Part shown: piece after piece, positions 1-64,000 of the stretch
Layout: every line of letters begins with the position of its first letter
Position numbering within the stretch: position 1 is the stretch's first letter
Assembly: GCA_018268255.1 (NCBI GenBank)
Contig: JAFDWX010000002.1
Coordinates: 62,001-126,000 of the forward strand
Source: Armatimonadota bacterium
GTDB lineage: Bacteria; Armatimonadota; Fimbriimonadia; Fimbriimonadales; Fimbriimonadaceae
Reading direction: 5' to 3'
Length of the DNA stretch: 64,000 nt
Notes under the pieces: model-generated
Databases searched by the model: none
Seen by the model: the letters and a program-made list of their open reading frames with translations, nothing else
What the model was told of the DNA's origin: nothing
Made by a program: the position numbers and the translations under genes

Positions 1-655
1 CAATGATTGCAACGCGGAACCCATCTCGAAGCACTTTGCCAAGCGGTGCGGAATCGAGAAGCACTTGGATGCGTCCAAGCGCATTCGAAAGTCGGTCGAT
101 CGCCGCGGATCGGTCGAAAACTCCGAGCTCCTCGCTGAAATCCACATGAGCCTCGATCTCTGCAAGAACACAGAGCACCGTTTCTACTATCAGGTCGATC
201 TCCCGCCGCAAAGCGCCTTCTCTCAGGCGAGACGCATGGGTCAACTGACGCTCCGTACGTGCCTCGATGGCCTCGACAATGGCTTCGGCCTGGGACAGGT
301 CAACTCTGCCGTTGAGAAGGGCTTGGCGCGTGAACTCGCCAGGTTCGGCTGCGCGTGCTCCTTGAGCGAGACACGCTCTTACAAGCAGCTCGACTGAAAC
401 GGGAGACCCGTGGATGCTCAGTTCGGCACTTTCTTCTCCCGTGAAGCTGTGGCCATGGCGAAAAAGGGTCAGCAGTCCGTCGTCACCATGGGCAAATGTG
501 CCGTAGTAGCACCGGTGGCTTGCGGGTTCGTCCGGCCACGGGGTGAAGACCTGCTGGGCGATGCGCCATGCTTCGGGCCCACTCAAGCGTATCGTGGCGA
601 CGGCTGCTCGCTGAGTGCCCGTGATCGGTGCGACGATCGTATCGAAAAGCGACAT
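1..655 (-). CDS. mnmE: tRNA modification GTPase MnmE (5' part, truncated by window edge)
   Basis: Reading the minus strand from an ATG at 655 gives 218 codons with no stop before the window edge. The translation starts MSLFDTIVAPITGTQRAAVA and then shows the folate-binding N-terminal domain signatures SFTGEESAEL, the HG.P turn, PGEFTRQALLNGRVDL and QAEAIVEAIEA, followed by the start of the helical domain. It ends at LRDGFRVAII, just where the G1 motif (GRPNVGKS) of the GTPase domain should begin. MnmE works with MnmG to install cmnm5U/nm5U at the wobble position of some tRNAs, in the cytoplasm. The C-terminal half, including the GTPase domain and the terminal Cys, lies outside the window and cannot be checked. 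It is the last visible gene of a minus-strand group with the two genes upstream (23 bases from the previous stop). Confidence 0.93.
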   Translation of the reverse strand, partial: MSLFDTIVAPITGTQRAAVATIRLSGPEAWRIAQQVFTPWPDEPASHRCYYGTFAHGDDGLLTLFRHGHSFTGEESAELSIHGSPVSVELLVRACLAQGARAAEPGEFTRQALLNGRVDLSQAEAIVEAIEARTERQLTHASRLREGALRREIDLIVETVLCVLAEIEAHVDFSEELGVFDRSAAIDRLSNALGRIQVLLDSAPLGKVLRDGFRVAII

Positions 656-678
656 TCGATTCTGATTGTGGACCCAAA

Positions 679-1089
679 CTACTGTTTGGCGACCTCGATC
701 AAGGTGATTTTGTTGCCCGCGATATGAACCTTCTCGCGGGTGGGGGAGGGAACTCGCGCGACCTTGACCACGACGACGGACTCGCCGGAGAATGTTCCTC
801 CACTCGATTCGATCGCGAAGGACCTGGGCTTGCCACAGGTCATTTCAACAAAGGCGGTGGTCGCTCGGTCGCCGTCAAAGGTCATCAAAGGAGGTTCGGG
901 TGCCCGATGCTCCAGGAGTGCTTGATAATGGGCAGAAACAACCTGATTTGAGGCTGTTCTTCCGGTAAGCATCAGGATCCCGCCGACGAGGACCAGCAGT
1001 AGGGAAGCAATGCCCGCACCCAAAATGGCAGGACTGAACCCACCCGCACGATGCCCGAAAACCATGACATCTATGCTACACGAATTCAC
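679..1089 (-). CDS. Small hypothetical protein with one N-terminal membrane helix
   Basis: About 136 residues. After a short N-terminus there is one hydrophobic helix (roughly residues 18-41, rich in Leu, Ile, Val, Gly), then a soluble domain of about 95 residues outside or inside the membrane. A GTG at 1089 overlaps the stop of the upstream pseudouridine synthase as GTGA, which argues for translational coupling; a TTG one codon earlier and an ATG at 1065 are alternatives. No domain is recognised. The soluble part contains TFDGDRATTAFVEMTCG and several short beta-strand-like stretches, and could be a small extracytoplasmic domain. Position between an rRNA-modifying and a tRNA-modifying enzyme probably reflects operon packing rather than function. 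Confidence 0.6.
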   Translation of the reverse strand: MNSCSIDVMVFGHRAGGFSPAILGAGIASLLLVLVGGILMLTGRTASNQVVSAHYQALLEHRAPEPPLMTFDGDRATTAFVEMTCGKPRSFAIESSGGTFSGESVVVVKVARVPSPTREKVHIAGNKITLIEVAKQ

Positions 1090-1997
1090 CAATCGGTGAG
1101 GGCGTTCATGGCCTTCGTGGGTCCGTTCGGAATCTGTAGAAAATCCTCGGGCGGCGGAGCTTGAAAACCGATTTCGCGTTCCAAGACAGGATGGTAAAGG
1201 CGCAGATATCCCGCGTGCAATTGGAGAGGCATTCCCTTAGGACCCCCATAAAGCGTGTCGCCTGCGACTGCATGGCCGATCGCCCGTAGATGAACGCGAA
1301 TTTGATGGGTGCGACCGGTTTCAAGCCTCACCGCGACGAGGGACAGATCACCCAGGGAGAGAACGACTTTTGTCTCCGTGGCAGCGAATCGTCCATTCTC
1401 GTTGACGGCCATTCGCAAACGGTTGGCTGGGTCTCTTGCGATCGGCGCCTCGATGCGGAACTGGGGTTGGTCGAGCTGCCCCTGAATCCAGGCCAGATAC
1501 CGCCGCTCCGCAGACTTCTTGGCAAATTGATGCGCCAACGCGCGATGTACGACGTCCGTTTTGGCAACCACGATCAGCCCGGTGGTCTCTTTGTCCAACC
1601 TGTGAACTATTCCTGGCCGATAGTCGCCGCTCACAGTGCTGAGATCCTTGGAGTGGGCCAGCAGCGCGTTGACCAATGACGGTTCCTTTAGCGAAGGGGC
1701 CGGGTGTGTCGCAAGACCTCGCGGCTTATTGATGACGATCAGAGAATCGTCTTCGAACACGATGTCCAACTCGATGTGCGTGGGCGTTAGGTCATGGATT
1801 GGAGCAACATCGATCTGAAGACACTCAACCGAAAAGCCGGGTTTGAGTGGGGTGCCCGACTTGGTGGCCACCGTGCCGTTGACCGAAACGAGCCCTTCCT
1901 CAATGGCCCTCGCGATCCGGGTTCGCGAGAGGTCAGGAAACTGCTCGACCAAGTACCGGTCCAATCGGCTGGCTACTTCCACGGTGAACCGGTGCAT
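1086..1997 (-). CDS. RluA/RluD-family 23S rRNA pseudouridine synthase
   Basis: About 303 residues from the ATG at 1997 (MHRFTVEVASRLDRYLVEQF); the frame is open upstream to 2087 but the extra 30 residues are not family-like. Residues 10-60 form an S4 RNA-binding domain (RLDRYL...SRTRIARAIEEGLVSVNG). The catalytic domain follows with VINKPRGLATHPA and the active-site motif HRLDKETTG at about 132-140, where Asp135 is the catalytic aspartate, and ends with the GRTHQIRVHL and AGDTLYGG motifs. This set is typical of RluD/RluA-type synthases that isomerise uridines in large-subunit rRNA. The precise target uridines cannot be read from sequence. It is divergent from the oxidoreductase at 2090, with about 90 bases for both promoters. 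Confidence 0.9.
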   Translation of the reverse strand: MHRFTVEVASRLDRYLVEQFPDLSRTRIARAIEEGLVSVNGTVATKSGTPLKPGFSVECLQIDVAPIHDLTPTHIELDIVFEDDSLIVINKPRGLATHPAPSLKEPSLVNALLAHSKDLSTVSGDYRPGIVHRLDKETTGLIVVAKTDVVHRALAHQFAKKSAERRYLAWIQGQLDQPQFRIEAPIARDPANRLRMAVNENGRFAATETKVVLSLGDLSLVAVRLETGRTHQIRVHLRAIGHAVAGDTLYGGPKGMPLQLHAGYLRLYHPVLEREIGFQAPPPEDFLQIPNGPTKAMNALTDW

Positions 1998-2089
1998 GGC
2001 GATATTGTGACGCAATCGCGCGTTGGACCACCGGAATCCCCCCGATCCAAACCGGTGGGAGGGAGCACCCAACGGGTACCCTGACATGC

Positions 2090-3052
2090 ATGAAAGTCGT
2101 CGCCGTTGGGGCTGGTACCTGGGGCAAGAACATCGTTAAGAATCTCCACGCGATGGGGGCTCTTGTCGGCATCGTGGAAGCGAACGAGAACTCCCACGAG
2201 GCACTTGCAGCCGAGTATCCGGGCATTCCACTGTTTACTGTGCCCGAAGATGCATACGATCGTCTGGAGCCCGATGCGATCACCATTGCGACTCCGGCGC
2301 CGACCCATTTTGATATCGCCATGGTCGCCCTGGAGCGCGATCTGCACTGCTTTGTCGAGAAGCCTATCACGCTTGTCGCTCGCGAGGCCGAAGCTTTGGT
2401 GCAGACTGCCGAAGAGCGTGGTCGTACGCTTATGGCAGGGCACCTTCTGCTATTTCAGCCCGCTATCGTTAAGCTCAAGGAAGCCATCGACAGCGGTCTC
2501 ATCGGCGAACTCCAGAGTATCCATCAGGAGCGACTCAACCTCGGGAGAGCCCGTGCCGTCGAAAACGTCCTTTGGAGCTTGGGAGTGCACGATGTAGCCG
2601 TCGCGCTCTATTTGATCGGCGATGCACCCAAGCGGATTGGATTTAGTGGGCACGCTGCTCTCAACCCGACCATCGAGGATGACGTGTATCTCCATATGCA
2701 GTTTGAATCGGGAGTGCAGAGCCATCTCCACTGTTCTTGGCTGTGGCCGAAAGTGCGTCGCCGGACGGTGGTCGTCGGCAGCCAAGGGATGCTGGTCTTC
2801 AAGGAACTGGAAAAGCAGATCGTATTCCACAAGAAGTGGATCGACGACAATCTCCAGAACGTGAATGAAGGCGAGGAGATCATCTTTGAAGGTGCAGACG
2901 AGCCGTTGCGTCTGGAACTGGAGCACTTCGTTCACTGCTGCCAGACGGGCGAAACACCGCGCAGCTGTGGCCGAAGCGCCATGGAAGTGATTCGGGTGTT
3001 GGAGGCCGCGTTCGAAAGTGACGAGAACGCGCGCTATGCCGCCGTTGAGTAA
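2090..3052 (+). CDS. Gfo/Idh/MocA-family NAD(P)-dependent oxidoreductase
   Basis: 320 residues, normal for the family. The N-terminus is a Rossmann fold with the nucleotide loop GAGTWGKNIVKNL at about 7-19, then TIATPAPTHFDIA and the hallmark EKPITL (Lys as catalytic/hinge residue) near residue 94, followed by the C-terminal alpha/beta substrate domain (GHLLLFQPAI, SLGVHDVAVALYL, where the His-Asp pair resembles the family's catalytic histidine). Such enzymes oxidise or reduce sugars, inositols or nucleotide sugars in the cytoplasm. The GHLLLFQPA segment resembles the GlcNAc-nucleotide dehydrogenase branch, but the substrate is unproven. Its 3' end overlaps the Nudix gene, so the two are probably co-transcribed. 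Confidence 0.85.
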   Translation: MKVVAVGAGTWGKNIVKNLHAMGALVGIVEANENSHEALAAEYPGIPLFTVPEDAYDRLEPDAITIATPAPTHFDIAMVALERDLHCFVEKPITLVAREAEALVQTAEERGRTLMAGHLLLFQPAIVKLKEAIDSGLIGELQSIHQERLNLGRARAVENVLWSLGVHDVAVALYLIGDAPKRIGFSGHAALNPTIEDDVYLHMQFESGVQSHLHCSWLWPKVRRRTVVVGSQGMLVFKELEKQIVFHKKWIDDNLQNVNEGEEIIFEGADEPLRLELEHFVHCCQTGETPRSCGRSAMEVIRVLEAAFESDENARYAAVE

Positions 3053-3470
3053 CGCTCGGCCCCAAATTACGCGCGTTGCGGTCTACGGGATCATTCACGA
3101 TGAGCGAGGGATGCTCTTGTGTCGCTTGCTCCCTGGGGAGCCCCATTTCGGTCGGTGGACACTTCCTGGAGGAGGTGTCGATTTCGGCGAGGACCTTCGA
3201 ACGGCATTGCGCCGCGAGGTGTTCGAAGAAACGGGACTCGAAGTGGAGGTGGGCGATGTCCTTAATGCCCACTCGCAGTACTTCCAAAACCCGGAGAGCG
3301 AGGTCTATGCTGTACGGATTTTGTTCGCGGCGCGTGTGGTTGGCGGCACGCTAACCCCGGAGGCCGACGGAACAACAGATTGCTGCGCCTTCATCCCCCT
3401 GGATGAGGTTTGTGAGTTGCCGATTGTTCCGTTGGTGCAGGTGGGGTACCGGTTGCTGAAGGAGGACTAG
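3036..3470 (+). CDS. Nudix hydrolase
   Basis: 144 residues from ATG 3036 (a GTG at 3018 in the same frame is an alternative). A perfect Nudix box is present at about residues 45-67: GGVDFGEDLRTALRREVFEE followed by TGL, matching GX5EX7REUXEEXGU, which binds Mg2+ and hydrolyses nucleoside diphosphates linked to another group. The fold is otherwise the standard short single domain (RVAVYGIIHDERGMLL at the N-terminus). Substrate is not predictable; the LLPGEPHFGRWTLPGGG segment is common in ADP-ribose/NTP-type members. The start lies inside the 3' end of the upstream oxidoreductase, implying translational coupling. Confidence 0.9.
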   Translation: MPPLSNARPQITRVAVYGIIHDERGMLLCRLLPGEPHFGRWTLPGGGVDFGEDLRTALRREVFEETGLEVEVGDVLNAHSQYFQNPESEVYAVRILFAARVVGGTLTPEADGTTDCCAFIPLDEVCELPIVPLVQVGYRLLKED

Positions 3471-3499
3471 TCACCGCCCCTCCTCCATCTCCGATGTCA

Positions 3500-3533
3500 A
3501 GTTGGGGAAGGCCAAACGTTGATGCCCCCAACT
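3500..3533. terminator. Hairpin between convergent genes
   Basis: AGTTGGGG (3500-3507) and CCCCAACT (3526-3533) form a perfect 8-bp stem with an 18-base loop between the Nudix gene (+) and the potassium channel gene (-). There is no clear U-run on either side, so it may be a weak bidirectional terminator. Confidence 0.4.
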
Positions 3534-3540
3534 GATTCCG

Positions 3541-5151
3541 TCAGGAAATGGATCTCAACGCAACGACAACTGGAACGACTTTGGATTTGTATCGGATATC
3601 GAGTGAATGGTAGGCACTTTTGGGATCCATTTCGCACCCTGGAGGCATCAGTGTAACCAGCGAATTTCGAAGAACAAAGGCGTGAATCGCATCTCCATAG
3701 AGTGCTGTTGCCACAAAAACCGGGGCGGAAAGCAAGGAAGCACTGAGAGCCGCTTCAAAACCGAGTACTTCCTGGATCGCTCGTGCAAACTGGGTGTCGA
3801 AAATCCTCAAAACGGTCCGCAGATCGCGGCGAATGTGCTTGCCAGAAAGTCCGATGGAGAGGTTGACCGCATCGATGTTTGTGCACGCGATCAGCGCCCG
3901 AGCGCTGAGCAGGTTCGAACGATGCAAAGTCTCCTCTTGCCGTGCGTCGCCAAAAACCAGCGCGCATCGAGAGGAAAGCTGTTTGATCAGGAGGGTCGAG
4001 GGCTCCAAGTCGATCATCACTACTTCTCGGCCGGATTCCAACAAAGTCTGGGCGATCATGAACCCAACTTCGCCTCCGCCAGCCACCACAAAGTGCCCCC
4101 CATCCGGCACCCGCAAGCCCCCCGAGCGTTGCTGGAGGCGCAGGGAGATGATCCAGTCCGTCAGGATCGAGTAGAGCACGGCCACGGACGCCGAACCTAA
4201 TATCATGATTAGCGCGCAGTAGAGCTTGAGCGCAGGGTGCGAATCCAGGGGCGTGATGTCCCCGTAACCCGTGGTCGTGAAGGTGGAAACCACAAAGTAC
4301 ACGGCATCCACCAAGGAGAGGTGCATCCCAAACTTGAAAACGACAACGCTCAACAAAATGAGGCCGTTAAGGATATAGAACAAGTTCTGAAGAACCTTCG
4401 GAGCGTGGATCCAAGCTTCCACGAAGCCGTGCCACGCCTGCGGCATGCTCACCTTTAGGTGGCTTTCTGTGCGGTGAAATGTTTTGTGTTGACTTTCCGT
4501 TTCAAAGTGCTTGCCAAGGCTCTCGCCCAGGATCTTTAGAATATGTCCTGTCTCAAGGGGTTCGTCGGAACTACCCAGGTCAAGCGAGCCATCCGATTTC
4601 ACCCGCGCCATGACACTTGCTCTCAGGCTTTCTGCGACTTCCGAGGGCAGTTTTCCAAGGTAGGGTGAATCCTCGGTGACCAAGATCCGCGCAACGGAGA
4701 ATGGGTTTTCGTCGAAAATAAATTCGCCCAAAACTTCATCGCTTTCACCGGCGGCGGCGAAGTTTGGCGCGGCGATGAGTGACATCGCGACCGCTTTGTC
4801 TACGCCGATCGACCGTTCGAGTTGTCGTCCCAGTTTTTGGTCGAAAACCCTTGCGACAACACGAATTCCCGGTCTGCGCTGTTTGCAGAGCAGCCCGATC
4901 TGAATGTTGACGTCATCGGTTGCCGTAACTGCCAAGACCGCGCGGCAGGTATCGATCCCAGCTCCGACCAGGACATCCAACTCGCGAGCGTCTGCTTTGA
5001 TGATGGTCGCTCCGCGAGATTCGATCTCTCGGTGGAACGATTCACGCCAATCCATGGCAACCACCGTTACCGACTCGCCCAGATCCATCAACAGATTCGC
5101 CACGCGATAGCCGACCTGACCCAAACCACAAACCACAAAGTGGCCTTCCAC
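3541..5151 (-). CDS. Potassium channel with two RCK (TrkA-N) domains flanking the pore
   Basis: 536 residues from a GTG at 5151. Domain order: RCK1 at 1-130 with the nucleotide-binding loop CGLGQVGYRVA; a TrkA-C-like segment at about 140-215; an ion-channel module with TM1 at about 257-276, a pore helix and selectivity filter TTTGYGD at 292-298, and TM2 at about 309-334; then RCK2 from about 352 (VVAGGGEVGFMIA) to 480. The filter is exact for K+ selectivity and the RCK domains bind nucleotide or ions to gate the pore. An RCK domain in front of the pore as well as behind is less common than the TM-TM-RCK order. The upstream sequence has a stop 6 codons before the GTG, so no N-terminal helices can be added in frame. 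It acts in the cytoplasmic membrane. Confidence 0.85.
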   Translation of the reverse strand: MEGHFVVCGLGQVGYRVANLLMDLGESVTVVAMDWRESFHREIESRGATIIKADARELDVLVGAGIDTCRAVLAVTATDDVNIQIGLLCKQRRPGIRVVARVFDQKLGRQLERSIGVDKAVAMSLIAAPNFAAAGESDEVLGEFIFDENPFSVARILVTEDSPYLGKLPSEVAESLRASVMARVKSDGSLDLGSSDEPLETGHILKILGESLGKHFETESQHKTFHRTESHLKVSMPQAWHGFVEAWIHAPKVLQNLFYILNGLILLSVVVFKFGMHLSLVDAVYFVVSTFTTTGYGDITPLDSHPALKLYCALIMILGSASVAVLYSILTDWIISLRLQQRSGGLRVPDGGHFVVAGGGEVGFMIAQTLLESGREVVMIDLEPSTLLIKQLSSRCALVFGDARQEETLHRSNLLSARALIACTNIDAVNLSIGLSGKHIRRDLRTVLRIFDTQFARAIQEVLGFEAALSASLLSAPVFVATALYGDAIHAFVLRNSLVTLMPPGCEMDPKSAYHSLDIRYKSKVVPVVVALRSIS

Positions 5152-5517
5152 GAGCAGATTATGGGCGCGTTAGAAGAATCCTGCGCGCCCCTCTACTCCC
5201 TAAAAATGAAGAGTCCCAATAGCACTGCAATAGCAAGAAGGGGAAGGAATACATAAAGGATGAATTGTTAAAAGTGGGGCGAATTGCTTCCGGCGCGCGA
5301 TTCGGGGGTGTTGTATTGCTCGTCCTATGAGTCTGAGAACCACCAACTCCGCTTTAGTCCGGCGGTGTTCGACCTGTCTTAGGATTGCATTCCCTTTCTG
5401 CATCGGCAAGGTCCTCGAATTTGCCGATAGCTTTTGTTTCGTCAAGAAGGCGTTGGACTATCTCTCTGTCAGTTTGAGTGTTTTCCCTTGGGAAACTCTG
5501 GTCGAATTCTCGACCGC
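5152..5517. other. Intergenic region upstream of the channel gene
   Basis: 366 bases without a convincing gene. On the minus strand, 5196-5267 is open for 24 codons between two stops and encodes an unusually hydrophobic stretch (FLPLLAIAVLLGLFIF core) without a start codon; it could be chance or a remnant of an N-terminal membrane segment of the channel. An element CATAAT lies 6 bases before the GTG start of the channel on that strand, but no good -35 accompanies it. No tRNA or clear terminator was seen. Confidence 0.4.
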
Positions 5518-6366
5518 TTAATAGTCTTGATCTGAGATATGCTGTGCAAGAAAGCGCTCCGCATCCTGAACAAATTCCCGTACAGATTGGTTAGGGTCGT
5601 TTTGTAAAGATTGAATCATTTCTCGGTTCTTTGGATTATGTTGCAGTACTTGAATTGCGTATCCCCGGACGCTTGGATGGTCGTGTGAAAGATATTTCGA
5701 TATTTTGGAAAGCACTCTAGGATCGTCAGTATCGAGGCCCGGTGGATTGTGAAAGAGTGCATAGAGCCCGCCTAGGATTTCCTTCAGGCTTGCACCCAAG
5801 TCGAGGTGCCTCAAAATAAGCTCCACATCCTGGTGGTCTCGTTCGAATGCCATTCCCGTGAGTACGTCGGCACGTGTTGTGGGATCAGCAGTACATTGAA
5901 GTACGTCAAGCAGAGCAGCATGGGATTCTGCTGAATCGAGCATTCCAAGCGCGATACAGCAATCCTCAATCAATCGCTCATCTCTGCAACGTTTCATGAA
6001 CTCGTCGGGTTGATAGGGCTGATCGAGCTGAGTGATAAGTCGATGGAGAATTCCTAAGGATCGTTGGCAGCGACTTATTCCCAGCAAGATGATGCATCGG
6101 CGTCTATCCGAAAGGTTCTGGAGCGATAACGTTGCCGCAAGGTAGACCCCGCATTTGGATGATCGGTTTTTGTAGAGTTTCTGGAGTCGGTTGAAAAATA
6201 CTTGCTCGTCCGCATAGCGAACAAGTCGGGCCTGTTCGAAGCTTGGTAACTCAGGGAATACTTTCAGTGAGATGGCTTTAGCCAACTGCTCTAGTACGTC
6301 CTTTTGATTTTCGCTGTAAAGTGCGGGAAGTAAGTCCATATAGTACTTTGCGGTAGGTGTGATCAT
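5518..6366 (-). CDS. Hypothetical HEAT-like helical-repeat protein
   Basis: 282 residues, ATG start at 6366. No catalytic motif. The C-terminal two thirds consist of alpha-helical units of about 30-40 residues with HEAT-like pattern, for example RLIEDCCIALGMLDSAESH, TRADVLTGMAF and HPSVRGYAIQVLQHNP, the last being a typical HEAT signature (DHPSVR.YA...L). Such solenoids usually serve as protein-binding scaffolds. There is no signal peptide, so it is probably cytoplasmic. It stands alone: the neighbours on both sides are separated by more than 350 bases. Base composition looks somewhat less GC-rich than the dcw genes next to it. Function unknown. Confidence 0.65.
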   Translation of the reverse strand: MITPTAKYYMDLLPALYSENQKDVLEQLAKAISLKVFPELPSFEQARLVRYADEQVFFNRLQKLYKNRSSKCGVYLAATLSLQNLSDRRRCIILLGISRCQRSLGILHRLITQLDQPYQPDEFMKRCRDERLIEDCCIALGMLDSAESHAALLDVLQCTADPTTRADVLTGMAFERDHQDVELILRHLDLGASLKEILGGLYALFHNPPGLDTDDPRVLSKISKYLSHDHPSVRGYAIQVLQHNPKNREMIQSLQNDPNQSVREFVQDAERFLAQHISDQDY

Positions 6367-6684
6367 AACCCGTTTTGGGGTGAGAGAGCATTTCGCTTAG
6401 TCATGACCTTGGGATAGGTACCTCTCGTATCTGGATTACCATCAAATCCCAAAGTGCGCGAAGCCCAATTCCTCCCTTCTGAAGACGCAGGGTTCGCATC
6501 ACTTACTTTGCCTTACTCTCTGCTTACAGCGCTTTCAAAGGCAATTACCATCGCCAGGTCAACTCCACTCCCTCGTGACCAGTGCCAAATAAAGCCACAA
6601 AGTTGCTTTGCAGCCGCGTGGGGCACAAGATTCAACGCTTCCCGCAGGCGCGTGTCTACCTACCCAGTAGAAAGACCATGTCAA

Positions 6685-6762
6685 ATGCCAAAAAAGCCAT
6701 CGAATGGGCCTCCAGTTCCACCAAATCCCAGAAAAACCCAATACAATCCCTATCAGTGGTGA
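6685..6762 (+). CDS. Possible short proline-rich peptide
   Basis: An ATG at 6685 opens 25 codons (MPKKPSNGPPVPP...NPYQW) ending at TGA 6760-6762, followed 68 bases later by a terminator-like hairpin. The composition (Pro, Asn, Lys, Tyr) is not random, but there is no clear ribosome binding site and an overlapping frame is also open. Listed as a low-confidence candidate; its codons coincide with the possible MraZ boxes. Confidence 0.2.
   Translation: MPKKPSNGPPVPPNPRKTQYNPYQW
6716..6751 (-). promoter_or_regulatory. Possible MraZ operator (TGGGN-type boxes, 10-base period)
   Basis: On the minus strand the region reads TGGGT (6740-6736), five bases, TGGGA (6730-6726), five bases, TGGAA (6720-6716), with a further AGGGA at 6751-6747. 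Escherichia coli MraZ is known to bind TGGGN direct repeats separated by 5-base spacers upstream of its own gene. The same geometry about 150 bases before mraZ suggests autoregulation of the dcw operon. The boxes are on the opposite strand to mraZ and overlap a possible proline-rich peptide, so coding constraint is an alternative explanation. Confidence 0.4.
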
Positions 6763-6829
6763 CGAATCCCTAAGGATGGCGGGTCGGATCCACCGAGGAA
6801 GGGCTGGGGTGCTCCGAATCGAATCCGAG

Positions 6830-6863
6830 AAGCCGGCGAGCAGGATGCGGTAGCCGGCTTTTC
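6830..6863 (+). terminator. Intrinsic terminator or attenuator in front of mraZ
   Basis: AAGCCGGC (6830-6837), a 15-base loop, GCCGGCTT (6853-6860) and a TTCT tail form a perfect 8-bp hairpin followed by U on the plus strand, 34 bases before the mraZ start. No annotated plus-strand gene ends before it, so it either terminates a short transcript from the preceding region or attenuates the mraZ leader. Confidence 0.55.
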
Positions 6864-6897
6864 TAATCTCAAATCGCCCCCAAGACAGACCGGACCG

Positions 6898-7404
6898 ATG
6901 AGCGAAACTCCCCAAGCTGCAGCCAGGGAAAGAACTCGATGGTTACTCGCCGAAAGCGACACGTCCATCGACGCGAAAGGTCGTGTCCTATTTCCAAAGA
7001 AGTTTCGAGATGGTCTCGGAGAAGATTTCGTCATCTTGGTTGGCGAGCACTACCAGCTCATCCTTTATCCAAACCAAGTATTCCAGGAAATTGTTGACGA
7101 AATCCAGAAATATCCACGATTGAGCCAAGGTCGTCAGAATTACACGCGCGAGTTCACCCGCGATTCTGAGCAGGGCCTAGAGTTTGACCCTCAGGGCCGT
7201 TTGGTCATTCCCCAAAAGCTGCGCACTGTCGCCAATCTTAAAGGCGAACTCAAGCTCATGGGCCAAATCGACTATCTGGAGTTGTGGAGCTCCGATGAGC
7301 GAGAAGAGTTCGAAAAAGATCCTCACTCATATAAGCCCGAGCGGCGAGAGCTCCTCCAGGCAGCCTATGAGAGGATGGTGAGTGAGGGGAAAGACCGTGG
7401 CTGA
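6898..7404 (+). CDS. mraZ: Transcriptional regulator MraZ
   Basis: 168 residues, slightly longer than the usual 140-150 because of an extended N-terminus and C-terminal tail. Two tandem SpoVT-AbrB-type half-domains are visible, each with its signature: DAKGRVLFPKKFRD at about residues 25-38 and DPQGRLVIPQKLR at about 96-108. MraZ is a ring-forming DNA-binding protein at the head of dcw clusters and in E. coli represses its own operon by binding TGGGN repeats. Here it is the first gene of the cluster, overlapping rsmH by 8 bases. A possible operator lies at 6716-6751. Confidence 0.93.
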   Translation: MSETPQAAARERTRWLLAESDTSIDAKGRVLFPKKFRDGLGEDFVILVGEHYQLILYPNQVFQEIVDEIQKYPRLSQGRQNYTREFTRDSEQGLEFDPQGRLVIPQKLRTVANLKGELKLMGQIDYLELWSSDEREEFEKDPHSYKPERRELLQAAYERMVSEGKDRG

Positions 7405-8293
7405 GCACGTGAGCGTCATGCTCAATGAGGTTCTTGAAGCCCTTCCGCTTCAACCAGGAGCAATTGTGGTCGATGGGACCCTGGGGTTGGGTGGCCATTC
7501 GGCTGCCATCTGCCAAAAGATCGCACCCGGTGGCCAAATTTTGGGATTTGACTGGGATTCATCAATGCTCGAGCTCGGAAAAGCGCGGCTGGCGGGTTTC
7601 GAAAGCGTTTCTCAACACTTTTTCAATGAGGATTATCGAGCGATTTCCCTTCGAGTCGAAGAGCTCAATCTTCGTGGAAAGATCAACGGCATTCTCATGG
7701 ACTTGGGCTTGAACAACGCCCAAATCGAGGATTCTGCGCGCGGCATCAGCTTTCGTACAGAAGGTCCGCTCGATATGCGGATGGACCGGCAATCGGGAGA
7801 ACCGGCGGCGGCTTACTTGAACCGTGAGTCTCAGGCGCGGTTGGAAAAGGCGATTTGGGAATACGGCGACGAGAACTGGGCTAAGAAAATCGCCCAGGTG
7901 ATCGTGCAACGACGCAAGGATCACCCGTTCCGCACCACATCCGACTTGGTGGATGCAGTCGCCGAGGCCATTCCACCTGCCAAGCGGGACAAGAGAATTC
8001 ATTTTGCGACCCGGACATTTCAGGCAATTCGGATCGCAGTCAATCATGAACTGGACGACCTCGAGGGGGCCGTCCGAGACGCTGCTCGATGTCTGGCCAT
8101 CGACGGTGTCATCGTCACGCTTTCTTATCACTCTGGTGAGGATCGGGCTGTCAAGCACGCCTTCCGAGAACTCCGCCAGGAGGGCGGATTCAAAGAATTG
8201 TTTGACAAGCCGCAGACACCGACCCAAGCCGAAATCAACGCCAACTCAAAGAGCCGCAGCGCCAAGATGCGTGCGCTCCGGAGAACCACATGA
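7397..8293 (+). CDS. rsmH: 16S rRNA (cytosine(1402)-N(4))-methyltransferase RsmH
   Basis: About 298 residues. I prefer the GTG at 7397 (VAEHVSVMLNEVLEALPL, matching the family's usual TEHVPVLLEEVL start); it has a GAGGGG ribosome binding site at 7384-7389 with 7-base spacing. A GTG at 7382 is possible. The SAM-binding motif VDGTLGLGGHSAAI is present at about residues 24-37, then GILMDLGLNNAQIED, RGISFRTEGPLDMRMD and the C-terminal TFQAIRIAVNHELDDL and VTLSYHSGEDRAVK motifs. It methylates N4 of C1402 in 16S rRNA, in the cytoplasm, and is a standard second gene of dcw operons. Confidence 0.95.
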   Translation: MAEHVSVMLNEVLEALPLQPGAIVVDGTLGLGGHSAAICQKIAPGGQILGFDWDSSMLELGKARLAGFESVSQHFFNEDYRAISLRVEELNLRGKINGILMDLGLNNAQIEDSARGISFRTEGPLDMRMDRQSGEPAAAYLNRESQARLEKAIWEYGDENWAKKIAQVIVQRRKDHPFRTTSDLVDAVAEAIPPAKRDKRIHFATRTFQAIRIAVNHELDDLEGAVRDAARCLAIDGVIVTLSYHSGEDRAVKHAFRELRQEGGFKELFDKPQTPTQAEINANSKSRSAKMRALRRTT

Positions 8294-8700
8294 ACGCTCA
8301 ACTCAAGGAAGAACCGATTACCCGAACACGACCTACGCCGGTGAGGCGCAGTACGACGACACGGACAGTTACCCGATCTGTCGTTCGCTCCAAGGATGCT
8401 CCCAGGCGACAGTCCGCTTGGATTCCCAATGCGCTGGCTTGGTGCCTCCTCTGCTTTGTTGTGTACACGGTTTCCACACTGTGCGCGCACGTCAAGCTGG
8501 AGTCGGCTCGCCGAAGTCGTTTGCAGATGGCGGGAATCACACGTACAACTGAGCGAGAAGTCTCGCTCCTTCGCGAGGAGTTGGCCCGTCTGAACAGTAT
8601 GGGCTCCGTTGATCGGTGGGCTGTAGCGCGTGGCTACCAGTCCGAGGCGCCCGTTCAGGTAGGAGAGCGTGAAACCCAAAACGTCGCATTCAATCGGTAG
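8290..8700 (+). CDS. ftsL: FtsL-like bitopic divisome protein
   Basis: 136 residues. A basic, Thr/Arg-rich cytoplasmic N-terminus (about 1-44) precedes one membrane helix (about 47-66, ALAWCLLCFVVYTVSTL) and a short periplasmic coiled-coil-like stretch (ESARRSRLQMAGITRTTE, EVSLLREELARL) before a short tail. Sequence conservation in FtsL is poor; the call rests on topology, size and position between rsmH and the transpeptidase gene, which is canonical. FtsL forms a complex with FtsB/DivIC and FtsQ and activates FtsWI. The ATG at 8290 overlaps rsmH as ATGA and its end overlaps ftsI by 32 bases. Confidence 0.75.
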   Translation: MNAQLKEEPITRTRPTPVRRSTTTRTVTRSVVRSKDAPRRQSAWIPNALAWCLLCFVVYTVSTLCAHVKLESARRSRLQMAGITRTTEREVSLLREELARLNSMGSVDRWAVARGYQSEAPVQVGERETQNVAFNR

Positions 8701-10387
8701 AGGCCGACCCATCAGCCATGTGGCATGGGGCTCACTTCTGCTCTTCGGTTCAGCAGGGGTGAGTCAGCTTAATAGGCAGATTATCTCCGCACCATCCACT
8801 CTGGACAAAGCCGCCAAAAGCGGCCGATACGAGCGCGAGCGTATCGACCCACCCCGGCGAGGCAGCATTTTGGCAGCCGATGGGCAGGTTCTCGCCCAGT
8901 CCCGGGAGCAGTACCAACTCAGTTTGAATCTCAAGCGCGTGCCGCACACCACTTCCTTTGCCACGGCGATCGGCGAGGCGGCAGGCGTTTCTGCCTCCGA
9001 GATTATGATGGCGATCGGCGCTGGTCAGTCTCGAATCGCGTGGACAGACGTCCTGAGCCCCTCGCAAGCAAAAAACATCCGATCGGTCACTGAAAAGTAC
9101 CGAGCGGACGGGGTCTCCCTTGACCCGCACATCGTCCGAGACTATCCCCAAGGCTATGCAGTCGCCTCAATTCTGGGCACCTATGGGATCGGCAAGGAGA
9201 ACGGCGGCATCGAAAAAAGCCTCAACGAGGCGTTGGAAGGTCTGCCGGGCAAGCGGGTCGGTTTGGTCGATCGGACAGGAGCATTTCTGCCAGCTCGAAT
9301 GAGCGCAAAATCGACGGAGCGGATCGACGGAAGTGACGTCACGCTGACTCTTGATTCTTCACTCCAATCTGCAGTCACACAGCATCTTAAAGAGGCGGTG
9401 GAGGCGCACGAGGCGCAGAGTGGCGTTGCACTCGTGTATGAGCCTTCAACCGGAAACATCGTCGCGATGGCGAACTGGCCCGCACCTGATCCCGAGTTGG
9501 GCAAGCCGATTGCCGGATTCAACCCTAACTATTCTCAAGTCTTTGAGCCAGGATCGACGTTCAAGATCCTAACGTTGGCCCATGCACTAGATCGCGGCAA
9601 AGCGAGCTTGGATGAAGTCATTCAGTGCAACGGTGTTTATCACTTCGGAAAGAGCTATCGAGTTCGGTGCGACAGCCACCATGGGGTGCGTGGCCACGGG
9701 CCAGTCGATGCGGAAAAGGCTATCGCCAAGAGCTGCAATATTGCGGCGGCTCAATGGGCTCTACGCCTCGGTTATGACGATATGACCGGCTATCTAAAGG
9801 ATCTGGGTCTGCTGAACTCCAGTGGAATCGGTGTCCCAAAGAGCGTGGATGTGGCTGGCCAGTTCAATTTCGACGAGTACGCCAAGCGTCAACAGATCGC
9901 CAATGTCGGATTCGGTCAGGCCATAAGCTGCGCACCGATCGCCTTGGCGAGCGCATTTGCAAGTTTGGGTAACAAGGGGATGCGCATGCAGCCCAGGCTG
10001 ATTCAGCAGATCGGAGATAAAGTGACTCCGATCAAGAAGTTGGGTCAGGTGGTCACGCCGGGAACTGCGGACACTGTTTTGGGACTTATGGAGAGTGTCA
10101 TCAGCAGTGATATTGGTACAGGCAAATCGCTTCGCATCGAGGGTTATCGTCTGGCTGGCAAAACCGGAACAGCCCAAAAAATCGGTTGGGGCGAGGGGCA
10201 CGTCGCCAGCTTCGTGGGCTTTGTTCCAGCGGTTAACCCCAAGGCCATGGTTCTCGTGATGATCGACAGTCCAAAGAATGGCTACTACGGAGCTGAAGCC
10301 GCTGGTCCAGTGTTCAAACAGACTGCCATCGACCTGATTCGAATGTATAAGATCGCGCCGGAAGCAGGAGGGCCGGCCCAAAAGTGA
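8669..10387 (+). CDS. ftsI: Division-type peptidoglycan transpeptidase (FtsI/PBP2B class B PBP)
   Basis: 572 residues from GTG 8669 with a GGAG site in front. A single N-terminal membrane segment (about 17-33) is followed by the PBP dimerisation domain beginning RRGSILAADGQVLA, then the transpeptidase domain with all three active-site motifs: SxxK as PGSTFK (Ser296, Lys299), SxN as KSCN (Ser355-Asn357) and KTG as AGKTGTAQK (498-500). There are no C-terminal PASTA domains, so it is closer to the FtsI/SpoVD core. It cross-links septal peptidoglycan on the outside of the membrane with FtsW (15543) as glycosyltransferase partner. The membrane segment is relatively short and only moderately hydrophobic. 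Confidence 0.93.
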   Translation: MKPKTSHSIGRGRPISHVAWGSLLLFGSAGVSQLNRQIISAPSTLDKAAKSGRYERERIDPPRRGSILAADGQVLAQSREQYQLSLNLKRVPHTTSFATAIGEAAGVSASEIMMAIGAGQSRIAWTDVLSPSQAKNIRSVTEKYRADGVSLDPHIVRDYPQGYAVASILGTYGIGKENGGIEKSLNEALEGLPGKRVGLVDRTGAFLPARMSAKSTERIDGSDVTLTLDSSLQSAVTQHLKEAVEAHEAQSGVALVYEPSTGNIVAMANWPAPDPELGKPIAGFNPNYSQVFEPGSTFKILTLAHALDRGKASLDEVIQCNGVYHFGKSYRVRCDSHHGVRGHGPVDAEKAIAKSCNIAAAQWALRLGYDDMTGYLKDLGLLNSSGIGVPKSVDVAGQFNFDEYAKRQQIANVGFGQAISCAPIALASAFASLGNKGMRMQPRLIQQIGDKVTPIKKLGQVVTPGTADTVLGLMESVISSDIGTGKSLRIEGYRLAGKTGTAQKIGWGEGHVASFVGFVPAVNPKAMVLVMIDSPKNGYYGAEAAGPVFKQTAIDLIRMYKIAPEAGGPAQK

Positions 10388-10390
10388 TTT

Positions 10391-11884
10391 ATGGGCTGCT
10401 CGCTTGCACTGCTGGCTGAATCGTCCGGGGCGCACGTCGACCTTGTTGGAGACGGCAGTGTTGTCGTTCATTCCGCATTTGACGATTCGAGGAAGATTGA
10501 ACCAGGATCGCTCTTTGTGGTCCGACCTAGCACCCGCACTGATGCGGCGAGCTTCATCTCCGATGCCAAATCTCATGGCGCTATCGCCGTGGCGGTTCCG
10601 CAGAGCAGCAGGGTGGCGCGAGAAGAATGCATCCGCCTCGGTCTGCCGTATCTTGCTCTTCCGGATGGCGGCCAATCGTTCAATTTCGCAACGGGGCGCA
10701 TTCTCAAGTGTCTTTATCCCGAGGTCGCAAAGCTCAAAGTGATCGGGGTGACCGGAACAAATGGCAAGACCAGCACAGCATGGTTTGTTTCCCAACTCCT
10801 GAGAGCACTCGGAGAGCCGTGCGTGTATTTGGGAACGCTGGGTTACTCCGACGGAGAAATCATGGAGGAAGCAAGCAACACAACTCCATTCCCGTGCGAT
10901 TTGTGGTGGATGCTTCGACGTGCGGTGAACAACGGTGCTCGATACGTGGTTTTGGAGGCGTCGAGTCACGCTCTGTTCCAGCGCAGATTGAGCGGCGTGC
11001 CCTTCATTGCCGGCGTGTTTACCAACCTGACGCAAGACCATCTCGACTTTCATGGCACGATGCAGGCTTACGCGGAGTCCAAAAAGCTCCTTTTCACGGA
11101 ACATGCAGCGGCCTCCGTTCATGGGCTCGTTGGCATTTTCAACGCTGGGGACGCGACGACCGACACCTGGCGGCCCGACCTGGCATGTCCGATTCTTCGC
11201 TATGGAAAGGGTGGAGATTTTGAGATCGCCTATGATGAGGTAGGCCTAGATCGCCTGCGAGGGAAGCTGCCGGATGGACGGAACTTCAGCGCGCCTATCG
11301 GCGGTGCCTTTGGGGCTGAAAACTTGACGGCATCTTTGGCTACCGTCTCGTCGGTTTTCGGAGGAACGTTGCCCGCCGAGGTTGTCGGCGCAGTGGGTGG
11401 TCTCAAACCGGTTCCAGGGCGCTTCCAACCTATTCCGAACGACAAAGGAGTAGCGGTGATCGTGGATTACGCTCATACGCCTGACGCCATCGTCAAACTC
11501 CTCACCTCGGCGAGAGATTTGGCTCCCCGGCGCATCATTACCGTCTTCGGGTGCGGCGGAGATCGTGACAAAACGAAAAGGCCGCTCATGGCAAGCGCGG
11601 CGAGTGAATTATCGGACCTTACGGTCGTCACGAGCGACAATCCGAGGACGGAAAACCCGGATTCCATCATTGCAGATGTGCTGGAGGGGATTATCGAAGG
11701 CGCCGAAGTTATCTCAGAACCCGATCGGCCCAAGGCGATCCATCTTGCCATTAGTTGGGCCATGCCGGGTGACTTGGTGGTCATCGCTGGCAAGGGCCAC
11801 GAAAACTATCAGATTATCGGCCACGAAAAACACCCTATGGATGACGCGGAATTGGCAGCGGCTGCGCTTGAGGCGCGACGATGA
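10391..11884 (+). CDS. murE: UDP-MurNAc-L-Ala-D-Glu:meso-diaminopimelate ligase MurE
   Basis: 497 residues. Mur ligase N-domain (DDSRKIEPGSLFVV), ATP-binding loop GVTGTNGKTSTAWFV at about 119-133, the central-domain TNLTQDHLDFHGTM, and C-domain with VDYAHTPDAI and GCGGDRDKTKRPLM. The motif DNPR at 416-419 is the signature for meso-diaminopimelate rather than L-lysine as third residue, which predicts a DAP-type peptidoglycan. It adds that residue to the nucleotide precursor in the cytoplasm. Starts 3 bases after the ftsI stop and overlaps murF as ATGA. Confidence 0.95.
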   Translation: MGCSLALLAESSGAHVDLVGDGSVVVHSAFDDSRKIEPGSLFVVRPSTRTDAASFISDAKSHGAIAVAVPQSSRVAREECIRLGLPYLALPDGGQSFNFATGRILKCLYPEVAKLKVIGVTGTNGKTSTAWFVSQLLRALGEPCVYLGTLGYSDGEIMEEASNTTPFPCDLWWMLRRAVNNGARYVVLEASSHALFQRRLSGVPFIAGVFTNLTQDHLDFHGTMQAYAESKKLLFTEHAAASVHGLVGIFNAGDATTDTWRPDLACPILRYGKGGDFEIAYDEVGLDRLRGKLPDGRNFSAPIGGAFGAENLTASLATVSSVFGGTLPAEVVGAVGGLKPVPGRFQPIPNDKGVAVIVDYAHTPDAIVKLLTSARDLAPRRIITVFGCGGDRDKTKRPLMASAASELSDLTVVTSDNPRTENPDSIIADVLEGIIEGAEVISEPDRPKAIHLAISWAMPGDLVVIAGKGHENYQIIGHEKHPMDDAELAAAALEARR

Positions 11885-13236
11885 ATCACACTCTCGGGGA
11901 GTTCGCGCATCGTCTGGGCGGGAAGCTGGTTTCTGCAAACCGGGAAGGGACATTTCACGGATTTTCGCTCGACAGTCGGGACGTCAAACCCGGCTCGGTT
12001 TTCCTGGCGATCAAGGGCGAACGTGTCGACGGGCTCGATTTTGCGTCCACAGCTCTCAAGCTTGGAGCAGCGGCATATTTGGGTACTCGCGAAGTCGGTG
12101 GGGCTGGGATCATTGTTGATGACATTGCCAAGAGCCTTGCTCGGTTTGCCAAGTCGGTCCGTGAGGAATACAGTGGCCCGGTGATCGGCATAACCGGTAG
12201 CAACGGCAAGACAAGCACGAAGGAATTCGTGTCGGCAGCATGTCATCCCTTGGGTTCCATCGTAAAGAACCCAGGAAATTGGAACACCGAATTCACCGCT
12301 CCCCTCATCTGGGATGGAGTCGATTCTGATACGGCAGCGGTTGTGGCAGAACTGGCCATGCGAGGATTCGACCAAATCGACCACCTAGCAGCCTTCACCC
12401 AGCCAACGGTGGGAATCATCACCCTCATCGGCACCGCCCACATCGAGATGGTGCAATCACGAGAAGGGATCGCCCAAGCCAAGGGGGAGATCATCCCGCA
12501 TATTCGTCCCGACGGCATGCTGATCCTGTGGCAGGAAGACGAATTCTTGGAATATCTCAAAGCGAAGTCGCGGGTGCCAGTTCAAACGTTCGGTTTTTCG
12601 GGCGACGCGACGTGCCAGATCACCGGTTATCGAGCGCTTGACTGGCGACGCTCGGAGGTTCAGGGTGTGCTCCACGGCAAGAGCTTTCGGCTTGAATTGA
12701 ATACGGTTGGGAAGCACCAGGCTCTCAATGCTGCTGCCGCGCTCTTGGCTGCTGGGCATCTCGGGGTGCCCGTGCCGGACGCAATCCAAAACCTTCCAAC
12801 AGCTCAGCTCCCGCCCATGCGGATGGAAGTCATCGAGTGGCGCGGAGTGACAATTGTCCTCGACAACTACAATGCGTCACCGGATTCCACAGTCGCTGCG
12901 CTCAACACTCTTGCGGAAGTCGCCTCGAAAGGTCGCCGCGTCGCGGTACTGGGCGAAATGAAAGAACTGGGCGAGCTTAGCGAGATCGGCCATCGGCAAG
13001 TAGGGAAGGCTCTCCTGCGGACTCATCCAGATCAGGTGGTTCTTTTCGGCGAACAGTCGGCCTTGATCCATGACGAAGCATTGGGGCTGGGCTTTCCGGC
13101 GACTCAAATGGCTTCGGCACCATCAATCGAGGACATTACAAGTGTGCTTCTCGCGCTCCAGCCCGGAGACACGGTTTTGATCAAAGGGTCTCGCGCGCTT
13201 GGATTGGAAAAGGCCGTGGAGGCGTTGCCCCGATGA
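11881..13236 (+). CDS. murF: UDP-MurNAc-tripeptide D-alanyl-D-alanine ligase MurF
   Basis: 451 residues. The N-terminal domain carries DSRDVKPGSVFLAIKGERVDG, the ATP-binding loop ITGSNGKTSTKEFV lies at about 103-116, and the conserved GNWNTEFTAPL (equivalent to the GNxNNxxGxPL motif), MRGFDQIDHL and DNYNASPDSTVAAL are all present. MurF attaches D-Ala-D-Ala, made by the Ddl half of the fusion at 17838, to complete the UDP-MurNAc-pentapeptide. Coupled by ATGA overlaps to murE before and mraY after. Confidence 0.95.
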   Translation: MNHTLGEFAHRLGGKLVSANREGTFHGFSLDSRDVKPGSVFLAIKGERVDGLDFASTALKLGAAAYLGTREVGGAGIIVDDIAKSLARFAKSVREEYSGPVIGITGSNGKTSTKEFVSAACHPLGSIVKNPGNWNTEFTAPLIWDGVDSDTAAVVAELAMRGFDQIDHLAAFTQPTVGIITLIGTAHIEMVQSREGIAQAKGEIIPHIRPDGMLILWQEDEFLEYLKAKSRVPVQTFGFSGDATCQITGYRALDWRRSEVQGVLHGKSFRLELNTVGKHQALNAAAALLAAGHLGVPVPDAIQNLPTAQLPPMRMEVIEWRGVTIVLDNYNASPDSTVAALNTLAEVASKGRRVAVLGEMKELGELSEIGHRQVGKALLRTHPDQVVLFGEQSALIHDEALGLGFPATQMASAPSIEDITSVLLALQPGDTVLIKGSRALGLEKAVEALPR

Positions 13237-14183
13237 TTGACAACTACCCTGTGGCCAGCAGTTTTTGGATAGCCCTGTTCGTTTCTGGGATTTCCGCTCC
13301 AGCGATTCTCCGTCTTTTGGCAGCTCTGAAAAGCCGGCAGACCGTGAGTGAGCATGTCAAAGAGCATGCGCACAAGCAGGGCACGCCGACCATGGGCGGC
13401 ATCATCATCCTATTCGGATTCTTGGTGGCGGGGTTTATCGTTCAACCCAAAGCCATTGTGCCGTTGCTCATCGTGGCTTTCTTTGCTGTGATCGGGTTCG
13501 TGGACGATTACCTAGTTCCTCGAATGATGAGCGGCAAACGAGGCTTGGGCTGGAAACAGAAGCTGCTCATGCAGATTATCGGGACAACACTCATTGCCCG
13601 AATCGGCACGAACGATTGGCTGATCATCGCGTGGGTCGTTTTCATGGTTTTGTTCATGAGCAACGCCTACAACTTCTCGGACGGTATGGATGGCTTGGCA
13701 GGATCCCTCGCGCTTTTGCTAGCCATCGGCTTGGCCGTTCTCAGCTTCGTCAGCGGCATCAAGAGCTTCACTCCCAGTCTCATGGCTGCACTGGCAGGAG
13801 GATTGATCCCATTCCTTTACTTCAATGCGCCTCCGGCCAAGGTGTTCATGGGTGATGTCGGTGCGCTGCCCATTGGCGCGCTTTTCGGTTACACATTTGT
13901 TGAAATTCCAGTCCGTGCTGTGAACATGCACTACGGACTTTTTGTTTTGCCACTCTTTGTTCTGGGCTTGGTGATGGTCATCGAACTTGTCCCCGTGCCT
14001 ATCCAAATCGCCAGCGTGAAGCTCCGCAAAAAGCGGGTGTTTCCAGCGACCCCGATCCACCACGCGTTTCAGAGCGCGGGTTGGCCGGAAACTCGGGTGG
14101 TTTGGCTTTTTGTTCTCGTTCAGCTCCTGTGTCTGGCCCTGGCTCTGACCTGGATGATGATGCTCGGAGGAAGTTTGTCGTGA
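13233..14183 (+). CDS. mraY: Phospho-MurNAc-pentapeptide transferase MraY
   Basis: 316 residues with about ten hydrophobic segments. Family motifs: HKQGTPTMGGIIILFG at about 46-61, GFVDDYL (catalytic Asp pair) at about 88-94, NAYNFSDGMDGLAG at about 144-157 and the C-terminal PIHHAFQSAGWPE. MraY transfers phospho-MurNAc-pentapeptide to undecaprenyl phosphate, forming lipid I at the inner face of the membrane. ATG 13233 overlaps the murF stop (ATGA). The length is about 40 residues below the E. coli protein but usual for Gram-positive-type MraY. Confidence 0.95.
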   Translation: MIDNYPVASSFWIALFVSGISAPAILRLLAALKSRQTVSEHVKEHAHKQGTPTMGGIIILFGFLVAGFIVQPKAIVPLLIVAFFAVIGFVDDYLVPRMMSGKRGLGWKQKLLMQIIGTTLIARIGTNDWLIIAWVVFMVLFMSNAYNFSDGMDGLAGSLALLLAIGLAVLSFVSGIKSFTPSLMAALAGGLIPFLYFNAPPAKVFMGDVGALPIGALFGYTFVEIPVRAVNMHYGLFVLPLFVLGLVMVIELVPVPIQIASVKLRKKRVFPATPIHHAFQSAGWPETRVVWLFVLVQLLCLALALTWMMMLGGSLS

Positions 14184-15550
14184 GTTTTGTTGGAAAAAGA
14201 ATCGCGGTTGCCGGTATGGGGCGATCAGGTATTTCGATCGCTCTGGCTGCTAAGCGCTTAGGAGCCACGCCCATTGTTTACGACGAGCGTTCCGCAGATA
14301 CTCCTGCTCAACTTGAGGCTCTGGAAAAGCTCGAATCCGCAGAAATTGAGACAAATACAGGATGGCATGGCCACCTGGCAGGTGAGAACTTCGATCTTTT
14401 GGTTCCGTCACCCGGATTTCGCCGGGAACACCCAGCCATTCGAGATGCACTTGCGGCGGACAAACCGGTGATCAGCGAAATCGAGTTTGCCTATCAAATC
14501 TCGCTCGCTCCGATCATCGCAATCACCGGGACTAATGGCAAGAGCACCACGACCGTAATGACATGGCTTGCGCTCAGAGAAGCTGGGATTGACGCAGTGC
14601 TGTGCGGCAACATCGCCGGAACGGGATACCCCGAACTCACCTTAACAGAAGCCGCCGACAGAAGCACCTCGGACCAAGTGCTTGTGGCCGAAATCAGCAG
14701 TTACCAGTTGGAGTGGGTGCACGAATTCCGTCCTAGAGTTGCGGCGATCACCAACATCACGCCTGACCATTTTGATCGCCACCCGTCGTTCCAGGATTAC
14801 TTCGATACCAAGTTGCGCATCTTTGCTCGGATGGGAGAAGGAGATGTTGCCGTAGTCAATGCCCTGGAAGAGACTGTGATGTTGGATGTGGTTCAAAGCG
14901 CGGTCCAGCCAGGATGTTCTATTTGTCCATTCCCGATCGGGTGCGGCGCCAGTATCACGGAGAAAGAACTCTGCCTCGGAAGTGACCGGATCTCGTTGGA
15001 CGCCTTGCCGTTCACCGGATCTCACAACTACGTCAACGCGATGATGGCGCTGAGCCTTGCAGAGGCGTTTATTCCTGCCATCAGCCACGCCGAATACCTG
15101 CAGGGTCTGACCCGCTTCAAACCGCTGGAGCATCGGATGGAAGTTTTGGGCTCCAAAAACGGAGTCCAGATCGTCAATAACTCGATGTGTACCAATCCTG
15201 GCGCAGTGGTCGCGAGTTCGCTGTCGCTGGACCATCCACAGATTCTGTTGATGGGTGGAGAAATGAAGGGCTTGGACTTTAAGCCGGTGGGTGACTATCT
15301 TCGCGTGGCGTCGCACCGAGCAGTCTTGTTCGGCCCGTATCGATCGAAGCTCGCGGATCAGCTTGGGGTGAGATGCCAGGAAGGAGAATCGCTCGAAGAG
15401 GCATTCCAGATCGCGATCAAAGAGGCTCGTGCTGGAGACGTGGTGATGCTCGCGCCAGGATGTGCAAGTGCATCACCCTATGCCAATTTTCGTGAACGCG
15501 GCGAAGCGTTCCGTTCGATCGCCATGGAGTGGCTGAACCAAAATGAGTGA
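14180..15550 (+). CDS. murD: UDP-MurNAc-L-alanine:D-glutamate ligase MurD
   Basis: About 456 residues from a GTG at 14180, which overlaps the mraY stop as GTGA and has GGAGG at 14166-14170. The frame is open to 14081 but those residues lie inside mraY and are not MurD-like. The N-terminus VSFVGKRIAVAGMGRSGISI is the UDP-binding Rossmann-like domain, the ATP loop ITGTNGKSTTTVM follows at about 115-127, and NITPDHFDRHPSFQDY and the VNNSMCTNPGAVV segment (usually NDSKATN) mark the central and C-terminal domains. The substitution of SMCTNPGAVV for the common DSKATN is unusual. It adds D-glutamate to UDP-MurNAc-Ala. Confidence 0.92.
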   Translation: MSFVGKRIAVAGMGRSGISIALAAKRLGATPIVYDERSADTPAQLEALEKLESAEIETNTGWHGHLAGENFDLLVPSPGFRREHPAIRDALAADKPVISEIEFAYQISLAPIIAITGTNGKSTTTVMTWLALREAGIDAVLCGNIAGTGYPELTLTEAADRSTSDQVLVAEISSYQLEWVHEFRPRVAAITNITPDHFDRHPSFQDYFDTKLRIFARMGEGDVAVVNALEETVMLDVVQSAVQPGCSICPFPIGCGASITEKELCLGSDRISLDALPFTGSHNYVNAMMALSLAEAFIPAISHAEYLQGLTRFKPLEHRMEVLGSKNGVQIVNNSMCTNPGAVVASSLSLDHPQILLMGGEMKGLDFKPVGDYLRVASHRAVLFGPYRSKLADQLGVRCQEGESLEEAFQIAIKEARAGDVVMLAPGCASASPYANFRERGEAFRSIAMEWLNQNE

Positions 15551-16787
15551 ACTGAGATCGGGCCCTACTGCCCCAAGAATGAAGGCACCCGTGGACATGG
15601 TGCTCTTCGTGTTGGCGTTTTTGGCTACTCTGCTGGGCACCATCGCGATTTGGGATGCTGGCTACGCGCGCAGTATCCGTGATGGACTAGGGAACATCCC
15701 TCGTGAAGTCCTGATGCAGTTGGGATTCGCGGGCATATCAATGATCGTGGGCACGGCAATTGCTTTCGTCCCGCTTGGCAAACTCGAACGCTACTCCGGC
15801 TGGATCATGGCAATCACCATGGTGCTGGTCTACGCCGTGGCAATTCCTGGATTGGGGCTGACCCAAAGCGGTGCAACGAGGTGGATCAAACTTGGCCCGG
15901 CTTCCATCCAGCCATCGGAATTTGCCAAGGTAGCGGTCATTCTTTATCTTGCAGCCATCTTCGCTCGCCGCAAGCCCATGACGAATCCGGGAAAGATCCG
16001 TCACTGGGCGGACTGGATCGACAAAGTCGGTGTTCCAAAGTTCATTCGGGCGATGCCGTTATTTGTGATCTGCTTGGTCGCGCTCAAAATCGAGCGAGAA
16101 CCGGACCTGGGCACCTCTGCGGTCATCCTTGCTGTGATGACCGCGATGTTCTACATCGGCGGAGTTTCCAAGAAGTCCTTGGCATTGTTGGCGATTCTCG
16201 GACTCGGGGGGCTCCTTTTGATGGTGAAGATGGAGCCTTACCGCATGGAGAGAATCCTGAATCACGGACATCGTTGGGAAGCTAAGAACATCGATGATAT
16301 TGGGTTCCAAACCACTCAAAGCGAGACGGGAATGGCTGACGGAGGTGCTTTAGGAGTCGGATTCGGTGCTGGTAGGACCAAGCACGTCTTGCCTGCAACA
16401 ACCACCGACTACATCATGGCGACGATTGGAGAGGAGTTTGGATTCCTAGGTTCGCTTGTCGTGCTCCTGATCCTTGCTGGAATTGCGTTCCGGCTGGTTT
16501 ACCTCAGTCAGTTCGCCCAGACCAATTTTGCGCGGTTTTACCTGCTCGGGTTCGCTTCTTGGATCACGGTCCAAGCATCGGTGAACCTTATGATGGCGAA
16601 CGGAACGCTTCCGCCCATCGGTATCCCACTGCCATTCTTCAGCTACGGTGGTTCCAGTTTATTGGCTCTATGGGTAGCCGTTGGAATCAGCCAGTCTGCT
16701 GTCGTGGAATCGTATCAAAAGGAGGCTTCGATTGCAGGTCATCGTTACGGGTGGCGGCACCGGCGGTCACGTCTATCCCGCGCTTGA
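15543..16787 (+). CDS. ftsW: Septal peptidoglycan glycosyltransferase FtsW (SEDS)
   Basis: 414 residues, about ten membrane helices. SEDS signatures: TQSGATRWIKLGPASIQPSE at about 101-120 and the C-terminal NGTLPPIGIPLPFFSYGGSS region near 356-375. The middle contains ERILNHGHRW and GFGAGRTKHVLPATTTDYI, the extracellular loop with the conserved catalytic-type Asp region, and IGEEFGFLGS. FtsW polymerises lipid II with FtsI. It starts 8 bases before the murD stop. Its last 56 bases overlap murG if murG begins at the TTG 16732, and the Shine-Dalgarno of murG lies inside ftsW. Confidence 0.94.
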   Translation: MSELRSGPTAPRMKAPVDMVLFVLAFLATLLGTIAIWDAGYARSIRDGLGNIPREVLMQLGFAGISMIVGTAIAFVPLGKLERYSGWIMAITMVLVYAVAIPGLGLTQSGATRWIKLGPASIQPSEFAKVAVILYLAAIFARRKPMTNPGKIRHWADWIDKVGVPKFIRAMPLFVICLVALKIEREPDLGTSAVILAVMTAMFYIGGVSKKSLALLAILGLGGLLLMVKMEPYRMERILNHGHRWEAKNIDDIGFQTTQSETGMADGGALGVGFGAGRTKHVLPATTTDYIMATIGEEFGFLGSLVVLLILAGIAFRLVYLSQFAQTNFARFYLLGFASWITVQASVNLMMANGTLPPIGIPLPFFSYGGSSLLALWVAVGISQSAVVESYQKEASIAGHRYGWRHRRSRLSRA

Positions 16788-17841
16788 GGTCGCCAAACAT
16801 CTTCAAGGCTTTGGTCTGGAAGTCATGTACTTCGGAAGCCTTCGAGGGCAGGAGTCCAAAGCTTGCGCAGCCGTCGGTATGCCATTTGCAGGATTCGGGA
16901 GCGAACCTCTTTACCGCCTGACCAGCGTGAGGGGCATCAAGGGAGCTCTCGCGCTCAGTCGAGCCATGGCTCAAGTGCGAGCACGTTTTAAGAAAAACCG
17001 TCCCAGCGCGGTGTTTTCGACTGGCGGATATGCATCAGCTCCTGTAGTGGGTGCGGCGCGTCGGTTGGGAATTCCATACGTGATCCACGAGCAGAATGTC
17101 GTTCCCGGTAGGACCAACAAGATCCTCGGCCGTACCGCCTACGCTGTTGCAACGACATTTCGCTCCGGGCACGAGCACTTCGATTCCAAACTCGTGCGGC
17201 GTACCGGAATGCCGATCCGGCCCGAGTTCCGGCGCAGTGAACAGGGAAGCCTGAGTTTCACCCGAGATTTGCCCAGGGAGGGCCACAGCCTGCTCGTTAT
17301 GGGTGGCTCGCAAGGAGCCCAAGCGATCAATGAGGCAGTCTTAACGACAGCCGCGCGGATGGCAAGGTTGCCCCTGCATTGGACCCATGTGACTGGCCCC
17401 AAGCACTTTGATGGAATGTCGGAATCGATCAAGCACCTTGCGGTCGACCAGGAGTACGAGTTGCGCGCATTTCTGGACGCGGAAGAGATCTCTGCAGCCA
17501 TGTTTCAATCGGCCCTGGCGATTTGCCGCAGCGGAGCCGGATCGCTTGCCGAGCTCGCCGCGATGCGCAAACCGTCCATTTTGATTCCGTATCCTGCTGC
17601 ATTCGGCAACCATCAGTTCCATAATGCAATGGAGTTTGTGGAGATGGGTGCCGCAGAACTTCTGGAAGAGCCAAATCTGCAGCCAGCCCTTCTGGAAGCA
17701 CGGATTCTCTCCTGGCTCGAGGAAAAAGACCGCATCCGAACAGCCGAAAAAGCCATGGCGGAATGGGACATCCCCGATGCGGTGAATCGCATCGCGAATT
17801 TGGTTGTCGCCGCTGCCCACAACAAGCAGTTACCTGAATGA
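16732..17841 (+). CDS. murG: Lipid II synthase MurG (GlcNAc transferase)
   Basis: About 369 residues. The frame is open from 16681, but the family N-terminus begins at LQVIVTGGGTGGHVYPALEV, encoded from TTG 16732, which has a perfect AAGGAGG six bases before it. Motifs: GGGTGGHVYPAL (residues 7-18), STGGYASAPVVGAAR, IHEQNVVPGRTNK, the C-domain MGGSQGAQAINEAV and CRSGAGSLAELAAMRKPSILIPYP with the UDP-binding site. It transfers GlcNAc to lipid I at the membrane. The overlap with ftsW (56 bases) is the longest in this operon; the stop overlaps murC-ddl as ATGA. Confidence 0.94.
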   Translation: MQVIVTGGGTGGHVYPALEVAKHLQGFGLEVMYFGSLRGQESKACAAVGMPFAGFGSEPLYRLTSVRGIKGALALSRAMAQVRARFKKNRPSAVFSTGGYASAPVVGAARRLGIPYVIHEQNVVPGRTNKILGRTAYAVATTFRSGHEHFDSKLVRRTGMPIRPEFRRSEQGSLSFTRDLPREGHSLLVMGGSQGAQAINEAVLTTAARMARLPLHWTHVTGPKHFDGMSESIKHLAVDQEYELRAFLDAEEISAAMFQSALAICRSGAGSLAELAAMRKPSILIPYPAAFGNHQFHNAMEFVEMGAAELLEEPNLQPALLEARILSWLEEKDRIRTAEKAMAEWDIPDAVNRIANLVVAAAHNKQLPE

Positions 17842-20057
17842 GAAAACCTGAAGAGATCCAGACCGCATTTTCCTCTACCGAGCTGCTCGAAGGATGCTCA
17901 GAGTTCTTCTTTGTCGGAATCGGAGGTGCGGGAATGGCGGGTATCGCCGAGTTGCTCTTGGATCGGGGCGCCAAAGTGCGTGGGGTGGATTCGACAGAGC
18001 AAGATTCATTGGCCAAGCTCAGGGTACTTGGGGTTGAGATCGGAGTCGGTGCCGAGTCGCTCGTTCCAAAACCGACAGAGGCTTTGGTGGTGTCCGATGC
18101 GATTGATCTTGAGCGGAACGCGGCGATTCGGGTTGGGCTTGGCCTTGGCTGCAAAATGTTCCGTCGCTCGCAAGTTCTTGGATGGCTTCTGCGCGGACGC
18201 AAAGTCATCGCCGTGACCGGTACGCACGGCAAAACTACAACGACAGGCATGATCGGGGCAGGACTCATCGCCGCTGGCTTTGATCCTCTTGTGGTGGTAG
18301 GAGCCGAAGTTCCTGAGTTCGGCGGCGCGCTCTTCAAAGGGACCGGAGAATGGGCCGTCATCGAAGCTTGTGAGGCCTATGATGCAACGAGGGATCTTCA
18401 GCCCGACGTTGCCGTTCTCACGAACTTGGAGCCGGATCATCTTGATTTCCACGGATCCTTTGAAAACCTACAGGATGCGATTAAATCATTCCTTCAGAAA
18501 TCAGACCGCGCGGTGGTGCCGCAGGGTGACGAAAGTGCGCGCTGGGTCAATGGTCGGGGAACTACCTTTTCAGCAGCGAACGTCTCCCTAACTGTCCCAG
18601 GGGAACATAACCGCAAAAATGCTGGTGCGGCGCTCGCTGTTGCCGAGATTGTCGGCGCAGATCGAGACAGATTTATTCATGGGATCTCGGAATACCAGGG
18701 TGCTGCTCGGAGACTCCAAACGGTCTACAGCAAAGGACCCGTGGTGATCGACGATTACGCACATCATCCCACGGAAATCGCCGCCAGCATCGAAGCAGTC
18801 CGCCAACTCCACCCAAACCGCCGCCTGCTGGCAGTATTCCAGCCTCATCTTTACTCGCGCACGCGGGATTTTCTGGCGGACTTTCCGGCCGCTCTCAACG
18901 GAGCGGATTTTGTCCTGATTACAGATATTTATCCCGCGCGGGAAGATCCAATTGCGGGGATCAGCAGCGCTCGGATCGCAGAGAAGCTGACGGTCCCGTA
19001 TCAATATGTCCCCAGTCGGCACCTGCTATCGGACGCCATTCTCTCTGTTTGCGAAACGAACGACGTTATCCTCATCATGGGAGCGGGGAATATTGCCGAA
19101 CTTCCTCCTCGATTGATCGCGAAACTCGAACGGCCTAACGTGGAGGCTGTTTGGGTGGTGTATGGCGGCGATAGCCCGGAAAGGGAAGTTTCACTCCACT
19201 CGGGAAGACAAATGGCTGCCGCACTTCAGAGGAAGGGCTATCAAGCCACGTTGGTCGATGTTACGGACTTGCTCCTGGCACCCAAGCCTCATCTACCGAC
19301 TCCCTTGCCCGATGCTGCAATTTTGGCTGTACACGGGACTCACGCCGAAGATGGTGCGATCCAAGGTTTTTTTGAGATTCTTCACATCCCGTATTCGGGT
19401 AGCGCGATCTTACCAAGCGCTATCGCCATGGACAAGAATTTGACAAAAATGGTCCTTGCCCAAAACGGGCTCCCCGTGCCGAAGGGAGTGGTCGTGCGCA
19501 GTTCCCAGGAGAGCGCAGTGATTCCGGGAGTAGAACGATACGTCGTGAAACCCAATGCCCAAGGATCCACAGTTGGTTTAACGTTCGTCGAGCAGGCGCA
19601 GGATTTACCCGAAGCGATCGAAACAGCATTGCGCTACGGAGAGGTGGCTCTAGTTGAAGAGTGGGTGACTGGGATGGAAATCAGCGTCCCGGTTTTGGGA
19701 GATCGAGTGCTTCCGGCCGTGGAGATTCGGCCCGTTTCCGGGCAGTACGATTTTGCCAACAAGTACTTGCCTGGCGCAACGGAGGAAATTTGTCCAGCGA
19801 GACTTCCGGGCAGCGTGACAAGCACAGTGCAGGACTACGCTTTGCGAAGTCATCGAGCCTTGGGTTGTTCCGGGGCCACGCGCACCGACATGATCGTCGA
19901 TGGGGACAGAATTACCATCCTCGAGGTGAATACGCTGCCCGGAATGACCACGACTTCGCTGCTCCCTAACAGTGCTCGCACCGCGGGAATCAGTTACGAC
20001 GACCTATGTGAGTGGATATTGAAGGATGCATTAAGCCGAAATGTCGCGACTTGCTAA
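17838..20057 (+). CDS. murC-ddl: MurC-Ddl fusion: UDP-MurNAc-L-alanine ligase / D-Ala-D-Ala ligase
   Basis: 739 residues in one uninterrupted frame. Residues 1-430 are MurC: GIGGAGMAGIAELL (28-41), ATP loop VTGTHGKTTTTGMI (126-139), EPDHLDFHGSFENL, PGEHNRKNAGAAL, VIDDYAHHPTE and FQPHLYSRTRDFL. From about 437 to the end it is Ddl with an ATP-grasp fold: VVYGGDSPEREVSLHSG at 440-456, AVHGTHAEDGAIQGFFE, PYSGSAILPSAIAMDKNLTK, VVKPNAQGSTVGL, YDFANKYLPGATEEICPA and VLEVNTLPGMTTTSL-type ending. There is almost no linker. MurC-Ddl fusions are known in Chlamydiae and a few other phyla. The fusion couples L-Ala addition to the D-Ala-D-Ala supply used by MurF. Confidence 0.95.
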   Translation: MRKPEEIQTAFSSTELLEGCSEFFFVGIGGAGMAGIAELLLDRGAKVRGVDSTEQDSLAKLRVLGVEIGVGAESLVPKPTEALVVSDAIDLERNAAIRVGLGLGCKMFRRSQVLGWLLRGRKVIAVTGTHGKTTTTGMIGAGLIAAGFDPLVVVGAEVPEFGGALFKGTGEWAVIEACEAYDATRDLQPDVAVLTNLEPDHLDFHGSFENLQDAIKSFLQKSDRAVVPQGDESARWVNGRGTTFSAANVSLTVPGEHNRKNAGAALAVAEIVGADRDRFIHGISEYQGAARRLQTVYSKGPVVIDDYAHHPTEIAASIEAVRQLHPNRRLLAVFQPHLYSRTRDFLADFPAALNGADFVLITDIYPAREDPIAGISSARIAEKLTVPYQYVPSRHLLSDAILSVCETNDVILIMGAGNIAELPPRLIAKLERPNVEAVWVVYGGDSPEREVSLHSGRQMAAALQRKGYQATLVDVTDLLLAPKPHLPTPLPDAAILAVHGTHAEDGAIQGFFEILHIPYSGSAILPSAIAMDKNLTKMVLAQNGLPVPKGVVVRSSQESAVIPGVERYVVKPNAQGSTVGLTFVEQAQDLPEAIETALRYGEVALVEEWVTGMEISVPVLGDRVLPAVEIRPVSGQYDFANKYLPGATEEICPARLPGSVTSTVQDYALRSHRALGCSGATRTDMIVDGDRITILEVNTLPGMTTTSLLPNSARTAGISYDDLCEWILKDALSRNVATC

Positions 20058-20790
20058 TTCACCCACAACTCGAAAACGGAGAAAAAGTCGATTGCGACCA
20101 GGCCCGTGGCTTTGGGTGGCTGTTGTGCTCAACACCATTCTCGGGGTGTGGCTGAGTCCTATCACTGCGGCTTGGAAAGTACGTGTGATCGGCGCGAGCC
20201 CGCTTCAAGAAAGACGACTCAAAGAAGCCGTCGCGCAATCGCGCGCCATTCCGGCCCTTCGATTTGACCCAAATCCGATGCTCTCCATCGTTCGCCAAGA
20301 TCCAGCGATTGAGTCGGCAACCTGGAATCAAAACGTATTCGGCAGAGCGATTTTGCGACTCAAACTCCGAACTCCGGTTGCAGTGGTGAACGAGCAGGCG
20401 CGTCTGGTTCTCGGCGATACGGGCGAACTCTATGTTGCACCCGCAGTTCCCGTCGGGCTGCCAGTTCTTTCGCCACCCATCGATGCAACAAAACCAAGCT
20501 TCGTTTTGGCAGGGAACTGGTCGGGCAGAATTATCGCCCAACTGGCAAACAACTTACGAAAACAGATTCCAGATAGGGACTTTCGAATTGTTCAAGACTC
20601 GTCCAACAAAGTATCCTTAACATCGGCACCAGATACGGCTCAAGTGGTCCTTGGATCAACCGATAAGATGGATGAGAAGGTCATAACGCTGCGAAAAGCT
20701 CTGGAGCAGCAGCCCAACTTGCTGTCCCAAGTGAAAGTGCTGAACATTTCGGCTCCCAGCAACCCGGTGATCATACCAATCGGCAGATAG
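20041..20790 (+). CDS. ftsQ: FtsQ/DivIB-type divisome protein
   Basis: 249 residues, starting 17 bases inside murC-ddl. A very basic N-terminus (TRKRRKSRLRPGP) precedes one membrane helix (about 24-45) and an extracytoplasmic region beginning with a POTRA-like segment (WKVRVIGASPLQERRLKEAV, then PAIESATWNQNVFGRAILRL, the typical P.V..A.V.R..P..L.I.. pattern), and a beta domain (VVNEQARLVLGDTGELYV). Conservation is low but topology and position are canonical. FtsQ recruits FtsB/FtsL. No stop-codon overlap downstream: DUF881 begins 9 bases later. Confidence 0.82.
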   Translation: MSRLANSPTTRKRRKSRLRPGPWLWVAVVLNTILGVWLSPITAAWKVRVIGASPLQERRLKEAVAQSRAIPALRFDPNPMLSIVRQDPAIESATWNQNVFGRAILRLKLRTPVAVVNEQARLVLGDTGELYVAPAVPVGLPVLSPPIDATKPSFVLAGNWSGRIIAQLANNLRKQIPDRDFRIVQDSSNKVSLTSAPDTAQVVLGSTDKMDEKVITLRKALEQQPNLLSQVKVLNISAPSNPVIIPIGR

Positions 20791-20799
20791 TTAGATTTT

Positions 20800-21564
20800 A
20801 TGAATATTTCGCACAAGGTGACATTGAATTCCCCCGCGTTCGCGGTCGGCGGTTTGGCCGTGGTACTGGGGTACATGCTCTCCACAGCGTGGATCACCAA
20901 CAATGCCCGATTGGCCTATCGTGACCCAGACCAAAGGGAGCGGATCGCCGCTGGCACGTTGGACCAGCAGGCCAAGATTCAGCAACAATCGGAGGAAATC
21001 AACCGACTCCAATCTGAGTTGACCAAGATCCAGAATGCCGTTAGCACCAACCGAGACAGCGTGAAGGTCATCAACGAGAGTCTGCAACAGGTTAAGATGT
21101 TTGCGGCCTTGACGGAGGTGGAGGGCAGTGGCATTACGGTCACTCTCCGGGACGCTTCCTCTTCGCTTGCAGCCGATGTTCCCATGGAGGCGCTCAATAT
21201 CCATGACCGAGATGTTTTGAAGGTCGTGAATGAGCTTTGGAGTGCCGGAGCGGAGGCAATTGCGGTGAATGGCCTGCGGATCTCCGTTCGCAGCTGTTTC
21301 CGGTGCGTGGGTCCGACCATTCTCGTTGATGACAACAAGATTGGGACGCCCGTGGTGGTTCAGGCCATCGGCAACGGTGAGCAGCTGAAGTCCTCGCTTT
21401 CAATGGCAGGGGGGATCTACGATGAACTCAAGCAGTCCTCGCCGAACATGATCGAAATCACGGAGACCACCAACATGACGTTGCCGGCCTATGCTGGCAG
21501 TACCAATTTCAAGTTTGCGAAAGCGGTCGCCCCGAAAGAAAGCAAGTCTGATAAGAGTTCATGA
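20800..21564 (+). CDS. DUF881-family membrane-anchored protein
   Basis: 254 residues with one N-terminal membrane helix (about 13-33) and a coiled coil (about 52-90, QQAKIQQQSEEINRLQSEL). The C-terminal domain has the DUF881 features: GSGITVTLRDA, NIHDRDVLKVVNELWSAGAE, AIAVNGLRIS, CVGPTILVD and a PVVVQAIGN stretch. Homologues (YlxW/YlxX in Bacillus) sit next to sbp in dcw clusters of Firmicutes and Actinobacteria; their role in division is not established. Here it lies between ftsQ and sbp and overlaps sbp as ATGA. Confidence 0.85.
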   Translation: MNISHKVTLNSPAFAVGGLAVVLGYMLSTAWITNNARLAYRDPDQRERIAAGTLDQQAKIQQQSEEINRLQSELTKIQNAVSTNRDSVKVINESLQQVKMFAALTEVEGSGITVTLRDASSSLAADVPMEALNIHDRDVLKVVNELWSAGAEAIAVNGLRISVRSCFRCVGPTILVDDNKIGTPVVVQAIGNGEQLKSSLSMAGGIYDELKQSSPNMIEITETTNMTLPAYAGSTNFKFAKAVAPKESKSDKSS

Positions 21565-21935
21565 TCATCATTCCTGTTGTTTGCCTTATCGTTGGCTTGT
21601 TGCTGGGCGTCCTTATCCAGCAGCCGCTTCGGGGTGAACTCGGGGTTTATATGGCTGTTGCATGCCTTGCTGGGATGGACTCCATCTGCGGCGGATTGCG
21701 GAGCGGTCTTGAGGGCAAATTCCGCACCGATGTCTTCACCACGGGGTTTGTGTTCAACACTTTGATCGCATTTGGCCTCGCTTGGATCGGAGATCGCATT
21801 GGGATTAATGTTTTTCTCGTCTGCGCCTTCATTTTTGGGCAGCGGATATTCAATAATCTAAGTCTGATTCGCCGGATGTGGCTTACCCAGTGGCAGGACG
21901 CCCGAGAAAGGAAACGGACGCAGCAAACCGTCTAA
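21561..21935 (+). CDS. sbp: Small basic protein Sbp (DUF1290)
   Basis: 124 residues with about four membrane segments. DUF1290 features visible are PVVCLIVGLLLGVLIQQP at the N-terminus, the central CLAGMDSICGGLRSGLEGKF with the family's A.LDS..GG.R...E..F pattern, FVFNTLIAFGLAWIGDRIGI and FGQRIFNNLSLIRR, and a basic C-terminus. The Bacillus subtilis homologue is called small basic protein and its gene adjoins the division genes. Biochemical function is unknown. It overlaps DUF881 as ATGA; ftsA follows after 61 bases. Confidence 0.88.
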   Translation: MIIIPVVCLIVGLLLGVLIQQPLRGELGVYMAVACLAGMDSICGGLRSGLEGKFRTDVFTTGFVFNTLIAFGLAWIGDRIGINVFLVCAFIFGQRIFNNLSLIRRMWLTQWQDARERKRTQQTV

Positions 21936-21996
21936 AATCTCACTACCGAGTTGCCCGACGGGCCGCGTAGGGCGGTCGGATCAGCTTGTTGCGTCG

Positions 21997-23226
21997 ATGA
22001 CTTACTTACTGGATTTGGGCAGCACCAAAGTGTCCTGCTTGGCGGCGACTGTTTCAGAGGCAGGCGACGTGCTGGCCTGTGCTGCAGCCAGTGTGCCGTG
22101 TCGCGGCCTTTCGAGAGGCGTAATCCAGAACCTGGACGCCACCGCAGACGCGATCCGAGAGGCAATCGCTCGAGTTCGTGCAATCGCTAGTCAAGATGCT
22201 CCCACCGAAGTGGTTGTGAACGTCAGCGGCAGCCACGTCGAGAGCATGAACGCTCAAGGATTCGTGCCGATTTATCCGAGTGGACGGACCATCGCTCGGG
22301 AGGATCTTCTTCATGTGGTTAACCACAGTCGCCAGATCGTTTCGGAGCCTGATCGAACCCAGATTCTCGCTATGCCTCGGGAATACCGAGTCGACGGCGT
22401 TCGCGGAGTAACCAACCCCCTCGGGTTCAGCGGTACTCGGCTTGAAGTGATCACCCATATTTTGACGGGGTCGATGGCCCACATTCAAAACGTTGAGAAC
22501 GCCGTCCAGATGGCGGGCTACAAGGTTGCCCAGGTGATTGCTCAACCTATCGCAAGTGGGTACGGTGTGGCAACTCAATCAGACCGTGAATTGGGCTGCG
22601 CCGTGGTGGATATCGGCGGCGGTTCGACGTCGATCTGCGTATTTCAGGGCGGCGCGCCCGCCTACAGCGTCGTACTTCCGGTGGGAGGATCGCACGTCAC
22701 ATCCGACCTCAGCAAGCTCCTTAAAACCGCTCCGGACGAGGCAGAGCGCCTCAAGACTGAGTACGGCTACGCAATCGCTCGTGAAGCGGAGTCTTTGGGC
22801 AGTGTTGAAGTCCATCAAATTGGCCAGCAGGTGCCTCGACACCTTGAGAGACGGGTACTCTGCGAAATCATCGAAAGCCGGATGAAAGAACTGGCGATCA
22901 TGGTGCGACAAGAGATTGAATCGAGCGGGCTTCACGGGTTGTTGCCAGGCGGCGTGATATTGACGGGTGGTGGAAGCGAACTCAATTGCACGTCGGACCT
23001 CTTCGACCTTACGATGAAGCACATGCTGGTGCGTTCTGGCAGGCCACGGCTGAAAGGACCTGCGAGTAACACGGCGAACCGCCCTGAGTGGGCAGGTGCC
23101 GCCGGTATGATGAATTACTTAACCGATGCGCAGATTGACCCCATCGAACCTGCGCAGGACGGAAGCAACTGGAAAAGAAAATTGATGGGGCTGAAATCGA
23201 TGTTTACGGCTAAAGCCGGTGCCTAA
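21997..23226 (+). CDS. ftsA: Cell division protein FtsA
   Basis: 409 residues, actin fold. LDLGSTKVSCLAATVS at about 5-20 is the phosphate-1 loop, the SHS2 (1C) domain follows (VVNVSGSHVESMNAQG), then AIASGYGVATQSDRELGCAV, VDIGGGSTSICVFQGG (phosphate-2) and LPGGVILTGGGSELN (adenosine motif). The C-terminus ends NWKRKLMGLKSMFTAKAGA, an amphipathic basic helix suitable for membrane attachment. FtsA anchors FtsZ filaments to the membrane. No strong ribosome binding site precedes the ATG at 21997; the preceding 61 bases may hold a separate promoter. Confidence 0.95.
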   Translation: MTYLLDLGSTKVSCLAATVSEAGDVLACAAASVPCRGLSRGVIQNLDATADAIREAIARVRAIASQDAPTEVVVNVSGSHVESMNAQGFVPIYPSGRTIAREDLLHVVNHSRQIVSEPDRTQILAMPREYRVDGVRGVTNPLGFSGTRLEVITHILTGSMAHIQNVENAVQMAGYKVAQVIAQPIASGYGVATQSDRELGCAVVDIGGGSTSICVFQGGAPAYSVVLPVGGSHVTSDLSKLLKTAPDEAERLKTEYGYAIAREAESLGSVEVHQIGQQVPRHLERRVLCEIIESRMKELAIMVRQEIESSGLHGLLPGGVILTGGGSELNCTSDLFDLTMKHMLVRSGRPRLKGPASNTANRPEWAGAAGMMNYLTDAQIDPIEPAQDGSNWKRKLMGLKSMFTAKAGA

Positions 23227-23250
23227 GGGCAGTGGTTGGAGTGTATGAGA

Positions 23251-24585
23251 ATGGAATCCAAGGACCAAGCGACGCAAGTGGAAAGACTGTCCAACGCAGT
23301 CATTAAAGTCATCGGAGTTGGCGGGGGTGGCTCGAATGCTGTCAACCGCATGATCGACGCAGGGATTCAGGGCGTGGAATTCATCGCCATGAATACCGAT
23401 GTGCAGGTCCTGGACCGCAGTTCGGCAACCAAAAAAGTCCAGTTGGGCGTCAACCTTACTCGGGGACTTGGCGCGGGCGGAAACCCTGAAATCGGCAAGA
23501 GCGCAGCCGAAGAATCTCGCAATGAGATTCGAAAGGTCCTCGATGGAGCCGACATGGTCTTTATCACTGCGGGCATGGGCGGCGGCACCGGCACGGGCGC
23601 AGCTCCCGTGATCGCCGATCTGGCCCGTGAATCAGGCGCTTTGGCAGTCGCAGTCGTGACCAAGCCGTTCAACTTTGAAGGGCCGAGGCGCATGCGGCTC
23701 GCGGATCACGGTATCACGTCCCTGATGGGTCGAGTCGACACTCTCATCACCATCCCCAACGATCGGTTGATGAGCGTTGTCGAAAAGCGAACGACGTTGA
23801 CGGACGCCTTTCGAGTAGCCGATGACATTTTAAGACAGGGCGTCCAAGGTATCAGCGACATTATCACCATCCCTGGTCAAATCAACGTCGACTTTGCCGA
23901 CGTGCGAGCAGTGATGACCAATGCAGGACCCGCGCTGATGGGAATTGGATACGGAATCGGAGAATTTCGTGCGCTTCAGGCAGCCCAGTCGGCTACCGCA
24001 AGCCCGCTGCTCGAGCAGACCATCCATGGAGCTAAAGGCTTGCTGGTCAACATCACCAGCGGCGAAGATCTCACGCTCACTGAGGCATCGGAGGCTATGG
24101 ACTACATTCACAGCCTGTGCGATGCTGAGGAAGCCAATATCTACTTTGGCGTCGTGGTCGATCCAGGTCTGCAGGACGAAGTCCGCATCACCGTTTTGGC
24201 AACCGGATTCAATCCGTTTGACAGCGAGGGCCGCAAGGTCAGCGAGGCCACCTACGGCAAGCCGACCATCAACTCGCCGGTCGTTCCGACTGCTCAGCCA
24301 GCCCAAGCCGTTATCCAGACGCCCTCCGCACCGATCAGCACTTCATCGACGCCAGCAACATCGACTCCATCTGCAACAATGGGATCGACGGTCCCGACCT
24401 CCGAGCCCGTGACATCGGTTGAGGTCAACAAAGAGGCGCTTGCTCCGAGAGTTTCGCCCCAGGATATCTGGGCCAAGGCAACCCCAGCGAAGCGCAACGA
24501 ACCCCAAGAGGACACAAGCGCAATATTCGACGAAAGCGATCTTGATATCCCCGCATTTTTGCGGGAGCACCGCAACAAGCCCTGA
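23251..24585 (+). CDS. ftsZ: Cell division GTPase FtsZ
   Basis: About 444 residues from ATG 23251, which is 9 bases after GGAG (23238-23241); ATG 23245 and TTG 23236 are in the same frame. The tubulin signature [10 protein letters not shown] is at about 110-119, with [14 protein letters not shown] at 23-36, the T7 loop [11 protein letters not shown] and ITVLATGF. A Pro/Thr/Ser-rich linker of about 90 residues leads to the conserved C-terminal peptide [14 protein letters not shown], which binds FtsA. It polymerises into the Z-ring. Last gene of the dcw operon, followed by a strong terminator. Confidence 0.97.
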
Positions 24586-24607
24586 TCCGCGAATCGGAAA
24601 CCCTGCG

Positions 24608-24650
24608 ATGGTCCGTACTTGTTGATTGAGTACGGACCATTCTTGCTTTT
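24608..24650 (+). terminator. Intrinsic terminator of the dcw operon
   Basis: ATGGTCCGTACT (24608-24619) and AGTACGGACCAT (24629-24640) form a perfect 12-bp stem with a 9-base loop, followed by TCTTGCTTTT. It sits 23 bases after the ftsZ stop and ends the division cluster. Confidence 0.9.
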
Positions 24651-24660
24651 ACACAACACC

Positions 24661-25569
24661 ATGCCCAAAGTCCGGATAGTCGCGCCGTTTGTGGTTTTCA
24701 TGTCGCTCGTCAGTGGCTGTGCGTTCACACCCGATGAGGCCAATCGCGGTCCGAGCATCAAAGGATCTGGAATTGCGAAGACTGAGACTCGGCAGGTCGG
24801 CGAATTCACGACACTTCGATTGCAAGGAGGTATCCAAGCCACCATCAAAATCGGGTCCAGCCCCAGCTTGCAAATCACAGCCGATGACAACATCCTGCCA
24901 TACCTCGAAGCCAAAAATAAGGGTCAGAAACTCACCGTTGAGCTAGGCAAGGGCTCGTTCACCACTGCCAATCCGATCACTGTGGTTATCACGATTCCGG
25001 ACCTGAAGCGCTTGGAACTTGCCAAGGCTTGTACGGCAAAAGTCATCGGTGACATGGGGCGCGAAAGCCAAGTCGCGATCAGTGAGGCAAGTCGACTCAC
25101 CATTGATGGAGTCTTCGCCGGAACGGAAATCGGAGCCACTGCGGCCTGCTCTGTCACAGCCGGAAATGTGAAGTCAGATCAACTTCGGCTGATATCGGCG
25201 AGCGCATCTACCATGGTAGTCACCGGTTCGGCAAAAAAACTCATCCTCGAGGGCACTGGCGCCAGTAGATTCACGCTCATGATGTCTGCTGACGAGGCAC
25301 TCGTTTCGCTGGGCGGAGCGTCGACTATCGAAGGTGAGATTCAGTCCCAGAACATACGCCAAGAGATTTCCGGCGGCTCTAAGTTCAATGCCAAAACTCC
25401 CGAGAGCGTGCGTGCAGAACGGGAGAAACTCGAAAAGGAACTTGAGAAAGAGAAGGGACCAGCCGAATTAGGGAAATCGACTGCTCAAGCGCCAGCTCCA
25501 CCGGAGCCGCCCAAGTCCCCCGCCCCGAGCGGCCCGGCTGTTCCCCCAACCCCAGGTGTTGGCCCTTAG
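24661..25569 (+). CDS. DUF2807 (GIN domain) lipoprotein
   Basis: About 302 residues from ATG 24661; an in-frame TTG at 24619 lies in the terminator stem and is rejected. The N-terminus MPKVRIVAPFVVFMSLVSGC is a lipoprotein signal with lipobox LVSGC, so Cys20 is probably lipidated. Residues 35-250 match the DUF2807/GIN pattern: GSGIAKTETRQVGEFTTLRL, ITADDNILPYLEAKNKGQKL, then repeated short beta strands (LTIDGVFAGTEIGATAACSV, ASRFTLMMSADEALVSLGGA) that suggest a right-handed parallel beta-helix. The last 60 residues are Glu/Lys then Pro-rich, a likely wall-spanning or surface tail. Function of the family is unknown. It is convergent with the glycoside hydrolase, the stop codons overlapping by 4 bases. 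Confidence 0.8.
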   Translation: MPKVRIVAPFVVFMSLVSGCAFTPDEANRGPSIKGSGIAKTETRQVGEFTTLRLQGGIQATIKIGSSPSLQITADDNILPYLEAKNKGQKLTVELGKGSFTTANPITVVITIPDLKRLELAKACTAKVIGDMGRESQVAISEASRLTIDGVFAGTEIGATAACSVTAGNVKSDQLRLISASASTMVVTGSAKKLILEGTGASRFTLMMSADEALVSLGGASTIEGEIQSQNIRQEISGGSKFNAKTPESVRAEREKLEKELEKEKGPAELGKSTAQAPAPPEPPKSPAPSGPAVPPTPGVGP

Positions 25570-27911
25570 TCGTCGCCGCCTTGGTCAAAGAATTCGGAGA
25601 GAATCACATAATCGAAAATAGTGACCGCTCCGTCTTCATCTAGGTCGGCCATGGCGTTCCAATTTGGGCTGCCGATCGATGAATCGAAAGCCGCCGACAA
25701 ATCGACATAGTCGAATATCGTCACGCTGTTGTCGCCATCGACGTCTCCGTTGGCACAGTTCAAGACCAGACCCGAGACGCTGCCGGCTGTTAAGTTGACG
25801 TTAGTGGTCTTTCGCAGCCAGTGGGTGACCTTGACCGTAACATCGTAGTTGCCCGACACCGGACCGTTGAGCGCGAAGGAGCCATCCGGCGCGACCGGGG
25901 CTTGAACGCTCCAGACTACATTGGATTGGTTGGCCGGTCGAAACTCAAAGGTCGCCGTTCCCGGAGTCCAGCCGGTAATTCCAGCAAGGTTGAGCGTTCC
26001 AGAGACTTGTCTCAGGCTCTTAAACTGGTACACCGTCACGGAATAGGGCGGGAGAATGACTGGCATAGTTGCCGATCCGTTAGAGCCCGTTGTGGTATCG
26101 ATATCCTTATTCCCGACACCGGTCCGTGCCGCTTCATCCTGAGGGATGCCGTAGCGATATTGCGTGAACTGAGCCGCAGGTGTGAATCCGGAGAACGTTA
26201 GCACCAGATTTTGGCTGGAAACTGTGCGCTTGCTAATTGCGAGAACATGAACTGAGCCATCTGGCCGTCGCACAGGATATACGGACACAAAGGGAGAATC
26301 TACCGAGGATTCATAGGACTGCTCGCCGCCTCGCGCCCAGTACTTGAGAAGTTTGATGACGTAGTACGCAGGATACATGTCCGTCGCGCTGCCATAGACT
26401 CCCAAGTCACCGTAGTTACGCCAGCCGTACAAGTACGAAGCGTTGTTGCCGGAGTAATCCTTGCCATTCGCCCAGTCCCACCACATCAGGTTGCGCAGTT
26501 CGGTCTGGCTGGAAGTTCCCGTAAGGTCCGCCAAGAATAGGGAGTTGACGATGCTGACCGATTGCTTGCCTTGGGCACCCGCATTGGAATTGAGTTCGTT
26601 GCAGTGGATCTCGATGCTGCTCGATGAGGTCCCGAGATAGTCTGTGAGCATTTGTCGCACTGCCGATGTCGAAGACTTCATGATTGGGTACAGCTGGAGC
26701 AGGATATCGTCGTTTTCGTCCCCCACATAGTACGGATACATGTGGTAGGTCACGTAGTCTGGCCGAATTCCGAGCTGGTTCAAACGGTTCAACATGAGTG
26801 GACTCCACCCTTTGGTCGCGACGCCCGTTCGAGGATTGGTTACGCTCAAGTCGGAATAGTTGGCAAAGTCTGTTTCGGAGTAGGTGATGGGGCATCCCAA
26901 TCGAATGGTGGGGTCTATCGCCTTCATCGCCGTGTAGTACTGGGCGAATCGGTTGGCGTAGGTAATCGGATCGTGAGGTCTTGTGTTGTTATCCGCCTCC
27001 CAAGTGCCGTAGCACTCGTTACCCACCTCCCAATACTTAATCCCCATTTGCCGCGTGATATTGGCTTCTTGCACCCAGGCAGCGGCAAGTGTTGGAGTAC
27101 CGGTTCCGTAGTTCACGGTTATGACCGGATCGGCTCCGGTTTGCGCAACAACGTTTCTAAAGGTACTAAAACCGCTGGCCCATTGCCAGGTATTCGAGCC
27201 AGAAGTGTTGGTCTGCCAATTATATTCGTCGCTGGCCGAGCCGCCCGGATAGCGTAACGCTTGGAGATCCGCCTGGTTCATTAAGTTAATCGAATTGGCC
27301 GAGCCTAAATTGCTGTCCCAAATGGCGGTGTTGATTCCGAAGAGTCGCGAATCGATGGTCGCCTGCGGCTGAGCTAAGCTCACCGTCGCTTGGGCGGTCG
27401 ATGGCGGATCGATGGGCACCAGCTTGATGTCGTCGAAATAGAACGTAGGCTGAGTGTTGGCGGTGGAGTTCTGGAAGTAGAAGCCTGTGAAGTTCGTTTT
27501 GTTGGCGACTCCCAGGGAGGCGAGTGGAACCTCATAGGTAGTCCAGGTATTGGCTGCGATGGGACCAATGGAAAACGACGATTGGGCGACGTTGGACAGA
27601 CATCCGGTCACCCAAAATCGTTGGCCACCCGTGGCACCCCCGTGCACGGAAAACCGAACGCTCTTGAATATCTTGCTGTTGACCGCTCCCCGTTGGAGCG
27701 ACAGCGCCTCCCACCCGTCCATGGCCACAGAGATGGACTTCGTTCCGATCGCGGGAGACGTGTTGGCGAAATTGACGGCAGCCCAACTCCAGTTCTGCCA
27801 ACCGTTCACCAGTTGGTCATCGTACATGGGATGGATGGATTGAGCAAAAGTGAGCGTGTGAACCGCGCAAAATGCGGCAACAAACCAGGCGCGCGCGCAA
27901 GATATTTTCAT
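25566..27911 (-). CDS. Secreted clan GH-A glycoside hydrolase with dockerin-like C-terminus
   Basis: About 781 residues from ATG 27911, where a signal peptide begins (MKISCARAWFVAAFCAVHTL, cleavage near TFAQS). Order: a beta-sandwich carbohydrate-binding-like domain at about 26-170, ending FYFDDIKLVPID; a TIM-barrel with LRYPGGSASDEYNW, the acid/base motif YWEVGNECYG (Glu near 299) and a second carboxylate in IEIHCNELNSN (Glu near 439); a beta domain (VHVLAISKRT...YSVTVYQF); a carboxypeptidase-regulatory-like beta module; and GDVDGDNSVTIFDYV plus DLDEDGAVTIFDYVIL, a pair of Ca-binding loops. The barrel resembles GH44/GH51-type enzymes acting on plant polysaccharides; the exact family and substrate are uncertain. 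Confidence 0.8.
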   Translation of the reverse strand: MKISCARAWFVAAFCAVHTLTFAQSIHPMYDDQLVNGWQNWSWAAVNFANTSPAIGTKSISVAMDGWEALSLQRGAVNSKIFKSVRFSVHGGATGGQRFWVTGCLSNVAQSSFSIGPIAANTWTTYEVPLASLGVANKTNFTGFYFQNSTANTQPTFYFDDIKLVPIDPPSTAQATVSLAQPQATIDSRLFGINTAIWDSNLGSANSINLMNQADLQALRYPGGSASDEYNWQTNTSGSNTWQWASGFSTFRNVVAQTGADPVITVNYGTGTPTLAAAWVQEANITRQMGIKYWEVGNECYGTWEADNNTRPHDPITYANRFAQYYTAMKAIDPTIRLGCPITYSETDFANYSDLSVTNPRTGVATKGWSPLMLNRLNQLGIRPDYVTYHMYPYYVGDENDDILLQLYPIMKSSTSAVRQMLTDYLGTSSSSIEIHCNELNSNAGAQGKQSVSIVNSLFLADLTGTSSQTELRNLMWWDWANGKDYSGNNASYLYGWRNYGDLGVYGSATDMYPAYYVIKLLKYWARGGEQSYESSVDSPFVSVYPVRRPDGSVHVLAISKRTVSSQNLVLTFSGFTPAAQFTQYRYGIPQDEAARTGVGNKDIDTTTGSNGSATMPVILPPYSVTVYQFKSLRQVSGTLNLAGITGWTPGTATFEFRPANQSNVVWSVQAPVAPDGSFALNGPVSGNYDVTVKVTHWLRKTTNVNLTAGSVSGLVLNCANGDVDGDNSVTIFDYVDLSAAFDSSIGSPNWNAMADLDEDGAVTIFDYVILSEFFDQGGDD

Positions 27912-27940
27912 CTGCAATTTTCCCCAAATGGGGCGGAAGA

Positions 27941-27967
27941 ACATGGGGCTCGTGAAGAGCCCCATGT
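27941..27967 (-). terminator. Hairpin between the two dockerin-tailed genes
   Basis: ACATGGGGCTC (27941-27951), loop GTGAA and GAGCCCCATGT (27957-27967) give a perfect 11-bp stem with a 5-base loop. On the minus strand it comes 25 bases after the stop of the upstream gene and 30 bases before the hydrolase start, and the following sequence contains TTCTTCC. It is probably a terminator or an mRNA-stabilising element separating the two genes. Confidence 0.6.
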
Positions 27968-27992
27968 GGTTAAGTGAGCAAGCGTTGAGCGA

Positions 27993-29417
27993 TTAGAGAT
28001 CTTCGCCGAATTGGTCGAAGTTGGTGCTCAAAACCAGGTAGTCGAAGATCGTGACGGTACCATCGCCATCAAGATCAGCGTCCGCAACGAATCCGCCATC
28101 GCCAACGCTGGTGTCAAAAGCGTCGGACAACATAACGTAGTCGAAGATCGTTACGCTATTGTCGCCATCGCAGTCGCCATTCAGCAGAGAGATGTTGACA
28201 GGATTTGTGCCCAAGTTGGCGTTTGCGATTTTAGAGAGCCAGTGCGGAGCTTTTGCTCGGATCTGGGCCGCGCCGGAGAGCGAAGTCACGATCGAGTAGT
28301 TGCCGTTGGCATCCAGTGTTCCTGTGATCTGCTCGGTGGTGTTGCCTGCCTTCACGTCGAACGTTACGGGAACTGTGGAGACGTCGCCGACAAAATCACC
28401 CAGGCTGATCTGACCAGAGATGGTGTTGCCAGGAGCCGATTCAACGCGGATATTATCGATGTTGAACGTCCACGGGAAGTCAACTGCGGTAGGGCCGTTG
28501 ATCGAGAAGTTAATCTGGTGATAACCATCTTCCATGTGGAATGGATCTAGACCAGCAAAGTTAATCGCATAGGTTCGTGTGCCTGCGCCGGTCGAGATGT
28601 CAACCTGACCACTCTGGCGCCAGCCACCTGTTGCATCATTGAGCGACAGCATCATGTTGCACCAAGCCATACCGCCGCCCGGCATGGTGACATCGAAGAG
28701 GAGTCTCTTGAGAGATCCATTGACCGCAGCCGCTTGGCCGCCACTGGTGTTGCTGTTGAACAACCATGTGAATCCGCCCATCCAGCTGACCTTCATCGAC
28801 TTGGTGCCTTGCGTTGCGCCAACCGTATCTTGGGTCATTGTTGCCGCGCCGCTCGTGAATCCGTTGACTTCAGCAACATCTTCAAAGCCGTACAGAAGCG
28901 TGGAATTCTCAAATCGAACGTTGTCGAGCCAAAGCGTTCGAGGTGCAGACGAGTCGCCGTTGACGCTGAAGCCCATGCCGAAGAAGCCTACGTTATTCGC
29001 GGGCAGCGACAGTGTCGTGGTGTTGATCACGATTGTCTGGTTATTGGTATCGCTGTAGTTCAGTCCAAACTCGGACGTTTGTCGCCAGCCAGCCACATCG
29101 TCGTTGTACGAGACGCCCATCTGTTTCCAATACGCACCGCTGCTTGCGGCAACATCGAGCAGAAGCTTCTTGCCAGCGTTTGCCAGCACGATGGGAATCA
29201 AATTGTTGTCGTTGACCGTGATCCAGGTGAATCCGCCCGGCCAGTCGATTTTCATCGACTTGGAACCGTGGGTCACGTGTTGTGTATCTTCGGTAAGTGT
29301 TGCGCCAGAGGAAGCAAACCCATCAAGGTTATTTTCAAAAGAGTAAAACGGGGTGGCCTTAGCTGCTACAGCTGCCACTCCCAGAGCCAGAAAAGCAAGG
29401 TTTCTTAGAGACTTCAT
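27993..29417 (-). CDS. Secreted protein with two CBM-like repeats and dockerin-like C-terminus
   Basis: 474 residues with a signal peptide (MKSLRNLAFLALGVAAVAAK). Residues 22-172 and 173-330 are diverged tandem copies of a jelly-roll domain: each starts YSFENNLDGF / YGFEDVAEVNGF, contains HGSKSMKIDWPGGFTWI / QGTKSMKVSWMGGFTWL and ends LWLDNVRFE / FNIDNIRVE. A short beta module (SGQISLGDFVGDVSTVPVTF to APHWLSKIANANL) leads into DCDGDNSVTIFDYVMLSDAF and DLDGDGTVTIFDYLVLSTNF, two EF-hand-like loops. There is no catalytic domain, so it is probably a surface or secreted carbohydrate-binding protein. A GGAGGAG-rich leader precedes the ATG. Confidence 0.75.
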   Translation of the reverse strand: MKSLRNLAFLALGVAAVAAKATPFYSFENNLDGFASSGATLTEDTQHVTHGSKSMKIDWPGGFTWITVNDNNLIPIVLANAGKKLLLDVAASSGAYWKQMGVSYNDDVAGWRQTSEFGLNYSDTNNQTIVINTTTLSLPANNVGFFGMGFSVNGDSSAPRTLWLDNVRFENSTLLYGFEDVAEVNGFTSGAATMTQDTVGATQGTKSMKVSWMGGFTWLFNSNTSGGQAAAVNGSLKRLLFDVTMPGGGMAWCNMMLSLNDATGGWRQSGQVDISTGAGTRTYAINFAGLDPFHMEDGYHQINFSINGPTAVDFPWTFNIDNIRVESAPGNTISGQISLGDFVGDVSTVPVTFDVKAGNTTEQITGTLDANGNYSIVTSLSGAAQIRAKAPHWLSKIANANLGTNPVNISLLNGDCDGDNSVTIFDYVMLSDAFDTSVGDGGFVADADLDGDGTVTIFDYLVLSTNFDQFGEDL

Positions 29418-29726
29418 TTCTTCTTGACCTCAGTGTCCTTTTATCTCCTCCACAACCATTTGGGAGGATGCAGAATGTCCGAATACATACTACACTGAAT
29501 TTGGCTAAGATACGCAAGGTACTTTCAATTGTCTCGTAGTTGCTAGCGGTACTTTGAGGCAGATGTACGGCAAAACTGGCAATTTTCCCGGGGAAACATG
29601 ATGCTATGAATGTATCGTAAGCCTGATCCGAGTGAGGGAACTACTGTAGCGAGCAGGCGCTCAAGGACCATACGAGACGTATAGCGGCCATAGACAATCG
29701 TTCTATGCGATACAATCTTGTCTTAT
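29418..29726. other. Intergenic region between galK and the CBM-repeat gene
   Basis: 309 bases without a supported gene. It should contain the promoter of the minus-strand gene starting at 29417 and the 3' end of the galK transcript. Downstream of the galK stop on the minus strand are two short hairpins (CATAGA/TCTATG and ATACG/CGTAT within 29662-29708) that could terminate transcription. This stretch is more AT-rich than its surroundings. No RNA gene was recognised. Confidence 0.4.
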
Positions 29727-30878
29727 TCACGAGACGGAAATCGTGCGGGCGCCATCGCTGGGGGTGCATACATGGAACGATGATTGAATTCCCGTCTTGG
29801 CAAGGTACTCGGCGGCGACCTGAGATTGGAAGTCTGCAATCGAATCCGCGTACACCAGTGCAACGCAGCTTCCGCCGAAGCCGCCGCCTGTCATCCGTGC
29901 TCCCGCGCAGCGTGGGTGGTTCCATGCAAGCTCTGCCATGATGTCTAGCTCGGGACAGCTCGCCTCGAAATCGAAGCGGATGCTGTTGTGAGCCGATCGC
30001 ATCAGAGGAGCCAGTGCGGCAATGTCGCCTTTGTCGAGAGCAGCCTGGAAGTGCTCGACTCGCAAGTTTTCAGTGATGATGTGTCTGGCTCGGCGGTAAC
30101 GAATATCTCCAAGATCTGACCGGAACGTCTCAAGCATTTCAAGATTCGCATCTCGAAGCTTGTTCACACCCAAGATCGAAGCTGCCTCCTCGCTTTCTCG
30201 CCGTCGGTCGTTGTATCCAGAGCCCGTGTGCTGATGCCTAACATGGGTATCGCAGATCACCACCGACAGTTTGTCCGGAAGCAGAGCGTGCTGCACTGAG
30301 ATCGGGAGGCGAGTGTCTATTTTCATCGCCATGTGCTCTCGACCCATGATGCTGGCAGTTTGATCCATGATCCCGCATCGCATGCCCACAAACTCGTTTT
30401 CAACCTTTTGACCGGCAAGCGCCAATTCAATGTCCTCGATCGAAACTGCTCCAAGTTCCCGCCATAGAACGCCGAACGCCATTTCGATGGCTGCGCTGCT
30501 GCTCAGTCCGCTGCCGATCGGTAGATTTGAGACAACGGCTGCTTCTACGTTGGGCAACGAGCGACCCGAAAGGGCTGTCAATGCCCAAGCCATTCCCACC
30601 GCGTAGGACTCCCATCCTTTGCCAGGAGGGCTCATCGTTTTAACATCCCAACTGCCTGAGGTTCCTCGGTCGCTGGATGAAATGCGTGTCGGCCCATCTG
30701 TTACTCGCGCGGCCACCGCTACGTATCGATCAATCGCGATGGGGAAGACAAAGCCGTCGTGATAATCGGTGTGCTCGCCGATGAGATTGGCTCGACCGGG
30801 CGCCAGAGACAGGTGAGTGGCGTCCTTGCCAAACTCGGAACGGAAGTTGCGTGCAGCTTGTTCAAGCAAGGAATGCAT
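29727..30878 (-). CDS. galK: Galactokinase GalK
   Basis: 383 residues, the usual length. The galactokinase signature GRANLIGEHTDYHDGFVFP is at about 28-46, the GHMP ATP-binding motif LPIGSGLSSSAAIEMAFG at about 120-137, and motif 3 GARMTGGGFGGSCVALV near 335-351. CGIMDQTASIMG contains the catalytic-region Asp. It phosphorylates alpha-D-galactose to galactose-1-phosphate in the cytoplasm (Leloir pathway). No galT or galE is nearby. It is the third gene of a minus-strand run behind the protease and the helical-repeat protein, with a 41-base gap, and may serve use of sugars released by the secreted hydrolase. Confidence 0.94.
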   Translation of the reverse strand: MHSLLEQAARNFRSEFGKDATHLSLAPGRANLIGEHTDYHDGFVFPIAIDRYVAVAARVTDGPTRISSSDRGTSGSWDVKTMSPPGKGWESYAVGMAWALTALSGRSLPNVEAAVVSNLPIGSGLSSSAAIEMAFGVLWRELGAVSIEDIELALAGQKVENEFVGMRCGIMDQTASIMGREHMAMKIDTRLPISVQHALLPDKLSVVICDTHVRHQHTGSGYNDRRRESEEAASILGVNKLRDANLEMLETFRSDLGDIRYRRARHIITENLRVEHFQAALDKGDIAALAPLMRSAHNSIRFDFEASCPELDIMAELAWNHPRCAGARMTGGGFGGSCVALVYADSIADFQSQVAAEYLAKTGIQSSFHVCTPSDGARTISVS

Positions 30879-30919
30879 GGGAATCTAAAGTTTGGCACCC
30901 ACGCTGAGCCTCTTGCCCG

Positions 30920-31909
30920 CTAGGCCGAAAGTTCTTCTGGGAACATCGGATCGGCGACGTGGTCTACTTCTCCTCGCTCGACGTCGCGCGCCATGCACAT
31001 GCAGTATTCGCGAAGAATTTCTTCCGGATCGTGCACCGCAGCATTCTTGAGACCTTCAATCACGCGATCTCGATAACTGGGCAACCATTCAGCTAGATGA
31101 AATGCTGCGTGATAGGCGGCACGTCTCCCAATTTTACTTGCTGATTTAAAACACTCCAGCAACGCCTCGCCTGCGGCTGGTGTGCAGATATGTCCACCCA
31201 ATACCACTCCTGCTTTGTAGACAGCTCGCGCGTAGTCGTCCTCAGCATAGAACACTAGGTCTCTGATGGCACGAATTGCCTCGTTTTGGGAAGCTTCGGA
31301 CGGACAGAAAGTTGGCAGATCTTCCAGCATGTCCAGCACCCCCCATTGCGCGCTTCGCCTGTATGGATGGATTGCGTCCCGCAGTACAGCGATCATCGGC
31401 GGTCCGAACTGGAACGGATTCGGAAAGGTCTCTATTGCGACCATCGCGTCATGGACGATGCTCCTGTCTTGTGCATAAAGGAGTTTCATCAGGCTGAGAG
31501 CATCAAGATCAGCCAGCTTGCCTTCAAATCGCCCAGCAAGTCCCAGAATTTGTGCGATTTCTCGCTGGCGAGCCAGAATGGGTTTCGCCATTTCGCCAAG
31601 CACCCTGATCACGTCTTCGCGGGTCTCGCCTCTGGCTTCGTGCCAAAGGTTATCGACCCTCCCGAACACGCCATACGGCGTTTCAGCAATTCGGATGGTG
31701 AAAGGTGAGTTTTCGAACTCAACGGCCTCGGTCTCAACGAAGGCATCTCCCTTAACGTGATACTCAAGGCTTATGGCGCGAGGGGGCCAGTGGAAGGGAA
31801 CATAATGGCCCGGCTTGACAACCTTTGTGGTGCCCAGCCTTTCGGCATCAGCTTTGACGAATTCCATCAAAGCCGATGCCAAATCGAGGCCATTTTGATT
31901 GAGTGTCAT
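30920..31909 (-). CDS. Hypothetical helical-repeat protein
   Basis: 329 residues, no signal peptide. The first 115 residues look like a mixed alpha/beta domain (AISLEYHVKGDAFVETEAVE, FTIRIAETPYGVFGRV) and the rest is mostly alpha-helical with HEAT/ARM-like units (PPMIAVLRDAIHPYRRSAQW, EAIRAIRDLVFYAEDDYARA, RRAAYHAAFHLAEWLP). No enzymatic motif is seen. It starts 15 bases after the protease stop and ends 41 bases before galK, so it is probably co-transcribed with them. Function unknown. Confidence 0.6.
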   Translation of the reverse strand: MTLNQNGLDLASALMEFVKADAERLGTTKVVKPGHYVPFHWPPRAISLEYHVKGDAFVETEAVEFENSPFTIRIAETPYGVFGRVDNLWHEARGETREDVIRVLGEMAKPILARQREIAQILGLAGRFEGKLADLDALSLMKLLYAQDRSIVHDAMVAIETFPNPFQFGPPMIAVLRDAIHPYRRSAQWGVLDMLEDLPTFCPSEASQNEAIRAIRDLVFYAEDDYARAVYKAGVVLGGHICTPAAGEALLECFKSASKIGRRAAYHAAFHLAEWLPSYRDRVIEGLKNAAVHDPEEILREYCMCMARDVERGEVDHVADPMFPEELSA

Positions 31910-31924
31910 CTCGTTCCTACTGGC

Positions 31925-34795
31925 TTAGTCACCACCCATGAGCGCGTCGAGCAGAGAACTGCTTCGTGATGGAGAGGAGCCGAAGTTGCCTTCGACTCGC
32001 GTGCGACTCACAAAGCGATCGATATTCGCCGACATGCCGATCAGGTGATTTCGGGTCGATTCGTCCACCTTACCCTTCAAAGCTGACTTGAAGCGGTTGT
32101 CCAACCTCAGAAGCCACGCATTTGCGGTTGCACGCACTTCATCGTGGATATAGCCAGCCGGTGCGCCCGCTTGGTCGATGAGTGCTTTCACCGCGTACTG
32201 CTGCAAATCGCGCCGAAGCGGAGCAACGCTGGACGTTCCAACTTCGCTGAACACCGCTTCCAGAATCGTGCGATAGTGCTCCGCCAAGGTGTAGGGCTGT
32301 GCGGACGTTGTCTTGAACTCGTTCTCCAAGATCCGCTCGTTGCGAGATGAACTGAGGAGAGACCCCAGAAGGCTTGAAGTAAGCCCCGAGAGGGTGGATC
32401 GAACCGGTGCGGTCCAGCCTGCTTGGAGAGGTGTCTGAGCGCCGTAATCGTAGCTCATGCTTTGGAGCACATTCTCGGGAATATCCAGCGATTTTGTGCT
32501 TAGCAATTCGCTCACAAGGAGATTAACGGCTCGTCGCTGGAGGTTGGCATCAACCGGTCGAAGCGTACTTCTCGCCCCAGGATCACCGAGGAATGCTCGA
32601 CTGCCCTGAACTCCACCAATATAACGGGACAAGCTTGCGCCTTCTCGAAACGCCATTCGAGTTGAACCGAGGATGACTTTAGTCCGTTTGGCGAAGGATT
32701 CGCCGAACTTCGGCAAATTCTTCACAGCCGATTGACGAACGCGTCTGTAAAACTCAAGATCGACCTTCGTCACTTCGACAGGCTGCGACCCAGCATCGAA
32801 CAACTGAACGTACGGGTCAACCGAATCCGCATCTTCATCAGTCATGAATTCCAAGCCGTGTTGCGACTCCTTGGACGCAATTTGCTTGAGAGCCGGGACC
32901 TCGCTTTCGGGAGATGTGCCCGAAATCTGTGAATACCCGTAGTAGACAGCGTGCATGTCGTAGGGGCCAGGCGTCCAGGTGTAGAACTGGCCTCCGCCCA
33001 TCGAAAGAGCCACCGGATTTGACGGTGTGTAGTCCATTTGTGAGCCGCTCACGCCCTGAGCAAGGACGGTTGCTGGATCGCCCAACTGCTTGACGTCGAG
33101 GTTGGTGCTGGCTACGAAGTTGTGACGCAGTCCGAGGCAGTGACCCACCTCGTGGGCGATGACGTGTGAAATCAACTGGTCGGTGTACTCCTTTACTGCC
33201 ATCCGTGAACCGGTTGCTTCCAGAAGTGAGAGGTCATAGCGGGCTCTTTCTGCGAGCCTGCTCTCGTAATCGCACGATATCCCCGTGAGTCCAGAGCCTT
33301 TGAACGCAGCATTCCAGCGATCTCGAAGCGGGTTCGAGAATCCCCAAAGGTAGTTGAAGGTCCGGATGCCCAACGGATCACGGTCGTTGCGGGTCAACTG
33401 GGAATCGTTCAGGGCATTCGACGCGGTCGTCGACCAAATAAGGCTCTCATGCTCTTGTTTGCCCGCCATGATCCAAGACATATCGGAGTTCACGGAAGCG
33501 TTGAGAATCTGGCCAGTGAACGGATCGGTTCGGAACAGGGCAATTGCTCCATCGCTGCCGTCCGTGATGGTGAATCGGATTACGTTGTATCGAGGATCGG
33601 CGTGATCGTACTCGTCGCCCAGAGTCTCGGCATCGACAACCTGAAAGGCATTGGAGATCCCAGCCTTTTCGAACGCTGAATTCCAGCTGAGAACCGCACG
33701 GCGGACGTCGTCGCGGTAGTCCTTGGGAATCGACCTGTCAAGAACCCAGACCACAGGTTTCACTGGATCGCTTACCTTAGCTTTGGGGTCTTTCTTCCGA
33801 AGGTCCCACCGCATGATGTAGCGCTCCGTGTGATCATCTTCCAAATAGCGCTTGAGTGAGTAGAAATCTTGGGTGAAATAGCCAACTCGGGAGTCGGCGA
33901 TTCGCGGCATGTAACCGGTCTGGGGTTGATTGTAAAGAGCAAACGTGACCTTAACTGGAGCGCTCTTGGGGTTCTCAAGATTGGTGCCACCCATTCCAAG
34001 GAGCGCCATCAGAGCGGCCATCTGGCTGTTGCCCGCGCCCTGTTGGAGAAAGTGCAGTTTCATCCGAACGACCGTGAAGTCGGACGAACCCTTGATCACG
34101 TCGGGCGTCACCTTATCTCGGTCCAGGGTGTAGGTGCCTCCCAAACCGGTGCTTACAATCTGACCGAGGTTAAACGTCTCACCCTGAAATAGGGTGCTGA
34201 CATTGACCAGAAGGAGCTTCTTTTCTGGGTTGAATTGTTCGATGCGATAGTCGCCCAGAATCGCTTCAGGAAAGGCAAGCTTGCTGGCTTCGGCATAGGG
34301 CGAGTCTGGTGTCCATCGGTACTTGGTATTGGGCCGTACCAGGTGTAGATGGTCCTCGCCAAACCGGTCAAATCGGAAAGGCGCGACCGCAAGATCGTCA
34401 CCGATAGGTAGTCCGAATTGCGATCCCGTCGAAACCCCCGTTTGAAACGCTGCCTGCAAGTACCAGAGCTTTCCAACTTGGCCCTCGGGCACTTCCATAA
34501 GGATATCCTTGCCCTTCCTAACATATAGGGTGAATGCTCCGGAGTACTTCGGAAGATCCTTGATCGCTTTTTCGTACTCCACCGTTTTGGGATCTTTCTT
34601 AGGTTCTTCCTTCTTAGGTTCTTCTTTCTTCGGCTCCTCCTTCTTATCCGCCGGTTGGCCGTCGACCTTCTTAGGATCCGCTGTTTTGTCCTGATGGAAG
34701 GCTAGCGATCGAGCATCGCTGTTCGAGAAAGATTGTGCGGAGATGCCAAGGGGAAGTGCGATGGCAACGGCGAGAATCAATGTTCTGGGGATCAT
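31925..34795 (-). CDS. Large secreted zinc metalloprotease, metzincin-type (DUF5117/DUF4953-like)
   Basis: 956 residues with a signal peptide (MIPRTLILAVAIALPLGISA). Residues 39-70 are a lysine/glutamate/proline low-complexity stretch with EEPKK repeated three times. Residues 75-330 form a beta-rich prodomain-like part, and the protease core follows with HVIAHEVGHCLGLRHNF at 544-560: HExxHxxGxxH, the full zinc-binding metzincin motif with Glu549 as catalytic base, and a candidate Met-turn in SGSQMDYTPSN about 30 residues later. The C-terminal 330 residues are mainly helical. Related proteins are secreted or periplasmic and uncharacterised as to substrate. First gene of the protease - helical-repeat - galK group. 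Confidence 0.85.
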   Translation of the reverse strand: MIPRTLILAVAIALPLGISAQSFSNSDARSLAFHQDKTADPKKVDGQPADKKEEPKKEEPKKEEPKKDPKTVEYEKAIKDLPKYSGAFTLYVRKGKDILMEVPEGQVGKLWYLQAAFQTGVSTGSQFGLPIGDDLAVAPFRFDRFGEDHLHLVRPNTKYRWTPDSPYAEASKLAFPEAILGDYRIEQFNPEKKLLLVNVSTLFQGETFNLGQIVSTGLGGTYTLDRDKVTPDVIKGSSDFTVVRMKLHFLQQGAGNSQMAALMALLGMGGTNLENPKSAPVKVTFALYNQPQTGYMPRIADSRVGYFTQDFYSLKRYLEDDHTERYIMRWDLRKKDPKAKVSDPVKPVVWVLDRSIPKDYRDDVRRAVLSWNSAFEKAGISNAFQVVDAETLGDEYDHADPRYNVIRFTITDGSDGAIALFRTDPFTGQILNASVNSDMSWIMAGKQEHESLIWSTTASNALNDSQLTRNDRDPLGIRTFNYLWGFSNPLRDRWNAAFKGSGLTGISCDYESRLAERARYDLSLLEATGSRMAVKEYTDQLISHVIAHEVGHCLGLRHNFVASTNLDVKQLGDPATVLAQGVSGSQMDYTPSNPVALSMGGGQFYTWTPGPYDMHAVYYGYSQISGTSPESEVPALKQIASKESQHGLEFMTDEDADSVDPYVQLFDAGSQPVEVTKVDLEFYRRVRQSAVKNLPKFGESFAKRTKVILGSTRMAFREGASLSRYIGGVQGSRAFLGDPGARSTLRPVDANLQRRAVNLLVSELLSTKSLDIPENVLQSMSYDYGAQTPLQAGWTAPVRSTLSGLTSSLLGSLLSSSRNERILENEFKTTSAQPYTLAEHYRTILEAVFSEVGTSSVAPLRRDLQQYAVKALIDQAGAPAGYIHDEVRATANAWLLRLDNRFKSALKGKVDESTRNHLIGMSANIDRFVSRTRVEGNFGSSPSRSSSLLDALMGGD

Positions 34796-34873
34796 ATCGG
34801 CTTCTGGGTTCTGCTGAATGTACGTCTCCCGCCTATTGACGGTGACGGATACCGGCGAAATACACGAAAACTG

Positions 34874-34907
34874 GATCGTTCTGGATTACGATGAATCCAG
34901 AACGATC
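34874..34907 (-). terminator. Intrinsic terminator downstream of the transaldolase gene
   Basis: GATCGTTCTGGATT (34874-34887), a 6-base loop and AATCCAGAACGATC (34894-34907) form a perfect 14-bp stem. On the minus strand it lies about 60 bases after the stop at 34969 and is followed by CAGTTTTCG, a U-rich tail. It separates the transaldolase gene from the protease gene. Confidence 0.75.
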
Positions 34908-34968
34908 TATTATAGGCATCGGCGGAAAGTGCCCGCATTTTCCGGGGGCTTTTCAACAGAATCGCTAG

Positions 34969-35640
34969 CTAGACCGGGGCAGTTCCGAAAATACTGAGCC
35001 CAGCTTTGTCCCAATCGGCCAGAAAGCGCTCTAATCCCAAGTCCGTGAGGGGGTGCTTGAACATCATTTCGAGGATCTTCAGTGGCATTGTTGCCACGTG
35101 AGACCCGGCTTCCAAAGCTTGGACGACATGAAGCGGGTGTCGAATCGACGCGGCCAAGACTTCGGATTCATACCCGTAGGTTTCGACCATCCGGACCGTG
35201 TCGGCCACAGCGCGCATGCCGTCATCGGAGATGTCGTCCACGCGTCCAACGAAATTCGAAATGTACGTTGCCCCAGCCTTTGCAGCCAAGAGCGCTTGCG
35301 AAACGCTGAAGACCAGCGTCACGTTGGTTTTGATCTCTCGTTGAGTCAGTTCTTTCACTAATCGAATACCGGGCTCAATGAGTGGAACCTTGACGACAAT
35401 TTGTGGGTGCCAGCTCGAAATCTCAAGCGCCTCTTTCAGCATCGTGTCGTAGTCGGTTGCGACAACCTCCGCACTGATATCTCCTCCGGGCACCAATTCG
35501 CAGATTTTCAGGACAGTTTCGCGGAAACCCTTGCCGGTCTTTGCAATCAGCGTTGGATTTGTGGTGACACCATCCAAAATCCCCCATTCAGCGGCACGAC
35601 GCACTTCTTCCAGATCGCCAGTATCGACAAACAGCTTCAT
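34969..35640 (-). CDS. Transaldolase-like / fructose-6-phosphate aldolase-like protein
   Basis: 223 residues from the ATG at 35640 (MKLFVDTGDLEEVRRAAEWG); the frame is open further upstream but this is the family's normal start and size. It is a small TIM barrel: DGVTTNPTLIAKTGK at about 24-38, the Schiff-base lysine in IVVKVPLIEPGIR (Lys near 85), TNVTLVFSVSQALLAAKAGA and ISNFVGRVDDISDDG. This is the short transaldolase/TalC group; activity may be transaldolase (sedoheptulose-7-P + glyceraldehyde-3-P) or fructose-6-P aldolase, which sequence alone does not settle. It acts in the cytoplasm in the non-oxidative pentose phosphate pathway, upstream of the ribose-5-P used by prs nearby. Confidence 0.9.
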   Translation of the reverse strand: MKLFVDTGDLEEVRRAAEWGILDGVTTNPTLIAKTGKGFRETVLKICELVPGGDISAEVVATDYDTMLKEALEISSWHPQIVVKVPLIEPGIRLVKELTQREIKTNVTLVFSVSQALLAAKAGATYISNFVGRVDDISDDGMRAVADTVRMVETYGYESEVLAASIRHPLHVVQALEAGSHVATMPLKILEMMFKHPLTDLGLERFLADWDKAGLSIFGTAPV

Positions 35641-35668
35641 AGTGTTCGCGAGTTTACCGGTTGTGGGA

Positions 35669-36166
35669 TCAGGTGACGAGGTGATCGTGGGTGGTGGGCC
35701 AAAGGGAAGCGTTCGTTTTGAGGTCGGCAACGCAAAGCTTTGAGTTTCCTTTGGGGGAGATTCGTATGCCTTCTGCCGTGAGCAGCGACGCATGGTGCGA
35801 CGTCCCCCCGGGGAGCCGATCGTTCAGCGTGCCGTCATCTCGCACGACTCGCCAGTATGGAGTGATATCCTGCACGCCTTCTAGCCGATCTTCCTCGGCA
35901 GCTTCCGCAGTGAGCCTCCAAAAAATTCCGCTGCAAAGGGGGCAGGAAATGTCCGCGCCCGACCTTCTGGCAAGCTCCTTTCGAAGTGCACCGAACGTGC
36001 GAACCTCACCTTTTGGTATTTCGCGAATCATCGCATCCACTTGCAAAGGAGTAGGCACCAAAAAAGTGCCGATTCCCCATTCTCGATGCTTGGACGCCGG
36101 AATGGGTTTGATCTCCGGCTTCCTATCGATGCATAGCTTTTCGCGCGCAGATTTTTTACGGTTCAT
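35669..36166 (-). CDS. Alkyltransferase-like (MGMT-fold) protein lacking the active-site cysteine
   Basis: 165 residues. The DNA-binding half of the O6-alkylguanine-DNA alkyltransferase fold is recognisable: IREIPKGEVRTFGALRKELA at about 48-67 and, at the end, TPYWRVVRDDGTLNDRLPGG, then a LLTAEGI-like tail. In true MGMT this region reads PCHRVV with the alkyl-accepting Cys; here Tyr104-Trp105 take that place, so alkyl transfer is not expected. It resembles alkyltransferase-like proteins that flag O6-alkyl lesions for nucleotide excision repair, but it has an extra segment with DISCPLCSGIFWRL (two Cys, CPLC) that might bind metal. Stands 28 bases from the transaldolase gene. Confidence 0.7.
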   Translation of the reverse strand: MNRKKSAREKLCIDRKPEIKPIPASKHREWGIGTFLVPTPLQVDAMIREIPKGEVRTFGALRKELARRSGADISCPLCSGIFWRLTAEAAEEDRLEGVQDITPYWRVVRDDGTLNDRLPGGTSHHASLLTAEGIRISPKGNSKLCVADLKTNASLWPTTHDHLVT

Positions 36167-36226
36167 GGGTCCCTATCTCCAGTTTTACAGCAAACCCTGG
36201 ATTTGATCCGCGAACCGATGTTTCCG

Positions 36227-36847
36227 CTAGGCCGTTCCGAACAAACGGTCACCGAAATCGCCGAGTCCTGGAACGATATATTTGTGATCGTTCAGGTGCG
36301 AATCGACCGCTGCGGCATAGATCGGCACGTCCGGGTGGTCGCCTTCTACTTTGTCGATTCCCTCGGGAGCAGCGATGATGCAAGCGTACACAAGAGGATT
36401 TGCGCCAGCAGATTTGCAGACCGAAAGCGCTTGGCTCGCAGACCCGCCGGTGGCTAACATGGGATCGACACAAATCGTGTACCGATTTCGCAGATCTGGA
36501 AGTTTGGTGTAGTACGACCGAGCGATGGCAGTAGTCTCGTCCCGCTCCAGCCCTACGTAGCCCACGGCAACGTCGGGGAACAGGTCGAGCGCACTCTCCA
36601 TCATGCCGAGTCCTGCTCGAAGAACCGGCACAATTGCCAGACCCTGTGAAAGTTGAGATTCTGTGGTTTCTTGAACTGGAGTCTCCACGGTCCACGGTTC
36701 CAACCCCATGGATCGAGTTGCTTCCAAGATGATCATTGCCGAAAGCGCGCGACTCATATGCCTAAATGCGGCGGTGCTTGTGGTTTTGTCGCGCAAATTC
36801 GAAAGCAAATGTTTGGCCAAGGGATGATCGACAACGATGACAGCCAT
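36227..36847 (-). CDS. upp: Uracil phosphoribosyltransferase
   Basis: About 206 residues from ATG 36847 (MAVIVVDHPLAKHLLSNLRD); an ATG three codons before is equally possible. UPRT features: TSTAAFRHMSRALSAMI, IVPVLRAGLGMMESALDLFP, VGLERDETTAIARSYYTKLP, the PRPP loop ICVDPMLATGGSASQAL and the uracil-binding IYAAAVDSHLNDHKYIVPGL GDFGDR region near the C-terminus. It makes UMP from uracil and PRPP (pyrimidine salvage) in the cytoplasm. It is divergent from glmU with about 45 bases between the starts, and prs downstream of glmU makes its co-substrate. Confidence 0.95.
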   Translation of the reverse strand: MAVIVVDHPLAKHLLSNLRDKTTSTAAFRHMSRALSAMIILEATRSMGLEPWTVETPVQETTESQLSQGLAIVPVLRAGLGMMESALDLFPDVAVGYVGLERDETTAIARSYYTKLPDLRNRYTICVDPMLATGGSASQALSVCKSAGANPLVYACIIAAPEGIDKVEGDHPDVPIYAAAVDSHLNDHKYIVPGLGDFGDRLFGTA

Positions 36848-36891
36848 CAACCGCATTATACGGGTTTGCGGGTATCGTGACAGTCCATCTG

Positions 36892-38292
36892 ATGCAATCA
36901 CAGTCGTCGCTTGCTGGGGTCATTTTGGCTGCGGGTAAAGGAACCCGAATGAAATCGGATCTACCCAAGTGTCTCCACACGGTCTGCGGACTCCCCATGG
37001 CCGAATTGGTGGGGCGCGCCATGCACGAAATCGGCATCGCTAAGCCGGTCGTCGTGGTGGGCCACAAGGGGGAATCGCTCCAAGCGGCCCTTGATACCGA
37101 TCGATACGACTTTGCTTGGCAGAATGAGCAATTGGGCACCGCGCACGCCACGATGATGGCTGCTCCGATGTTGGACGGCAAATCCGGCTCCGTTGTTGTT
37201 TCGCCAGGCGATGTGCCGCTGCTTTCCGCCGAAGCCCTTCGCGAACTGGTCACCAAACACCACGACTCTGGCGCAAAGGCCACGATCGGCACGTGCATTC
37301 TCAACGATCCTTCAGGCTACGGGCGGATCATCCGGGACTCGGACGGAAAAGTTTGCGGAATCGTGGAGCATCGAGATGCCTCCCCCGAAGAGCGGAAGAT
37401 CTCCGAGATTAATTCAGCGGTCTATTGCTTTGATTCGGAAACATTGCTTCGCCTATTGCCGACCATTGAGCCCAACAACGACCAAGGAGAGTTCTATCTC
37501 CCAGACGTCATCAAGAAAATCTACGACGAAGGCGGTTTGGTCGAAACTCTGGTTTACGACGACTTCTTCGTATTTCAGGGTGTCAATGATCCGTGGCAGC
37601 TCGCCATGGCTGGAAAAGAGCTTCGGACTCGAATCCTGAAGCACCACGCATTGCTCGGGACACTGATCGTCGATCCGGACACGACATATATCGGCGCAGA
37701 TGTGAAGATCGGCTCTCAAACAGTCATCCATCCCATGACCACCCTAGAAGGAACCACAGTCATCGGTTCCAACTGCCATATCGGTCCGCTCAGCGTGCTT
37801 GTTTCCAGTGTCGTCGGCGATGGCTCGACGGTCTTAATGAGCCATGTCAATCGAGGTGAAATCGGCGAAGACTGCCGAGTTGGACCCTACTCCCATATTC
37901 GGCCGAAGTCCAAAATCGGGAACCACTGCAAAATCGGAAACTTCGTTGAGCTTAAGAACGCTGCTCTAGGAGATTCGGTTGCCGCAGGTCATTTGGCGTA
38001 CGTCGGCGATGCGGTCGTCGGCTCAGGGACCAACGTCGGTGCCGGTACAATTACCTGCAACTATGATGGTGTGGACAAGCATATGACCCACATCGGAGAA
38101 AACGTCTTTGTTGGATCGAATTCAACTCTGGTAGCTCCAGTGGCTATTGGAGATGGCGCTTACGTGGGTGCAGGCAGCGTGATCACGAACAGCGTCGCTG
38201 CGGATGCGCTCGCGCTGGGGCGAGCGCGACAAGTGGAGAAACCAGAATGGGCATCACGACGAAGGAAGAAGAGGCAACAGAGCGGATCATGA
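36892..38292 (+). CDS. glmU: Bifunctional GlmU (GlcNAc-1-P uridyltransferase / GlcN-1-P acetyltransferase)
   Basis: About 466 residues from ATG 36892 (a GTG at 36877 is possible). The N-terminal pyrophosphorylase domain starts GVILAAGKGTRMKSDLPK with the signature loop, followed by QNEQLGTAHATM, VSPGDVPLL and FYLPDVIKK. From about residue 250 the left-handed beta-helix acetyltransferase domain has hexapeptide repeats (IGADVKIGSQTVI, IGSNCHIGPLSVL) and the catalytic-site region GHLAYVGDAVVGSGTNVGAG and TITCNYDGVDKHMTHIG. It makes UDP-GlcNAc, feeding the murG and murC steps. The C-terminus is basic (ASRRRKKRQQSGS). It overlaps prs as ATGA. Confidence 0.95.
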   Translation: MQSQSSLAGVILAAGKGTRMKSDLPKCLHTVCGLPMAELVGRAMHEIGIAKPVVVVGHKGESLQAALDTDRYDFAWQNEQLGTAHATMMAAPMLDGKSGSVVVSPGDVPLLSAEALRELVTKHHDSGAKATIGTCILNDPSGYGRIIRDSDGKVCGIVEHRDASPEERKISEINSAVYCFDSETLLRLLPTIEPNNDQGEFYLPDVIKKIYDEGGLVETLVYDDFFVFQGVNDPWQLAMAGKELRTRILKHHALLGTLIVDPDTTYIGADVKIGSQTVIHPMTTLEGTTVIGSNCHIGPLSVLVSSVVGDGSTVLMSHVNRGEIGEDCRVGPYSHIRPKSKIGNHCKIGNFVELKNAALGDSVAAGHLAYVGDAVVGSGTNVGAGTITCNYDGVDKHMTHIGENVFVGSNSTLVAPVAIGDGAYVGAGSVITNSVAADALALGRARQVEKPEWASRRRKKRQQSGS

Positions 38293-39251
38293 ACGGGGAA
38301 ATGGAGGGAATGAAGCTCTTCTGCGGTAACGCACACCGAGAGCTGGGGTTGCGCGTGGCGGAGCACCTCAACATTGAGCTTGGGCAGATAACGTCGACAC
38401 AGTTTAGTGATGGCGAAATTAGGGTCCTCGTCGATGAGAGTGCGCGAGGAAACGACATCTTCCTCATTCAGCCAACGTGCCATCCCGTCAACGATACGCT
38501 GATGGAGCTTTTGGTGATGTTGGACGCCTTCCGACGGGCCAGTGCCCGCCATATCACCGTGGTGATGCCTTATTACGGATATGCGCGCCAGGACAAGAAA
38601 ATCAAACCTCGTGAGCCGGTCACCGCGAGGCTCGTTGCCGACCTGATTACGGTCGCGGGAGCCCAGCGAGTCGTGTGCGTCGATCTCCACGCAGAACAGA
38701 TTCAGGGCTTTTTCGACATGCCCGTGGACCATCTCTACGCTGGTCCCATTATTGGGGACTTCCTTTTGCGAGAAGGCTTCGACAATGATGACGTGGTCGT
38801 GGTGAGCCCCGATGTCGCTGGTGTGAGTCGAGCAAGATCCTTGGCCGAAATGCTCCACACTCCGATCGCGATCATCGCCAAGAGACGCCCTGAGCCCAAC
38901 AAGGTCGATATCGTCGAGATTATCGGTGACGTCAACGGAAAGACGTGCGTCATGATCGATGACATGTGCGATACGGGTGGCTCGGTGATTATGGGTGCCG
39001 AGGCTCTCAAAAAACGCGGCGCCCGAGAGGTCATCGTCACTTGTACTCACCCGGTGCTCAGCGGAAATGCGGCGCAGCGTATCCAGGATTCGGTGATCTC
39101 GAAGTTCATTTGCACGGACACACTTCCCATTCCCGCCGCGAAAATGGTGCCGAAGATGAAAATCCTACCGATCGCTCCACTGGTCGGGGAAGCGATCCGG
39201 CGGATCCACCTTAACGAATCGGTAAGCACATTGTTCAAGGAATGGCGATAG
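38289..39251 (+). CDS. prs: Ribose-phosphate pyrophosphokinase (PRPP synthetase)
   Basis: About 320 residues from ATG 38289, which overlaps the glmU stop (ATGA); ATGs at 38301 and 38310 are alternatives. It begins MKLFCGNAHRELGLRVAEHL, then FSDGEIRV, the flexible loop PYYGYARQDKKIKPREPVTA, the cation-binding DLHAEQIQGFFDMPVDHLYA, VVSPDVAGVSRAR and the PRPP-binding VMIDDMCDTGGSV. It makes PRPP for nucleotide, His and Trp synthesis. Coupling to glmU is common in Firmicutes and other bacteria. Confidence 0.96.
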   Translation: MNGEMEGMKLFCGNAHRELGLRVAEHLNIELGQITSTQFSDGEIRVLVDESARGNDIFLIQPTCHPVNDTLMELLVMLDAFRRASARHITVVMPYYGYARQDKKIKPREPVTARLVADLITVAGAQRVVCVDLHAEQIQGFFDMPVDHLYAGPIIGDFLLREGFDNDDVVVVSPDVAGVSRARSLAEMLHTPIAIIAKRRPEPNKVDIVEIIGDVNGKTCVMIDDMCDTGGSVIMGAEALKKRGAREVIVTCTHPVLSGNAAQRIQDSVISKFICTDTLPIPAAKMVPKMKILPIAPLVGEAIRRIHLNESVSTLFKEWR

Positions 39252-39688
39252 AGGGCGTTGAGCCACTGGAGTGGACCATCAGAGTGGGCAACGAGGCGGC
39301 CGGTAAGCGAGTCTTCGTACTGATCATGGCTTTGGGAGCTGGACTGGCTGGGTTCCTCCTGTTGCGGTCACCACTGGCTGGAATTGCGGGCACGGTTTTG
39401 ATCCTTGCCAGCGTCTCGGAGGTGTTTTTGCCGCAGCGCTTCCGTCTTGATTCGCAGGGAGCCTCTGCGAAGGTGGGATTGTCTATGACAAACATCCCGT
39501 GGCAGGACGTTAAGAGGCTATGGGAAGATGAGAAGGGGGTATTGCTCTCTCCCTTTGCGGAAAAGCACCGCATGAACGCCTTTCGAGGGGTCTATCTTAG
39601 GTTCGACAGCAACCGAGACGCCGTATTGGCTAAAATTCGCACACTCTGGGAAACGAATGGAACAGTTTTGGACCGAAGCGCTGAGTGA
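39242..39688 (+). CDS. Hypothetical membrane protein with two helices
   Basis: 148 residues, starting 10 bases before the prs stop. Two adjacent hydrophobic helices (about 23-42 and 45-65) in the first half are followed by a soluble domain with alternating beta strands (RFRLDSQGASAKVGLSMTNI, WQDVKRLWEDEKGVLLSPF, GVYLRFDSNRDAVL). This 2-TM plus beta-strand layout resembles bacterial PH-like membrane proteins, but no firm family match can be made. The gene runs into the small gene at 39657 with a 32-base overlap and appears to be the first member of the membrane cluster that follows. Confidence 0.65.
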   Translation: MAIEGVEPLEWTIRVGNEAAGKRVFVLIMALGAGLAGFLLLRSPLAGIAGTVLILASVSEVFLPQRFRLDSQGASAKVGLSMTNIPWQDVKRLWEDEKGVLLSPFAEKHRMNAFRGVYLRFDSNRDAVLAKIRTLWETNGTVLDRSAE

Positions 39689-39965
39689 AGACAAAGCGGA
39701 TGCGCTACTGACCAAAGTCGCTGATCAAATCAAGCGGCGCAAAATGGAAGTGCCTGCTGTTTTCTTCCTGGAAATGCACAAGCCTCTGGCGAATGTCGGG
39801 GCGAGCGCAACCTTAGCATTTTCTCCCTTTATCATTCCATTCATCGGATTTGACGCTGTGAACGACTATTCGAATCTCATGCGCAAACGCGAGAATTGGG
39901 AACGACTAATTCAATTGTTAGAGGATAAGACGACGAAGTCTGCCCTCGAGGAGCCATCTGCCTAA
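39657..39965 (+). CDS. Small conserved-looking protein of the membrane cluster
   Basis: 102 residues. Amphipathic helices at the N-terminus (ALSEDKADALLTKVADQIKR) lead to a conserved-looking core PAVFFLEMHKPLANVGASAT, a hydrophobic hairpin FSPFIIPFIGFDAVNDYSNL and a charged helix RENWERLIQLLEDK. I believe similar proteins with an FFLEMHKPL core occur in Armatimonadota, Acidobacteria and Planctomycetes, but I cannot confirm it here. No enzymatic motif. Membrane association is likely. It overlaps its upstream neighbour by 32 bases and the next start by one base. Confidence 0.6.
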   Translation: MEQFWTEALSEDKADALLTKVADQIKRRKMEVPAVFFLEMHKPLANVGASATLAFSPFIIPFIGFDAVNDYSNLMRKRENWERLIQLLEDKTTKSALEEPSA

Positions 39966-40921
39966 TGCAGTATTACGACAAAGGTTGGTTTGGGGTGCTT
40001 GCGACGGTCCTCGTCGTGGGATTTATCCTTGTCATGATCCAACGGGCCAAGCGGCACGAAGGGAACTTGTTTATTCGGCGAATTGCCGGCTTGAACGCGA
40101 TCGACGAGGCGATAGGCCGCGCGACTGAGATGGGTCGCCCAGTGGTGATGGTCCCCGGTATTGGCGGACTCGACGCGATCGCTGTTCAGGCGATCAACAT
40201 CTTCGCCAAGGTTTGCCAAACAGCAGCGCGATTCGCCACTCCGATCAAGCTGTGTTGCGCCGATCCGGCCGTATACGCGGTGGCGCAGGAGACAATCCGG
40301 GACGTGTATCAGCGCGAGGGAGTTATCGAGCGCTTCGAGACCGACTCGGTGCAATTCGTTAGTGATCGCCAATTTGCGTTTGCCGCGGGCGTAGCGGGCA
40401 TCATTCAGCGTGAAAAAGTTGCTGCTGCGTTTTTCCTCGGTGCATTCTTTGCTGAATCGCTCATTTTTGCAGAATCGGCCAACGCGATGGGTGCGATTCA
40501 AATAGCTGGCTCCACGCAAACGACGCAGACGCCGTTTTTTGTTGCCGCGTGCGACTACGTCTTGATTGGCGACGAATATTACGCGGCGAGCGCCTACCTA
40601 ACTCGCGAACCGATCCTTATCGGCAGCCTGTTGGGTCAAGACTACTCAAAGATTTTCTTTGCCGCGCTGATCACTCTTGGCTTCATCACTGTTTCGTGCG
40701 AACGAAGCTTCACCAAAGCGACCGGCGAATTCAAAGAGGGCAAATGGGTTGCTCTAGAAAAGGAGCGCACCAAAGGTCCGGGCGACACTTTTATGTCTAT
40801 GTGGTTTAACCCCCAATCCATCCCTGAAGCAGAGAGCAAAGTCGAGCGGCCCCAACGCGAGAAGAACTGGTGGGAAGAAGGCGGCGGTGATGCTGCTCCG
40901 GCTGCGGGAGGTGGCGAATGA
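39965..40921 (+). CDS. DUF6754-like membrane protein
   Basis: 318 residues. An N-terminal membrane helix (about 8-24) is followed by FIRRIAGLNAIDEAIGRATE and MGRPVVMVPGIGGLDAIAVQ, a soluble Rossmann-like segment (ATPIKLCCADPAVYAVAQE), QFAFAAGVAGIIQREKVAAA, FFLGAFFAESLIFAESANAM, GAIQIAGSTQ, FFVAACDYVLIGDEYYAASA and a second hydrophobic helix near 220-240. The pattern matches the uncharacterised DUF6754 family found in Thermotogae, Chloroflexi and Dictyoglomi. The C-terminus is cytoplasmic-like, ending in a Gly/Ala/Glu-rich tail. No known activity. It overlaps the next gene as ATGA. Confidence 0.7.
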   Translation: MQYYDKGWFGVLATVLVVGFILVMIQRAKRHEGNLFIRRIAGLNAIDEAIGRATEMGRPVVMVPGIGGLDAIAVQAINIFAKVCQTAARFATPIKLCCADPAVYAVAQETIRDVYQREGVIERFETDSVQFVSDRQFAFAAGVAGIIQREKVAAAFFLGAFFAESLIFAESANAMGAIQIAGSTQTTQTPFFVAACDYVLIGDEYYAASAYLTREPILIGSLLGQDYSKIFFAALITLGFITVSCERSFTKATGEFKEGKWVALEKERTKGPGDTFMSMWFNPQSIPEAESKVERPQREKNWWEEGGGDAAPAAGGGE

Positions 40922-41820
40922 ACCTTTTGGCTCTGCAATGGAGCTTCCGGCCGGAAGACTCCACTAAGTGGACCTACCTCATCGTCGCCGCAATCATCGG
41001 CTTTGCGTTTATGTTTGCGTTGAGTCGCGTTCCGACGCGTATGCGACGAGTCGTGGTTGGGACGTTCACATTCCTTTCCGGTCTGTTCTACGTTCTGCTT
41101 TACATTTGGCCGCAACCGATCGACAAAAAGCCTCTGGATATTCCCCAAGGTCCCGTCGAATCTGTTGGATTCCTTCTGCAGGATATGGTTCCGGTGGTCA
41201 AGGACTTCACCAGTATCCTCACCGCGTTCCTACTGGGACTGGGCGTGTACTCGCTACTCCGAGTTCATATTGGAAGGGTCGCCCGCCGCCAGCGAGACTG
41301 GCAATACTCAGGCCTCCTGCTGCTCTGCATGGCCACCATGCTCACGATCGGCTACTGGGACTTCTTTATGCAGTCCGCCAATAAGGCAGTCGACTACAGC
41401 GATCGCGCCAACTGGACCACGGCTCAATACGGCTTTGATTTACTGTTCGACGGAATGCTGCAGCAAATGGACGCGGCAATGTTTTCCATCATCGCGTTCT
41501 TCATCCTTTCGGCAGCCTACCGGGCCTTTCGAATTCGGTCGATTGAAGCGACGATCATGCTGGGGACGGCTTTGATTCTCATGTTGAGTCTGATGGGAAT
41601 TGCAAGCTACTTTACAGACTGGCTGTTCGTTCAGAAGCTCGCGGGAGGGAACGCCAACGCGTTTGTCGGAAATTTCACCCTGGCCGAAATATCGAACTGG
41701 ATTAAAAATAACTTCCAAGTTCCCAGCTTGCGAGCGATGGAGTTTGGGATCGGAATCGGAGCGCTCGCAATGGGACTGCGAATTTGGCTTAGCCTGGAGC
41801 GGGGAGGAGTAAGCGCATGA
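40918..41820 (+). CDS. Multi-spanning membrane protein of the cluster
   Basis: 300 residues with about six membrane helices (roughly 20-38, 45-62, 92-112, 130-148, 178-200, 213-235) and one more near the C-terminus. No transporter signature or conserved charged motif is recognised. Hydrophilic loops carry DFFMQSANKAVDYSDRANWT and TDWLFVQKLAGGNANAF. It sits between the DUF6754 protein and the next membrane-anchored protein, each joined by an ATGA overlap, so the proteins are likely made in matched amounts. Function unknown. Confidence 0.6.
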   Translation: MNLLALQWSFRPEDSTKWTYLIVAAIIGFAFMFALSRVPTRMRRVVVGTFTFLSGLFYVLLYIWPQPIDKKPLDIPQGPVESVGFLLQDMVPVVKDFTSILTAFLLGLGVYSLLRVHIGRVARRQRDWQYSGLLLLCMATMLTIGYWDFFMQSANKAVDYSDRANWTTAQYGFDLLFDGMLQQMDAAMFSIIAFFILSAAYRAFRIRSIEATIMLGTALILMLSLMGIASYFTDWLFVQKLAGGNANAFVGNFTLAEISNWIKNNFQVPSLRAMEFGIGIGALAMGLRIWLSLERGGVSA

Positions 41821-42794
41821 GCCAACCAGAACGCAATTGGGTGGAGAAACTTTCGGGTGCCAAGCCCACCACTCTCTATATGCTTTTGATCGTCGTCAGC
41901 GCGATCTTCCTGTTCATCAAGTATCAAATCCCGGTCAAGCCGGATCCTGAATCTGTTGATCTTTACGCGAGGTTGGCGACGTTGCCCAAGGACAGGCCCG
42001 TTCTGGTGCAAAGCGACTGGACGAACTCGTCGCGAGGCGAGAGCGCGGGCCAGTTCGAAGCTCTCATGCGGATCCTGATGGACAACGAAATCAAGTTCGT
42101 GATCTATAGTGCTGCCGATCCTCAGGCGCCTCAGGTGGCTCGCAATGTCATCCGATTCATCAACGAGGAGCGAAAGGCAGAAGGGAAGGCACCCTACAAG
42201 GTCTGGGAGAATTACCTGGACTGCGGCTACTTCCCGAATGCGGAAGGCATGGGCCAGGCGATGAAAGCCAACCTGCGCAATGCCTTCAGCAACAAGAAGA
42301 ACCGAAAACCGGACGGAACCGACGCCGACATCTGGGAAAGCCCGGTTCTCGCTGGGGTGAAATCGATCAAGGACATTCCGCTCTTGGTAAACGTGACCGC
42401 CAGCGCCACCATCGACGTTCTCATCGAACGTCTGGGAGGGCAAGTCAATCTCGGATTGATGTGCACCGGAGTTATGTCGCCCCAAATGGTCCCGTACTAT
42501 GCTTCCGGTCAGCTCAAGGGATTATCAGGAGGACTTAAGGGTGTTTACGATCTCGAATGGATGATGAACTACGGCATCCGCGGAGATCAGGTGCCCAACG
42601 ACCCGAGTCTCCCGAACCGCGCCGTCTGCAAGTCCAACTCGACCATCGATGTCAAGCCCTTGCAGGGGACCACGTTCTCGCGAGGGGCTTCCTACTATTT
42701 GTCATTGCACGCAGCGCTCACGCTGATGATCCTAGCGGTTGTAGCCGGCAACCTATCGCTGATCTCGGCTCGGATTAAGGCGAGGAAGGGCTAA
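41817..42794 (+). CDS. Membrane-anchored protein with large soluble domain
   Basis: 325 residues. A helix at about 20-36 (LYMLLIVVSAIFLFIKYQI) and one at about 297-317 bracket a soluble domain of 250 residues with a Rossmann-like look: RPVLVQSDWTNSSRGESAGQ, EALMRILMDNEIKFVIYSAA, PQVARNVIRFI, IPLLVNVTASATIDVLIERL and GLMCTGVMSPQMVPYYASGQ. Both termini cytoplasmic would place the domain outside. Elements such as the 'nostril' loop around LKGLSGGLKGVYDLEWMMNY may be the substrate or partner site. No homology to a characterised enzyme is apparent. ATGA overlap upstream, 5 bases to the next gene. Confidence 0.6.
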   Translation: MSQPERNWVEKLSGAKPTTLYMLLIVVSAIFLFIKYQIPVKPDPESVDLYARLATLPKDRPVLVQSDWTNSSRGESAGQFEALMRILMDNEIKFVIYSAADPQAPQVARNVIRFINEERKAEGKAPYKVWENYLDCGYFPNAEGMGQAMKANLRNAFSNKKNRKPDGTDADIWESPVLAGVKSIKDIPLLVNVTASATIDVLIERLGGQVNLGLMCTGVMSPQMVPYYASGQLKGLSGGLKGVYDLEWMMNYGIRGDQVPNDPSLPNRAVCKSNSTIDVKPLQGTTFSRGASYYLSLHAALTLMILAVVAGNLSLISARIKARKG

Positions 42795-42799
42795 CCATC

Positions 42800-43522
42800 A
42801 TGTATGAAAAGATAAAACTGCTCATCGGCGCGGTGGCAACGATCGGCCTCTACAGCGTTCTCTACCGGGAAAACAAGTTCTACCGGTTCGTAGAGCACAT
42901 GTTCCTTGGCCTTGCCGCGGGTTACACCCTCGTGGCCGTTTGGAAGGAAACTCTGAAGGTCCAATGGTGGGATCGCATGGTGGGGACAGCAGGCGATGCT
43001 GGCAGCCCGGGCACTCCAGGTTTCTGGGCCTTCATGTTCCTGCTTCCCATCGGCATGATGGGCTACATGGTCTTCAACAAGAAGCACAACTGGATGAGCC
43101 GAATACCCATTGGAATCATCCTGGGATTTTGGTCTGGACAGCAGGTACAGATATTCTGGAGCAAATGGGGCGGCCAGTTGTTTAACTCCATGAAGCCCTT
43201 GATTCCGACGGGCGGAGCTTTCGTGCCGTCGACGGATGGATTGACTCCGGAGCAGATGGCAGAAGTCGGTCGGACGGTGTACGTCAGTCAGGCTGTGAAC
43301 AACATCATCTTCACCGTAACCATCCTTTCCGTCCTCAGCTACTTCTTCTTCAGCTTCGAACTTAAAAACAAGTTCATGTTGGGGATGAACAAAACCGGAC
43401 GGTGGCTCTTGATGATCGGCCTCGGTGCCATTTTTGGTTCGACTGTTATGGCTCGATTCGCGCTTGAAATCGACCGGATGAGCTTTATCTTTGTGGAGCT
43501 TGTGAAGGCACTCCGCACCTAA
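42800..43522 (+). CDS. Multi-spanning membrane protein closing the cluster
   Basis: 240 residues with about five or six helices (about 5-22, 35-52, 75-92, 98-115, 175-195, 207-225). Loops contain YRENKFYRFVEHMFLGLAAG and VSQAVNNIIFTVTILSVLSY. GRTVYVSQAVNNIIF resembles no family I can name. It begins 5 bases after the previous gene, so it completes a six-gene run of membrane or membrane-associated proteins (39242-43522); recO follows 7 bases later in the same direction. Function unknown. Confidence 0.6.
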   Translation: MYEKIKLLIGAVATIGLYSVLYRENKFYRFVEHMFLGLAAGYTLVAVWKETLKVQWWDRMVGTAGDAGSPGTPGFWAFMFLLPIGMMGYMVFNKKHNWMSRIPIGIILGFWSGQQVQIFWSKWGGQLFNSMKPLIPTGGAFVPSTDGLTPEQMAEVGRTVYVSQAVNNIIFTVTILSVLSYFFFSFELKNKFMLGMNKTGRWLLMIGLGAIFGSTVMARFALEIDRMSFIFVELVKALRT

Positions 43523-43529
43523 TCGGAGC

Positions 43530-44270
43530 GTGGCCGAACAAACCGTAACTGCGCTCGTAGTCAGTCGCCGGGATAGCGGAGAATCCGACCGGCGACTGAC
43601 GCTGTTAACTAGGGAGCTTGGCCGGGTCGAGGCAGTCGCCAAGGGTGCCCGCAAGGGCGGCTCAAGGCTTGCGGGAAGCTCTGAACCGCTCGTGTGTGGG
43701 CAATATCAGCTTGCTCCCGGAAGACAGACCACCTTCATCACCCAGGTTCAAGTCCACACCTCATTCCCGGGTCTTCGGGCAGACTACGAAAGGCTGACCC
43801 TTGCATTGGCCCTCACTCAGGCTGTGGCCGCATTCGCCGAAGACCCGACACTTGCAGCAGAGAATTTCGATCTTCTATTAAGAGGGTTGAACCTATTGGA
43901 GCACCATTCCAATCCCCTTCTGGTGTGGCTGTGGTCGATGCTTCATGCACTCGAACTAGAAGGTGTGATGGCGTCCTTCCTAGAGTGCGTTGATTCAGGC
44001 GAGCAGATCCGCGAAAATCCGGTGCTCGTATCTCCAACGGCTGGGGGCCTGGTTTCCAGGGCTGCGGCGAACCAGTATGTCGATGCCTATCCAGCCCTCG
44101 CCGAGGCTTGCATCGGGTTGGGGAAGCTTGCGGAACTCAACTCGCCTCCGAATGTGATGAAGCACGCGAAAGAGGCATTTTTTGTGCTCGCACCCATTGT
44201 GCGGTACCAGGCCCACAAAAACCTACCCGCTATGGATGCCGCATCCAAATTGGTTCAAGAGCTTCCTTAG
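43530..44270 (+). CDS. recO: DNA repair protein RecO
   Basis: 246 residues from GTG 43530. The N-terminal OB-fold is clear: VTALVVSRRDSGESDRRLTL, LTRELGRVEAVAKGARKGGS, RLAGSSEPLVCGQYQLAPGR. The helical C-domain follows (NFDLLLRGLNLLEHHSNPLL, ELEGVMASFLECVDSG). The zinc-binding four-cysteine cluster of many RecO proteins is reduced to a single Cys near 151. RecO with RecR loads RecA on SSB-coated DNA. Its position directly behind the membrane cluster is probably operon read-through. The stop overlaps the convergent gene by 4 bases. Confidence 0.9.
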   Translation: MAEQTVTALVVSRRDSGESDRRLTLLTRELGRVEAVAKGARKGGSRLAGSSEPLVCGQYQLAPGRQTTFITQVQVHTSFPGLRADYERLTLALALTQAVAAFAEDPTLAAENFDLLLRGLNLLEHHSNPLLVWLWSMLHALELEGVMASFLECVDSGEQIRENPVLVSPTAGGLVSRAAANQYVDAYPALAEACIGLGKLAELNSPPNVMKHAKEAFFVLAPIVRYQAHKNLPAMDAASKLVQELP

Positions 44271-45367
44271 CTGCCTTTTTGCGACTGCATGTAGAAGTAA
44301 ATGCAGACGCCCACCACGATGAGGCCGAGAATCGTTGCGATCAGGACCTTCCAGAAGCTGATTGGTGCGGACCCTTGAACTTCGCCCGTTCGGCCGTTGA
44401 CGAGGACCTGATACGGCTTGGTCCGGTAACGATAGGCTCCCGAATACATCGGCAGCAACAAGTGCTTGAATGTGCAGTTGAGATACTCTGTCGATTTCGA
44501 GTGAATCTGCTGCTCATCGCCCCCGATATCGGCACAGATTGCCGAGTCGATTCCTGGCTGCATGAACGTCTGCGCCGTGGCCCACCCAGATTTGAGGTCG
44601 ATGTCATACAGCTGAGTCTGGAAACCTGCTACGAAGCTCTCTGTGTAAGGTGCAGCTGCGGCCAAATCCCAGTTCTGAAGTCTCTGACCGTACTTCATCG
44701 GGATCTCCTGGCTTGCAAGAACGAGAACGTCGTCGAAAGGCACTTCTACCGTGCCCGAGGCTGGGTACCACCGCGTCTTCATCACCTGGCGAGTTCTGGT
44801 TACGGATTGGCCGTTCTCGGTGGTTGTGTAGGTCTCGGTTTCCCAGTAGTGCTCACCTCTGGCACCTGTGTAGTGGGTGATGGTGTACGAGTCGAAAGTC
44901 CAGTAGGGGATATACATCCCGCGAAGTTTGCCTTCCTTAAGCGCGAGCTTCTTTAGGTCATTCGGTGCCCAGAATCTTGACCCGAGCCAATCATTCATTT
45001 TGGCTCTCGCTTGGAGATCTGTCAGGAGGAAAGGAAGGACGCCGTTCGGTGGAATCCTTGAGCCTTTCGTTGTCTCTTGGACTACTTCGGACCCACAGAA
45101 TGGGCACTCTTGCGTTGCTCGGTTTTCGTGCGCGGTAAATACTGCTCCGCATCCTTTGCACCGCAATTGCTGCGCTTCTACAGGTTCTGGCGTTAACTCC
45201 TGCTTGTCGAAATAGGCTTCTAGCGGAAGCTCGTCAACGGTGGCTGTGCTGGGAGCTATGTTCTGCTCGAATCCGCAATAGGGACAGACCATGTGGGTGG
45301 TCCCGGGCTTGAACTGGAGTTCAGCCCCACATTGCGCACATGGAAATCGAACTAGAGCGGTCGACAA
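44267..45367 (-). CDS. Zinc-ribbon protein with C-terminal membrane helix (SPFH partner)
   Basis: 366 residues from a TTG at 45367. Two zinc ribbons are visible: CAQCG...CPYCG at about 10-31 and CKGCG...CPFCG at about 70-91. A long mixed domain follows (PYWTFDSYTITHYTGARGEH, TRQVMKTRWYPASGTVEVPF, DDVLVLASQEIPM, NWDLAAAAPYTESFVAGFQT) and one membrane helix ends the protein (about 341-361). Proteins of this shape, with a TFIIB-type ribbon at the N-terminus, occur beside SPFH-domain genes in many bacteria, as here: the SPFH gene lies 89 bases upstream on the same strand. They have no assigned activity. Confidence 0.75.
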   Translation of the reverse strand: MSTALVRFPCAQCGAELQFKPGTTHMVCPYCGFEQNIAPSTATVDELPLEAYFDKQELTPEPVEAQQLRCKGCGAVFTAHENRATQECPFCGSEVVQETTKGSRIPPNGVLPFLLTDLQARAKMNDWLGSRFWAPNDLKKLALKEGKLRGMYIPYWTFDSYTITHYTGARGEHYWETETYTTTENGQSVTRTRQVMKTRWYPASGTVEVPFDDVLVLASQEIPMKYGQRLQNWDLAAAAPYTESFVAGFQTQLYDIDLKSGWATAQTFMQPGIDSAICADIGGDEQQIHSKSTEYLNCTFKHLLLPMYSGAYRYRTKPYQVLVNGRTGEVQGSAPISFWKVLIATILGLIVVGVCIYFYMQSQKGS

Positions 45368-45456
45368 CTTCGGTTATTCTTGAGCACAAGTCGCCGGGAG
45401 CGGGGAACCCGGAGAATTCCCCGCCTATCCCGGACGCGGTAAGAGACATCCGACAT

Positions 45457-46551
45457 TTACTGAGGAGGAAGCGGCGGCGGAACGCTTCCGAAAAGTGCCT
45501 TGATGACATCGACTTCAGAGGCTTTCTTCCACTCGGGCATTCCTGCAGTCCAAACCAACGTGTCTGGATGGAGCGTACTGCCGATCATTCCTTTGAGCTG
45601 GTCCACCGTGAATGGTCCGTGCTGGGATCCATCGATAGCCAAATGGAACTGCACTCCGGCTGGGACCGGAGGAGGAGCTTGTCCCCCTGCTGCCGGCTGA
45701 TTAAAGGCTCCTTGCATTGCCTGGCCCATGGCCGCACCAACTCCCATCCCGATGCCAGCCGCGCCCAAGCCACCGGGATTTTCGGCTGCTTTTTCCATGG
45801 CATTGGCCGCTTGGAACTGCGTGTAGGCCTGAAGATTGCCCACTGCACCCATGCTGGACCGCTTATCGATGGCGGCTTCCACTTCCTCGGGCACGGAGAC
45901 GTTCTCGATTCGGAAGTTGAGGAGTTCGATGCCGACTTCCTTCATTCCCGGAGCAACTGAATCGAGAAGTGTCGCTCCAAGATCGGAATATTTGGCGGCC
46001 AAGTCGATTACAGGAATCTGGGCTTTGGCAACGCCCTCGGCAAACGAGGAGACGATCTGGTTGCGAATATGCTCCTGGACCTCCTCCACGGTGAACTGCC
46101 AATCGGTTCCAGCCAATTCGCGAAGGAACGTGGCGGCGTCGCAGACCCTCATGGCATAGGTTCCAAAAGCTCGGACTCGCACGATGCCAAAATCCTGATC
46201 CCGCATCATTACGGGATTGGATGTGCCCCACTTGAGATCCGTAAATCGCTTCGTATTGACGAAATACACCTCGGCCTTGAACGGACTGTTGAATCCGTAT
46301 TTCCAGCCTTTCAGGGTCGTGAGAATCGGTAGGTTTTGGGTCTCGAGTTCGTATCGGCCCGGCTCAAAAACGTCGGCGATTACGCCTTCGTTGACAAACA
46401 CAGCAACTTGAGACTCTCGGACGGTGAGTTGAGCACCATATTTAATCTCGTTGTTGTGTCGCTCGAAGCGATAGACGATAGTGTCTTGGGTGTCGTCGAG
46501 CCATTCGATAATATCGATGAACTCGCCCCGGATTTTGTCAAAAATGCTCAT
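45457..46551 (-). CDS. SPFH/Band 7 protein with C-terminal GYF_2 domain
   Basis: 364 residues. The SPFH core runs from about residue 20 to 230: DTIVYRFERHNNEIKYGAQL, VRESQVAVFVNEGVIADVFE, PGRYELETQNLPIL, RAFGTYAMRVCDAATFLREL, EVQEHIRNQIVSSFAEGVAK and the C-terminal ELLNFRIENVSVPEEVEAAI. A Gly/Ala/Pro/Gln-rich linker leads to a GYF_2-like domain, FHLAIDGSQHGPFTVDQLKG and HPDTLVWTAGMPEWKKASEV, ending in PPPLPPQ. The protein is like Bacillus YdjI: a raft-like scaffold assembling on the membrane. It is upstream of the zinc-ribbon gene and shares 85 bases of divergent promoter with mqnD. Confidence 0.88.
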   Translation of the reverse strand: MSIFDKIRGEFIDIIEWLDDTQDTIVYRFERHNNEIKYGAQLTVRESQVAVFVNEGVIADVFEPGRYELETQNLPILTTLKGWKYGFNSPFKAEVYFVNTKRFTDLKWGTSNPVMMRDQDFGIVRVRAFGTYAMRVCDAATFLRELAGTDWQFTVEEVQEHIRNQIVSSFAEGVAKAQIPVIDLAAKYSDLGATLLDSVAPGMKEVGIELLNFRIENVSVPEEVEAAIDKRSSMGAVGNLQAYTQFQAANAMEKAAENPGGLGAAGIGMGVGAAMGQAMQGAFNQPAAGGQAPPPVPAGVQFHLAIDGSQHGPFTVDQLKGMIGSTLHPDTLVWTAGMPEWKKASEVDVIKALFGSVPPPLPPQ

Positions 46552-46636
46552 CGGTTGGAGACTCCTGCCACGTGCATTATACGGAGGAATCGCTCCTGGG
46601 GTTTAGTGGGCCCAATTTGGGCTAAACTTTCAGGAA

Positions 46637-47488
46637 ATGGTGAAAACTCACATCCGCCTTGGCCACTCGCCAGATTCCGACGACGCGTTCATGTTTTGGG
46701 GCTTGGCGAAGGGCCAAGTTCAGTCTGATCTGGAATTTGAGCACATCCTTCGCGATATCCAAACCTTGAACGACTGGGCGCGCGAAGGCAAGCTGGAATC
46801 CAGCGCGGTGAGCGTTCACGCCTTTGCCTATGTCGCGGACAAGTACGCGCTCCTTCGGCACGGTGGGAGTTTTGGCGAGGACTACGGTCCGATGATTATC
46901 GCGAAGCGTCCCCTATCGACCGACGAGCTTCGCGACACGGTGATTGCTGTCCCAGGGATCCTGACGAGCGCCTATCTGCAACTTAATTTGTACTTCGACG
47001 AGTTGTTTGGCGCGGGTGTCAAGCCGAAATTCGAAGTGGTGCCTTTCGACGAGATCATTCCTGCTGTTCAGGCAGGGAAGTACGAGGCGGGACTCATCAT
47101 TCATGAAGGTCAGCTCACCTACGAGCGCGAAGGCATGGTTCAGATTGCCAACTTCGGCGAATGGTGGCAGAAGAAGACGGGATTGCCGCTTCCCCTGGGT
47201 GTGAACGTGGTTCGCAAAGACCTTGGACCCGACGTCGTAACCGAGGTAAGCCGGTGCATGCGGGAGAGCATCTCAGCTTCGCTGACCCACCGGGCAGAAG
47301 CGCTGGAATACGCTCTGCAGTTCGCGCGAGGGATGGATACGCCGACGAGCGATGAGTTCGTGGGAATGTACGTAAACGAGCGAACTCTGGACATGGGCGA
47401 TGCTGGAGTGAAGGCAATCAAACTGCTCCTGAGCGAGGGTGCTCGAATCGGCTTGGTTCCCGCCGTGGAAGTCGAAGTCGTGGACTAA
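46637..47488 (+). CDS. mqnD: 1,4-dihydroxy-6-naphthoate synthase MqnD
   Basis: 283 residues, periplasmic-binding-protein-like fold. The family motif SPDSDDAFMFWGL at about 11-23 (usually SPCPNDTF/SPDPDDAF) and IIHEGQLTYEREGM near 154-167 with the conserved His are present, along with SSAVSVHAFAYVADKYALLR and YGPMIIAKRPL. MqnD converts cyclic dehypoxanthine futalosine to 1,4-dihydroxy-6-naphthoate, so menaquinone is made by the futalosine route. No other mqn gene is in the window. The menaquinone product would serve the cytochrome region at 56-64 kb. Confidence 0.9.
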   Translation: MVKTHIRLGHSPDSDDAFMFWGLAKGQVQSDLEFEHILRDIQTLNDWAREGKLESSAVSVHAFAYVADKYALLRHGGSFGEDYGPMIIAKRPLSTDELRDTVIAVPGILTSAYLQLNLYFDELFGAGVKPKFEVVPFDEIIPAVQAGKYEAGLIIHEGQLTYEREGMVQIANFGEWWQKKTGLPLPLGVNVVRKDLGPDVVTEVSRCMRESISASLTHRAEALEYALQFARGMDTPTSDEFVGMYVNERTLDMGDAGVKAIKLLLSEGARIGLVPAVEVEVVD

Positions 47489-47536
47489 GCCTTCTCTTTT
47501 TCCTCTGATTGGCATTCGGCTGGGTCTCCCCCTAAA

Positions 47537-47568
47537 TCCCCCTCAACGCGCTTCGCTTGCGAGGGGGA
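47537..47568. terminator. GC-rich hairpin between convergent genes
   Basis: TCCCCCTC (47537-47544) and GAGGGGGA (47561-47568) form an 8-bp stem around a 16-base interior that itself holds GCG-CTT-CGC. It lies between mqnD (+) and the GH38-like gene (-), so it can serve both as bidirectional terminator. Its form is like the other palindromic elements of this region. Confidence 0.5.
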
Positions 47569-47613
47569 CTATCTTGGTTGACCCATCCTAGATTTGAGCG
47601 GGCTGTTCAGGGC

Positions 47614-50061
47614 CTAATCGTCAACCCGATGCACTGTTGCCCATATATTGCGATGCGCATCCAGGTCTCGAATCTGCTTGCGAGCATGGACGGCATCAAG
47701 ATAGACCGTAGCAACTTCATGCGGACGGAGACTGACTTCAATCGAAGATCTGGATCCTGAGGAGACTTGGAGTTCTTTAAGGGAATTCCCGAGCAGATCG
47801 CACTTTTTGGCCCATTCGACCGGGCCAGGGACCTCAATCGTGGCTATGCCGCCAGTCCCCTCTAGTTCGACAATACGGACGATAATGGGGCGATTTTGGT
47901 CGATGTCAAGCGATTCTCGATAAATCGCCAGCGGGACAGCTACATCGCTTTCTACTGAAATCCCCGCGAATTTCTTCCCATTCGTCTTGGTTACTAGGCG
48001 ATCGTAGAGGGACGTTCGCAGTTCTCGGCAGTTTGCCTCTCGGGCCACTTTCCACTTTTGAACTCGAGAGAGGTTCTGATATGGGAGGAGCAGGATGCTG
48101 GACGACAGCGACATGGTTGCGAAATGCTCGTCCCATGGGTCGTTCGTGAGGATCACGAGTTCCAACACGTTGTCCGACCAGAAGCCCTGCATATGCCCAT
48201 GGTGGATCACCAACAGACCGTCATTTTCAGTGAACTTCAAGTCGATGTAGGTTTGCGAAAGGAACCCGTTGGTGGACTCTTCGAACCATTGGGGGCTGGT
48301 CATCCAATCCCCCTCGGGATACTTGCGGGTCATGGTCGGGAATATCTCCAAAGGCGCAACTTGGCACGGAAGGTCCACCTCGGCACCCTGGACTTCAGGT
48401 TTGATTGGGATTCTCAAACGGACACTTGAGTTGAGTCCGGGATCAATCCGACATTTTGGTTCGGGATTATTCAGGCGCTCCGATAAGTTCCGATTGCCGC
48501 TTGAGAACTCTATTGCCAGAGCATCTCCGTCCAGAGCTGAGCTATAGGACACACCCACTTCCGAATCGGCCTGAAGATCCATTAAAGTCAGCGAAGGCTG
48601 GGACCGATCTAGTGGAGGATTATTGAGAACCTCGATCTGGCCGGCAAGAATCCCCTCAGGGCGCCAGTCTGGTGCGATTTGGGAGAGATCCTCTTTTGCC
48701 GTGAGAATGAACTGTGGTGGAATGGCAAAGGGTTTGCTGTTGATGTAGTCCCCGCTTTGCACAACTTCACGCCAACCAGATGCGGGAATGTTGCCGTGGT
48801 GTGTCTTCACCTTCCAGGGGAGCGGGTTGATGGATACCTGGCTGTTCAAATTCACTGACCAGTGTTCGGCCAGTCGCTTGGTCAGGTTTCTTGCCAGCCG
48901 GGACGCCATCTCTTGCTGGGTCTGTCCAATATCTCCGCAGAGGCCTTCGCACTCGTCATTGTCGTGGTGTTGAGAAGCAAGGAGTTGTCGCCAGGCTTCC
49001 TCCAATTCCCAACTCGGATAGACATCCCACCGCGGATAGGGGCGACCCATGAGAGAAGCGGTGACGCTCAGGTTCTCGGCGGCCAGCAGCTCTTGCTCAG
49101 TTTCGAGGGCTCTTTTGCGGAGTTGGTCGCCGTTCTTACCCAGCGTCATTCCGTGCCAAACGTCCTTGAGACTGTAGCTTCGACTCGGGATATTGGCGTC
49201 CTCTCGAACCATGGCGAGGAAATCGGAAGGCAGGACCGGGATGACCTCGAACCGAGGATCATCCATGAGCTTCTTAATTTGGGGGATGAGGAGTTCGGAT
49301 CGGCACATCCAATCAGGGCTGGGCATGAGCTCCACCCATTGCTGAATGAGCGGCGGGCGGCCCGAGGCCTCGCCCTCCCCAGCGTCGCCTTCGGCTCGCT
49401 GGGGCTGCGCCCCGCCCGCCGAATCGACTCCACTTTCCATCACCGCCTGGGGACCCAGCTCTGCAAGTTGATTCAGCAGAATCTCAAAATCCTCGGGCCA
49501 TTGATGGAGGTTGAGCTTATTCCGAGTCGAGGCCAGAATCTTCGTTCCGTCGGGAGCCGTCCACCAAACCGCAGGTGTGGTTTCAAACGGAATGTGCGGA
49601 GTGTGCCAAGTCCACTGGAAAAAGAGCGATGCAGCTTGATATCCGGCAAGATTGAGCAGCTGCGGGAGTTGCGGGAAGAAATAGAATTCCTCTTCCCAGA
49701 ACATGGTGGGTGCGGAACCGAGTTGCTTTTGGCAGGCCCTTACGCCGTAGATGAGCTGTCGGCAATTGCTTTCCGAACCTTGAAAAAGACCGTAGGGCTG
49801 TCCGTACGAACCCCCGGCGACTTCGATCTGGCCATTTGCGATGGATGTTCGAAGCTCAGAAAGCGCCTCGGGGCATTCGACAGCCATTTTCTCGTACCCG
49901 ACGGCATCGAAGTTCACGCCGCCTTTGGCTCCGGTGGCCTGGCACATCGCGATCATGTCGCGCGTCGATCCTGGGAGGACGTCGTAGCCCCAAAGCCACT
50001 CCATATCGACCCAGTGCATGTGGTTTGCAAACGTGAAATACAGCTTCTGCCGATCCGCCAT
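47614..50061 (-). CDS. GH38-like alpha-mannosidase family protein with in-frame palindromic insertion
   Basis: 815 residues, no signal peptide. GH38-like catalytic domain: FTFANHMHWVDMEWLWGYD near the N-terminus (the position of the HxDxxW metal-binding motif), APTMFWEEEFYFFPQLPQLL, NLAGYQAASLFFQW and the helical-bundle signature WRQLLASQHHDNDECEGLCG at about 365. The remaining 430 residues are beta-rich as in GH38 C-terminal domains. Between residues about 213 and 237 a Gly/Ala/Glu-rich stretch (SAGGAQPQRAEGDAGEGEAS) is encoded by a nested palindrome (49351-49421), probably an inserted repeat kept in frame. A LacI-type operator lies 18 bases before the ATG. Substrate uncertain, and the metal-site Asp should be verified. 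Confidence 0.7.
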   Translation of the reverse strand: MADRQKLYFTFANHMHWVDMEWLWGYDVLPGSTRDMIAMCQATGAKGGVNFDAVGYEKMAVECPEALSELRTSIANGQIEVAGGSYGQPYGLFQGSESNCRQLIYGVRACQKQLGSAPTMFWEEEFYFFPQLPQLLNLAGYQAASLFFQWTWHTPHIPFETTPAVWWTAPDGTKILASTRNKLNLHQWPEDFEILLNQLAELGPQAVMESGVDSAGGAQPQRAEGDAGEGEASGRPPLIQQWVELMPSPDWMCRSELLIPQIKKLMDDPRFEVIPVLPSDFLAMVREDANIPSRSYSLKDVWHGMTLGKNGDQLRKRALETEQELLAAENLSVTASLMGRPYPRWDVYPSWELEEAWRQLLASQHHDNDECEGLCGDIGQTQQEMASRLARNLTKRLAEHWSVNLNSQVSINPLPWKVKTHHGNIPASGWREVVQSGDYINSKPFAIPPQFILTAKEDLSQIAPDWRPEGILAGQIEVLNNPPLDRSQPSLTLMDLQADSEVGVSYSSALDGDALAIEFSSGNRNLSERLNNPEPKCRIDPGLNSSVRLRIPIKPEVQGAEVDLPCQVAPLEIFPTMTRKYPEGDWMTSPQWFEESTNGFLSQTYIDLKFTENDGLLVIHHGHMQGFWSDNVLELVILTNDPWDEHFATMSLSSSILLLPYQNLSRVQKWKVAREANCRELRTSLYDRLVTKTNGKKFAGISVESDVAVPLAIYRESLDIDQNRPIIVRIVELEGTGGIATIEVPGPVEWAKKCDLLGNSLKELQVSSGSRSSIEVSLRPHEVATVYLDAVHARKQIRDLDAHRNIWATVHRVDD
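49351..49421. repeat. Nested GC-rich palindrome inside a coding region
   Basis: Outer arms CGGCGGGC (49351-49358) and GCCCGCCG (49414-49421) are perfect 8-bp complements; inner arms CCCCAGCG (49377-49384) and CGCTGGGG (49397-49404) are also perfect. The element lies within the GH38-like gene and is translated. It resembles the palindrome at 54609-54639, which shares the GAGGC/GCCTC and CCCAGC/GCTGGG parts. Confidence 0.7.
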
Positions 50062-50079
50062 GCCTTAAGCATAGCCAAT

Positions 50080-50093
50080 CGAAAACGTTTTCA
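50080..50093 (-). promoter_or_regulatory. LacI-family operator upstream of the GH38-like gene
   Basis: CGAAAACGTTTTCA contains the perfect palindrome GAAAACGTTTTC (50081-50092) centred on CG, the standard half-site arrangement for LacI/CcpA-type repressors. It lies 18-31 bases upstream of the ATG at 50061, a typical repressor position. No LacI-type regulator gene is in the window, so the regulator must be elsewhere. Confidence 0.65.
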
Positions 50094-50174
50094 GAGTGCC
50101 GCAGCGAAAATGGAAGAAGGAGGTCCCAAGTTGACGAACCAGGCAAAGGCAAGCCTCGGGGAGATGCGAGGCAG

Positions 50175-50201
50175 AGCCACCAGAAGTTCTTACTGGTGGC
50201 T
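50175..50201. terminator. Hairpin downstream of the ATPase gene
   Basis: AGCCACCAG (50175-50183), a 9-base loop and CTGGTGGCT (50193-50201) form a perfect 9-bp stem. It is 8 bases beyond the minus-strand stop at 50209. The U-rich side (TTCTCCTTT) faces the plus strand, so its direction of action is ambiguous. Confidence 0.5.
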
Positions 50202-50208
50202 TTCTCCT

Positions 50209-51480
50209 TTATTCCAGCGCTTGCGAGTAAACCGCGCGGATGACTTCATTGGGCGTGGTCCAGCCCGACGTGACTTTGTGCCTTCCGTCCTCGATCATCG
50301 GGCGATACCCTTGTGCCTTTGCCGCCGCGAGAATGTCATCGTAGCCATCGTAGGATGCAACGGCTTGGCGAAACTCGGGCGTGCCGATCAGGATCTCAAA
50401 GAGCCCGATTCGGCCCTTGAGCCCAGTACCTCGGCACTCCGAGCAGCCTTTGCCTTTGGCAAACTGCGCTGAGGCAACCTGCTCGGGGGTGATTTGAAGC
50501 ATCTCGATTTCATCCGCGGTGGGTTGGTAACGCTCGCGGCATTTGACGCAGTTGAGTCGGACCAAGCGCTGGGCGAGAATAGCCACAGTGACGCCAGAGA
50601 TGAGATAGGGTTCGGCGCCCATATCGACCATACGGCCGATCGTTTCGATTGCGTTGTTGGTGTGGATGGTGGAGAGCACCAAGTGGCCGGTGAGACCCGC
50701 CTGGATGCCGATACTGAGCGATTCGGGGTCGCGCATTTCACCGACCATCATAATGTCGGGGTCTTGACGGAGGAAGCTGCGCATGGTTCGGGCAAAGGTG
50801 AGCTTTTCGGTTACCTGGACCTGCGCGACGTGATGGTCGAATTCGTACTCGATCGGGTCTTCGACTGTGACGATATTCTGGGTCTTGGAATCCAGCTGGT
50901 TGAGGCTGGCGTAGAGCGTGGACGACTTTCCCGATCCGGTGGGTCCGGTGACCAAGATCAGACCATACGGCATGGAGATGGCGCGCTGCCATTTCTTGAG
51001 CGTCTCTTCATTCATTCCCAGCTTAAAGAGATCGACCTTCATCGCTTGGGGATCGAGAATACGCATGACGAACTTTTCACCATTGAGACAGGGGACGCAC
51101 GAAGCACGAGCAGAGAGCCGCCGGTTGTCGTACTCCATATCGATGCGGCCATCTTGGGGTTCTCGCGTTTCATCGATGCGCATACCCGCACAAAGCTTGA
51201 GTCGGGCGATAACGTTGGTGGCTTGTTCGACGGGGAGCATCCCGTTTTCGTGGAGCTGGCCGTCGATGCGGAAGCGGATCCGCAGTTGTTGATGCTCCGG
51301 CTGGAGGTGGATGTCGCTCGATCCCATCTCCAAGGCGTTCATCATGATGTTGTCGACGATTTGGACCGCGATCGACATGTCGTCGCCGCCCATTTCGCGC
51401 GCGGAGCCCTGCTCCCTGAGAATGAGTCGGAAGCGCTTGGCGGCGCCCCAGTTGGATTGCGATTGATCTTGCCAGCTCAT
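50209..51480 (-). CDS. GspE/PilB-family secretion or pilus ATPase
   Basis: 423 residues. It begins with a short unrelated leader, then the N-domain (ALEMGSSDIHLQPEHQQLRI, RFRIDGQLHENGMLP), Walker A GPTGSGKSSTLYAS at about 179-192, the Asp box and Walker B (TVEDPIEYEF, RQDPDIMMVGEMRDPES), the His box GLTGHLVLSTIHTNNA, and a four-cysteine zinc site CVKC...CSEC at about 326-365. PilB/GspE proteins of 550-600 residues carry an extra N-terminal MshEN domain, absent here. The ATPase would power type IV pilus or type II secretion from the cytoplasm, but no pilin, platform or PilT gene is nearby. GSAREMGGDDMSIA in the leader looks unusual. Confidence 0.9.
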   Translation of the reverse strand: MSWQDQSQSNWGAAKRFRLILREQGSAREMGGDDMSIAVQIVDNIMMNALEMGSSDIHLQPEHQQLRIRFRIDGQLHENGMLPVEQATNVIARLKLCAGMRIDETREPQDGRIDMEYDNRRLSARASCVPCLNGEKFVMRILDPQAMKVDLFKLGMNEETLKKWQRAISMPYGLILVTGPTGSGKSSTLYASLNQLDSKTQNIVTVEDPIEYEFDHHVAQVQVTEKLTFARTMRSFLRQDPDIMMVGEMRDPESLSIGIQAGLTGHLVLSTIHTNNAIETIGRMVDMGAEPYLISGVTVAILAQRLVRLNCVKCRERYQPTADEIEMLQITPEQVASAQFAKGKGCSECRGTGLKGRIGLFEILIGTPEFRQAVASYDGYDDILAAAKAQGYRPMIEDGRHKVTSGWTTPNEVIRAVYSQALE

Positions 51481-51497
51481 CTGATTATTGATTGTTC

Positions 51498-51565
51498 GGC
51501 CCCGGTTCGCCCGATGCCGCGCCCTCGTTCCGACTCATCGTCGGAACTCCGCCCTCACCGGGGCC
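51498..51565. repeat. Nested GC-rich palindrome between genes
   Basis: Outer arms GGCCCCGGT (51498-51506) and ACCGGGGCC (51557-51565) are perfect; an inner hairpin has GTTCCGAC (51527-51534), loop TCATC and GTCGGAAC (51540-51547). Two GCCCTC copies flank the inner hairpin. It lies between the divergent starts at 51480 (-) and 51624 (+). The nested architecture parallels the in-gene element at 49351-49421. Confidence 0.65.
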
Positions 51566-51623
51566 GGACGGGGGTCCTTTGCGCCATGTTACTTTGAACC
51601 GCGAGGTATCAACCAGAGAGACC

Positions 51624-51893
51624 ATGTTGAGCCTCCGCCGAGTTCATCCGGATTGTCAAATTCCCACCTTGGCCTTTGATCCAAGTGACTTCGCATATTT
51701 GGTGGGATCCGATGGAATGCGCCTTTTTGATCCCGATCATCATTGCAGGGTCATGAGCTGGCTGAAGGTTCCAGACGACTGGACCTTTTTGCTCCGGCGA
51801 ACCGTGGAAAACAGTCACTGGAACTCGCTTGTGCCAAAACTTCAGGAACTAGGGTGGAAATATGAATGCAACCAAGAGACGGTGCAGTGGTAG
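51624..51893 (+). CDS. Small hypothetical protein
   Basis: 89 residues from ATG 51624 (MLSLRRVHPDCQIPTLAFDP); the frame is open back to 51492 but that part reads through the palindrome. Short and acidic, with WTFLLRRTVENSHWNSLVPK and ELGWKYECNQETV at the end. No domain recognised. The following gene starts 3 bases after the stop, implying a small two-gene unit. Confidence 0.45.
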   Translation: MLSLRRVHPDCQIPTLAFDPSDFAYLVGSDGMRLFDPDHHCRVMSWLKVPDDWTFLLRRTVENSHWNSLVPKLQELGWKYECNQETVQW

Positions 51894-51896
51894 GGC

Positions 51897-52238
51897 GTGA
51901 TCGCCGCCCCGGCACGATTCTGTAACGAGGTGATTCATCTGGCCATGGAACCCTGGAATGACCTCTGCTGGGGTTTCGCATCTCGTCGGCTCACAGAAGG
52001 GGACCTGTGGAGCACCGCAGCAGATATGAAGAGCGAGTGGTGGCTCAGAACTAAATCTGTACGGTTTGAGATCGAGTGCGTGGAGATGTATTGGGAAGGA
52101 CGCTTTGAAGTCAATGGGTTGTATCTTGACCAGCCCGAACGCTTGATATCGGATGCACCCGTTATTCCTGGCTACGCCATTGTGACCCAAGCGGACGCAT
52201 ATGGAGAAGGGGACTGGTTTCCGCTTTTTGAGGAGTAA
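51897..52238 (+). CDS. Small hypothetical protein
   Basis: 113 residues from GTG 51897, 3 bases after the previous stop. It is rich in Trp and acidic residues (CNEVIHLAMEPWNDLCWGFA, GDLWSTAADMKSEWWLRTKS, ECVEMYWEGRFEVNGLYLDQ) and ends DAYGEGDWFPLFEE. No family recognised and no signal peptide. The pair with the preceding gene could be a toxin/immunity-type pair or simply orphan genes; nothing in the sequence decides this. Confidence 0.5.
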   Translation: MIAAPARFCNEVIHLAMEPWNDLCWGFASRRLTEGDLWSTAADMKSEWWLRTKSVRFEIECVEMYWEGRFEVNGLYLDQPERLISDAPVIPGYAIVTQADAYGEGDWFPLFEE

Positions 52239-52608
52239 GGTCTCGTTCGCATACCGGAAACCCGACCGAATAGCTCACAGGATCGGTTAATTGAGGCTGG
52301 ACCCTAACCACCCCGGCCTGTCGGCCACCCCTCCGGAAGAGGGGAATTAATACGCCACGAAGGATGTAAAACTCGCGGCTCCGCGTAGTTACAGCTTCCT
52401 TGCGGATACCAAGAAGTGAACCAGCCGGTACGGCGAGAGCAGTAAACTAAGTCCGTGACCGCAATCGACGGTTGTGAACGACTATTGGACACTTATCGCC
52501 ACTGGAACACGCACCCACGGTTTCGGCGAGTTCTTTGGGTGGAAGTGGTGGTGGAAAATCGGTGAGGCCAACGGTTGTAACGATGAAAATCATTGGTGAG
52601 GACGCATA
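52239..52608. other. Intergenic region upstream of the Mrr-like gene
   Basis: 370 bases. It contains two adjacent palindromes: GGCC-TGTC-GGCC (52315-52326) and CCCCTC-CGGAA-GAGGGG (52328-52344), a small GC-rich repeat of a kind often dispersed between genes. Nearer the Mrr start is a possible 41-codon frame at 52474-52599. No tRNA found. Confidence 0.5.
52474..52599 (+). CDS. Possible small Trp/Gly-rich peptide upstream of mrr
   Basis: GTG 52474 opens 41 codons ending at TGA 52597-52599, 9 bases before the Mrr GTG start. The peptide has a conspicuous aromatic, charged core (GFGEFFGWKWWWKIGEANG). A stop 5 codons upstream limits it to this length. No good ribosome binding site is visible. It may be a short leader peptide or chance. 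Confidence 0.25.
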   Translation: MNDYWTLIATGTRTHGFGEFFGWKWWWKIGEANGCNDENHW

Positions 52609-53520
52609 GTGGCCATTCCCGATTACCAGACGGTCATGCTTCCCCTTCTGCGATTCGCAGGAGATGGGCAGGAGCATTCGCTCCGAGAGACAATCGACGC
52701 GCTTGAAGACGTATTCAAGCTGACACCAGACGAGCGGAAGCAACTGCTCCCGAGTGGCCAGCAGGAGATTTTCAACAATCGCGTGGGATGGGCGAGGACG
52801 TATCTCGACAAAGCCGGATTGCTCAAGAAGACGCGGCGGAGCCACTACGCCATTACTGACCGAGGCCTCCAAGTTCTCAGGGAGAATCCCGTCCGAGTCG
52901 ATGTGAAATACCTCAAGCGCTTTGAGGAATTTTGTGCTTTTCAGAATCTCAAAGGAACTCGAGCTGTCGCGAACGACCTAATGGTCGATACAACTTCCGA
53001 CCAAACGACACCAGAAGAGTCCCTCGAATCCGCTTACGGTCGGTTGCGAGCCGCGCTCGCTGGCGACGTTTTGCAGCAGGTGAAGATGGCGTCCCCGAGC
53101 CTCTTTGAAAAGCTCGTCGTTGAACTGCTGCTGAAGATGGGTTACGGCGGAAGTCGGCAGGACGCGGGGCGAGCGATTGGGCGGAGCGGCGATGAAGGAA
53201 TCGACGGCATCATCAAAGAGGACCGGCTTGGACTCGACATCATTTACATTCAGGCGAAGCGATGGGAGGCAAACGTCGGGAGGCCAGAAGTTCAGAAGTT
53301 TGCGGGAGCTCTTCAGGGACAGCGCGCGAAGAAGGGAATCATGATAACCACCTCTTCATTTTCGGGTGACGCGCGCGATTATGTCTCTAAGATTGAGAAC
53401 AAGATTGTTTTGATCGATGGCACGCAGCTAGCGGACTTAATGATCGACCACAACCTAGGTGTCAGCCCCATGGCAAGCTACGAAGTCAAAAAGATTGATA
53501 CAGATTATTTCACGGAATAG
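52609..53520 (+). CDS. mrr: Mrr-type restriction endonuclease
   Basis: 303 residues from GTG 52609, with GAGG 7 bases upstream. The N-terminal part (about 1-95) is the winged-helix Mrr_N domain (MLPLLRFAGDGQEHSLRETI, GWARTYLDKAGLLKKTRRSH). The Mrr catalytic domain follows: SPSLFEKLVVELLLKMGYGG, RSGDEGIDGIIKEDRLGLDI and IYIQAKRW, so the PD-(D/E)xK site is Asp199, Gln215 and Lys217 (Gln replaces Glu, as is usual in Mrr). VGRPEVQKFAGALQGQRAKK and GIMITTSSFSGDARDYV complete the fold. Mrr cuts methylated foreign DNA (type IV restriction). No methylase or other defence gene is adjacent. Confidence 0.9.
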   Translation: MAIPDYQTVMLPLLRFAGDGQEHSLRETIDALEDVFKLTPDERKQLLPSGQQEIFNNRVGWARTYLDKAGLLKKTRRSHYAITDRGLQVLRENPVRVDVKYLKRFEEFCAFQNLKGTRAVANDLMVDTTSDQTTPEESLESAYGRLRAALAGDVLQQVKMASPSLFEKLVVELLLKMGYGGSRQDAGRAIGRSGDEGIDGIIKEDRLGLDIIYIQAKRWEANVGRPEVQKFAGALQGQRAKKGIMITTSSFSGDARDYVSKIENKIVLIDGTQLADLMIDHNLGVSPMASYEVKKIDTDYFTE

Positions 53521-53938
53521 AACAACACTCCTCCGAACTTATAAAGACAACTTTTGCCAAGAAAAGGAATTAAATCAATCAGTAATTTGAGGGATTGGTG
53601 GCTGATCCCTGAGGATTGACCTCTGGGGTCAAGGGATTGCTGGTCAGTGCCAACATTCCGGACGTCGAGGCCACGGGATTCCCTGAAAAGCCCACGAGCC
53701 CAATCGCCCAAATCACGAGAGGGAAGCCAGAAGCCATGGAATGAGGCGAAAATCCCGAAACTCCGGCGAGAGGGACCGCGAATTCCACGCCAAAACCCCG
53801 AAAGGCAGCCGCCCAAACCCTGAAAGCTGGGAAAATGGTCCCCAAAAACGTGAACCGGCCCATATTTGCAACCGCGACGGCTCAAAATCCGGCAAGCAAA
53901 GCCCGAAAATCAGATCATTACGCAACGGAAAACGCGCT
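53521..53938. other. A/C-rich intergenic region
   Basis: 418 bases without a credible gene. The plus strand from about 53740 to 53935 is poor in T and repeats short blocks of the type AAAAYCCCGAAA at irregular spacing; the minus strand is accordingly rich in GGG/TTTT runs and lacks stops in all three frames. This produces long but meaningless open frames on that strand. The real gene at 53939 starts at the end of this stretch. Confidence 0.5.
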
Positions 53939-54577
53939 ATGGCTGATTTCATCCCAAAATCCGACGGAAACTTCGCCACTTGGCTGAACAACTTCTTATC
54001 CAACTGCCAGGATCATGCGGCGGAACTTGCACTCAGCTCCCAGGAACTGGATGCCCTGGAATCGGCGGCCGAAACGTACGCTTCCGATTTGAACGAACAC
54101 GCGGCGGCCCAGGCGGCGGCGTTGGGTGCAACGGCCACCAAGAATCGCAGCAGGGATGGGGCCGAGGCCGTGGTCCGGCAACTTACCCGGCAGATTCAAA
54201 GCAATCCGAACGTGGGCTCGAAGCTCAAGGGATCTCTGGGGATTACGATCCCCGGGCAGGCAGATCGCGTGGGCGATCCGGAATCTCCCACACGATTGGT
54301 GGCCACCGCTGACTCCAACGGCACTCACCTGCTGCGCTGGCAGCGGGGCCAAAACCCATTCACCACGGTGTTCCTGGTGGAAAGCAGGCAACCCAACGAT
54401 CCACAGTGGGAACGCGTCGGCATCAGCACGGCTACCAAATTCGAACACCACGGACAGCCGATCGGTCTTCCGATTTTGTACCGGGTCCGGGCGTTTAGAG
54501 CAGGGAAGTTGAGCCCGGTTTCCAACGAGGCAGGCGTGTATCTCGGCGGAAACTCGATTCAATTGGCCGCAGCATAG
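53939..54577 (+). CDS. Hypothetical protein with fibronectin III-like C-terminus
   Basis: About 212 residues from ATG 53939 (MADFIPKSDGNFATWLNNFL); an open frame begins at 53741 but those residues are the A/C-rich region. The N-terminal half is helical and Ala-rich (LDALESAAETYASDLNEHAA, AQAAALGATATKNRSRDGAE), and residues 125-205 look like a fibronectin type III fold (PESPTRLVATADSNGTHLLR, TTVFLVESRQPNDPQW, LYRVRAFRAGKLSPVSNEAG). There is no signal peptide or membrane helix. Similar two-part proteins are common in Planctomycetes and relatives, to my knowledge, without assigned function. Confidence 0.65.
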   Translation: MADFIPKSDGNFATWLNNFLSNCQDHAAELALSSQELDALESAAETYASDLNEHAAAQAAALGATATKNRSRDGAEAVVRQLTRQIQSNPNVGSKLKGSLGITIPGQADRVGDPESPTRLVATADSNGTHLLRWQRGQNPFTTVFLVESRQPNDPQWERVGISTATKFEHHGQPIGLPILYRVRAFRAGKLSPVSNEAGVYLGGNSIQLAAA

Positions 54578-54608
54578 GGGATTCTGGGGTCGCGGGTTTG
54601 GGCGGAAT

Positions 54609-54639
54609 GCTGGGCGAGGCACAGCCTCGGGGTCCCAGC
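54609..54639. repeat. Palindromic element (GCTGGG/CGAGGC arms)
   Basis: GCTGGG-CGAGGC (54609-54620), loop ACA, GCCTCG-(GGGT)-CCCAGC (54624-54639) gives a 12-bp stem with a 4-base bulge. It lies 32 bases after the FN3-like gene stop and could end that transcript; it shares its arms with the in-gene palindrome at 49351-49421. Confidence 0.6.
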
Positions 54640-54804
54640 ATGGGGCGTGGCCTTGGGCAAACCAGCGACTCTGAAAACGGGAACCGGCCGGGCGTTTGGG
54701 CTATTCGGGTCCAAGGTCCTAGCAAATTCCCGGTAATCCTCTCATTCCGTCCGACGATATTGAACCTGGATACTGCTAACGCAGTGGCGACTAACCAAAA
54801 AATG

Positions 54805-54833
54805 TTGTGATTTTCGTTGCTGCGTGTTAGAAT
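54805..54833 (+). promoter_or_regulatory. Sigma-70-type promoter, probably giving a leaderless mRNA
   Basis: TTGTGA (-35, 54805-54810), a 17-base spacer and TAGAAT (-10, 54828-54833) fit the consensus. The ATG of the next gene is at 54841, so transcription would begin at about 54839-54841, at or next to the start codon. No ribosome binding site exists before that ATG. Confidence 0.65.
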
Positions 54834-54840
54834 ATCCGCC

Positions 54841-55743
54841 ATGACCTTGTATAGAACTGGTTTGGCGCTTGCCTGTGCGATGGCGGCTGGTTCCGCTTTA
54901 GCTCTGGACGCAACGCTGACCTTGGACACCCCGAATGTGACCATCGACCTGCTCCACGGCTCATCTTACGACTATGAAATGTCGGGCACCGTTAGGATGG
55001 GGGTCCCCTTTAATGGTTTCGTTTTGTGGATACCCTACGCCTATCGAGAGGGCGCCTACGCTTATCGAAACGATTACACCATTCATCCCGATCTGCTGCA
55101 ATGGCTGCAGCTGCAACTGGGGAACCCTGGCACCTATCACGGCAAACTTTTTACTATCCAGATGGATCCGATGGACCTGGGGGGAATGTACAACCATGTG
55201 TTCTACAGCCTAACAGCTTTACCGAATTGCTATGTGTATATCAATGGCAATAATCAAGATCGTTCGAACGAGGTTCCTTACACGATCCAACTCATTACTC
55301 CAGGTCGAATTAATGCGCATGTTGATCTGCAAGACTATTACGGGGATGTCTCACTGGAATACGCTTCGATTACGGTAAGGAATAGTAATAATGACGAATC
55401 TTATTACTTTGAGCCCCTCGACGCAAATGGCAACTTTACGCTGGAAACCAACTTGTCTGGACCGGCAGAAATCCTGGTTTCCGTTGGCCATTGGCTGAGA
55501 GGTACTTCTGGACAAGTCACTTTAGGCGAGCCGACCAATATCAATTTTTCATTGGTTAACGGCGACATCGATGGCGATAACGCAATAACGATATTCGACT
55601 ACGTTGCGCTATCGGATTCGTTTGATGCGGGTCTGGAGAGCGAAAATTGGAATCCGTACGCGGATCTGGATGGCGACGGCGTTGTCTCGATCTTTGACTA
55701 CGTCATCCTGAGCCAGAATTTCGACCAATACGGGGCCGAATAG
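54841..55743 (+). CDS. Secreted protein with dockerin-like C-terminal module
   Basis: About 300 residues from ATG 54841 (TTG 54817 in the same frame lies inside the promoter). The signal peptide is MTLYRTGLALACAMAAGSAL. The mature N-terminal domain (about 22-140) is beta-rich with many Tyr (VLWIPYAYREGAYAYRNDYT) and no known signature. It is followed by the shared beta module (LDANGNFTLETNLSGPAEIL, VGHWLRGTSGQVTLGEPTNI) and the tandem loops GDIDGDNAITIFDYVALSDS and DLDGDGVVSIFDYVILSQNF. The tail is the same as in the proteins at 25566 and 27993. Likely exported and Ca-binding; ligand unknown. Confidence 0.75.
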   Translation: MTLYRTGLALACAMAAGSALALDATLTLDTPNVTIDLLHGSSYDYEMSGTVRMGVPFNGFVLWIPYAYREGAYAYRNDYTIHPDLLQWLQLQLGNPGTYHGKLFTIQMDPMDLGGMYNHVFYSLTALPNCYVYINGNNQDRSNEVPYTIQLITPGRINAHVDLQDYYGDVSLEYASITVRNSNNDESYYFEPLDANGNFTLETNLSGPAEILVSVGHWLRGTSGQVTLGEPTNINFSLVNGDIDGDNAITIFDYVALSDSFDAGLESENWNPYADLDGDGVVSIFDYVILSQNFDQYGAE

Positions 55744-55873
55744 GTCGCCATTCTCCCAGCCCGGACTCGAGCAGGGACCGACCTTCTCGAGTCCGGCATC
55801 CGGTCCGCCCGCCTACCCGTGACCGGATCATCCGAAAGGTGCAAAGCGCAGCGGATCATCCATACTCTCACGA

Positions 55874-56773
55874 GTGGCTGCACGACGACTTCCGCTTCCG
55901 AACTTCGCGATGTCGGTGGTCGTGATTCTCTGGTCGTACAACTACATCGCGCTCAAGTTCGTTTACACGCAAATCAGCCCTCCAGCGGTGGCTCTTGTGC
56001 GGTGGATCGTGACGGTGGCATTCTTCTACATTGTCGCGAAGGCGGCCAAGCAGGACCTCACATATCCACCAGGGGAGCGCAGTCGCTATCTTCTGGGTGG
56101 GTTTCTCGCCTTCGGCCTTTATATGGTGCTGTTCTTGTGGGGCATGAACCTCACAAGTCCGACCGAAGCCGCAATCTTGCTCACTACATCTCCAATCTGG
56201 GTTCAAATCTTCATGGCATTGGCCAAGGTCGAGAATCTGCGGCGAGAAACCGTGGCGGGAGCGGTCATTGCATTTATCGGGAGCGTGCTTGTCATCTCGG
56301 GTTCTGGTGCTGCGGATCGAGGCAGTTTGATTGGAAACGTAATGGTGGGGGTCAGCGCAATGGTCTGGGCTTGGTCGGTGATGGTCATGCGCACCGCGAT
56401 TCCTATGCGCCCTCAATTGGCGAACTTCGCCCTAGCGTTGCCCGGAGCAGGCTTGGCTCTCATTCCATTCGGACTAACGGCATCGATTCAACAAAACTGG
56501 TCGGGGATCTCGCCCATGGTGTGGCTGAACTTTGGCCACGTTATCTTTCTGTCTGGCGGAGTCGCGATGCCGCTCTACTATCGAGGCATCGAGGAAGTCG
56601 GACCCACTCAGGCATCGCTCTATCAGCTGCTGACTCCCAGCGTCGCGGCGTTGATGCAACTCTTGATCCTCAAGCATCCAGTCACGGCTCTCCAATGGGT
56701 CGGAATCGTCGTGGTGTTCATCGGCGTGATGTATGGCAACCTATCCGCCCGCTTCGCTCGATCGCCGGATTAG
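55874..56773 (+). CDS. EamA/DMT-family membrane transporter
   Basis: 299 residues from GTG 55874 (ATG 55910 possible), with about ten membrane helices in two EamA repeats. Repeat 1 has FAMSVVVILWSYNYIALKFV, WGMNLTSPTEAAILLTTSPI and VIAFIGSVLVISG; repeat 2 has NVMVGVSAMVWAWSVMVMRT, YRGIEEVGPTQASLYQLLTP and ALQWVGIVVVFIGVM. DMT transporters export or import amino acids, nucleotide-sugars or other metabolites; the substrate is not predictable. Stands alone between the secreted protein and the convergent cytochrome gene. Confidence 0.88.
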   Translation: MAARRLPLPNFAMSVVVILWSYNYIALKFVYTQISPPAVALVRWIVTVAFFYIVAKAAKQDLTYPPGERSRYLLGGFLAFGLYMVLFLWGMNLTSPTEAAILLTTSPIWVQIFMALAKVENLRRETVAGAVIAFIGSVLVISGSGAADRGSLIGNVMVGVSAMVWAWSVMVMRTAIPMRPQLANFALALPGAGLALIPFGLTASIQQNWSGISPMVWLNFGHVIFLSGGVAMPLYYRGIEEVGPTQASLYQLLTPSVAALMQLLILKHPVTALQWVGIVVVFIGVMYGNLSARFARSPD

Positions 56774-56785
56774 GGCACAAAAATA

Positions 56786-56809
56786 GGGAAGGACCCGTGG
56801 GCCCTTCCC
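56786..56809 (-). terminator. Terminator of the multi-haem cytochrome gene
   Basis: GGGAAGG (56786-56792) and CCTTCCC (56803-56809) pair, with CCC/GGG inside the loop. On the minus strand the hairpin is followed by TATTTTTG, a proper U-tract, 20 bases after the stop at 56830. It separates the cytochrome gene from the convergent transporter gene. Confidence 0.75.
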
Positions 56810-56829
56810 GTTAACCACAAGCCGGAGCG

Positions 56830-58641
56830 CTATTCTTCCGGATCGCCAGGGATGTCTTCGGGGCTAGCCGGTCCCTGCGAAAGAGCCTGTTCCAGCTCCA
56901 GTGGATGTTTATGCTCCATGTTTTCGTGCGACATCAATCCGATACTCCACGGGTTCGCCAGCGCGAAGTGGTTCGGGTTGAAGTAGCTGTTGTAGAGGTG
57001 CCAAGTCAGGATCGCGATGAATGCAAGCACCGCCTCGTACGAGTGTGCGATGAATGCGATCGGAATCGCGATCGGTGGAAGGAAGTTCCCGAAGAACACG
57101 GGGAACCACAGGATAAGGCCGGTGATCACCATGAGCGGGACTCCCCAATACTCAGCGAAGTAGTCGAGTTTCTCGCGGAAGTGGAACCTGCCGTAGGACA
57201 CTTCGGGTTCCTTGCCCAATACGTAGGACTTGGATTCCTCAAAGAAGTCGAGAACGTCCTGCTTGTTGGGCAGCATGCTCCAACTGCTGAATTTGAACCC
57301 ATGGCTCTTCCATTTCCAAAGGAGTTCACCCACGTGGAACAGGAAGACGCCGATTAGCGCCACACCCGCCGCATGGTGAACCGCTCGCCCCACCTCCAGA
57401 CCACCCAGGGCCAGATAGATCCGGCGAAGGGAATCGGTTTCGGGGTTTCGGACGGGCATTCCGGTAAGAATCAGCAGCGTAAAGGCGATGACGAGCACCA
57501 TGTGCTGGATTCGGATCGAACGGTGGTATCGGTCATAAACTTCCTTCGGCTTGGGTCCCAATTTGCGGGATTGCACCTTGTGAATGATCACGGAGACGAC
57601 GAGCAAGCTGATTCCCAAAATGGTTGAGTACTTGCCGCCGGGCCAACCGAAAGCAGCCTGGGCGATGGCCACGACCAAACTCATGAAGCCAAAGGACACG
57701 ATCGTCCCAATCAGCCTCCCCGATTTGGGAGGATGCTTGCCAAACAACGACCGCTTGAGGTCCAAGACCACTCCCATCATCAGGAAGGTGGCCATACCGC
57801 CGACAAGAAGCTTGAAGAAGAGGAGGACGCCGCTCAGGATTGGCTGCTCATGGATCGTGAGGTCCATGTGGTTCGATCCTGAAATTGCGAAGTTAGTGCC
57901 AGCCCCGGGGTGACACTTGCCGCAAGTTTCCGAGACCCTTCCCGTAGAAGTTGATGAGTTGGGATCGCTTGGCTGCAGTACACCGTGGGTGCCGTGGCAA
58001 TCCACACAGATTGCGGTCTTTTGACTGCCGTACTTTAGAAGGGCTCGACCGTGAAAGCTGTTGTCGTAGCTGCTCACTGCCTCGACCTTCGGCCCGTACC
58101 GCCCCATCCGAACTTTGTCGGCGTGGCATTTGCTGCAAACTTCGACTTTGTCCTGGCGAGTCCAGGTTGCGTAGAGCTTGACCGAGTGGGGGTCTCCGCC
58201 GCCATGGCAAGTTACGCAGCGCGGGTGGTCGCCCTTGACCTTATCGGGCCGGTTGTGAACGCTGGCGAGATACTTTTCCTCTTCGTCGGGATGGCAATCC
58301 GCACATTTGGGGAGTTCCTTGACCATCTCCTCGGTGTGAGGAACCTCAGTTATGCCCGAGTGGCACGTGCGACAGCCAAGAGACGCGTGAGGAGATTTAA
58401 GCAGATGCTCGACCTTGACCGGCGGACCGGATTCAGCCTCGGGCGCATGGCAACCCATGCATTCGTCAATTTGCTCTTGGGTCTCCTTATCCGGTGCGGT
58501 GAGCTGTGCGTGCTCAACGGGAGGCTCAGTAACGGACTGGGCCTTGGCGATCCCATAAAACAACGGCACGCTTACAATGGCTAAAGTTCCTAAGGTGACG
58601 CAAATGCGACCGATTAGCCGGGCCATACCCTTGTGATTCAC
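56830..58641 (-). CDS. Seven-haem cytochrome c fused to a cytochrome b-type membrane domain
   Basis: 603 residues. An N-terminal signal/anchor helix (about 11-32) precedes a periplasmic part with seven CxxCH haem sites at about 61, 90, 113, 142, 169, 212 and 240 (CMGCH, CRTCH, CADCH, CVTCH, CSKCH, CVDCH, CGKCH), spaced as in multi-haem electron-transfer proteins. From about residue 270 on come seven or so membrane helices with His-rich positions (HRSIRIQHMVLVIAFTLLIL, VGRAVHHAAGVALIGVFLFH, IAHSYEAVLAFIAILTWH), resembling a di-haem cytochrome b subunit of formate-dehydrogenase or hydrogenase type. It would pass electrons between the menaquinone pool and periplasm. Divergent from ccmA with about 50 bases between. 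Confidence 0.88.
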   Translation of the reverse strand: MNHKGMARLIGRICVTLGTLAIVSVPLFYGIAKAQSVTEPPVEHAQLTAPDKETQEQIDECMGCHAPEAESGPPVKVEHLLKSPHASLGCRTCHSGITEVPHTEEMVKELPKCADCHPDEEEKYLASVHNRPDKVKGDHPRCVTCHGGGDPHSVKLYATWTRQDKVEVCSKCHADKVRMGRYGPKVEAVSSYDNSFHGRALLKYGSQKTAICVDCHGTHGVLQPSDPNSSTSTGRVSETCGKCHPGAGTNFAISGSNHMDLTIHEQPILSGVLLFFKLLVGGMATFLMMGVVLDLKRSLFGKHPPKSGRLIGTIVSFGFMSLVVAIAQAAFGWPGGKYSTILGISLLVVSVIIHKVQSRKLGPKPKEVYDRYHRSIRIQHMVLVIAFTLLILTGMPVRNPETDSLRRIYLALGGLEVGRAVHHAAGVALIGVFLFHVGELLWKWKSHGFKFSSWSMLPNKQDVLDFFEESKSYVLGKEPEVSYGRFHFREKLDYFAEYWGVPLMVITGLILWFPVFFGNFLPPIAIPIAFIAHSYEAVLAFIAILTWHLYNSYFNPNHFALANPWSIGLMSHENMEHKHPLELEQALSQGPASPEDIPGDPEE

Positions 58642-58691
58642 TGCACAACGGGCTCACTCCTGCCAAATTCGCTTCCAGGTACCCTCAAAAA

Positions 58692-59270
58692 GTGATCAAA
58701 TGCGACAGATTAGGCAAACGCTATGGGCGGCGCTGGCTGTTTCGCAACGTCGATTTGGAGGTCCAGCCCGGCGAGGTTTTGATCATTGGGGGACGTAACG
58801 GAAGCGGGAAGAGCACGATGTTAAAGGTCATGGCTGGCGTGCTACCGGCAACTGAAGGAACAGTTTTTCGGGGAAAGGATCATCGGCTGGACTTGGGATA
58901 TGCGGCGCTCGATCAACCTGTCTATCCTGTGCTTACGGTTGCCGAGCACCTGGAACTTTCAGCCGAACTTAGAGGATGTGCGCCCCGGACAGACGAATTG
59001 TTGGAGGAAGTTGAGCTCGCTTATGCCAAGGAAGCGGCAGGTCGCCATCTTTCCACGGGAATGCGCGCACGGTTGAAACTGGCGTTGGCAATCCAAGCGG
59101 AGCCCGCAGCGATTCTGTTGGACGAGCCCGGAGCCGGTCTCGATGAGCGCGGCCGAGGAGTCCTCCATCGCTTAATCGAATCTCGGAGAGAAAGAACCGC
59201 TTTTGTCATCGCTACCAATGAACAGCTCGAACGCCAATATGCTACGCACGAACTCGACTTGGACTCATGA
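58692..59270 (+). CDS. ccmA: Haem export ABC transporter ATP-binding protein CcmA
   Basis: 192 residues from GTG 58692. Walker A is GGRNGSGKSTMLKV (about 33-46), the signature is RHLSTGMRARLKLALAI and Walker B AAILLDEPGAGLDERGRGVL. The small size and position before ccmB and ccmC fit CcmA. It energises release of holo-CcmE from the CcmCD complex. The end of the gene overlaps ccmB by 32 bases. Confidence 0.88.
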   Translation: MIKCDRLGKRYGRRWLFRNVDLEVQPGEVLIIGGRNGSGKSTMLKVMAGVLPATEGTVFRGKDHRLDLGYAALDQPVYPVLTVAEHLELSAELRGCAPRTDELLEEVELAYAKEAAGRHLSTGMRARLKLALAIQAEPAAILLDEPGAGLDERGRGVLHRLIESRRERTAFVIATNEQLERQYATHELDLDS

Positions 59271-59925
59271 GATAGGTGCCGTTGTGCGCAAGGAGTTTCG
59301 GACGGAACTCAGGAGCAAAAGCGCGACCTACACATCGTTTATGCTCAGCGGAGTTACGGTGTTCACGCTCGCCTTTGCGTTCTACGGCAGGGAACTTACC
59401 AGCGAGGCTGCCGCCGGAATGCTCTGGGCTGCGTTGCTGTTTGCTGGCGTCGGCACGCTAACACGCGCTTTTGTGGCTGAAGAGGAACAGGGCACCGGAG
59501 ATCTGTTGCGCATGTGGGCGCGTCCCCATGCCGTCTACTGGGGAAAATTTTTATTCGCCGCTGCTCAGATGGCTCTCACGGCGGCGATGGTAGCGCTCTT
59601 ATTTCTGATGCTGACCGGAGTCGGCGTCAAGGAACTGCCTATGTTGGCGGCGACCCTACTTGGTGGCTCGATTGCCCTTGCCGGAATGGTCACCTTGGTA
59701 TCCGCGCTTATTTCACGCGGCAACAATCGGAGTACGCTAGCAGGCGTGGTCGCCTTGCCGCTTTTGGTACCGCTTGTGGCGCTGGGGGTTTCAGCGTTGC
59801 GAAATGCGCTTGACGGATTTTCGATATCAACCGGATGGATGGGCTGCCTTGGAGTCTGGTTGTATACTATCGTGGTGCTCGCAGGGGCACCTTTTCAATT
59901 TGCAGCTGTATGGGGCGAAATATGA
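59239..59925 (+). CDS. ccmB: Haem exporter membrane protein CcmB
   Basis: About 228 residues from ATG 59239, inside the 3' end of ccmA; ATGs/others at 59203 and 59218 are in frame. About six helices. CcmB features visible are EIGAVVRKEFRTELRSKSAT, the conserved FAVEEEQGTGD-like segment (AFVAEEEQGTGDLLRMWARP), and GVGVKELPMLAATLLGGSIA, SALISRGNNRSTLAGVVALP LLVPLVALG. It forms the membrane half of the CcmAB ABC transporter. It overlaps ccmC as ATGA. Confidence 0.87.
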   Translation: MLRTNSTWTHEIGAVVRKEFRTELRSKSATYTSFMLSGVTVFTLAFAFYGRELTSEAAAGMLWAALLFAGVGTLTRAFVAEEEQGTGDLLRMWARPHAVYWGKFLFAAAQMALTAAMVALLFLMLTGVGVKELPMLAATLLGGSIALAGMVTLVSALISRGNNRSTLAGVVALPLLVPLVALGVSALRNALDGFSISTGWMGCLGVWLYTIVVLAGAPFQFAAVWGEI

Positions 59926-60647
59926 AGTGGCTTGCCTTTGTCGCGATGATCGGTTTGACTGTGATGGCCTATTTTGCGCCACCGATCAATACATTTCCCG
60001 AGCCGGAGTTGGCGCGGATGATCTTCTTTCATCTGCCATGTGCCTTCCTAACGGTCGGATTCGTACTTTTTTCGGCGGTGTGCGCCATCAAATACCTCTC
60101 CACACGAGAGATTATTTGGGAATATCGGGGCCACGCGGCAAATGCGGTGAGCTTGGGAGTTGCAGCGGCAACCTTGGCCACCGGAATCTTGTTCTCAAAG
60201 GTTCAGTGGGGTGCATGGTGGCACTGGGATCCAAGGCAGACGTCGTTTCTGATTGTCTTGCTGCTTTTGGGTGCCTACTTCGCCGTTCGGATGGCATTTG
60301 ACGACGAGACGACTCGAGCGCGAGCAGCCGCAACGTATTCAAGCCTAACCTTGCTGCCTATTCTCTTCTTGGTGTTTGTCTTCCCGCGACTACCGCAAGT
60401 CGTGAAGAACTCGCTACATCCAAGTACCACCGTGCAACAGGGAGGCTTCTCAAGGGAGTACTGGACTGTTGTTCTGGGCGTTTTTGTCGTACTGATTTGG
60501 ACTTTTTCGTGGATCTACAAGATCCACGTCCGAACATCGCTCTTAGAAAAAGAACTTGTAGATCAAGATGGAAAATTGGAAGCTGCTGGCAACCGTACCA
60601 CCGCTCATCGTGTGGATCGTAGTGTTTCTGTACGTGAACAGAGTTAA
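59922..60647 (+). CDS. ccmC: Haem lyase/handling protein CcmC
   Basis: About 241 residues from ATG 59922, overlapping ccmB as ATGA; the 29 residues upstream in frame are not family-like. About six membrane helices. The haem-handling WWD motif is clear: VQWGAWWHWDPRQTSFLIVL near 90-110, with conserved His residues flanking it (FFHLPCAFLT before, SLHPSTTVQQ after). CcmC binds haem with CcmD and CcmE to form the covalent CcmE-haem adduct. Confidence 0.92.
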   Translation: MKWLAFVAMIGLTVMAYFAPPINTFPEPELARMIFFHLPCAFLTVGFVLFSAVCAIKYLSTREIIWEYRGHAANAVSLGVAAATLATGILFSKVQWGAWWHWDPRQTSFLIVLLLLGAYFAVRMAFDDETTRARAAATYSSLTLLPILFLVFVFPRLPQVVKNSLHPSTTVQQGGFSREYWTVVLGVFVVLIWTFSWIYKIHVRTSLLEKELVDQDGKLEAAGNRTTAHRVDRSVSVREQS

Positions 60648-60693
60648 CTCGCGACTCGACGAAATCGAGCAGGAGCTAAAGTCTCGCCCGTAG
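60568..60693 (+). CDS. ccmD: CcmD-like small membrane protein
   Basis: ATG 60568 opens 41 codons to TAG 60691-60693, in a different frame overlapping the ccmC 3' end by 80 bases. The translation MENWKLLATVPPLIVWIVVF then LYVNRVNSRLDEIEQELKSR P has one membrane helix followed by a charged helix, the standard CcmD topology and size (40-70 residues). Position after ccmC is canonical. CcmD stabilises the CcmC-haem-CcmE complex. Confidence 0.8.
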   Translation: MENWKLLATVPPLIVWIVVFLYVNRVNSRLDEIEQELKSRP

Positions 60694-61009
60694 AGGCTTA
60701 TATCTCGACGACCCGGCGCTTGAGCTTTTGGCCGCTCCGCGATCGGGGCCAAGCTCGTTTGATCTGGGTACAAAACAGGGGAGTGTAGGTCGAATCTGCC
60801 TCAAGCTTCGGCCACCCGCGTAGCCACTCCCGACTCCAGGACCTTGAGGCACCGCGTTCAACTCGAATCCCGCCCATGCGACGAACAAGGGCAGTGGAGT
60901 GCCCCAGCGACCTACCATGAATCTCTGCCTCTACCACGGACTGAGGTAGCGAAAGACGCCCGCGAGGTGTCCCCGGGGCGTCGTAAGAATTTTCTGGAGC
61001 CAAGAGCAG
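60694..61009. other. Region between the two ccm transcription units
   Basis: 316 bases between convergent ccmD (+) and ccmE (-). On the minus strand a TTG at 61003, 6 bases after the ccmE stop, opens 101 codons to 60698 with a basic, Arg/Ser/Trp-rich product (SLGHSTALVRRMGGIRVERG, SREWLRGWPKLEAD); I cannot tell whether it is expressed. A possible hairpin TTGGCC/GGCCAA lies near 60728-60752. Otherwise nothing definite. Confidence 0.35.
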
Positions 61010-61390
61010 TTAGCTGTTGGCGGCGGCTTTGTTTTCGTTCTCGTACTTGGACGGGCATTTGACCAGCATCTGGTCAGCCTTAAAGACCCCATCCTTGACA
61101 TTACCGATCACGACAACGCGTGTAGCGTGGTCCAGGTTCGATTGTTGCGGACCAACGTACATCACTGGCATCGTTCCGGTTTCATCCTTCAACGTAAACC
61201 GGGTGTCGCGGGTCATAGCGCTTTCCTTGAGGGTATCAGGAAGGATTTCTCCCACAACGTGTACTCGTGTACTGCCAGTATTCGCATCCTTGATCGTCAC
61301 ATAAGGCGAGGAGCTGTTGACAAACACCGCAGTGAGGCCGCCAACTGCGGCGACAGCGAGAGCCACTGAAACCAAAACACCAATCTTCAT
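61010..61390 (-). CDS. ccmE: Haem chaperone CcmE, CxxxY variant
   Basis: 126 residues with one N-terminal helix (about 4-24) and an OB-fold: YVTIKDANTGSTRVHVVGEI, LPDTLK, TRFTLKDETGTMPVMYVGPQ, VVVIGNVKDGVFKADQMLVK CPSKYE. In classical CcmE the haem is bound by His in HxxxY; here the motif is Cys112-Pro-Ser-Lys-Tyr116, i.e. CxxxY, the variant described from archaea and some bacteria that also lack CcmH. It binds haem covalently in the periplasm and passes it to CcmF. A TATAAT-like box (61404-61409, minus) sits 13 bases before the ATG, so it may have its own promoter. Confidence 0.92.
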   Translation of the reverse strand: MKIGVLVSVALAVAAVGGLTAVFVNSSSPYVTIKDANTGSTRVHVVGEILPDTLKESAMTRDTRFTLKDETGTMPVMYVGPQQSNLDHATRVVVIGNVKDGVFKADQMLVKCPSKYENENKAAANS

Positions 61391-61421
61391 CAGGTTAATT
61401 CCTATTATATTAGGGAAGTGC

Positions 61422-61449
61422 TCGGGTGAATCCTCTCAAATCCACCCGA
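61422..61449 (-). terminator. Hairpin between the cytochrome and ccmE genes
   Basis: TCGGGTG (61422-61428) and CACCCGA (61443-61449) form a perfect 7-bp stem with a 14-base loop, 22 bases after the stop at 61472 on the minus strand. No long U-tract follows. It may partially separate the cytochrome gene from ccmE. Confidence 0.4.
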
Positions 61450-61471
61450 TATTGTCGTTCAGCCGTAAAGC

Positions 61472-61798
61472 TTACTTTCCGGGGTTGACGTCTGCCTTGA
61501 TTTCGTCGACGTTCTTCTTGCCGTTCTTGTTGGAATCGAGTCCTTCCACCTTGGCGAGGATGTCCGCGGTGAGTTTCTTGGTATTGGCAGCTTTCATTGC
61601 AGCAGCAAGGTCTTTGCCGTATGAGTTCAGAGCTTTGCCGCCCTTTGCGCCAGCGTGGCACACGCCGCATTTGGCCTTCCCAAGATTCGAAGCGGGCTTG
61701 ACGCCGTACTTCGTCTCAAAAACTTTGACAGAAGCGGACATGGCCATCGCGGAAGCGAGGATGCCGACACCGATGCACGTATAAAGTAGTCGTTTCAT
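61472..61798 (-). CDS. Mono-haem c-type cytochrome with EF-hand-like loop
   Basis: 108 residues with a signal peptide (MKRLLYTCIGVGILASAMAM). One haem site CGVCH at about 44-48 (AKCGVCHAGAKGGKALNSYG), then a C-terminal helix-loop-helix with DSNKNGKKNVDEI, which fits a Ca-binding EF-hand or dockerin loop. It is nearly identical in design to the gene at 62030 (same signal and tail), so the two arose by tandem duplication. Client of the ccm system encoded around it. Confidence 0.85.
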   Translation of the reverse strand: MKRLLYTCIGVGILASAMAMSASVKVFETKYGVKPASNLGKAKCGVCHAGAKGGKALNSYGKDLAAAMKAANTKKLTADILAKVEGLDSNKNGKKNVDEIKADVNPGK

Positions 61799-62029
61799 TC
61801 TTTTGTTTCCTGAAAAAGAGCCAGACCGAGCCTAGAAATAGATTTGCCGAGCCCTTCGATATTATCAAAAACCTTCGCGATCAACTCCGGCGAGACAGAT
61901 GCATGAAAATAGGGAAGACAAGCAGATGCGACCAACGGCTACGACCAAAAGTGTTTGATCAAGCGGGTGAATCGGACGCATCTAATGTCTTCCCCAGTAT
62001 GTGTTTGGCTTTCTTAACCTGACCGGTAA

Positions 62030-62350
62030 TTACTTACCGGGAAGAACGTCGGCCTTAATTTCGTCGACATTCTTCTTGCCGTTCTTGTTGGAATCCAAAC
62101 CTTCGACCTTAGCAAGAATGTCAGCCGTCAGCTTTTTGGAGCCAGCTGCTTTCATGGCAGCAGCGAGATCCTTGCCGTAGGGGTTCAGAGCCTTTCCGCC
62201 CTTGCCGGTGGCGTGGCACAGAGCGCATTTGGCCTTGGCGAGATTGGGCTTAGCGCCGTACTTTGCTTCAAAGACCTTGCCAAAAGTAGACATCGCCATT
62301 GCCGAAGCAATAAGGCCTACACCGATGCATGTATACAATAGTCGTTTCAT
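62030..62350 (-). CDS. Mono-haem c-type cytochrome with EF-hand-like loop (paralogue)
   Basis: 106 residues with a signal peptide (MKRLLYTCIGVGLIASAMAM) and haem site CALCH at about 42-46 within AKCALCHATGKGGKALNPYG, followed by the same GLDSNKNGKKNVDEI loop. About 80% of residues equal its neighbour at 61472. The upstream GGAAAG ribosome binding site is good. Its ATG overlaps the ccmF stop, so it is co-translated with ccmF, unlike its paralogue, which is 231 bases further down. Confidence 0.85.
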   Translation of the reverse strand: MKRLLYTCIGVGLIASAMAMSTFGKVFEAKYGAKPNLAKAKCALCHATGKGGKALNPYGKDLAAAMKAAGSKKLTADILAKVEGLDSNKNGKKNVDEIKADVLPGK

Positions 62351-64000
62351 TTTTTCTTTCCTTGGAGTGCGGTAGCCAGCTCTGGAGACGGCTCAGGAGT
62401 GTGCTCTTTGAGGGGAGCCTCTGAACTGCCTTTGCGACTGGATTTTCTATAAACTGCTGCCAAGAACCCAGCAAGGGCCGAAACGCCGGTGCCGAGCCAG
62501 ACCAGGATGGTCATGGGTTTGTGATAGACCTCGACAGGATAAATAGGAGTCTTCATTTGAACCTTGAGGTTCACCGATTTATCCGCGGCGTTCATGCCAG
62601 TCATCATCAATTCCATTTGATCGTTGAGTTGGACGGGGTGCATAACCATGCCACCTTCGCCGCCCAATTCCATTTCCGGATTCACTGTCGTCGATTTCCC
62701 GTCAGGGGTCGAAACCTTGACTAGGGCGCCGAATCGTGTTCCAGCCTGTCCGAATTCACCCTTCCGAGTCATTTCTTGGTAGGTAAGGACCATTTCGCCA
62801 AGATCAATGGATTTCCCTTCTTGGACGCTGATATCTTCAGTTCCTTGGGTGCGTGGCTGTCCCAAAGACACGTAAGTGTCCATCAGGAGGTGGCGTTCGA
62901 TGTGCGGCCACACCATGTTGGTGACTTGCCCATCAGCCATAGTCAGTTCGTAGAGGCCTGGGGTCGCCGTGAAAACTGGCTTCGTGCCCTTCTTCGTGGT
63001 GTCGAAGAATTCCAGCTTAATTTTGTTATTCCGATCGTGGACATCGGACGTCATGCCCGCGTAACGCACCTCGTAATTGAGAACGCGAGAGGGATGTCCG
63101 TTCATCACAACTGTATCCGCCTTCTTCTCAAACCCTCGCGAGATGATGAGGCCACCCATCAGAAGAGCCACACCGATGTGAGAAAGGAAGGACGAGACGC
63201 CCATCTTGCTCCGCTTAACGATGTCGGCAGCAGCCCAAACGTTTGCTACCAGTACAAAGGTACAAACCGCAACCAGAAAAGCCAGCCAAGGGAGTCCTCC
63301 GATATCGTGTCGCCCAATGAGCGTGATTTTCGGCGCGAGGTCGATGTTGCGGCCATACGGAGTGACAACAGCCAGAAATACTAAGAGGCCGGTGATTCCA
63401 ATCGTGACACAGAGCACGGTGTAAAGCTTTGAAAGCAATTCGCTGACCTTGAGCCCTCGCCAGGTCACAAAAGGAGTAATCGCCATGAGGAACATCATTG
63501 GGATGAAGACCCAAGGAAGGACCTGGTGATAGACCCCTTCTTCAACAACGCGCGACTTCTCGCCTTTGAGCGCCTGAACGAGCGGCACGCTCATGCCGAT
63601 TGCCGTTGCGGTTCCCATGGTGAGGAGCAGCGTGATGCCGACCATGTAAAAGGCGTCTTTTTTGATCCCGGCAGGGCCTTCATCGATCTTCCCGTCTTTG
63701 CGAGCTTGGAACATCCGAAACGCCCAGAGACCCAAAAAGCCGAGGGTGGACACGGTCATCAGAGTGATCAGCAGCTTGAGCGCGTAGCGGTTCATCTCCG
63801 CGAAGCTGTGGACACTCGAATCGCTCAAGAATCCCGAGCGAGTGAGGAACGTGCCATAGACAAAAACGATGAACGGCAGGCCCGACAGGATGAGGTTGGT
63901 GCCTTGCCATTTCTTCCGTGTGGTCTGAACGATGATCGAGTGAACAAAGGCAGCCGTAAACAGCCAGGGTACAAAGCTTACGTTCTCGACCGGATCCCAC
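62347..64000 (-). CDS. ccmF: CcmF, haem lyase component (N-terminus beyond the window)
   Basis: At least 551 residues, open to the right edge. Near the edge the translation reads WDPVENVSFVPWLFTAAFVH, the WWD-type haem-handling domain of CcmF, then FVYGTFLTRSGFLSDSSVHS. The following 490 residues include several helices and a large periplasmic domain (VLNYEVRYAGMTSDVHDRNN, TVNPEMELGGEGGMVMHPVQ, KTPIYPVEVYHKPMTILVWL GTGVSAL) typical of CcmF C-termini. CcmF transfers haem from CcmE to apocytochrome. The N-terminal part is missing only because of the window. It ends overlapping the cytochrome gene as ATGA. Confidence 0.92.
   Translation of the reverse strand, partial: WDPVENVSFVPWLFTAAFVHSIIVQTTRKKWQGTNLILSGLPFIVFVYGTFLTRSGFLSDSSVHSFAEMNRYALKLLITLMTVSTLGFLGLWAFRMFQARKDGKIDEGPAGIKKDAFYMVGITLLLTMGTATAIGMSVPLVQALKGEKSRVVEEGVYHQVLPWVFIPMMFLMAITPFVTWRGLKVSELLSKLYTVLCVTIGITGLLVFLAVVTPYGRNIDLAPKITLIGRHDIGGLPWLAFLVAVCTFVLVANVWAAADIVKRSKMGVSSFLSHIGVALLMGGLIISRGFEKKADTVVMNGHPSRVLNYEVRYAGMTSDVHDRNNKIKLEFFDTTKKGTKPVFTATPGLYELTMADGQVTNMVWPHIERHLLMDTYVSLGQPRTQGTEDISVQEGKSIDLGEMVLTYQEMTRKGEFGQAGTRFGALVKVSTPDGKSTTVNPEMELGGEGGMVMHPVQLNDQMELMMTGMNAADKSVNLKVQMKTPIYPVEVYHKPMTILVWLGTGVSALAGFLAAVYRKSSRKGSSEAPLKEHTPEPSPELATALQGKKK

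Follow-up and report, generated by a model that had tools for sequence, protein, structure and literature searches.

A DUF6754 gene cluster of Armatimonadota as a candidate membrane part of a conserved, undescribed machine

The question raised by this locus is whether six closely packed genes lying between prs and recO in an Armatimonadota genome encode parts of one membrane system, and, if so, of what kind. In the window (the whole analysed stretch of 64,000 nucleotides), prs and recO flank p1–p6, which occupy positions 39242-43522 on the plus strand and which a preliminary description had read as a single undescribed membrane complex, perhaps a transporter or envelope machine. The six genes are as follows.

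p1, 39242..39688, plus strand: open reading frame for two N-terminal transmembrane (TM) helices and a soluble domain of ~80 residues, YcxB/bacterial-PH-like at a sub-threshold score
p2, 39657..39965, plus strand: open reading frame of 102 aa with an FFLEMHKPL core and one hydrophobic stretch
p3, 39965..40921, plus strand: DUF6754 protein in which a predicted cytoplasmic Rossmann-like domain (~39-221) lies between two TM helices; from PF20539, alignment, model and topology
p4, 40918..41820, plus strand: polytopic protein with conserved ...SAAYRAFR... and C-terminal ...ERG... segments
p5, 41817..42794, plus strand: predicted extracytoplasmic alpha/beta domain (41-~265) between two TM helices; from alignment, model and topology
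p6, 42800..43522, plus strand: polytopic protein with conserved SFLYRDNxFYxxAEH-type and GxxxTVMAR segments

The gene cluster and its products

The overlaps amount to 10 bases between prs and p1, 32 bases between p1 and p2, a single base between p2 and p3 (TAATG) and 4 bases each for p3/p4 and p4/p5, in the form of ATGA at 40918 and 41817, and gaps of 5 and 7 bases separate p5 from p6 and p6 from recO, respectively. The preliminary description was correct in its six mostly overlapping genes and their placement between prs and recO, all six open reading frames being found where it had located them, as well as in its motifs (FFLEMHKPL in p2, QIAGSTQ and ACDYVLIGDEYYAASAYLT in p3) and, as judged by hydropathy, in its helices, with two in p1, polytopic p4 and p6, and a p5 domain of ~250 residues between two helices. 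The “coupled, stoichiometric synthesis” that it had proposed remains an inference from the overlaps alone. Its “DUF6754-like” p3 can be named more firmly, being a true member of the family (PF20539; E 1.3e-88, 296.9 bits against a cut-off of 27, with residues 10-249 aligned to positions 13-252 of the 257 in the profile) and its only copy in this genome. What had to be corrected is the view of p3 as a plain membrane protein, as it consists of an N-terminal helix, a soluble domain of ~200 residues and a C-terminal helix, like p5.

The remaining subunits are less readily named. No accepted Pfam or NCBIfam match was obtained for p2, p4, p5, or p6, and wider Pfam scans of the relatives of p4 (24), p5 (81), and p6 found no family common to the members of any of these sets. 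The YcxB match of p1 (E 0.018) lies under the Pfam cut-off, and relatives of p1 occur mainly in Armatimonadota and near relatives, having been seen in Armatimonadota, in WS1-type genomes and in one Latescibacterota operon. Solved structures searched by sequence with p3–p6 gave no relative that stood out. Hydropathy gives 6-7 TM helices for p4 and 3-5 for p6 in the window, with 5-6 and 4-6, respectively, across their families. Two apparent p4-p5 “fusions” (loci L113 and L156) were rejected as out-of-frame extensions of p5.

Gene order, soluble partners, and co-inheritance

The arrangement of p1–p6 is not the product of chance, since the same families occur in the same order in distant phyla. 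Within Armatimonadota, 20 regions carry the p1–p6 families in the same order, even without prs and recO as neighbors (some members escaped a crude gene caller in these regions). More broadly, 81 complete modules at 71 loci from about a dozen phyla show the order p3-p4-p5-p6. Across 80 loci, p3 is followed by p4 in 88 of 97 cases, p4 by p5 in 83 of 88, and p5 by p6 in 81 of 85, several of the exceptions (4 of the 5 for p4 and p5) being contig ends. These loci come from Armatimonadota/WS1, WOR-3, Poribacteria, Latescibacterota, Nitrospira, Cloacimonadota, and anammox planctomycetes, and also from Zixibacteria, Edwardsbacteria, Fermentibacter, Coatesbacteria, and Methylomirabilis. It has to be noted that they are the best 80 of at least 581 relatives in a scan of species genomes, with some genomes repeated, and that the counts describe a pattern rather than a rate across all bacteria.

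In many lineages the operon reads p2-MutL-BSH-p3-p4-p5-p6, which looks like the ancestral arrangement. Here, MutL is a protein of ~600 residues with a Pfam MutL match, and BSH is a protein of ~375 residues whose barrel-sandwich matches, to biotin/lipoyl domains and RnfC_N, are weak; both share the operon of p3 in 20 or more loci of other lineages. In the set of 80 loci, p2 is followed directly by MutL in 16 of 17 cases, MutL by BSH in 20 of 24, and BSH by p3 in 26 of 28. Both partners are also present in the genome from which the window was taken, outside the window and unlinked to p1–p6:

MutL-like partner, G000:C2:146977-148809: 56% identity to the operon copy
BSH partner, G000:C3:347884-348993: 45% identity to the operon copy

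The PF13941 match of this genome's MutL covers almost the entire profile (E 5.8e-131), and the ASKHA motifs of the protein, DCGSTTTK, GVDIGGATTD, and GSGG, read by eye, are intact. In a tree it joins the operon MutLs of other phyla, at a long distance from two GlmL-type outgroups (support 0.98). The protein is probably an ATPase, with ATP hydrolysis in this clade being inferred from the motifs only. It is, together with p3, one of only two parts of the system that have above-cut-off matches to named families in this genome. BSH was found in 31 of 31 relatives, this genome included, where the match to RnfC_N (15.5 vs 25.6 bits), like its other matches, stays under the Pfam cut-offs; pentatricopeptide matches of BSH most likely reflect low complexity. 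A profile-profile comparison of p2–p6, MutL, and BSH detected no homology between subunits.

DUF6754 is found in 181 and MutL in 183 of 194 good Armatimonadota genomes, and DUF6754 in none of 14 control genomes. Beyond Armatimonadota, at least ten phyla have the system, each in certain clades only; of 61 Nitrospirota genomes, 8 contain both DUF6754 and MutL, and the others contain neither. MutL was likewise present in all 16 genomes tested via DUF6754 loci of other groups. The wider Armatimonadota set of 291 genomes has 39 without DUF6754, 30 without MutL, and 20 without both, compared with approximately 4 expected for the last (hand count). The shared absences include the genomes G149 and G150 (1.5 Mb, 97%) and the whole of the sampled families f6 and f8, and, because small near-complete genomes and whole sampled families are among them, genome incompleteness cannot be their sole cause. 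The two genes have probably been lost together within Armatimonadota, with the reservation that the co-occurrence counts were corrected neither for phylogeny nor for incompleteness.

The membrane genes also duplicate as a block. Each of eight loci contains 2-3 p3–p6 modules, with whole modules in tandem, and the protein distances of p3, p4, p5, and p6 correlate (r 0.82-0.89). In multi-module loci, 254 of 378 comparisons gave the same nearest module by p3 as by p4, p5, or p6, where 174 were expected, and loci L104 and L135 show a one-to-one pairing of copies for each of the four genes. Since MutL and BSH are usually single-copy, it is an attractive, though inferred, reading that one energizing MutL/BSH pair would serve several modules.

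Homologues scattered without a conserved neighborhood, which would have spoken against the complex of the preliminary description, are not what is observed, as p3–p6 are adjacent, ordered, and block-duplicated. The single undescribed membrane complex is supported with two amendments, namely that the system extends beyond these six genes and that its core comprises p3–p6 with MutL, BSH, and usually p2. The complex and its partners are well supported by the gene data; physical contact between the chains is inferred.

Two other readings were considered and rejected. A plasmid or phage origin finds no support, p3 having no match among plasmids or phages and p2–p6 none in PHROGs, and an anti-phage defense system was discarded, as PADLOC profiles match none of p2–p6, MutL, and BSH.

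Predicted folds and membrane topology

The model of p3 (pLDDT 85.4, pTM 0.75) contains a domain (39-221) that aligns with Sir2 (Z 12.0, rmsd 3.6, 143 residues), with domain III of transhydrogenase (Z 10.1, rmsd 3.1, 137 residues), and with ACDS epsilon (Z 9.8, rmsd 3.1, 137 residues), three proteins that are grouped together as the DHS-like NAD/FAD-binding fold. For p5 (pLDDT 88.2, pTM 0.85), the best structural match of the domain is ACDS epsilon (Z 8.6, rmsd 3.1, 143 residues). A fold common to p3 and p5 is merely suggested, because the score of p5 barely exceeds background. Foldseek returned nothing for either model at E <= 0.001; rows with GPCR titles in its output are most likely fusion or helix artifacts. 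The likeness of p3 to these three proteins, and the weaker one of p5, has its limits, as p3 and p5 have no sequence match to them and, in contrast to them, are anchored in the membrane at both ends. With respect to the proton-translocating transhydrogenase in particular, the fold similarity of p3 stands beside the lack of a Pfam match, and NADP binding by p3 would be an inference by analogy.

In both proteins, invariant polar or glycine residues fall just after predicted strands, which is where Rossmann-like domains bind their ligands. The alignments place them at G57/G65, Q136, G159/E164, Q179/Q188, C196-D197-Y198, and G202/E204 in p3, and the invariant residues of p5 are E75, V219, Q232, G235, G239, G242, E247, and N312.

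Positive-inside counts give 4.3 lysines and arginines after TM1 of p3 vs 1.5 before it, and 3.8 after the last TM helix of p5 vs 2.1 before it. From these charges, the domain of p3 is predicted to be cytoplasmic and that of p5 extracytoplasmic, an assignment that is likely. Consistent with the former, p3 proteins of other phyla have a signal-peptide-like start and FN3 domains ahead of TM1.

A proposed machine and its rivals

In the model proposed here, the p1–p6 region is the membrane part of a conserved, undescribed, ATPase-coupled machine of the inner membrane with ligand-binding domains on both faces. The arguments for and against this reading are close to balanced. Polytopic p4 and p6 would form the membrane-embedded core, with p3 presenting its Rossmann-like ligand-binding domain towards the cytoplasm and p5 exposing another alpha/beta domain, whose fold may be the same, on the outer side of the cytoplasmic membrane. 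The GlmL/MutL-like ASKHA ATPase and the BSH adaptor would complete the machine on the soluble side, with BSH linking the ATPase to the cytoplasmic face of p3 and the ATPase driving a conformational cycle of p3–p6, which may move or remodel a ligand recognized by p3 inside and by p5 outside, in the manner of a transporter or of an envelope machine. The gene order, co-occurrence, block duplication, ASKHA motifs, and predicted folds and topologies on which the model rests are shown; the physical complex, the coupling to ATP, and transport are inferred. Against it stand the absence of linkage between MutL, BSH, and the cluster in this genome, the lack of any transporter family or solved structure matching p4 or p6, and the equally good fit to the gene data of a structural or signaling role without transport. 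The “transporter or envelope machine” of the preliminary description is retained as the leading proposal on these terms. A bolder version, which falls a little short of being favored, is that of a new class of membrane machine, in which an ASKHA ATPase of the GlmL/MutL clade, acting via BSH, would energize a four-subunit module whose Rossmann-like domains lie on either side of the membrane, the tandem copies of some phyla perhaps serving different ligands.

The main rival, which remains possible, is envelope sensing or signaling, in which p5 (and elsewhere the FN3 domains of p3) would sense an extracytoplasmic state and pass it through p4 and p6 to the p3 domain, with MutL and BSH as a nucleotide-dependent switch towards a response regulator or roadblock-type regulators. 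It owes its rank to the OmpR/PhoB-type response regulator that directly follows BSH in 27 of 30 relatives' loci and to the WOR-3-type loci, where a DUF4388 protein and two roadblock-like proteins (assigned by eye) come after p6; the WS1-type loci L088-L090 likewise have a response regulator after p6. However, the adjacent regulator is different or absent in most phyla, and the roadblock assignment is without Pfam support.

A redox or NAD(P)-linked complex resembling transhydrogenase or RNF, with p3 binding a dinucleotide and BSH as an RnfC-like docking subunit, is unlikely. In its favor are the structural matches of p3, all to folds of the dinucleotide-binding type, and the weak RnfC_N match of BSH. 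That match is below its curated cut-off, however, a common fold does not show the ligand, iron-sulfur and flavin motifs were not noticed in any of p1–p6, and the partner is an ASKHA ATPase rather than a dehydrogenase. BSH resembles RnfC and the biotinyl-lipoyl barrel-sandwich proteins only through weak matches, and no RNF or NQR neighbors were noticed.

Still less probable is a membrane-bound B12-mutase chaperone, in which MutL would reactivate a cobalamin-dependent mutase on a scaffold made by the membrane genes. The support for this is the PF13941 match, the named members of that family being GlmL mutase accessory proteins (GlmL/MutL; NCBIfam NF040745, TIGR01319). Against it, the genome has no match to the glutamate mutase E subunit (PF06368), no mutase gene was noticed adjoining the operon, and the operon homologues at loci L081 and L080 score 226 and 209 against an NCBIfam GlmL cut-off of 475 (the copy of this genome was not in the comparison). 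The partner ATPase further differs from GlmL/MutL in its length (~600 rather than ~460 aa), in its separate clade, and in that its gene lies, in other phyla, alongside those of membrane proteins. Finally, that unrelated membrane genes merely share an operon can be all but excluded: the evidence is indeed limited to gene order and sequence, without contact data, but the order is kept in about a dozen phyla despite different surroundings, and the genes duplicate en bloc.

With regard to novelty, Pfam assigns no function to DUF6754, and the partner genes lie outside its family description. No paper naming DUF6754 or PF20539, and none that describes such a membrane operon or links MutL to one, was found in the open-licence literature searched; the whole system is likely to be new, bearing in mind that descriptions in subscription journals were outside the search.

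A basic role is probable for a system that is near-universal in Armatimonadota and whose genes recur in a fixed order across about a dozen phyla, Nitrospira and anammox bacteria among them, and yet p3 alone among its membrane parts has even a DUF number. If the proposed model is true, a clade of proteins known as “glutamate mutase MutL” would be reassigned to a membrane machine, and the defined gene set with its mostly single-copy partners makes the system directly testable.

Response regulators beside BSH and p6

In the organism's own genome (contig C3), the gene for the barrel-sandwich protein (BSH), a partner of p3-p6, is directly followed by:
L166:9964-10671, OmpR/PhoB-type response regulator

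A regulator of this type lies directly 3' of the BSH gene at 27 of the 30 relatives' loci (L173-L202), and at L088-L090 a response regulator follows p6, a polytopic membrane protein of the six-gene cluster.

Other neighbouring genes

Two adjoining genes in the window were assigned by eye, the first product having a C-terminal membrane helix and the second a C-terminal GYF-like domain:
44267-46551, - strand, zinc-ribbon protein and SPFH-like protein

In WOR-3/Stahlbacteria, the genes after p6 encode a DUF4388 protein, a pair of proteins judged roadblock-like by eye, and two small membrane proteins:
L112:10060-12995
L099:12859-15704

Downstream of p6 in Nitrospira (L110, L142, L143, L148, L156, L158, L161, L163) lies a protein of ~420 aa, which by eye resembles Memo/AmmeMemoRadiSam B.

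Variants and losses

Two second-copy versions of p4, another polytopic protein, from genomes with two DUF6754 loci, have a big additional N-terminal region, which in one of them gives a weak glycosyl-hydrolase-32-like (beta-propeller-like) match:
L073:5769-7379, 536 aa
L075:7776-9491, 571 aa

A second MutL-like type (~920-950 aa; L147:17480, L206:1159-4020), carried by Fermentibacteraceae and Cloacimonadota genomes, forms a separate branch.

DUF6754 and MutL, the latter a GlmL/MutL-like protein with ATPase activity inferred from motifs, have both been lost in G149 and G150, small genomes (1.5 Mb, 97% complete) of relatives in a single genus within the window's family.
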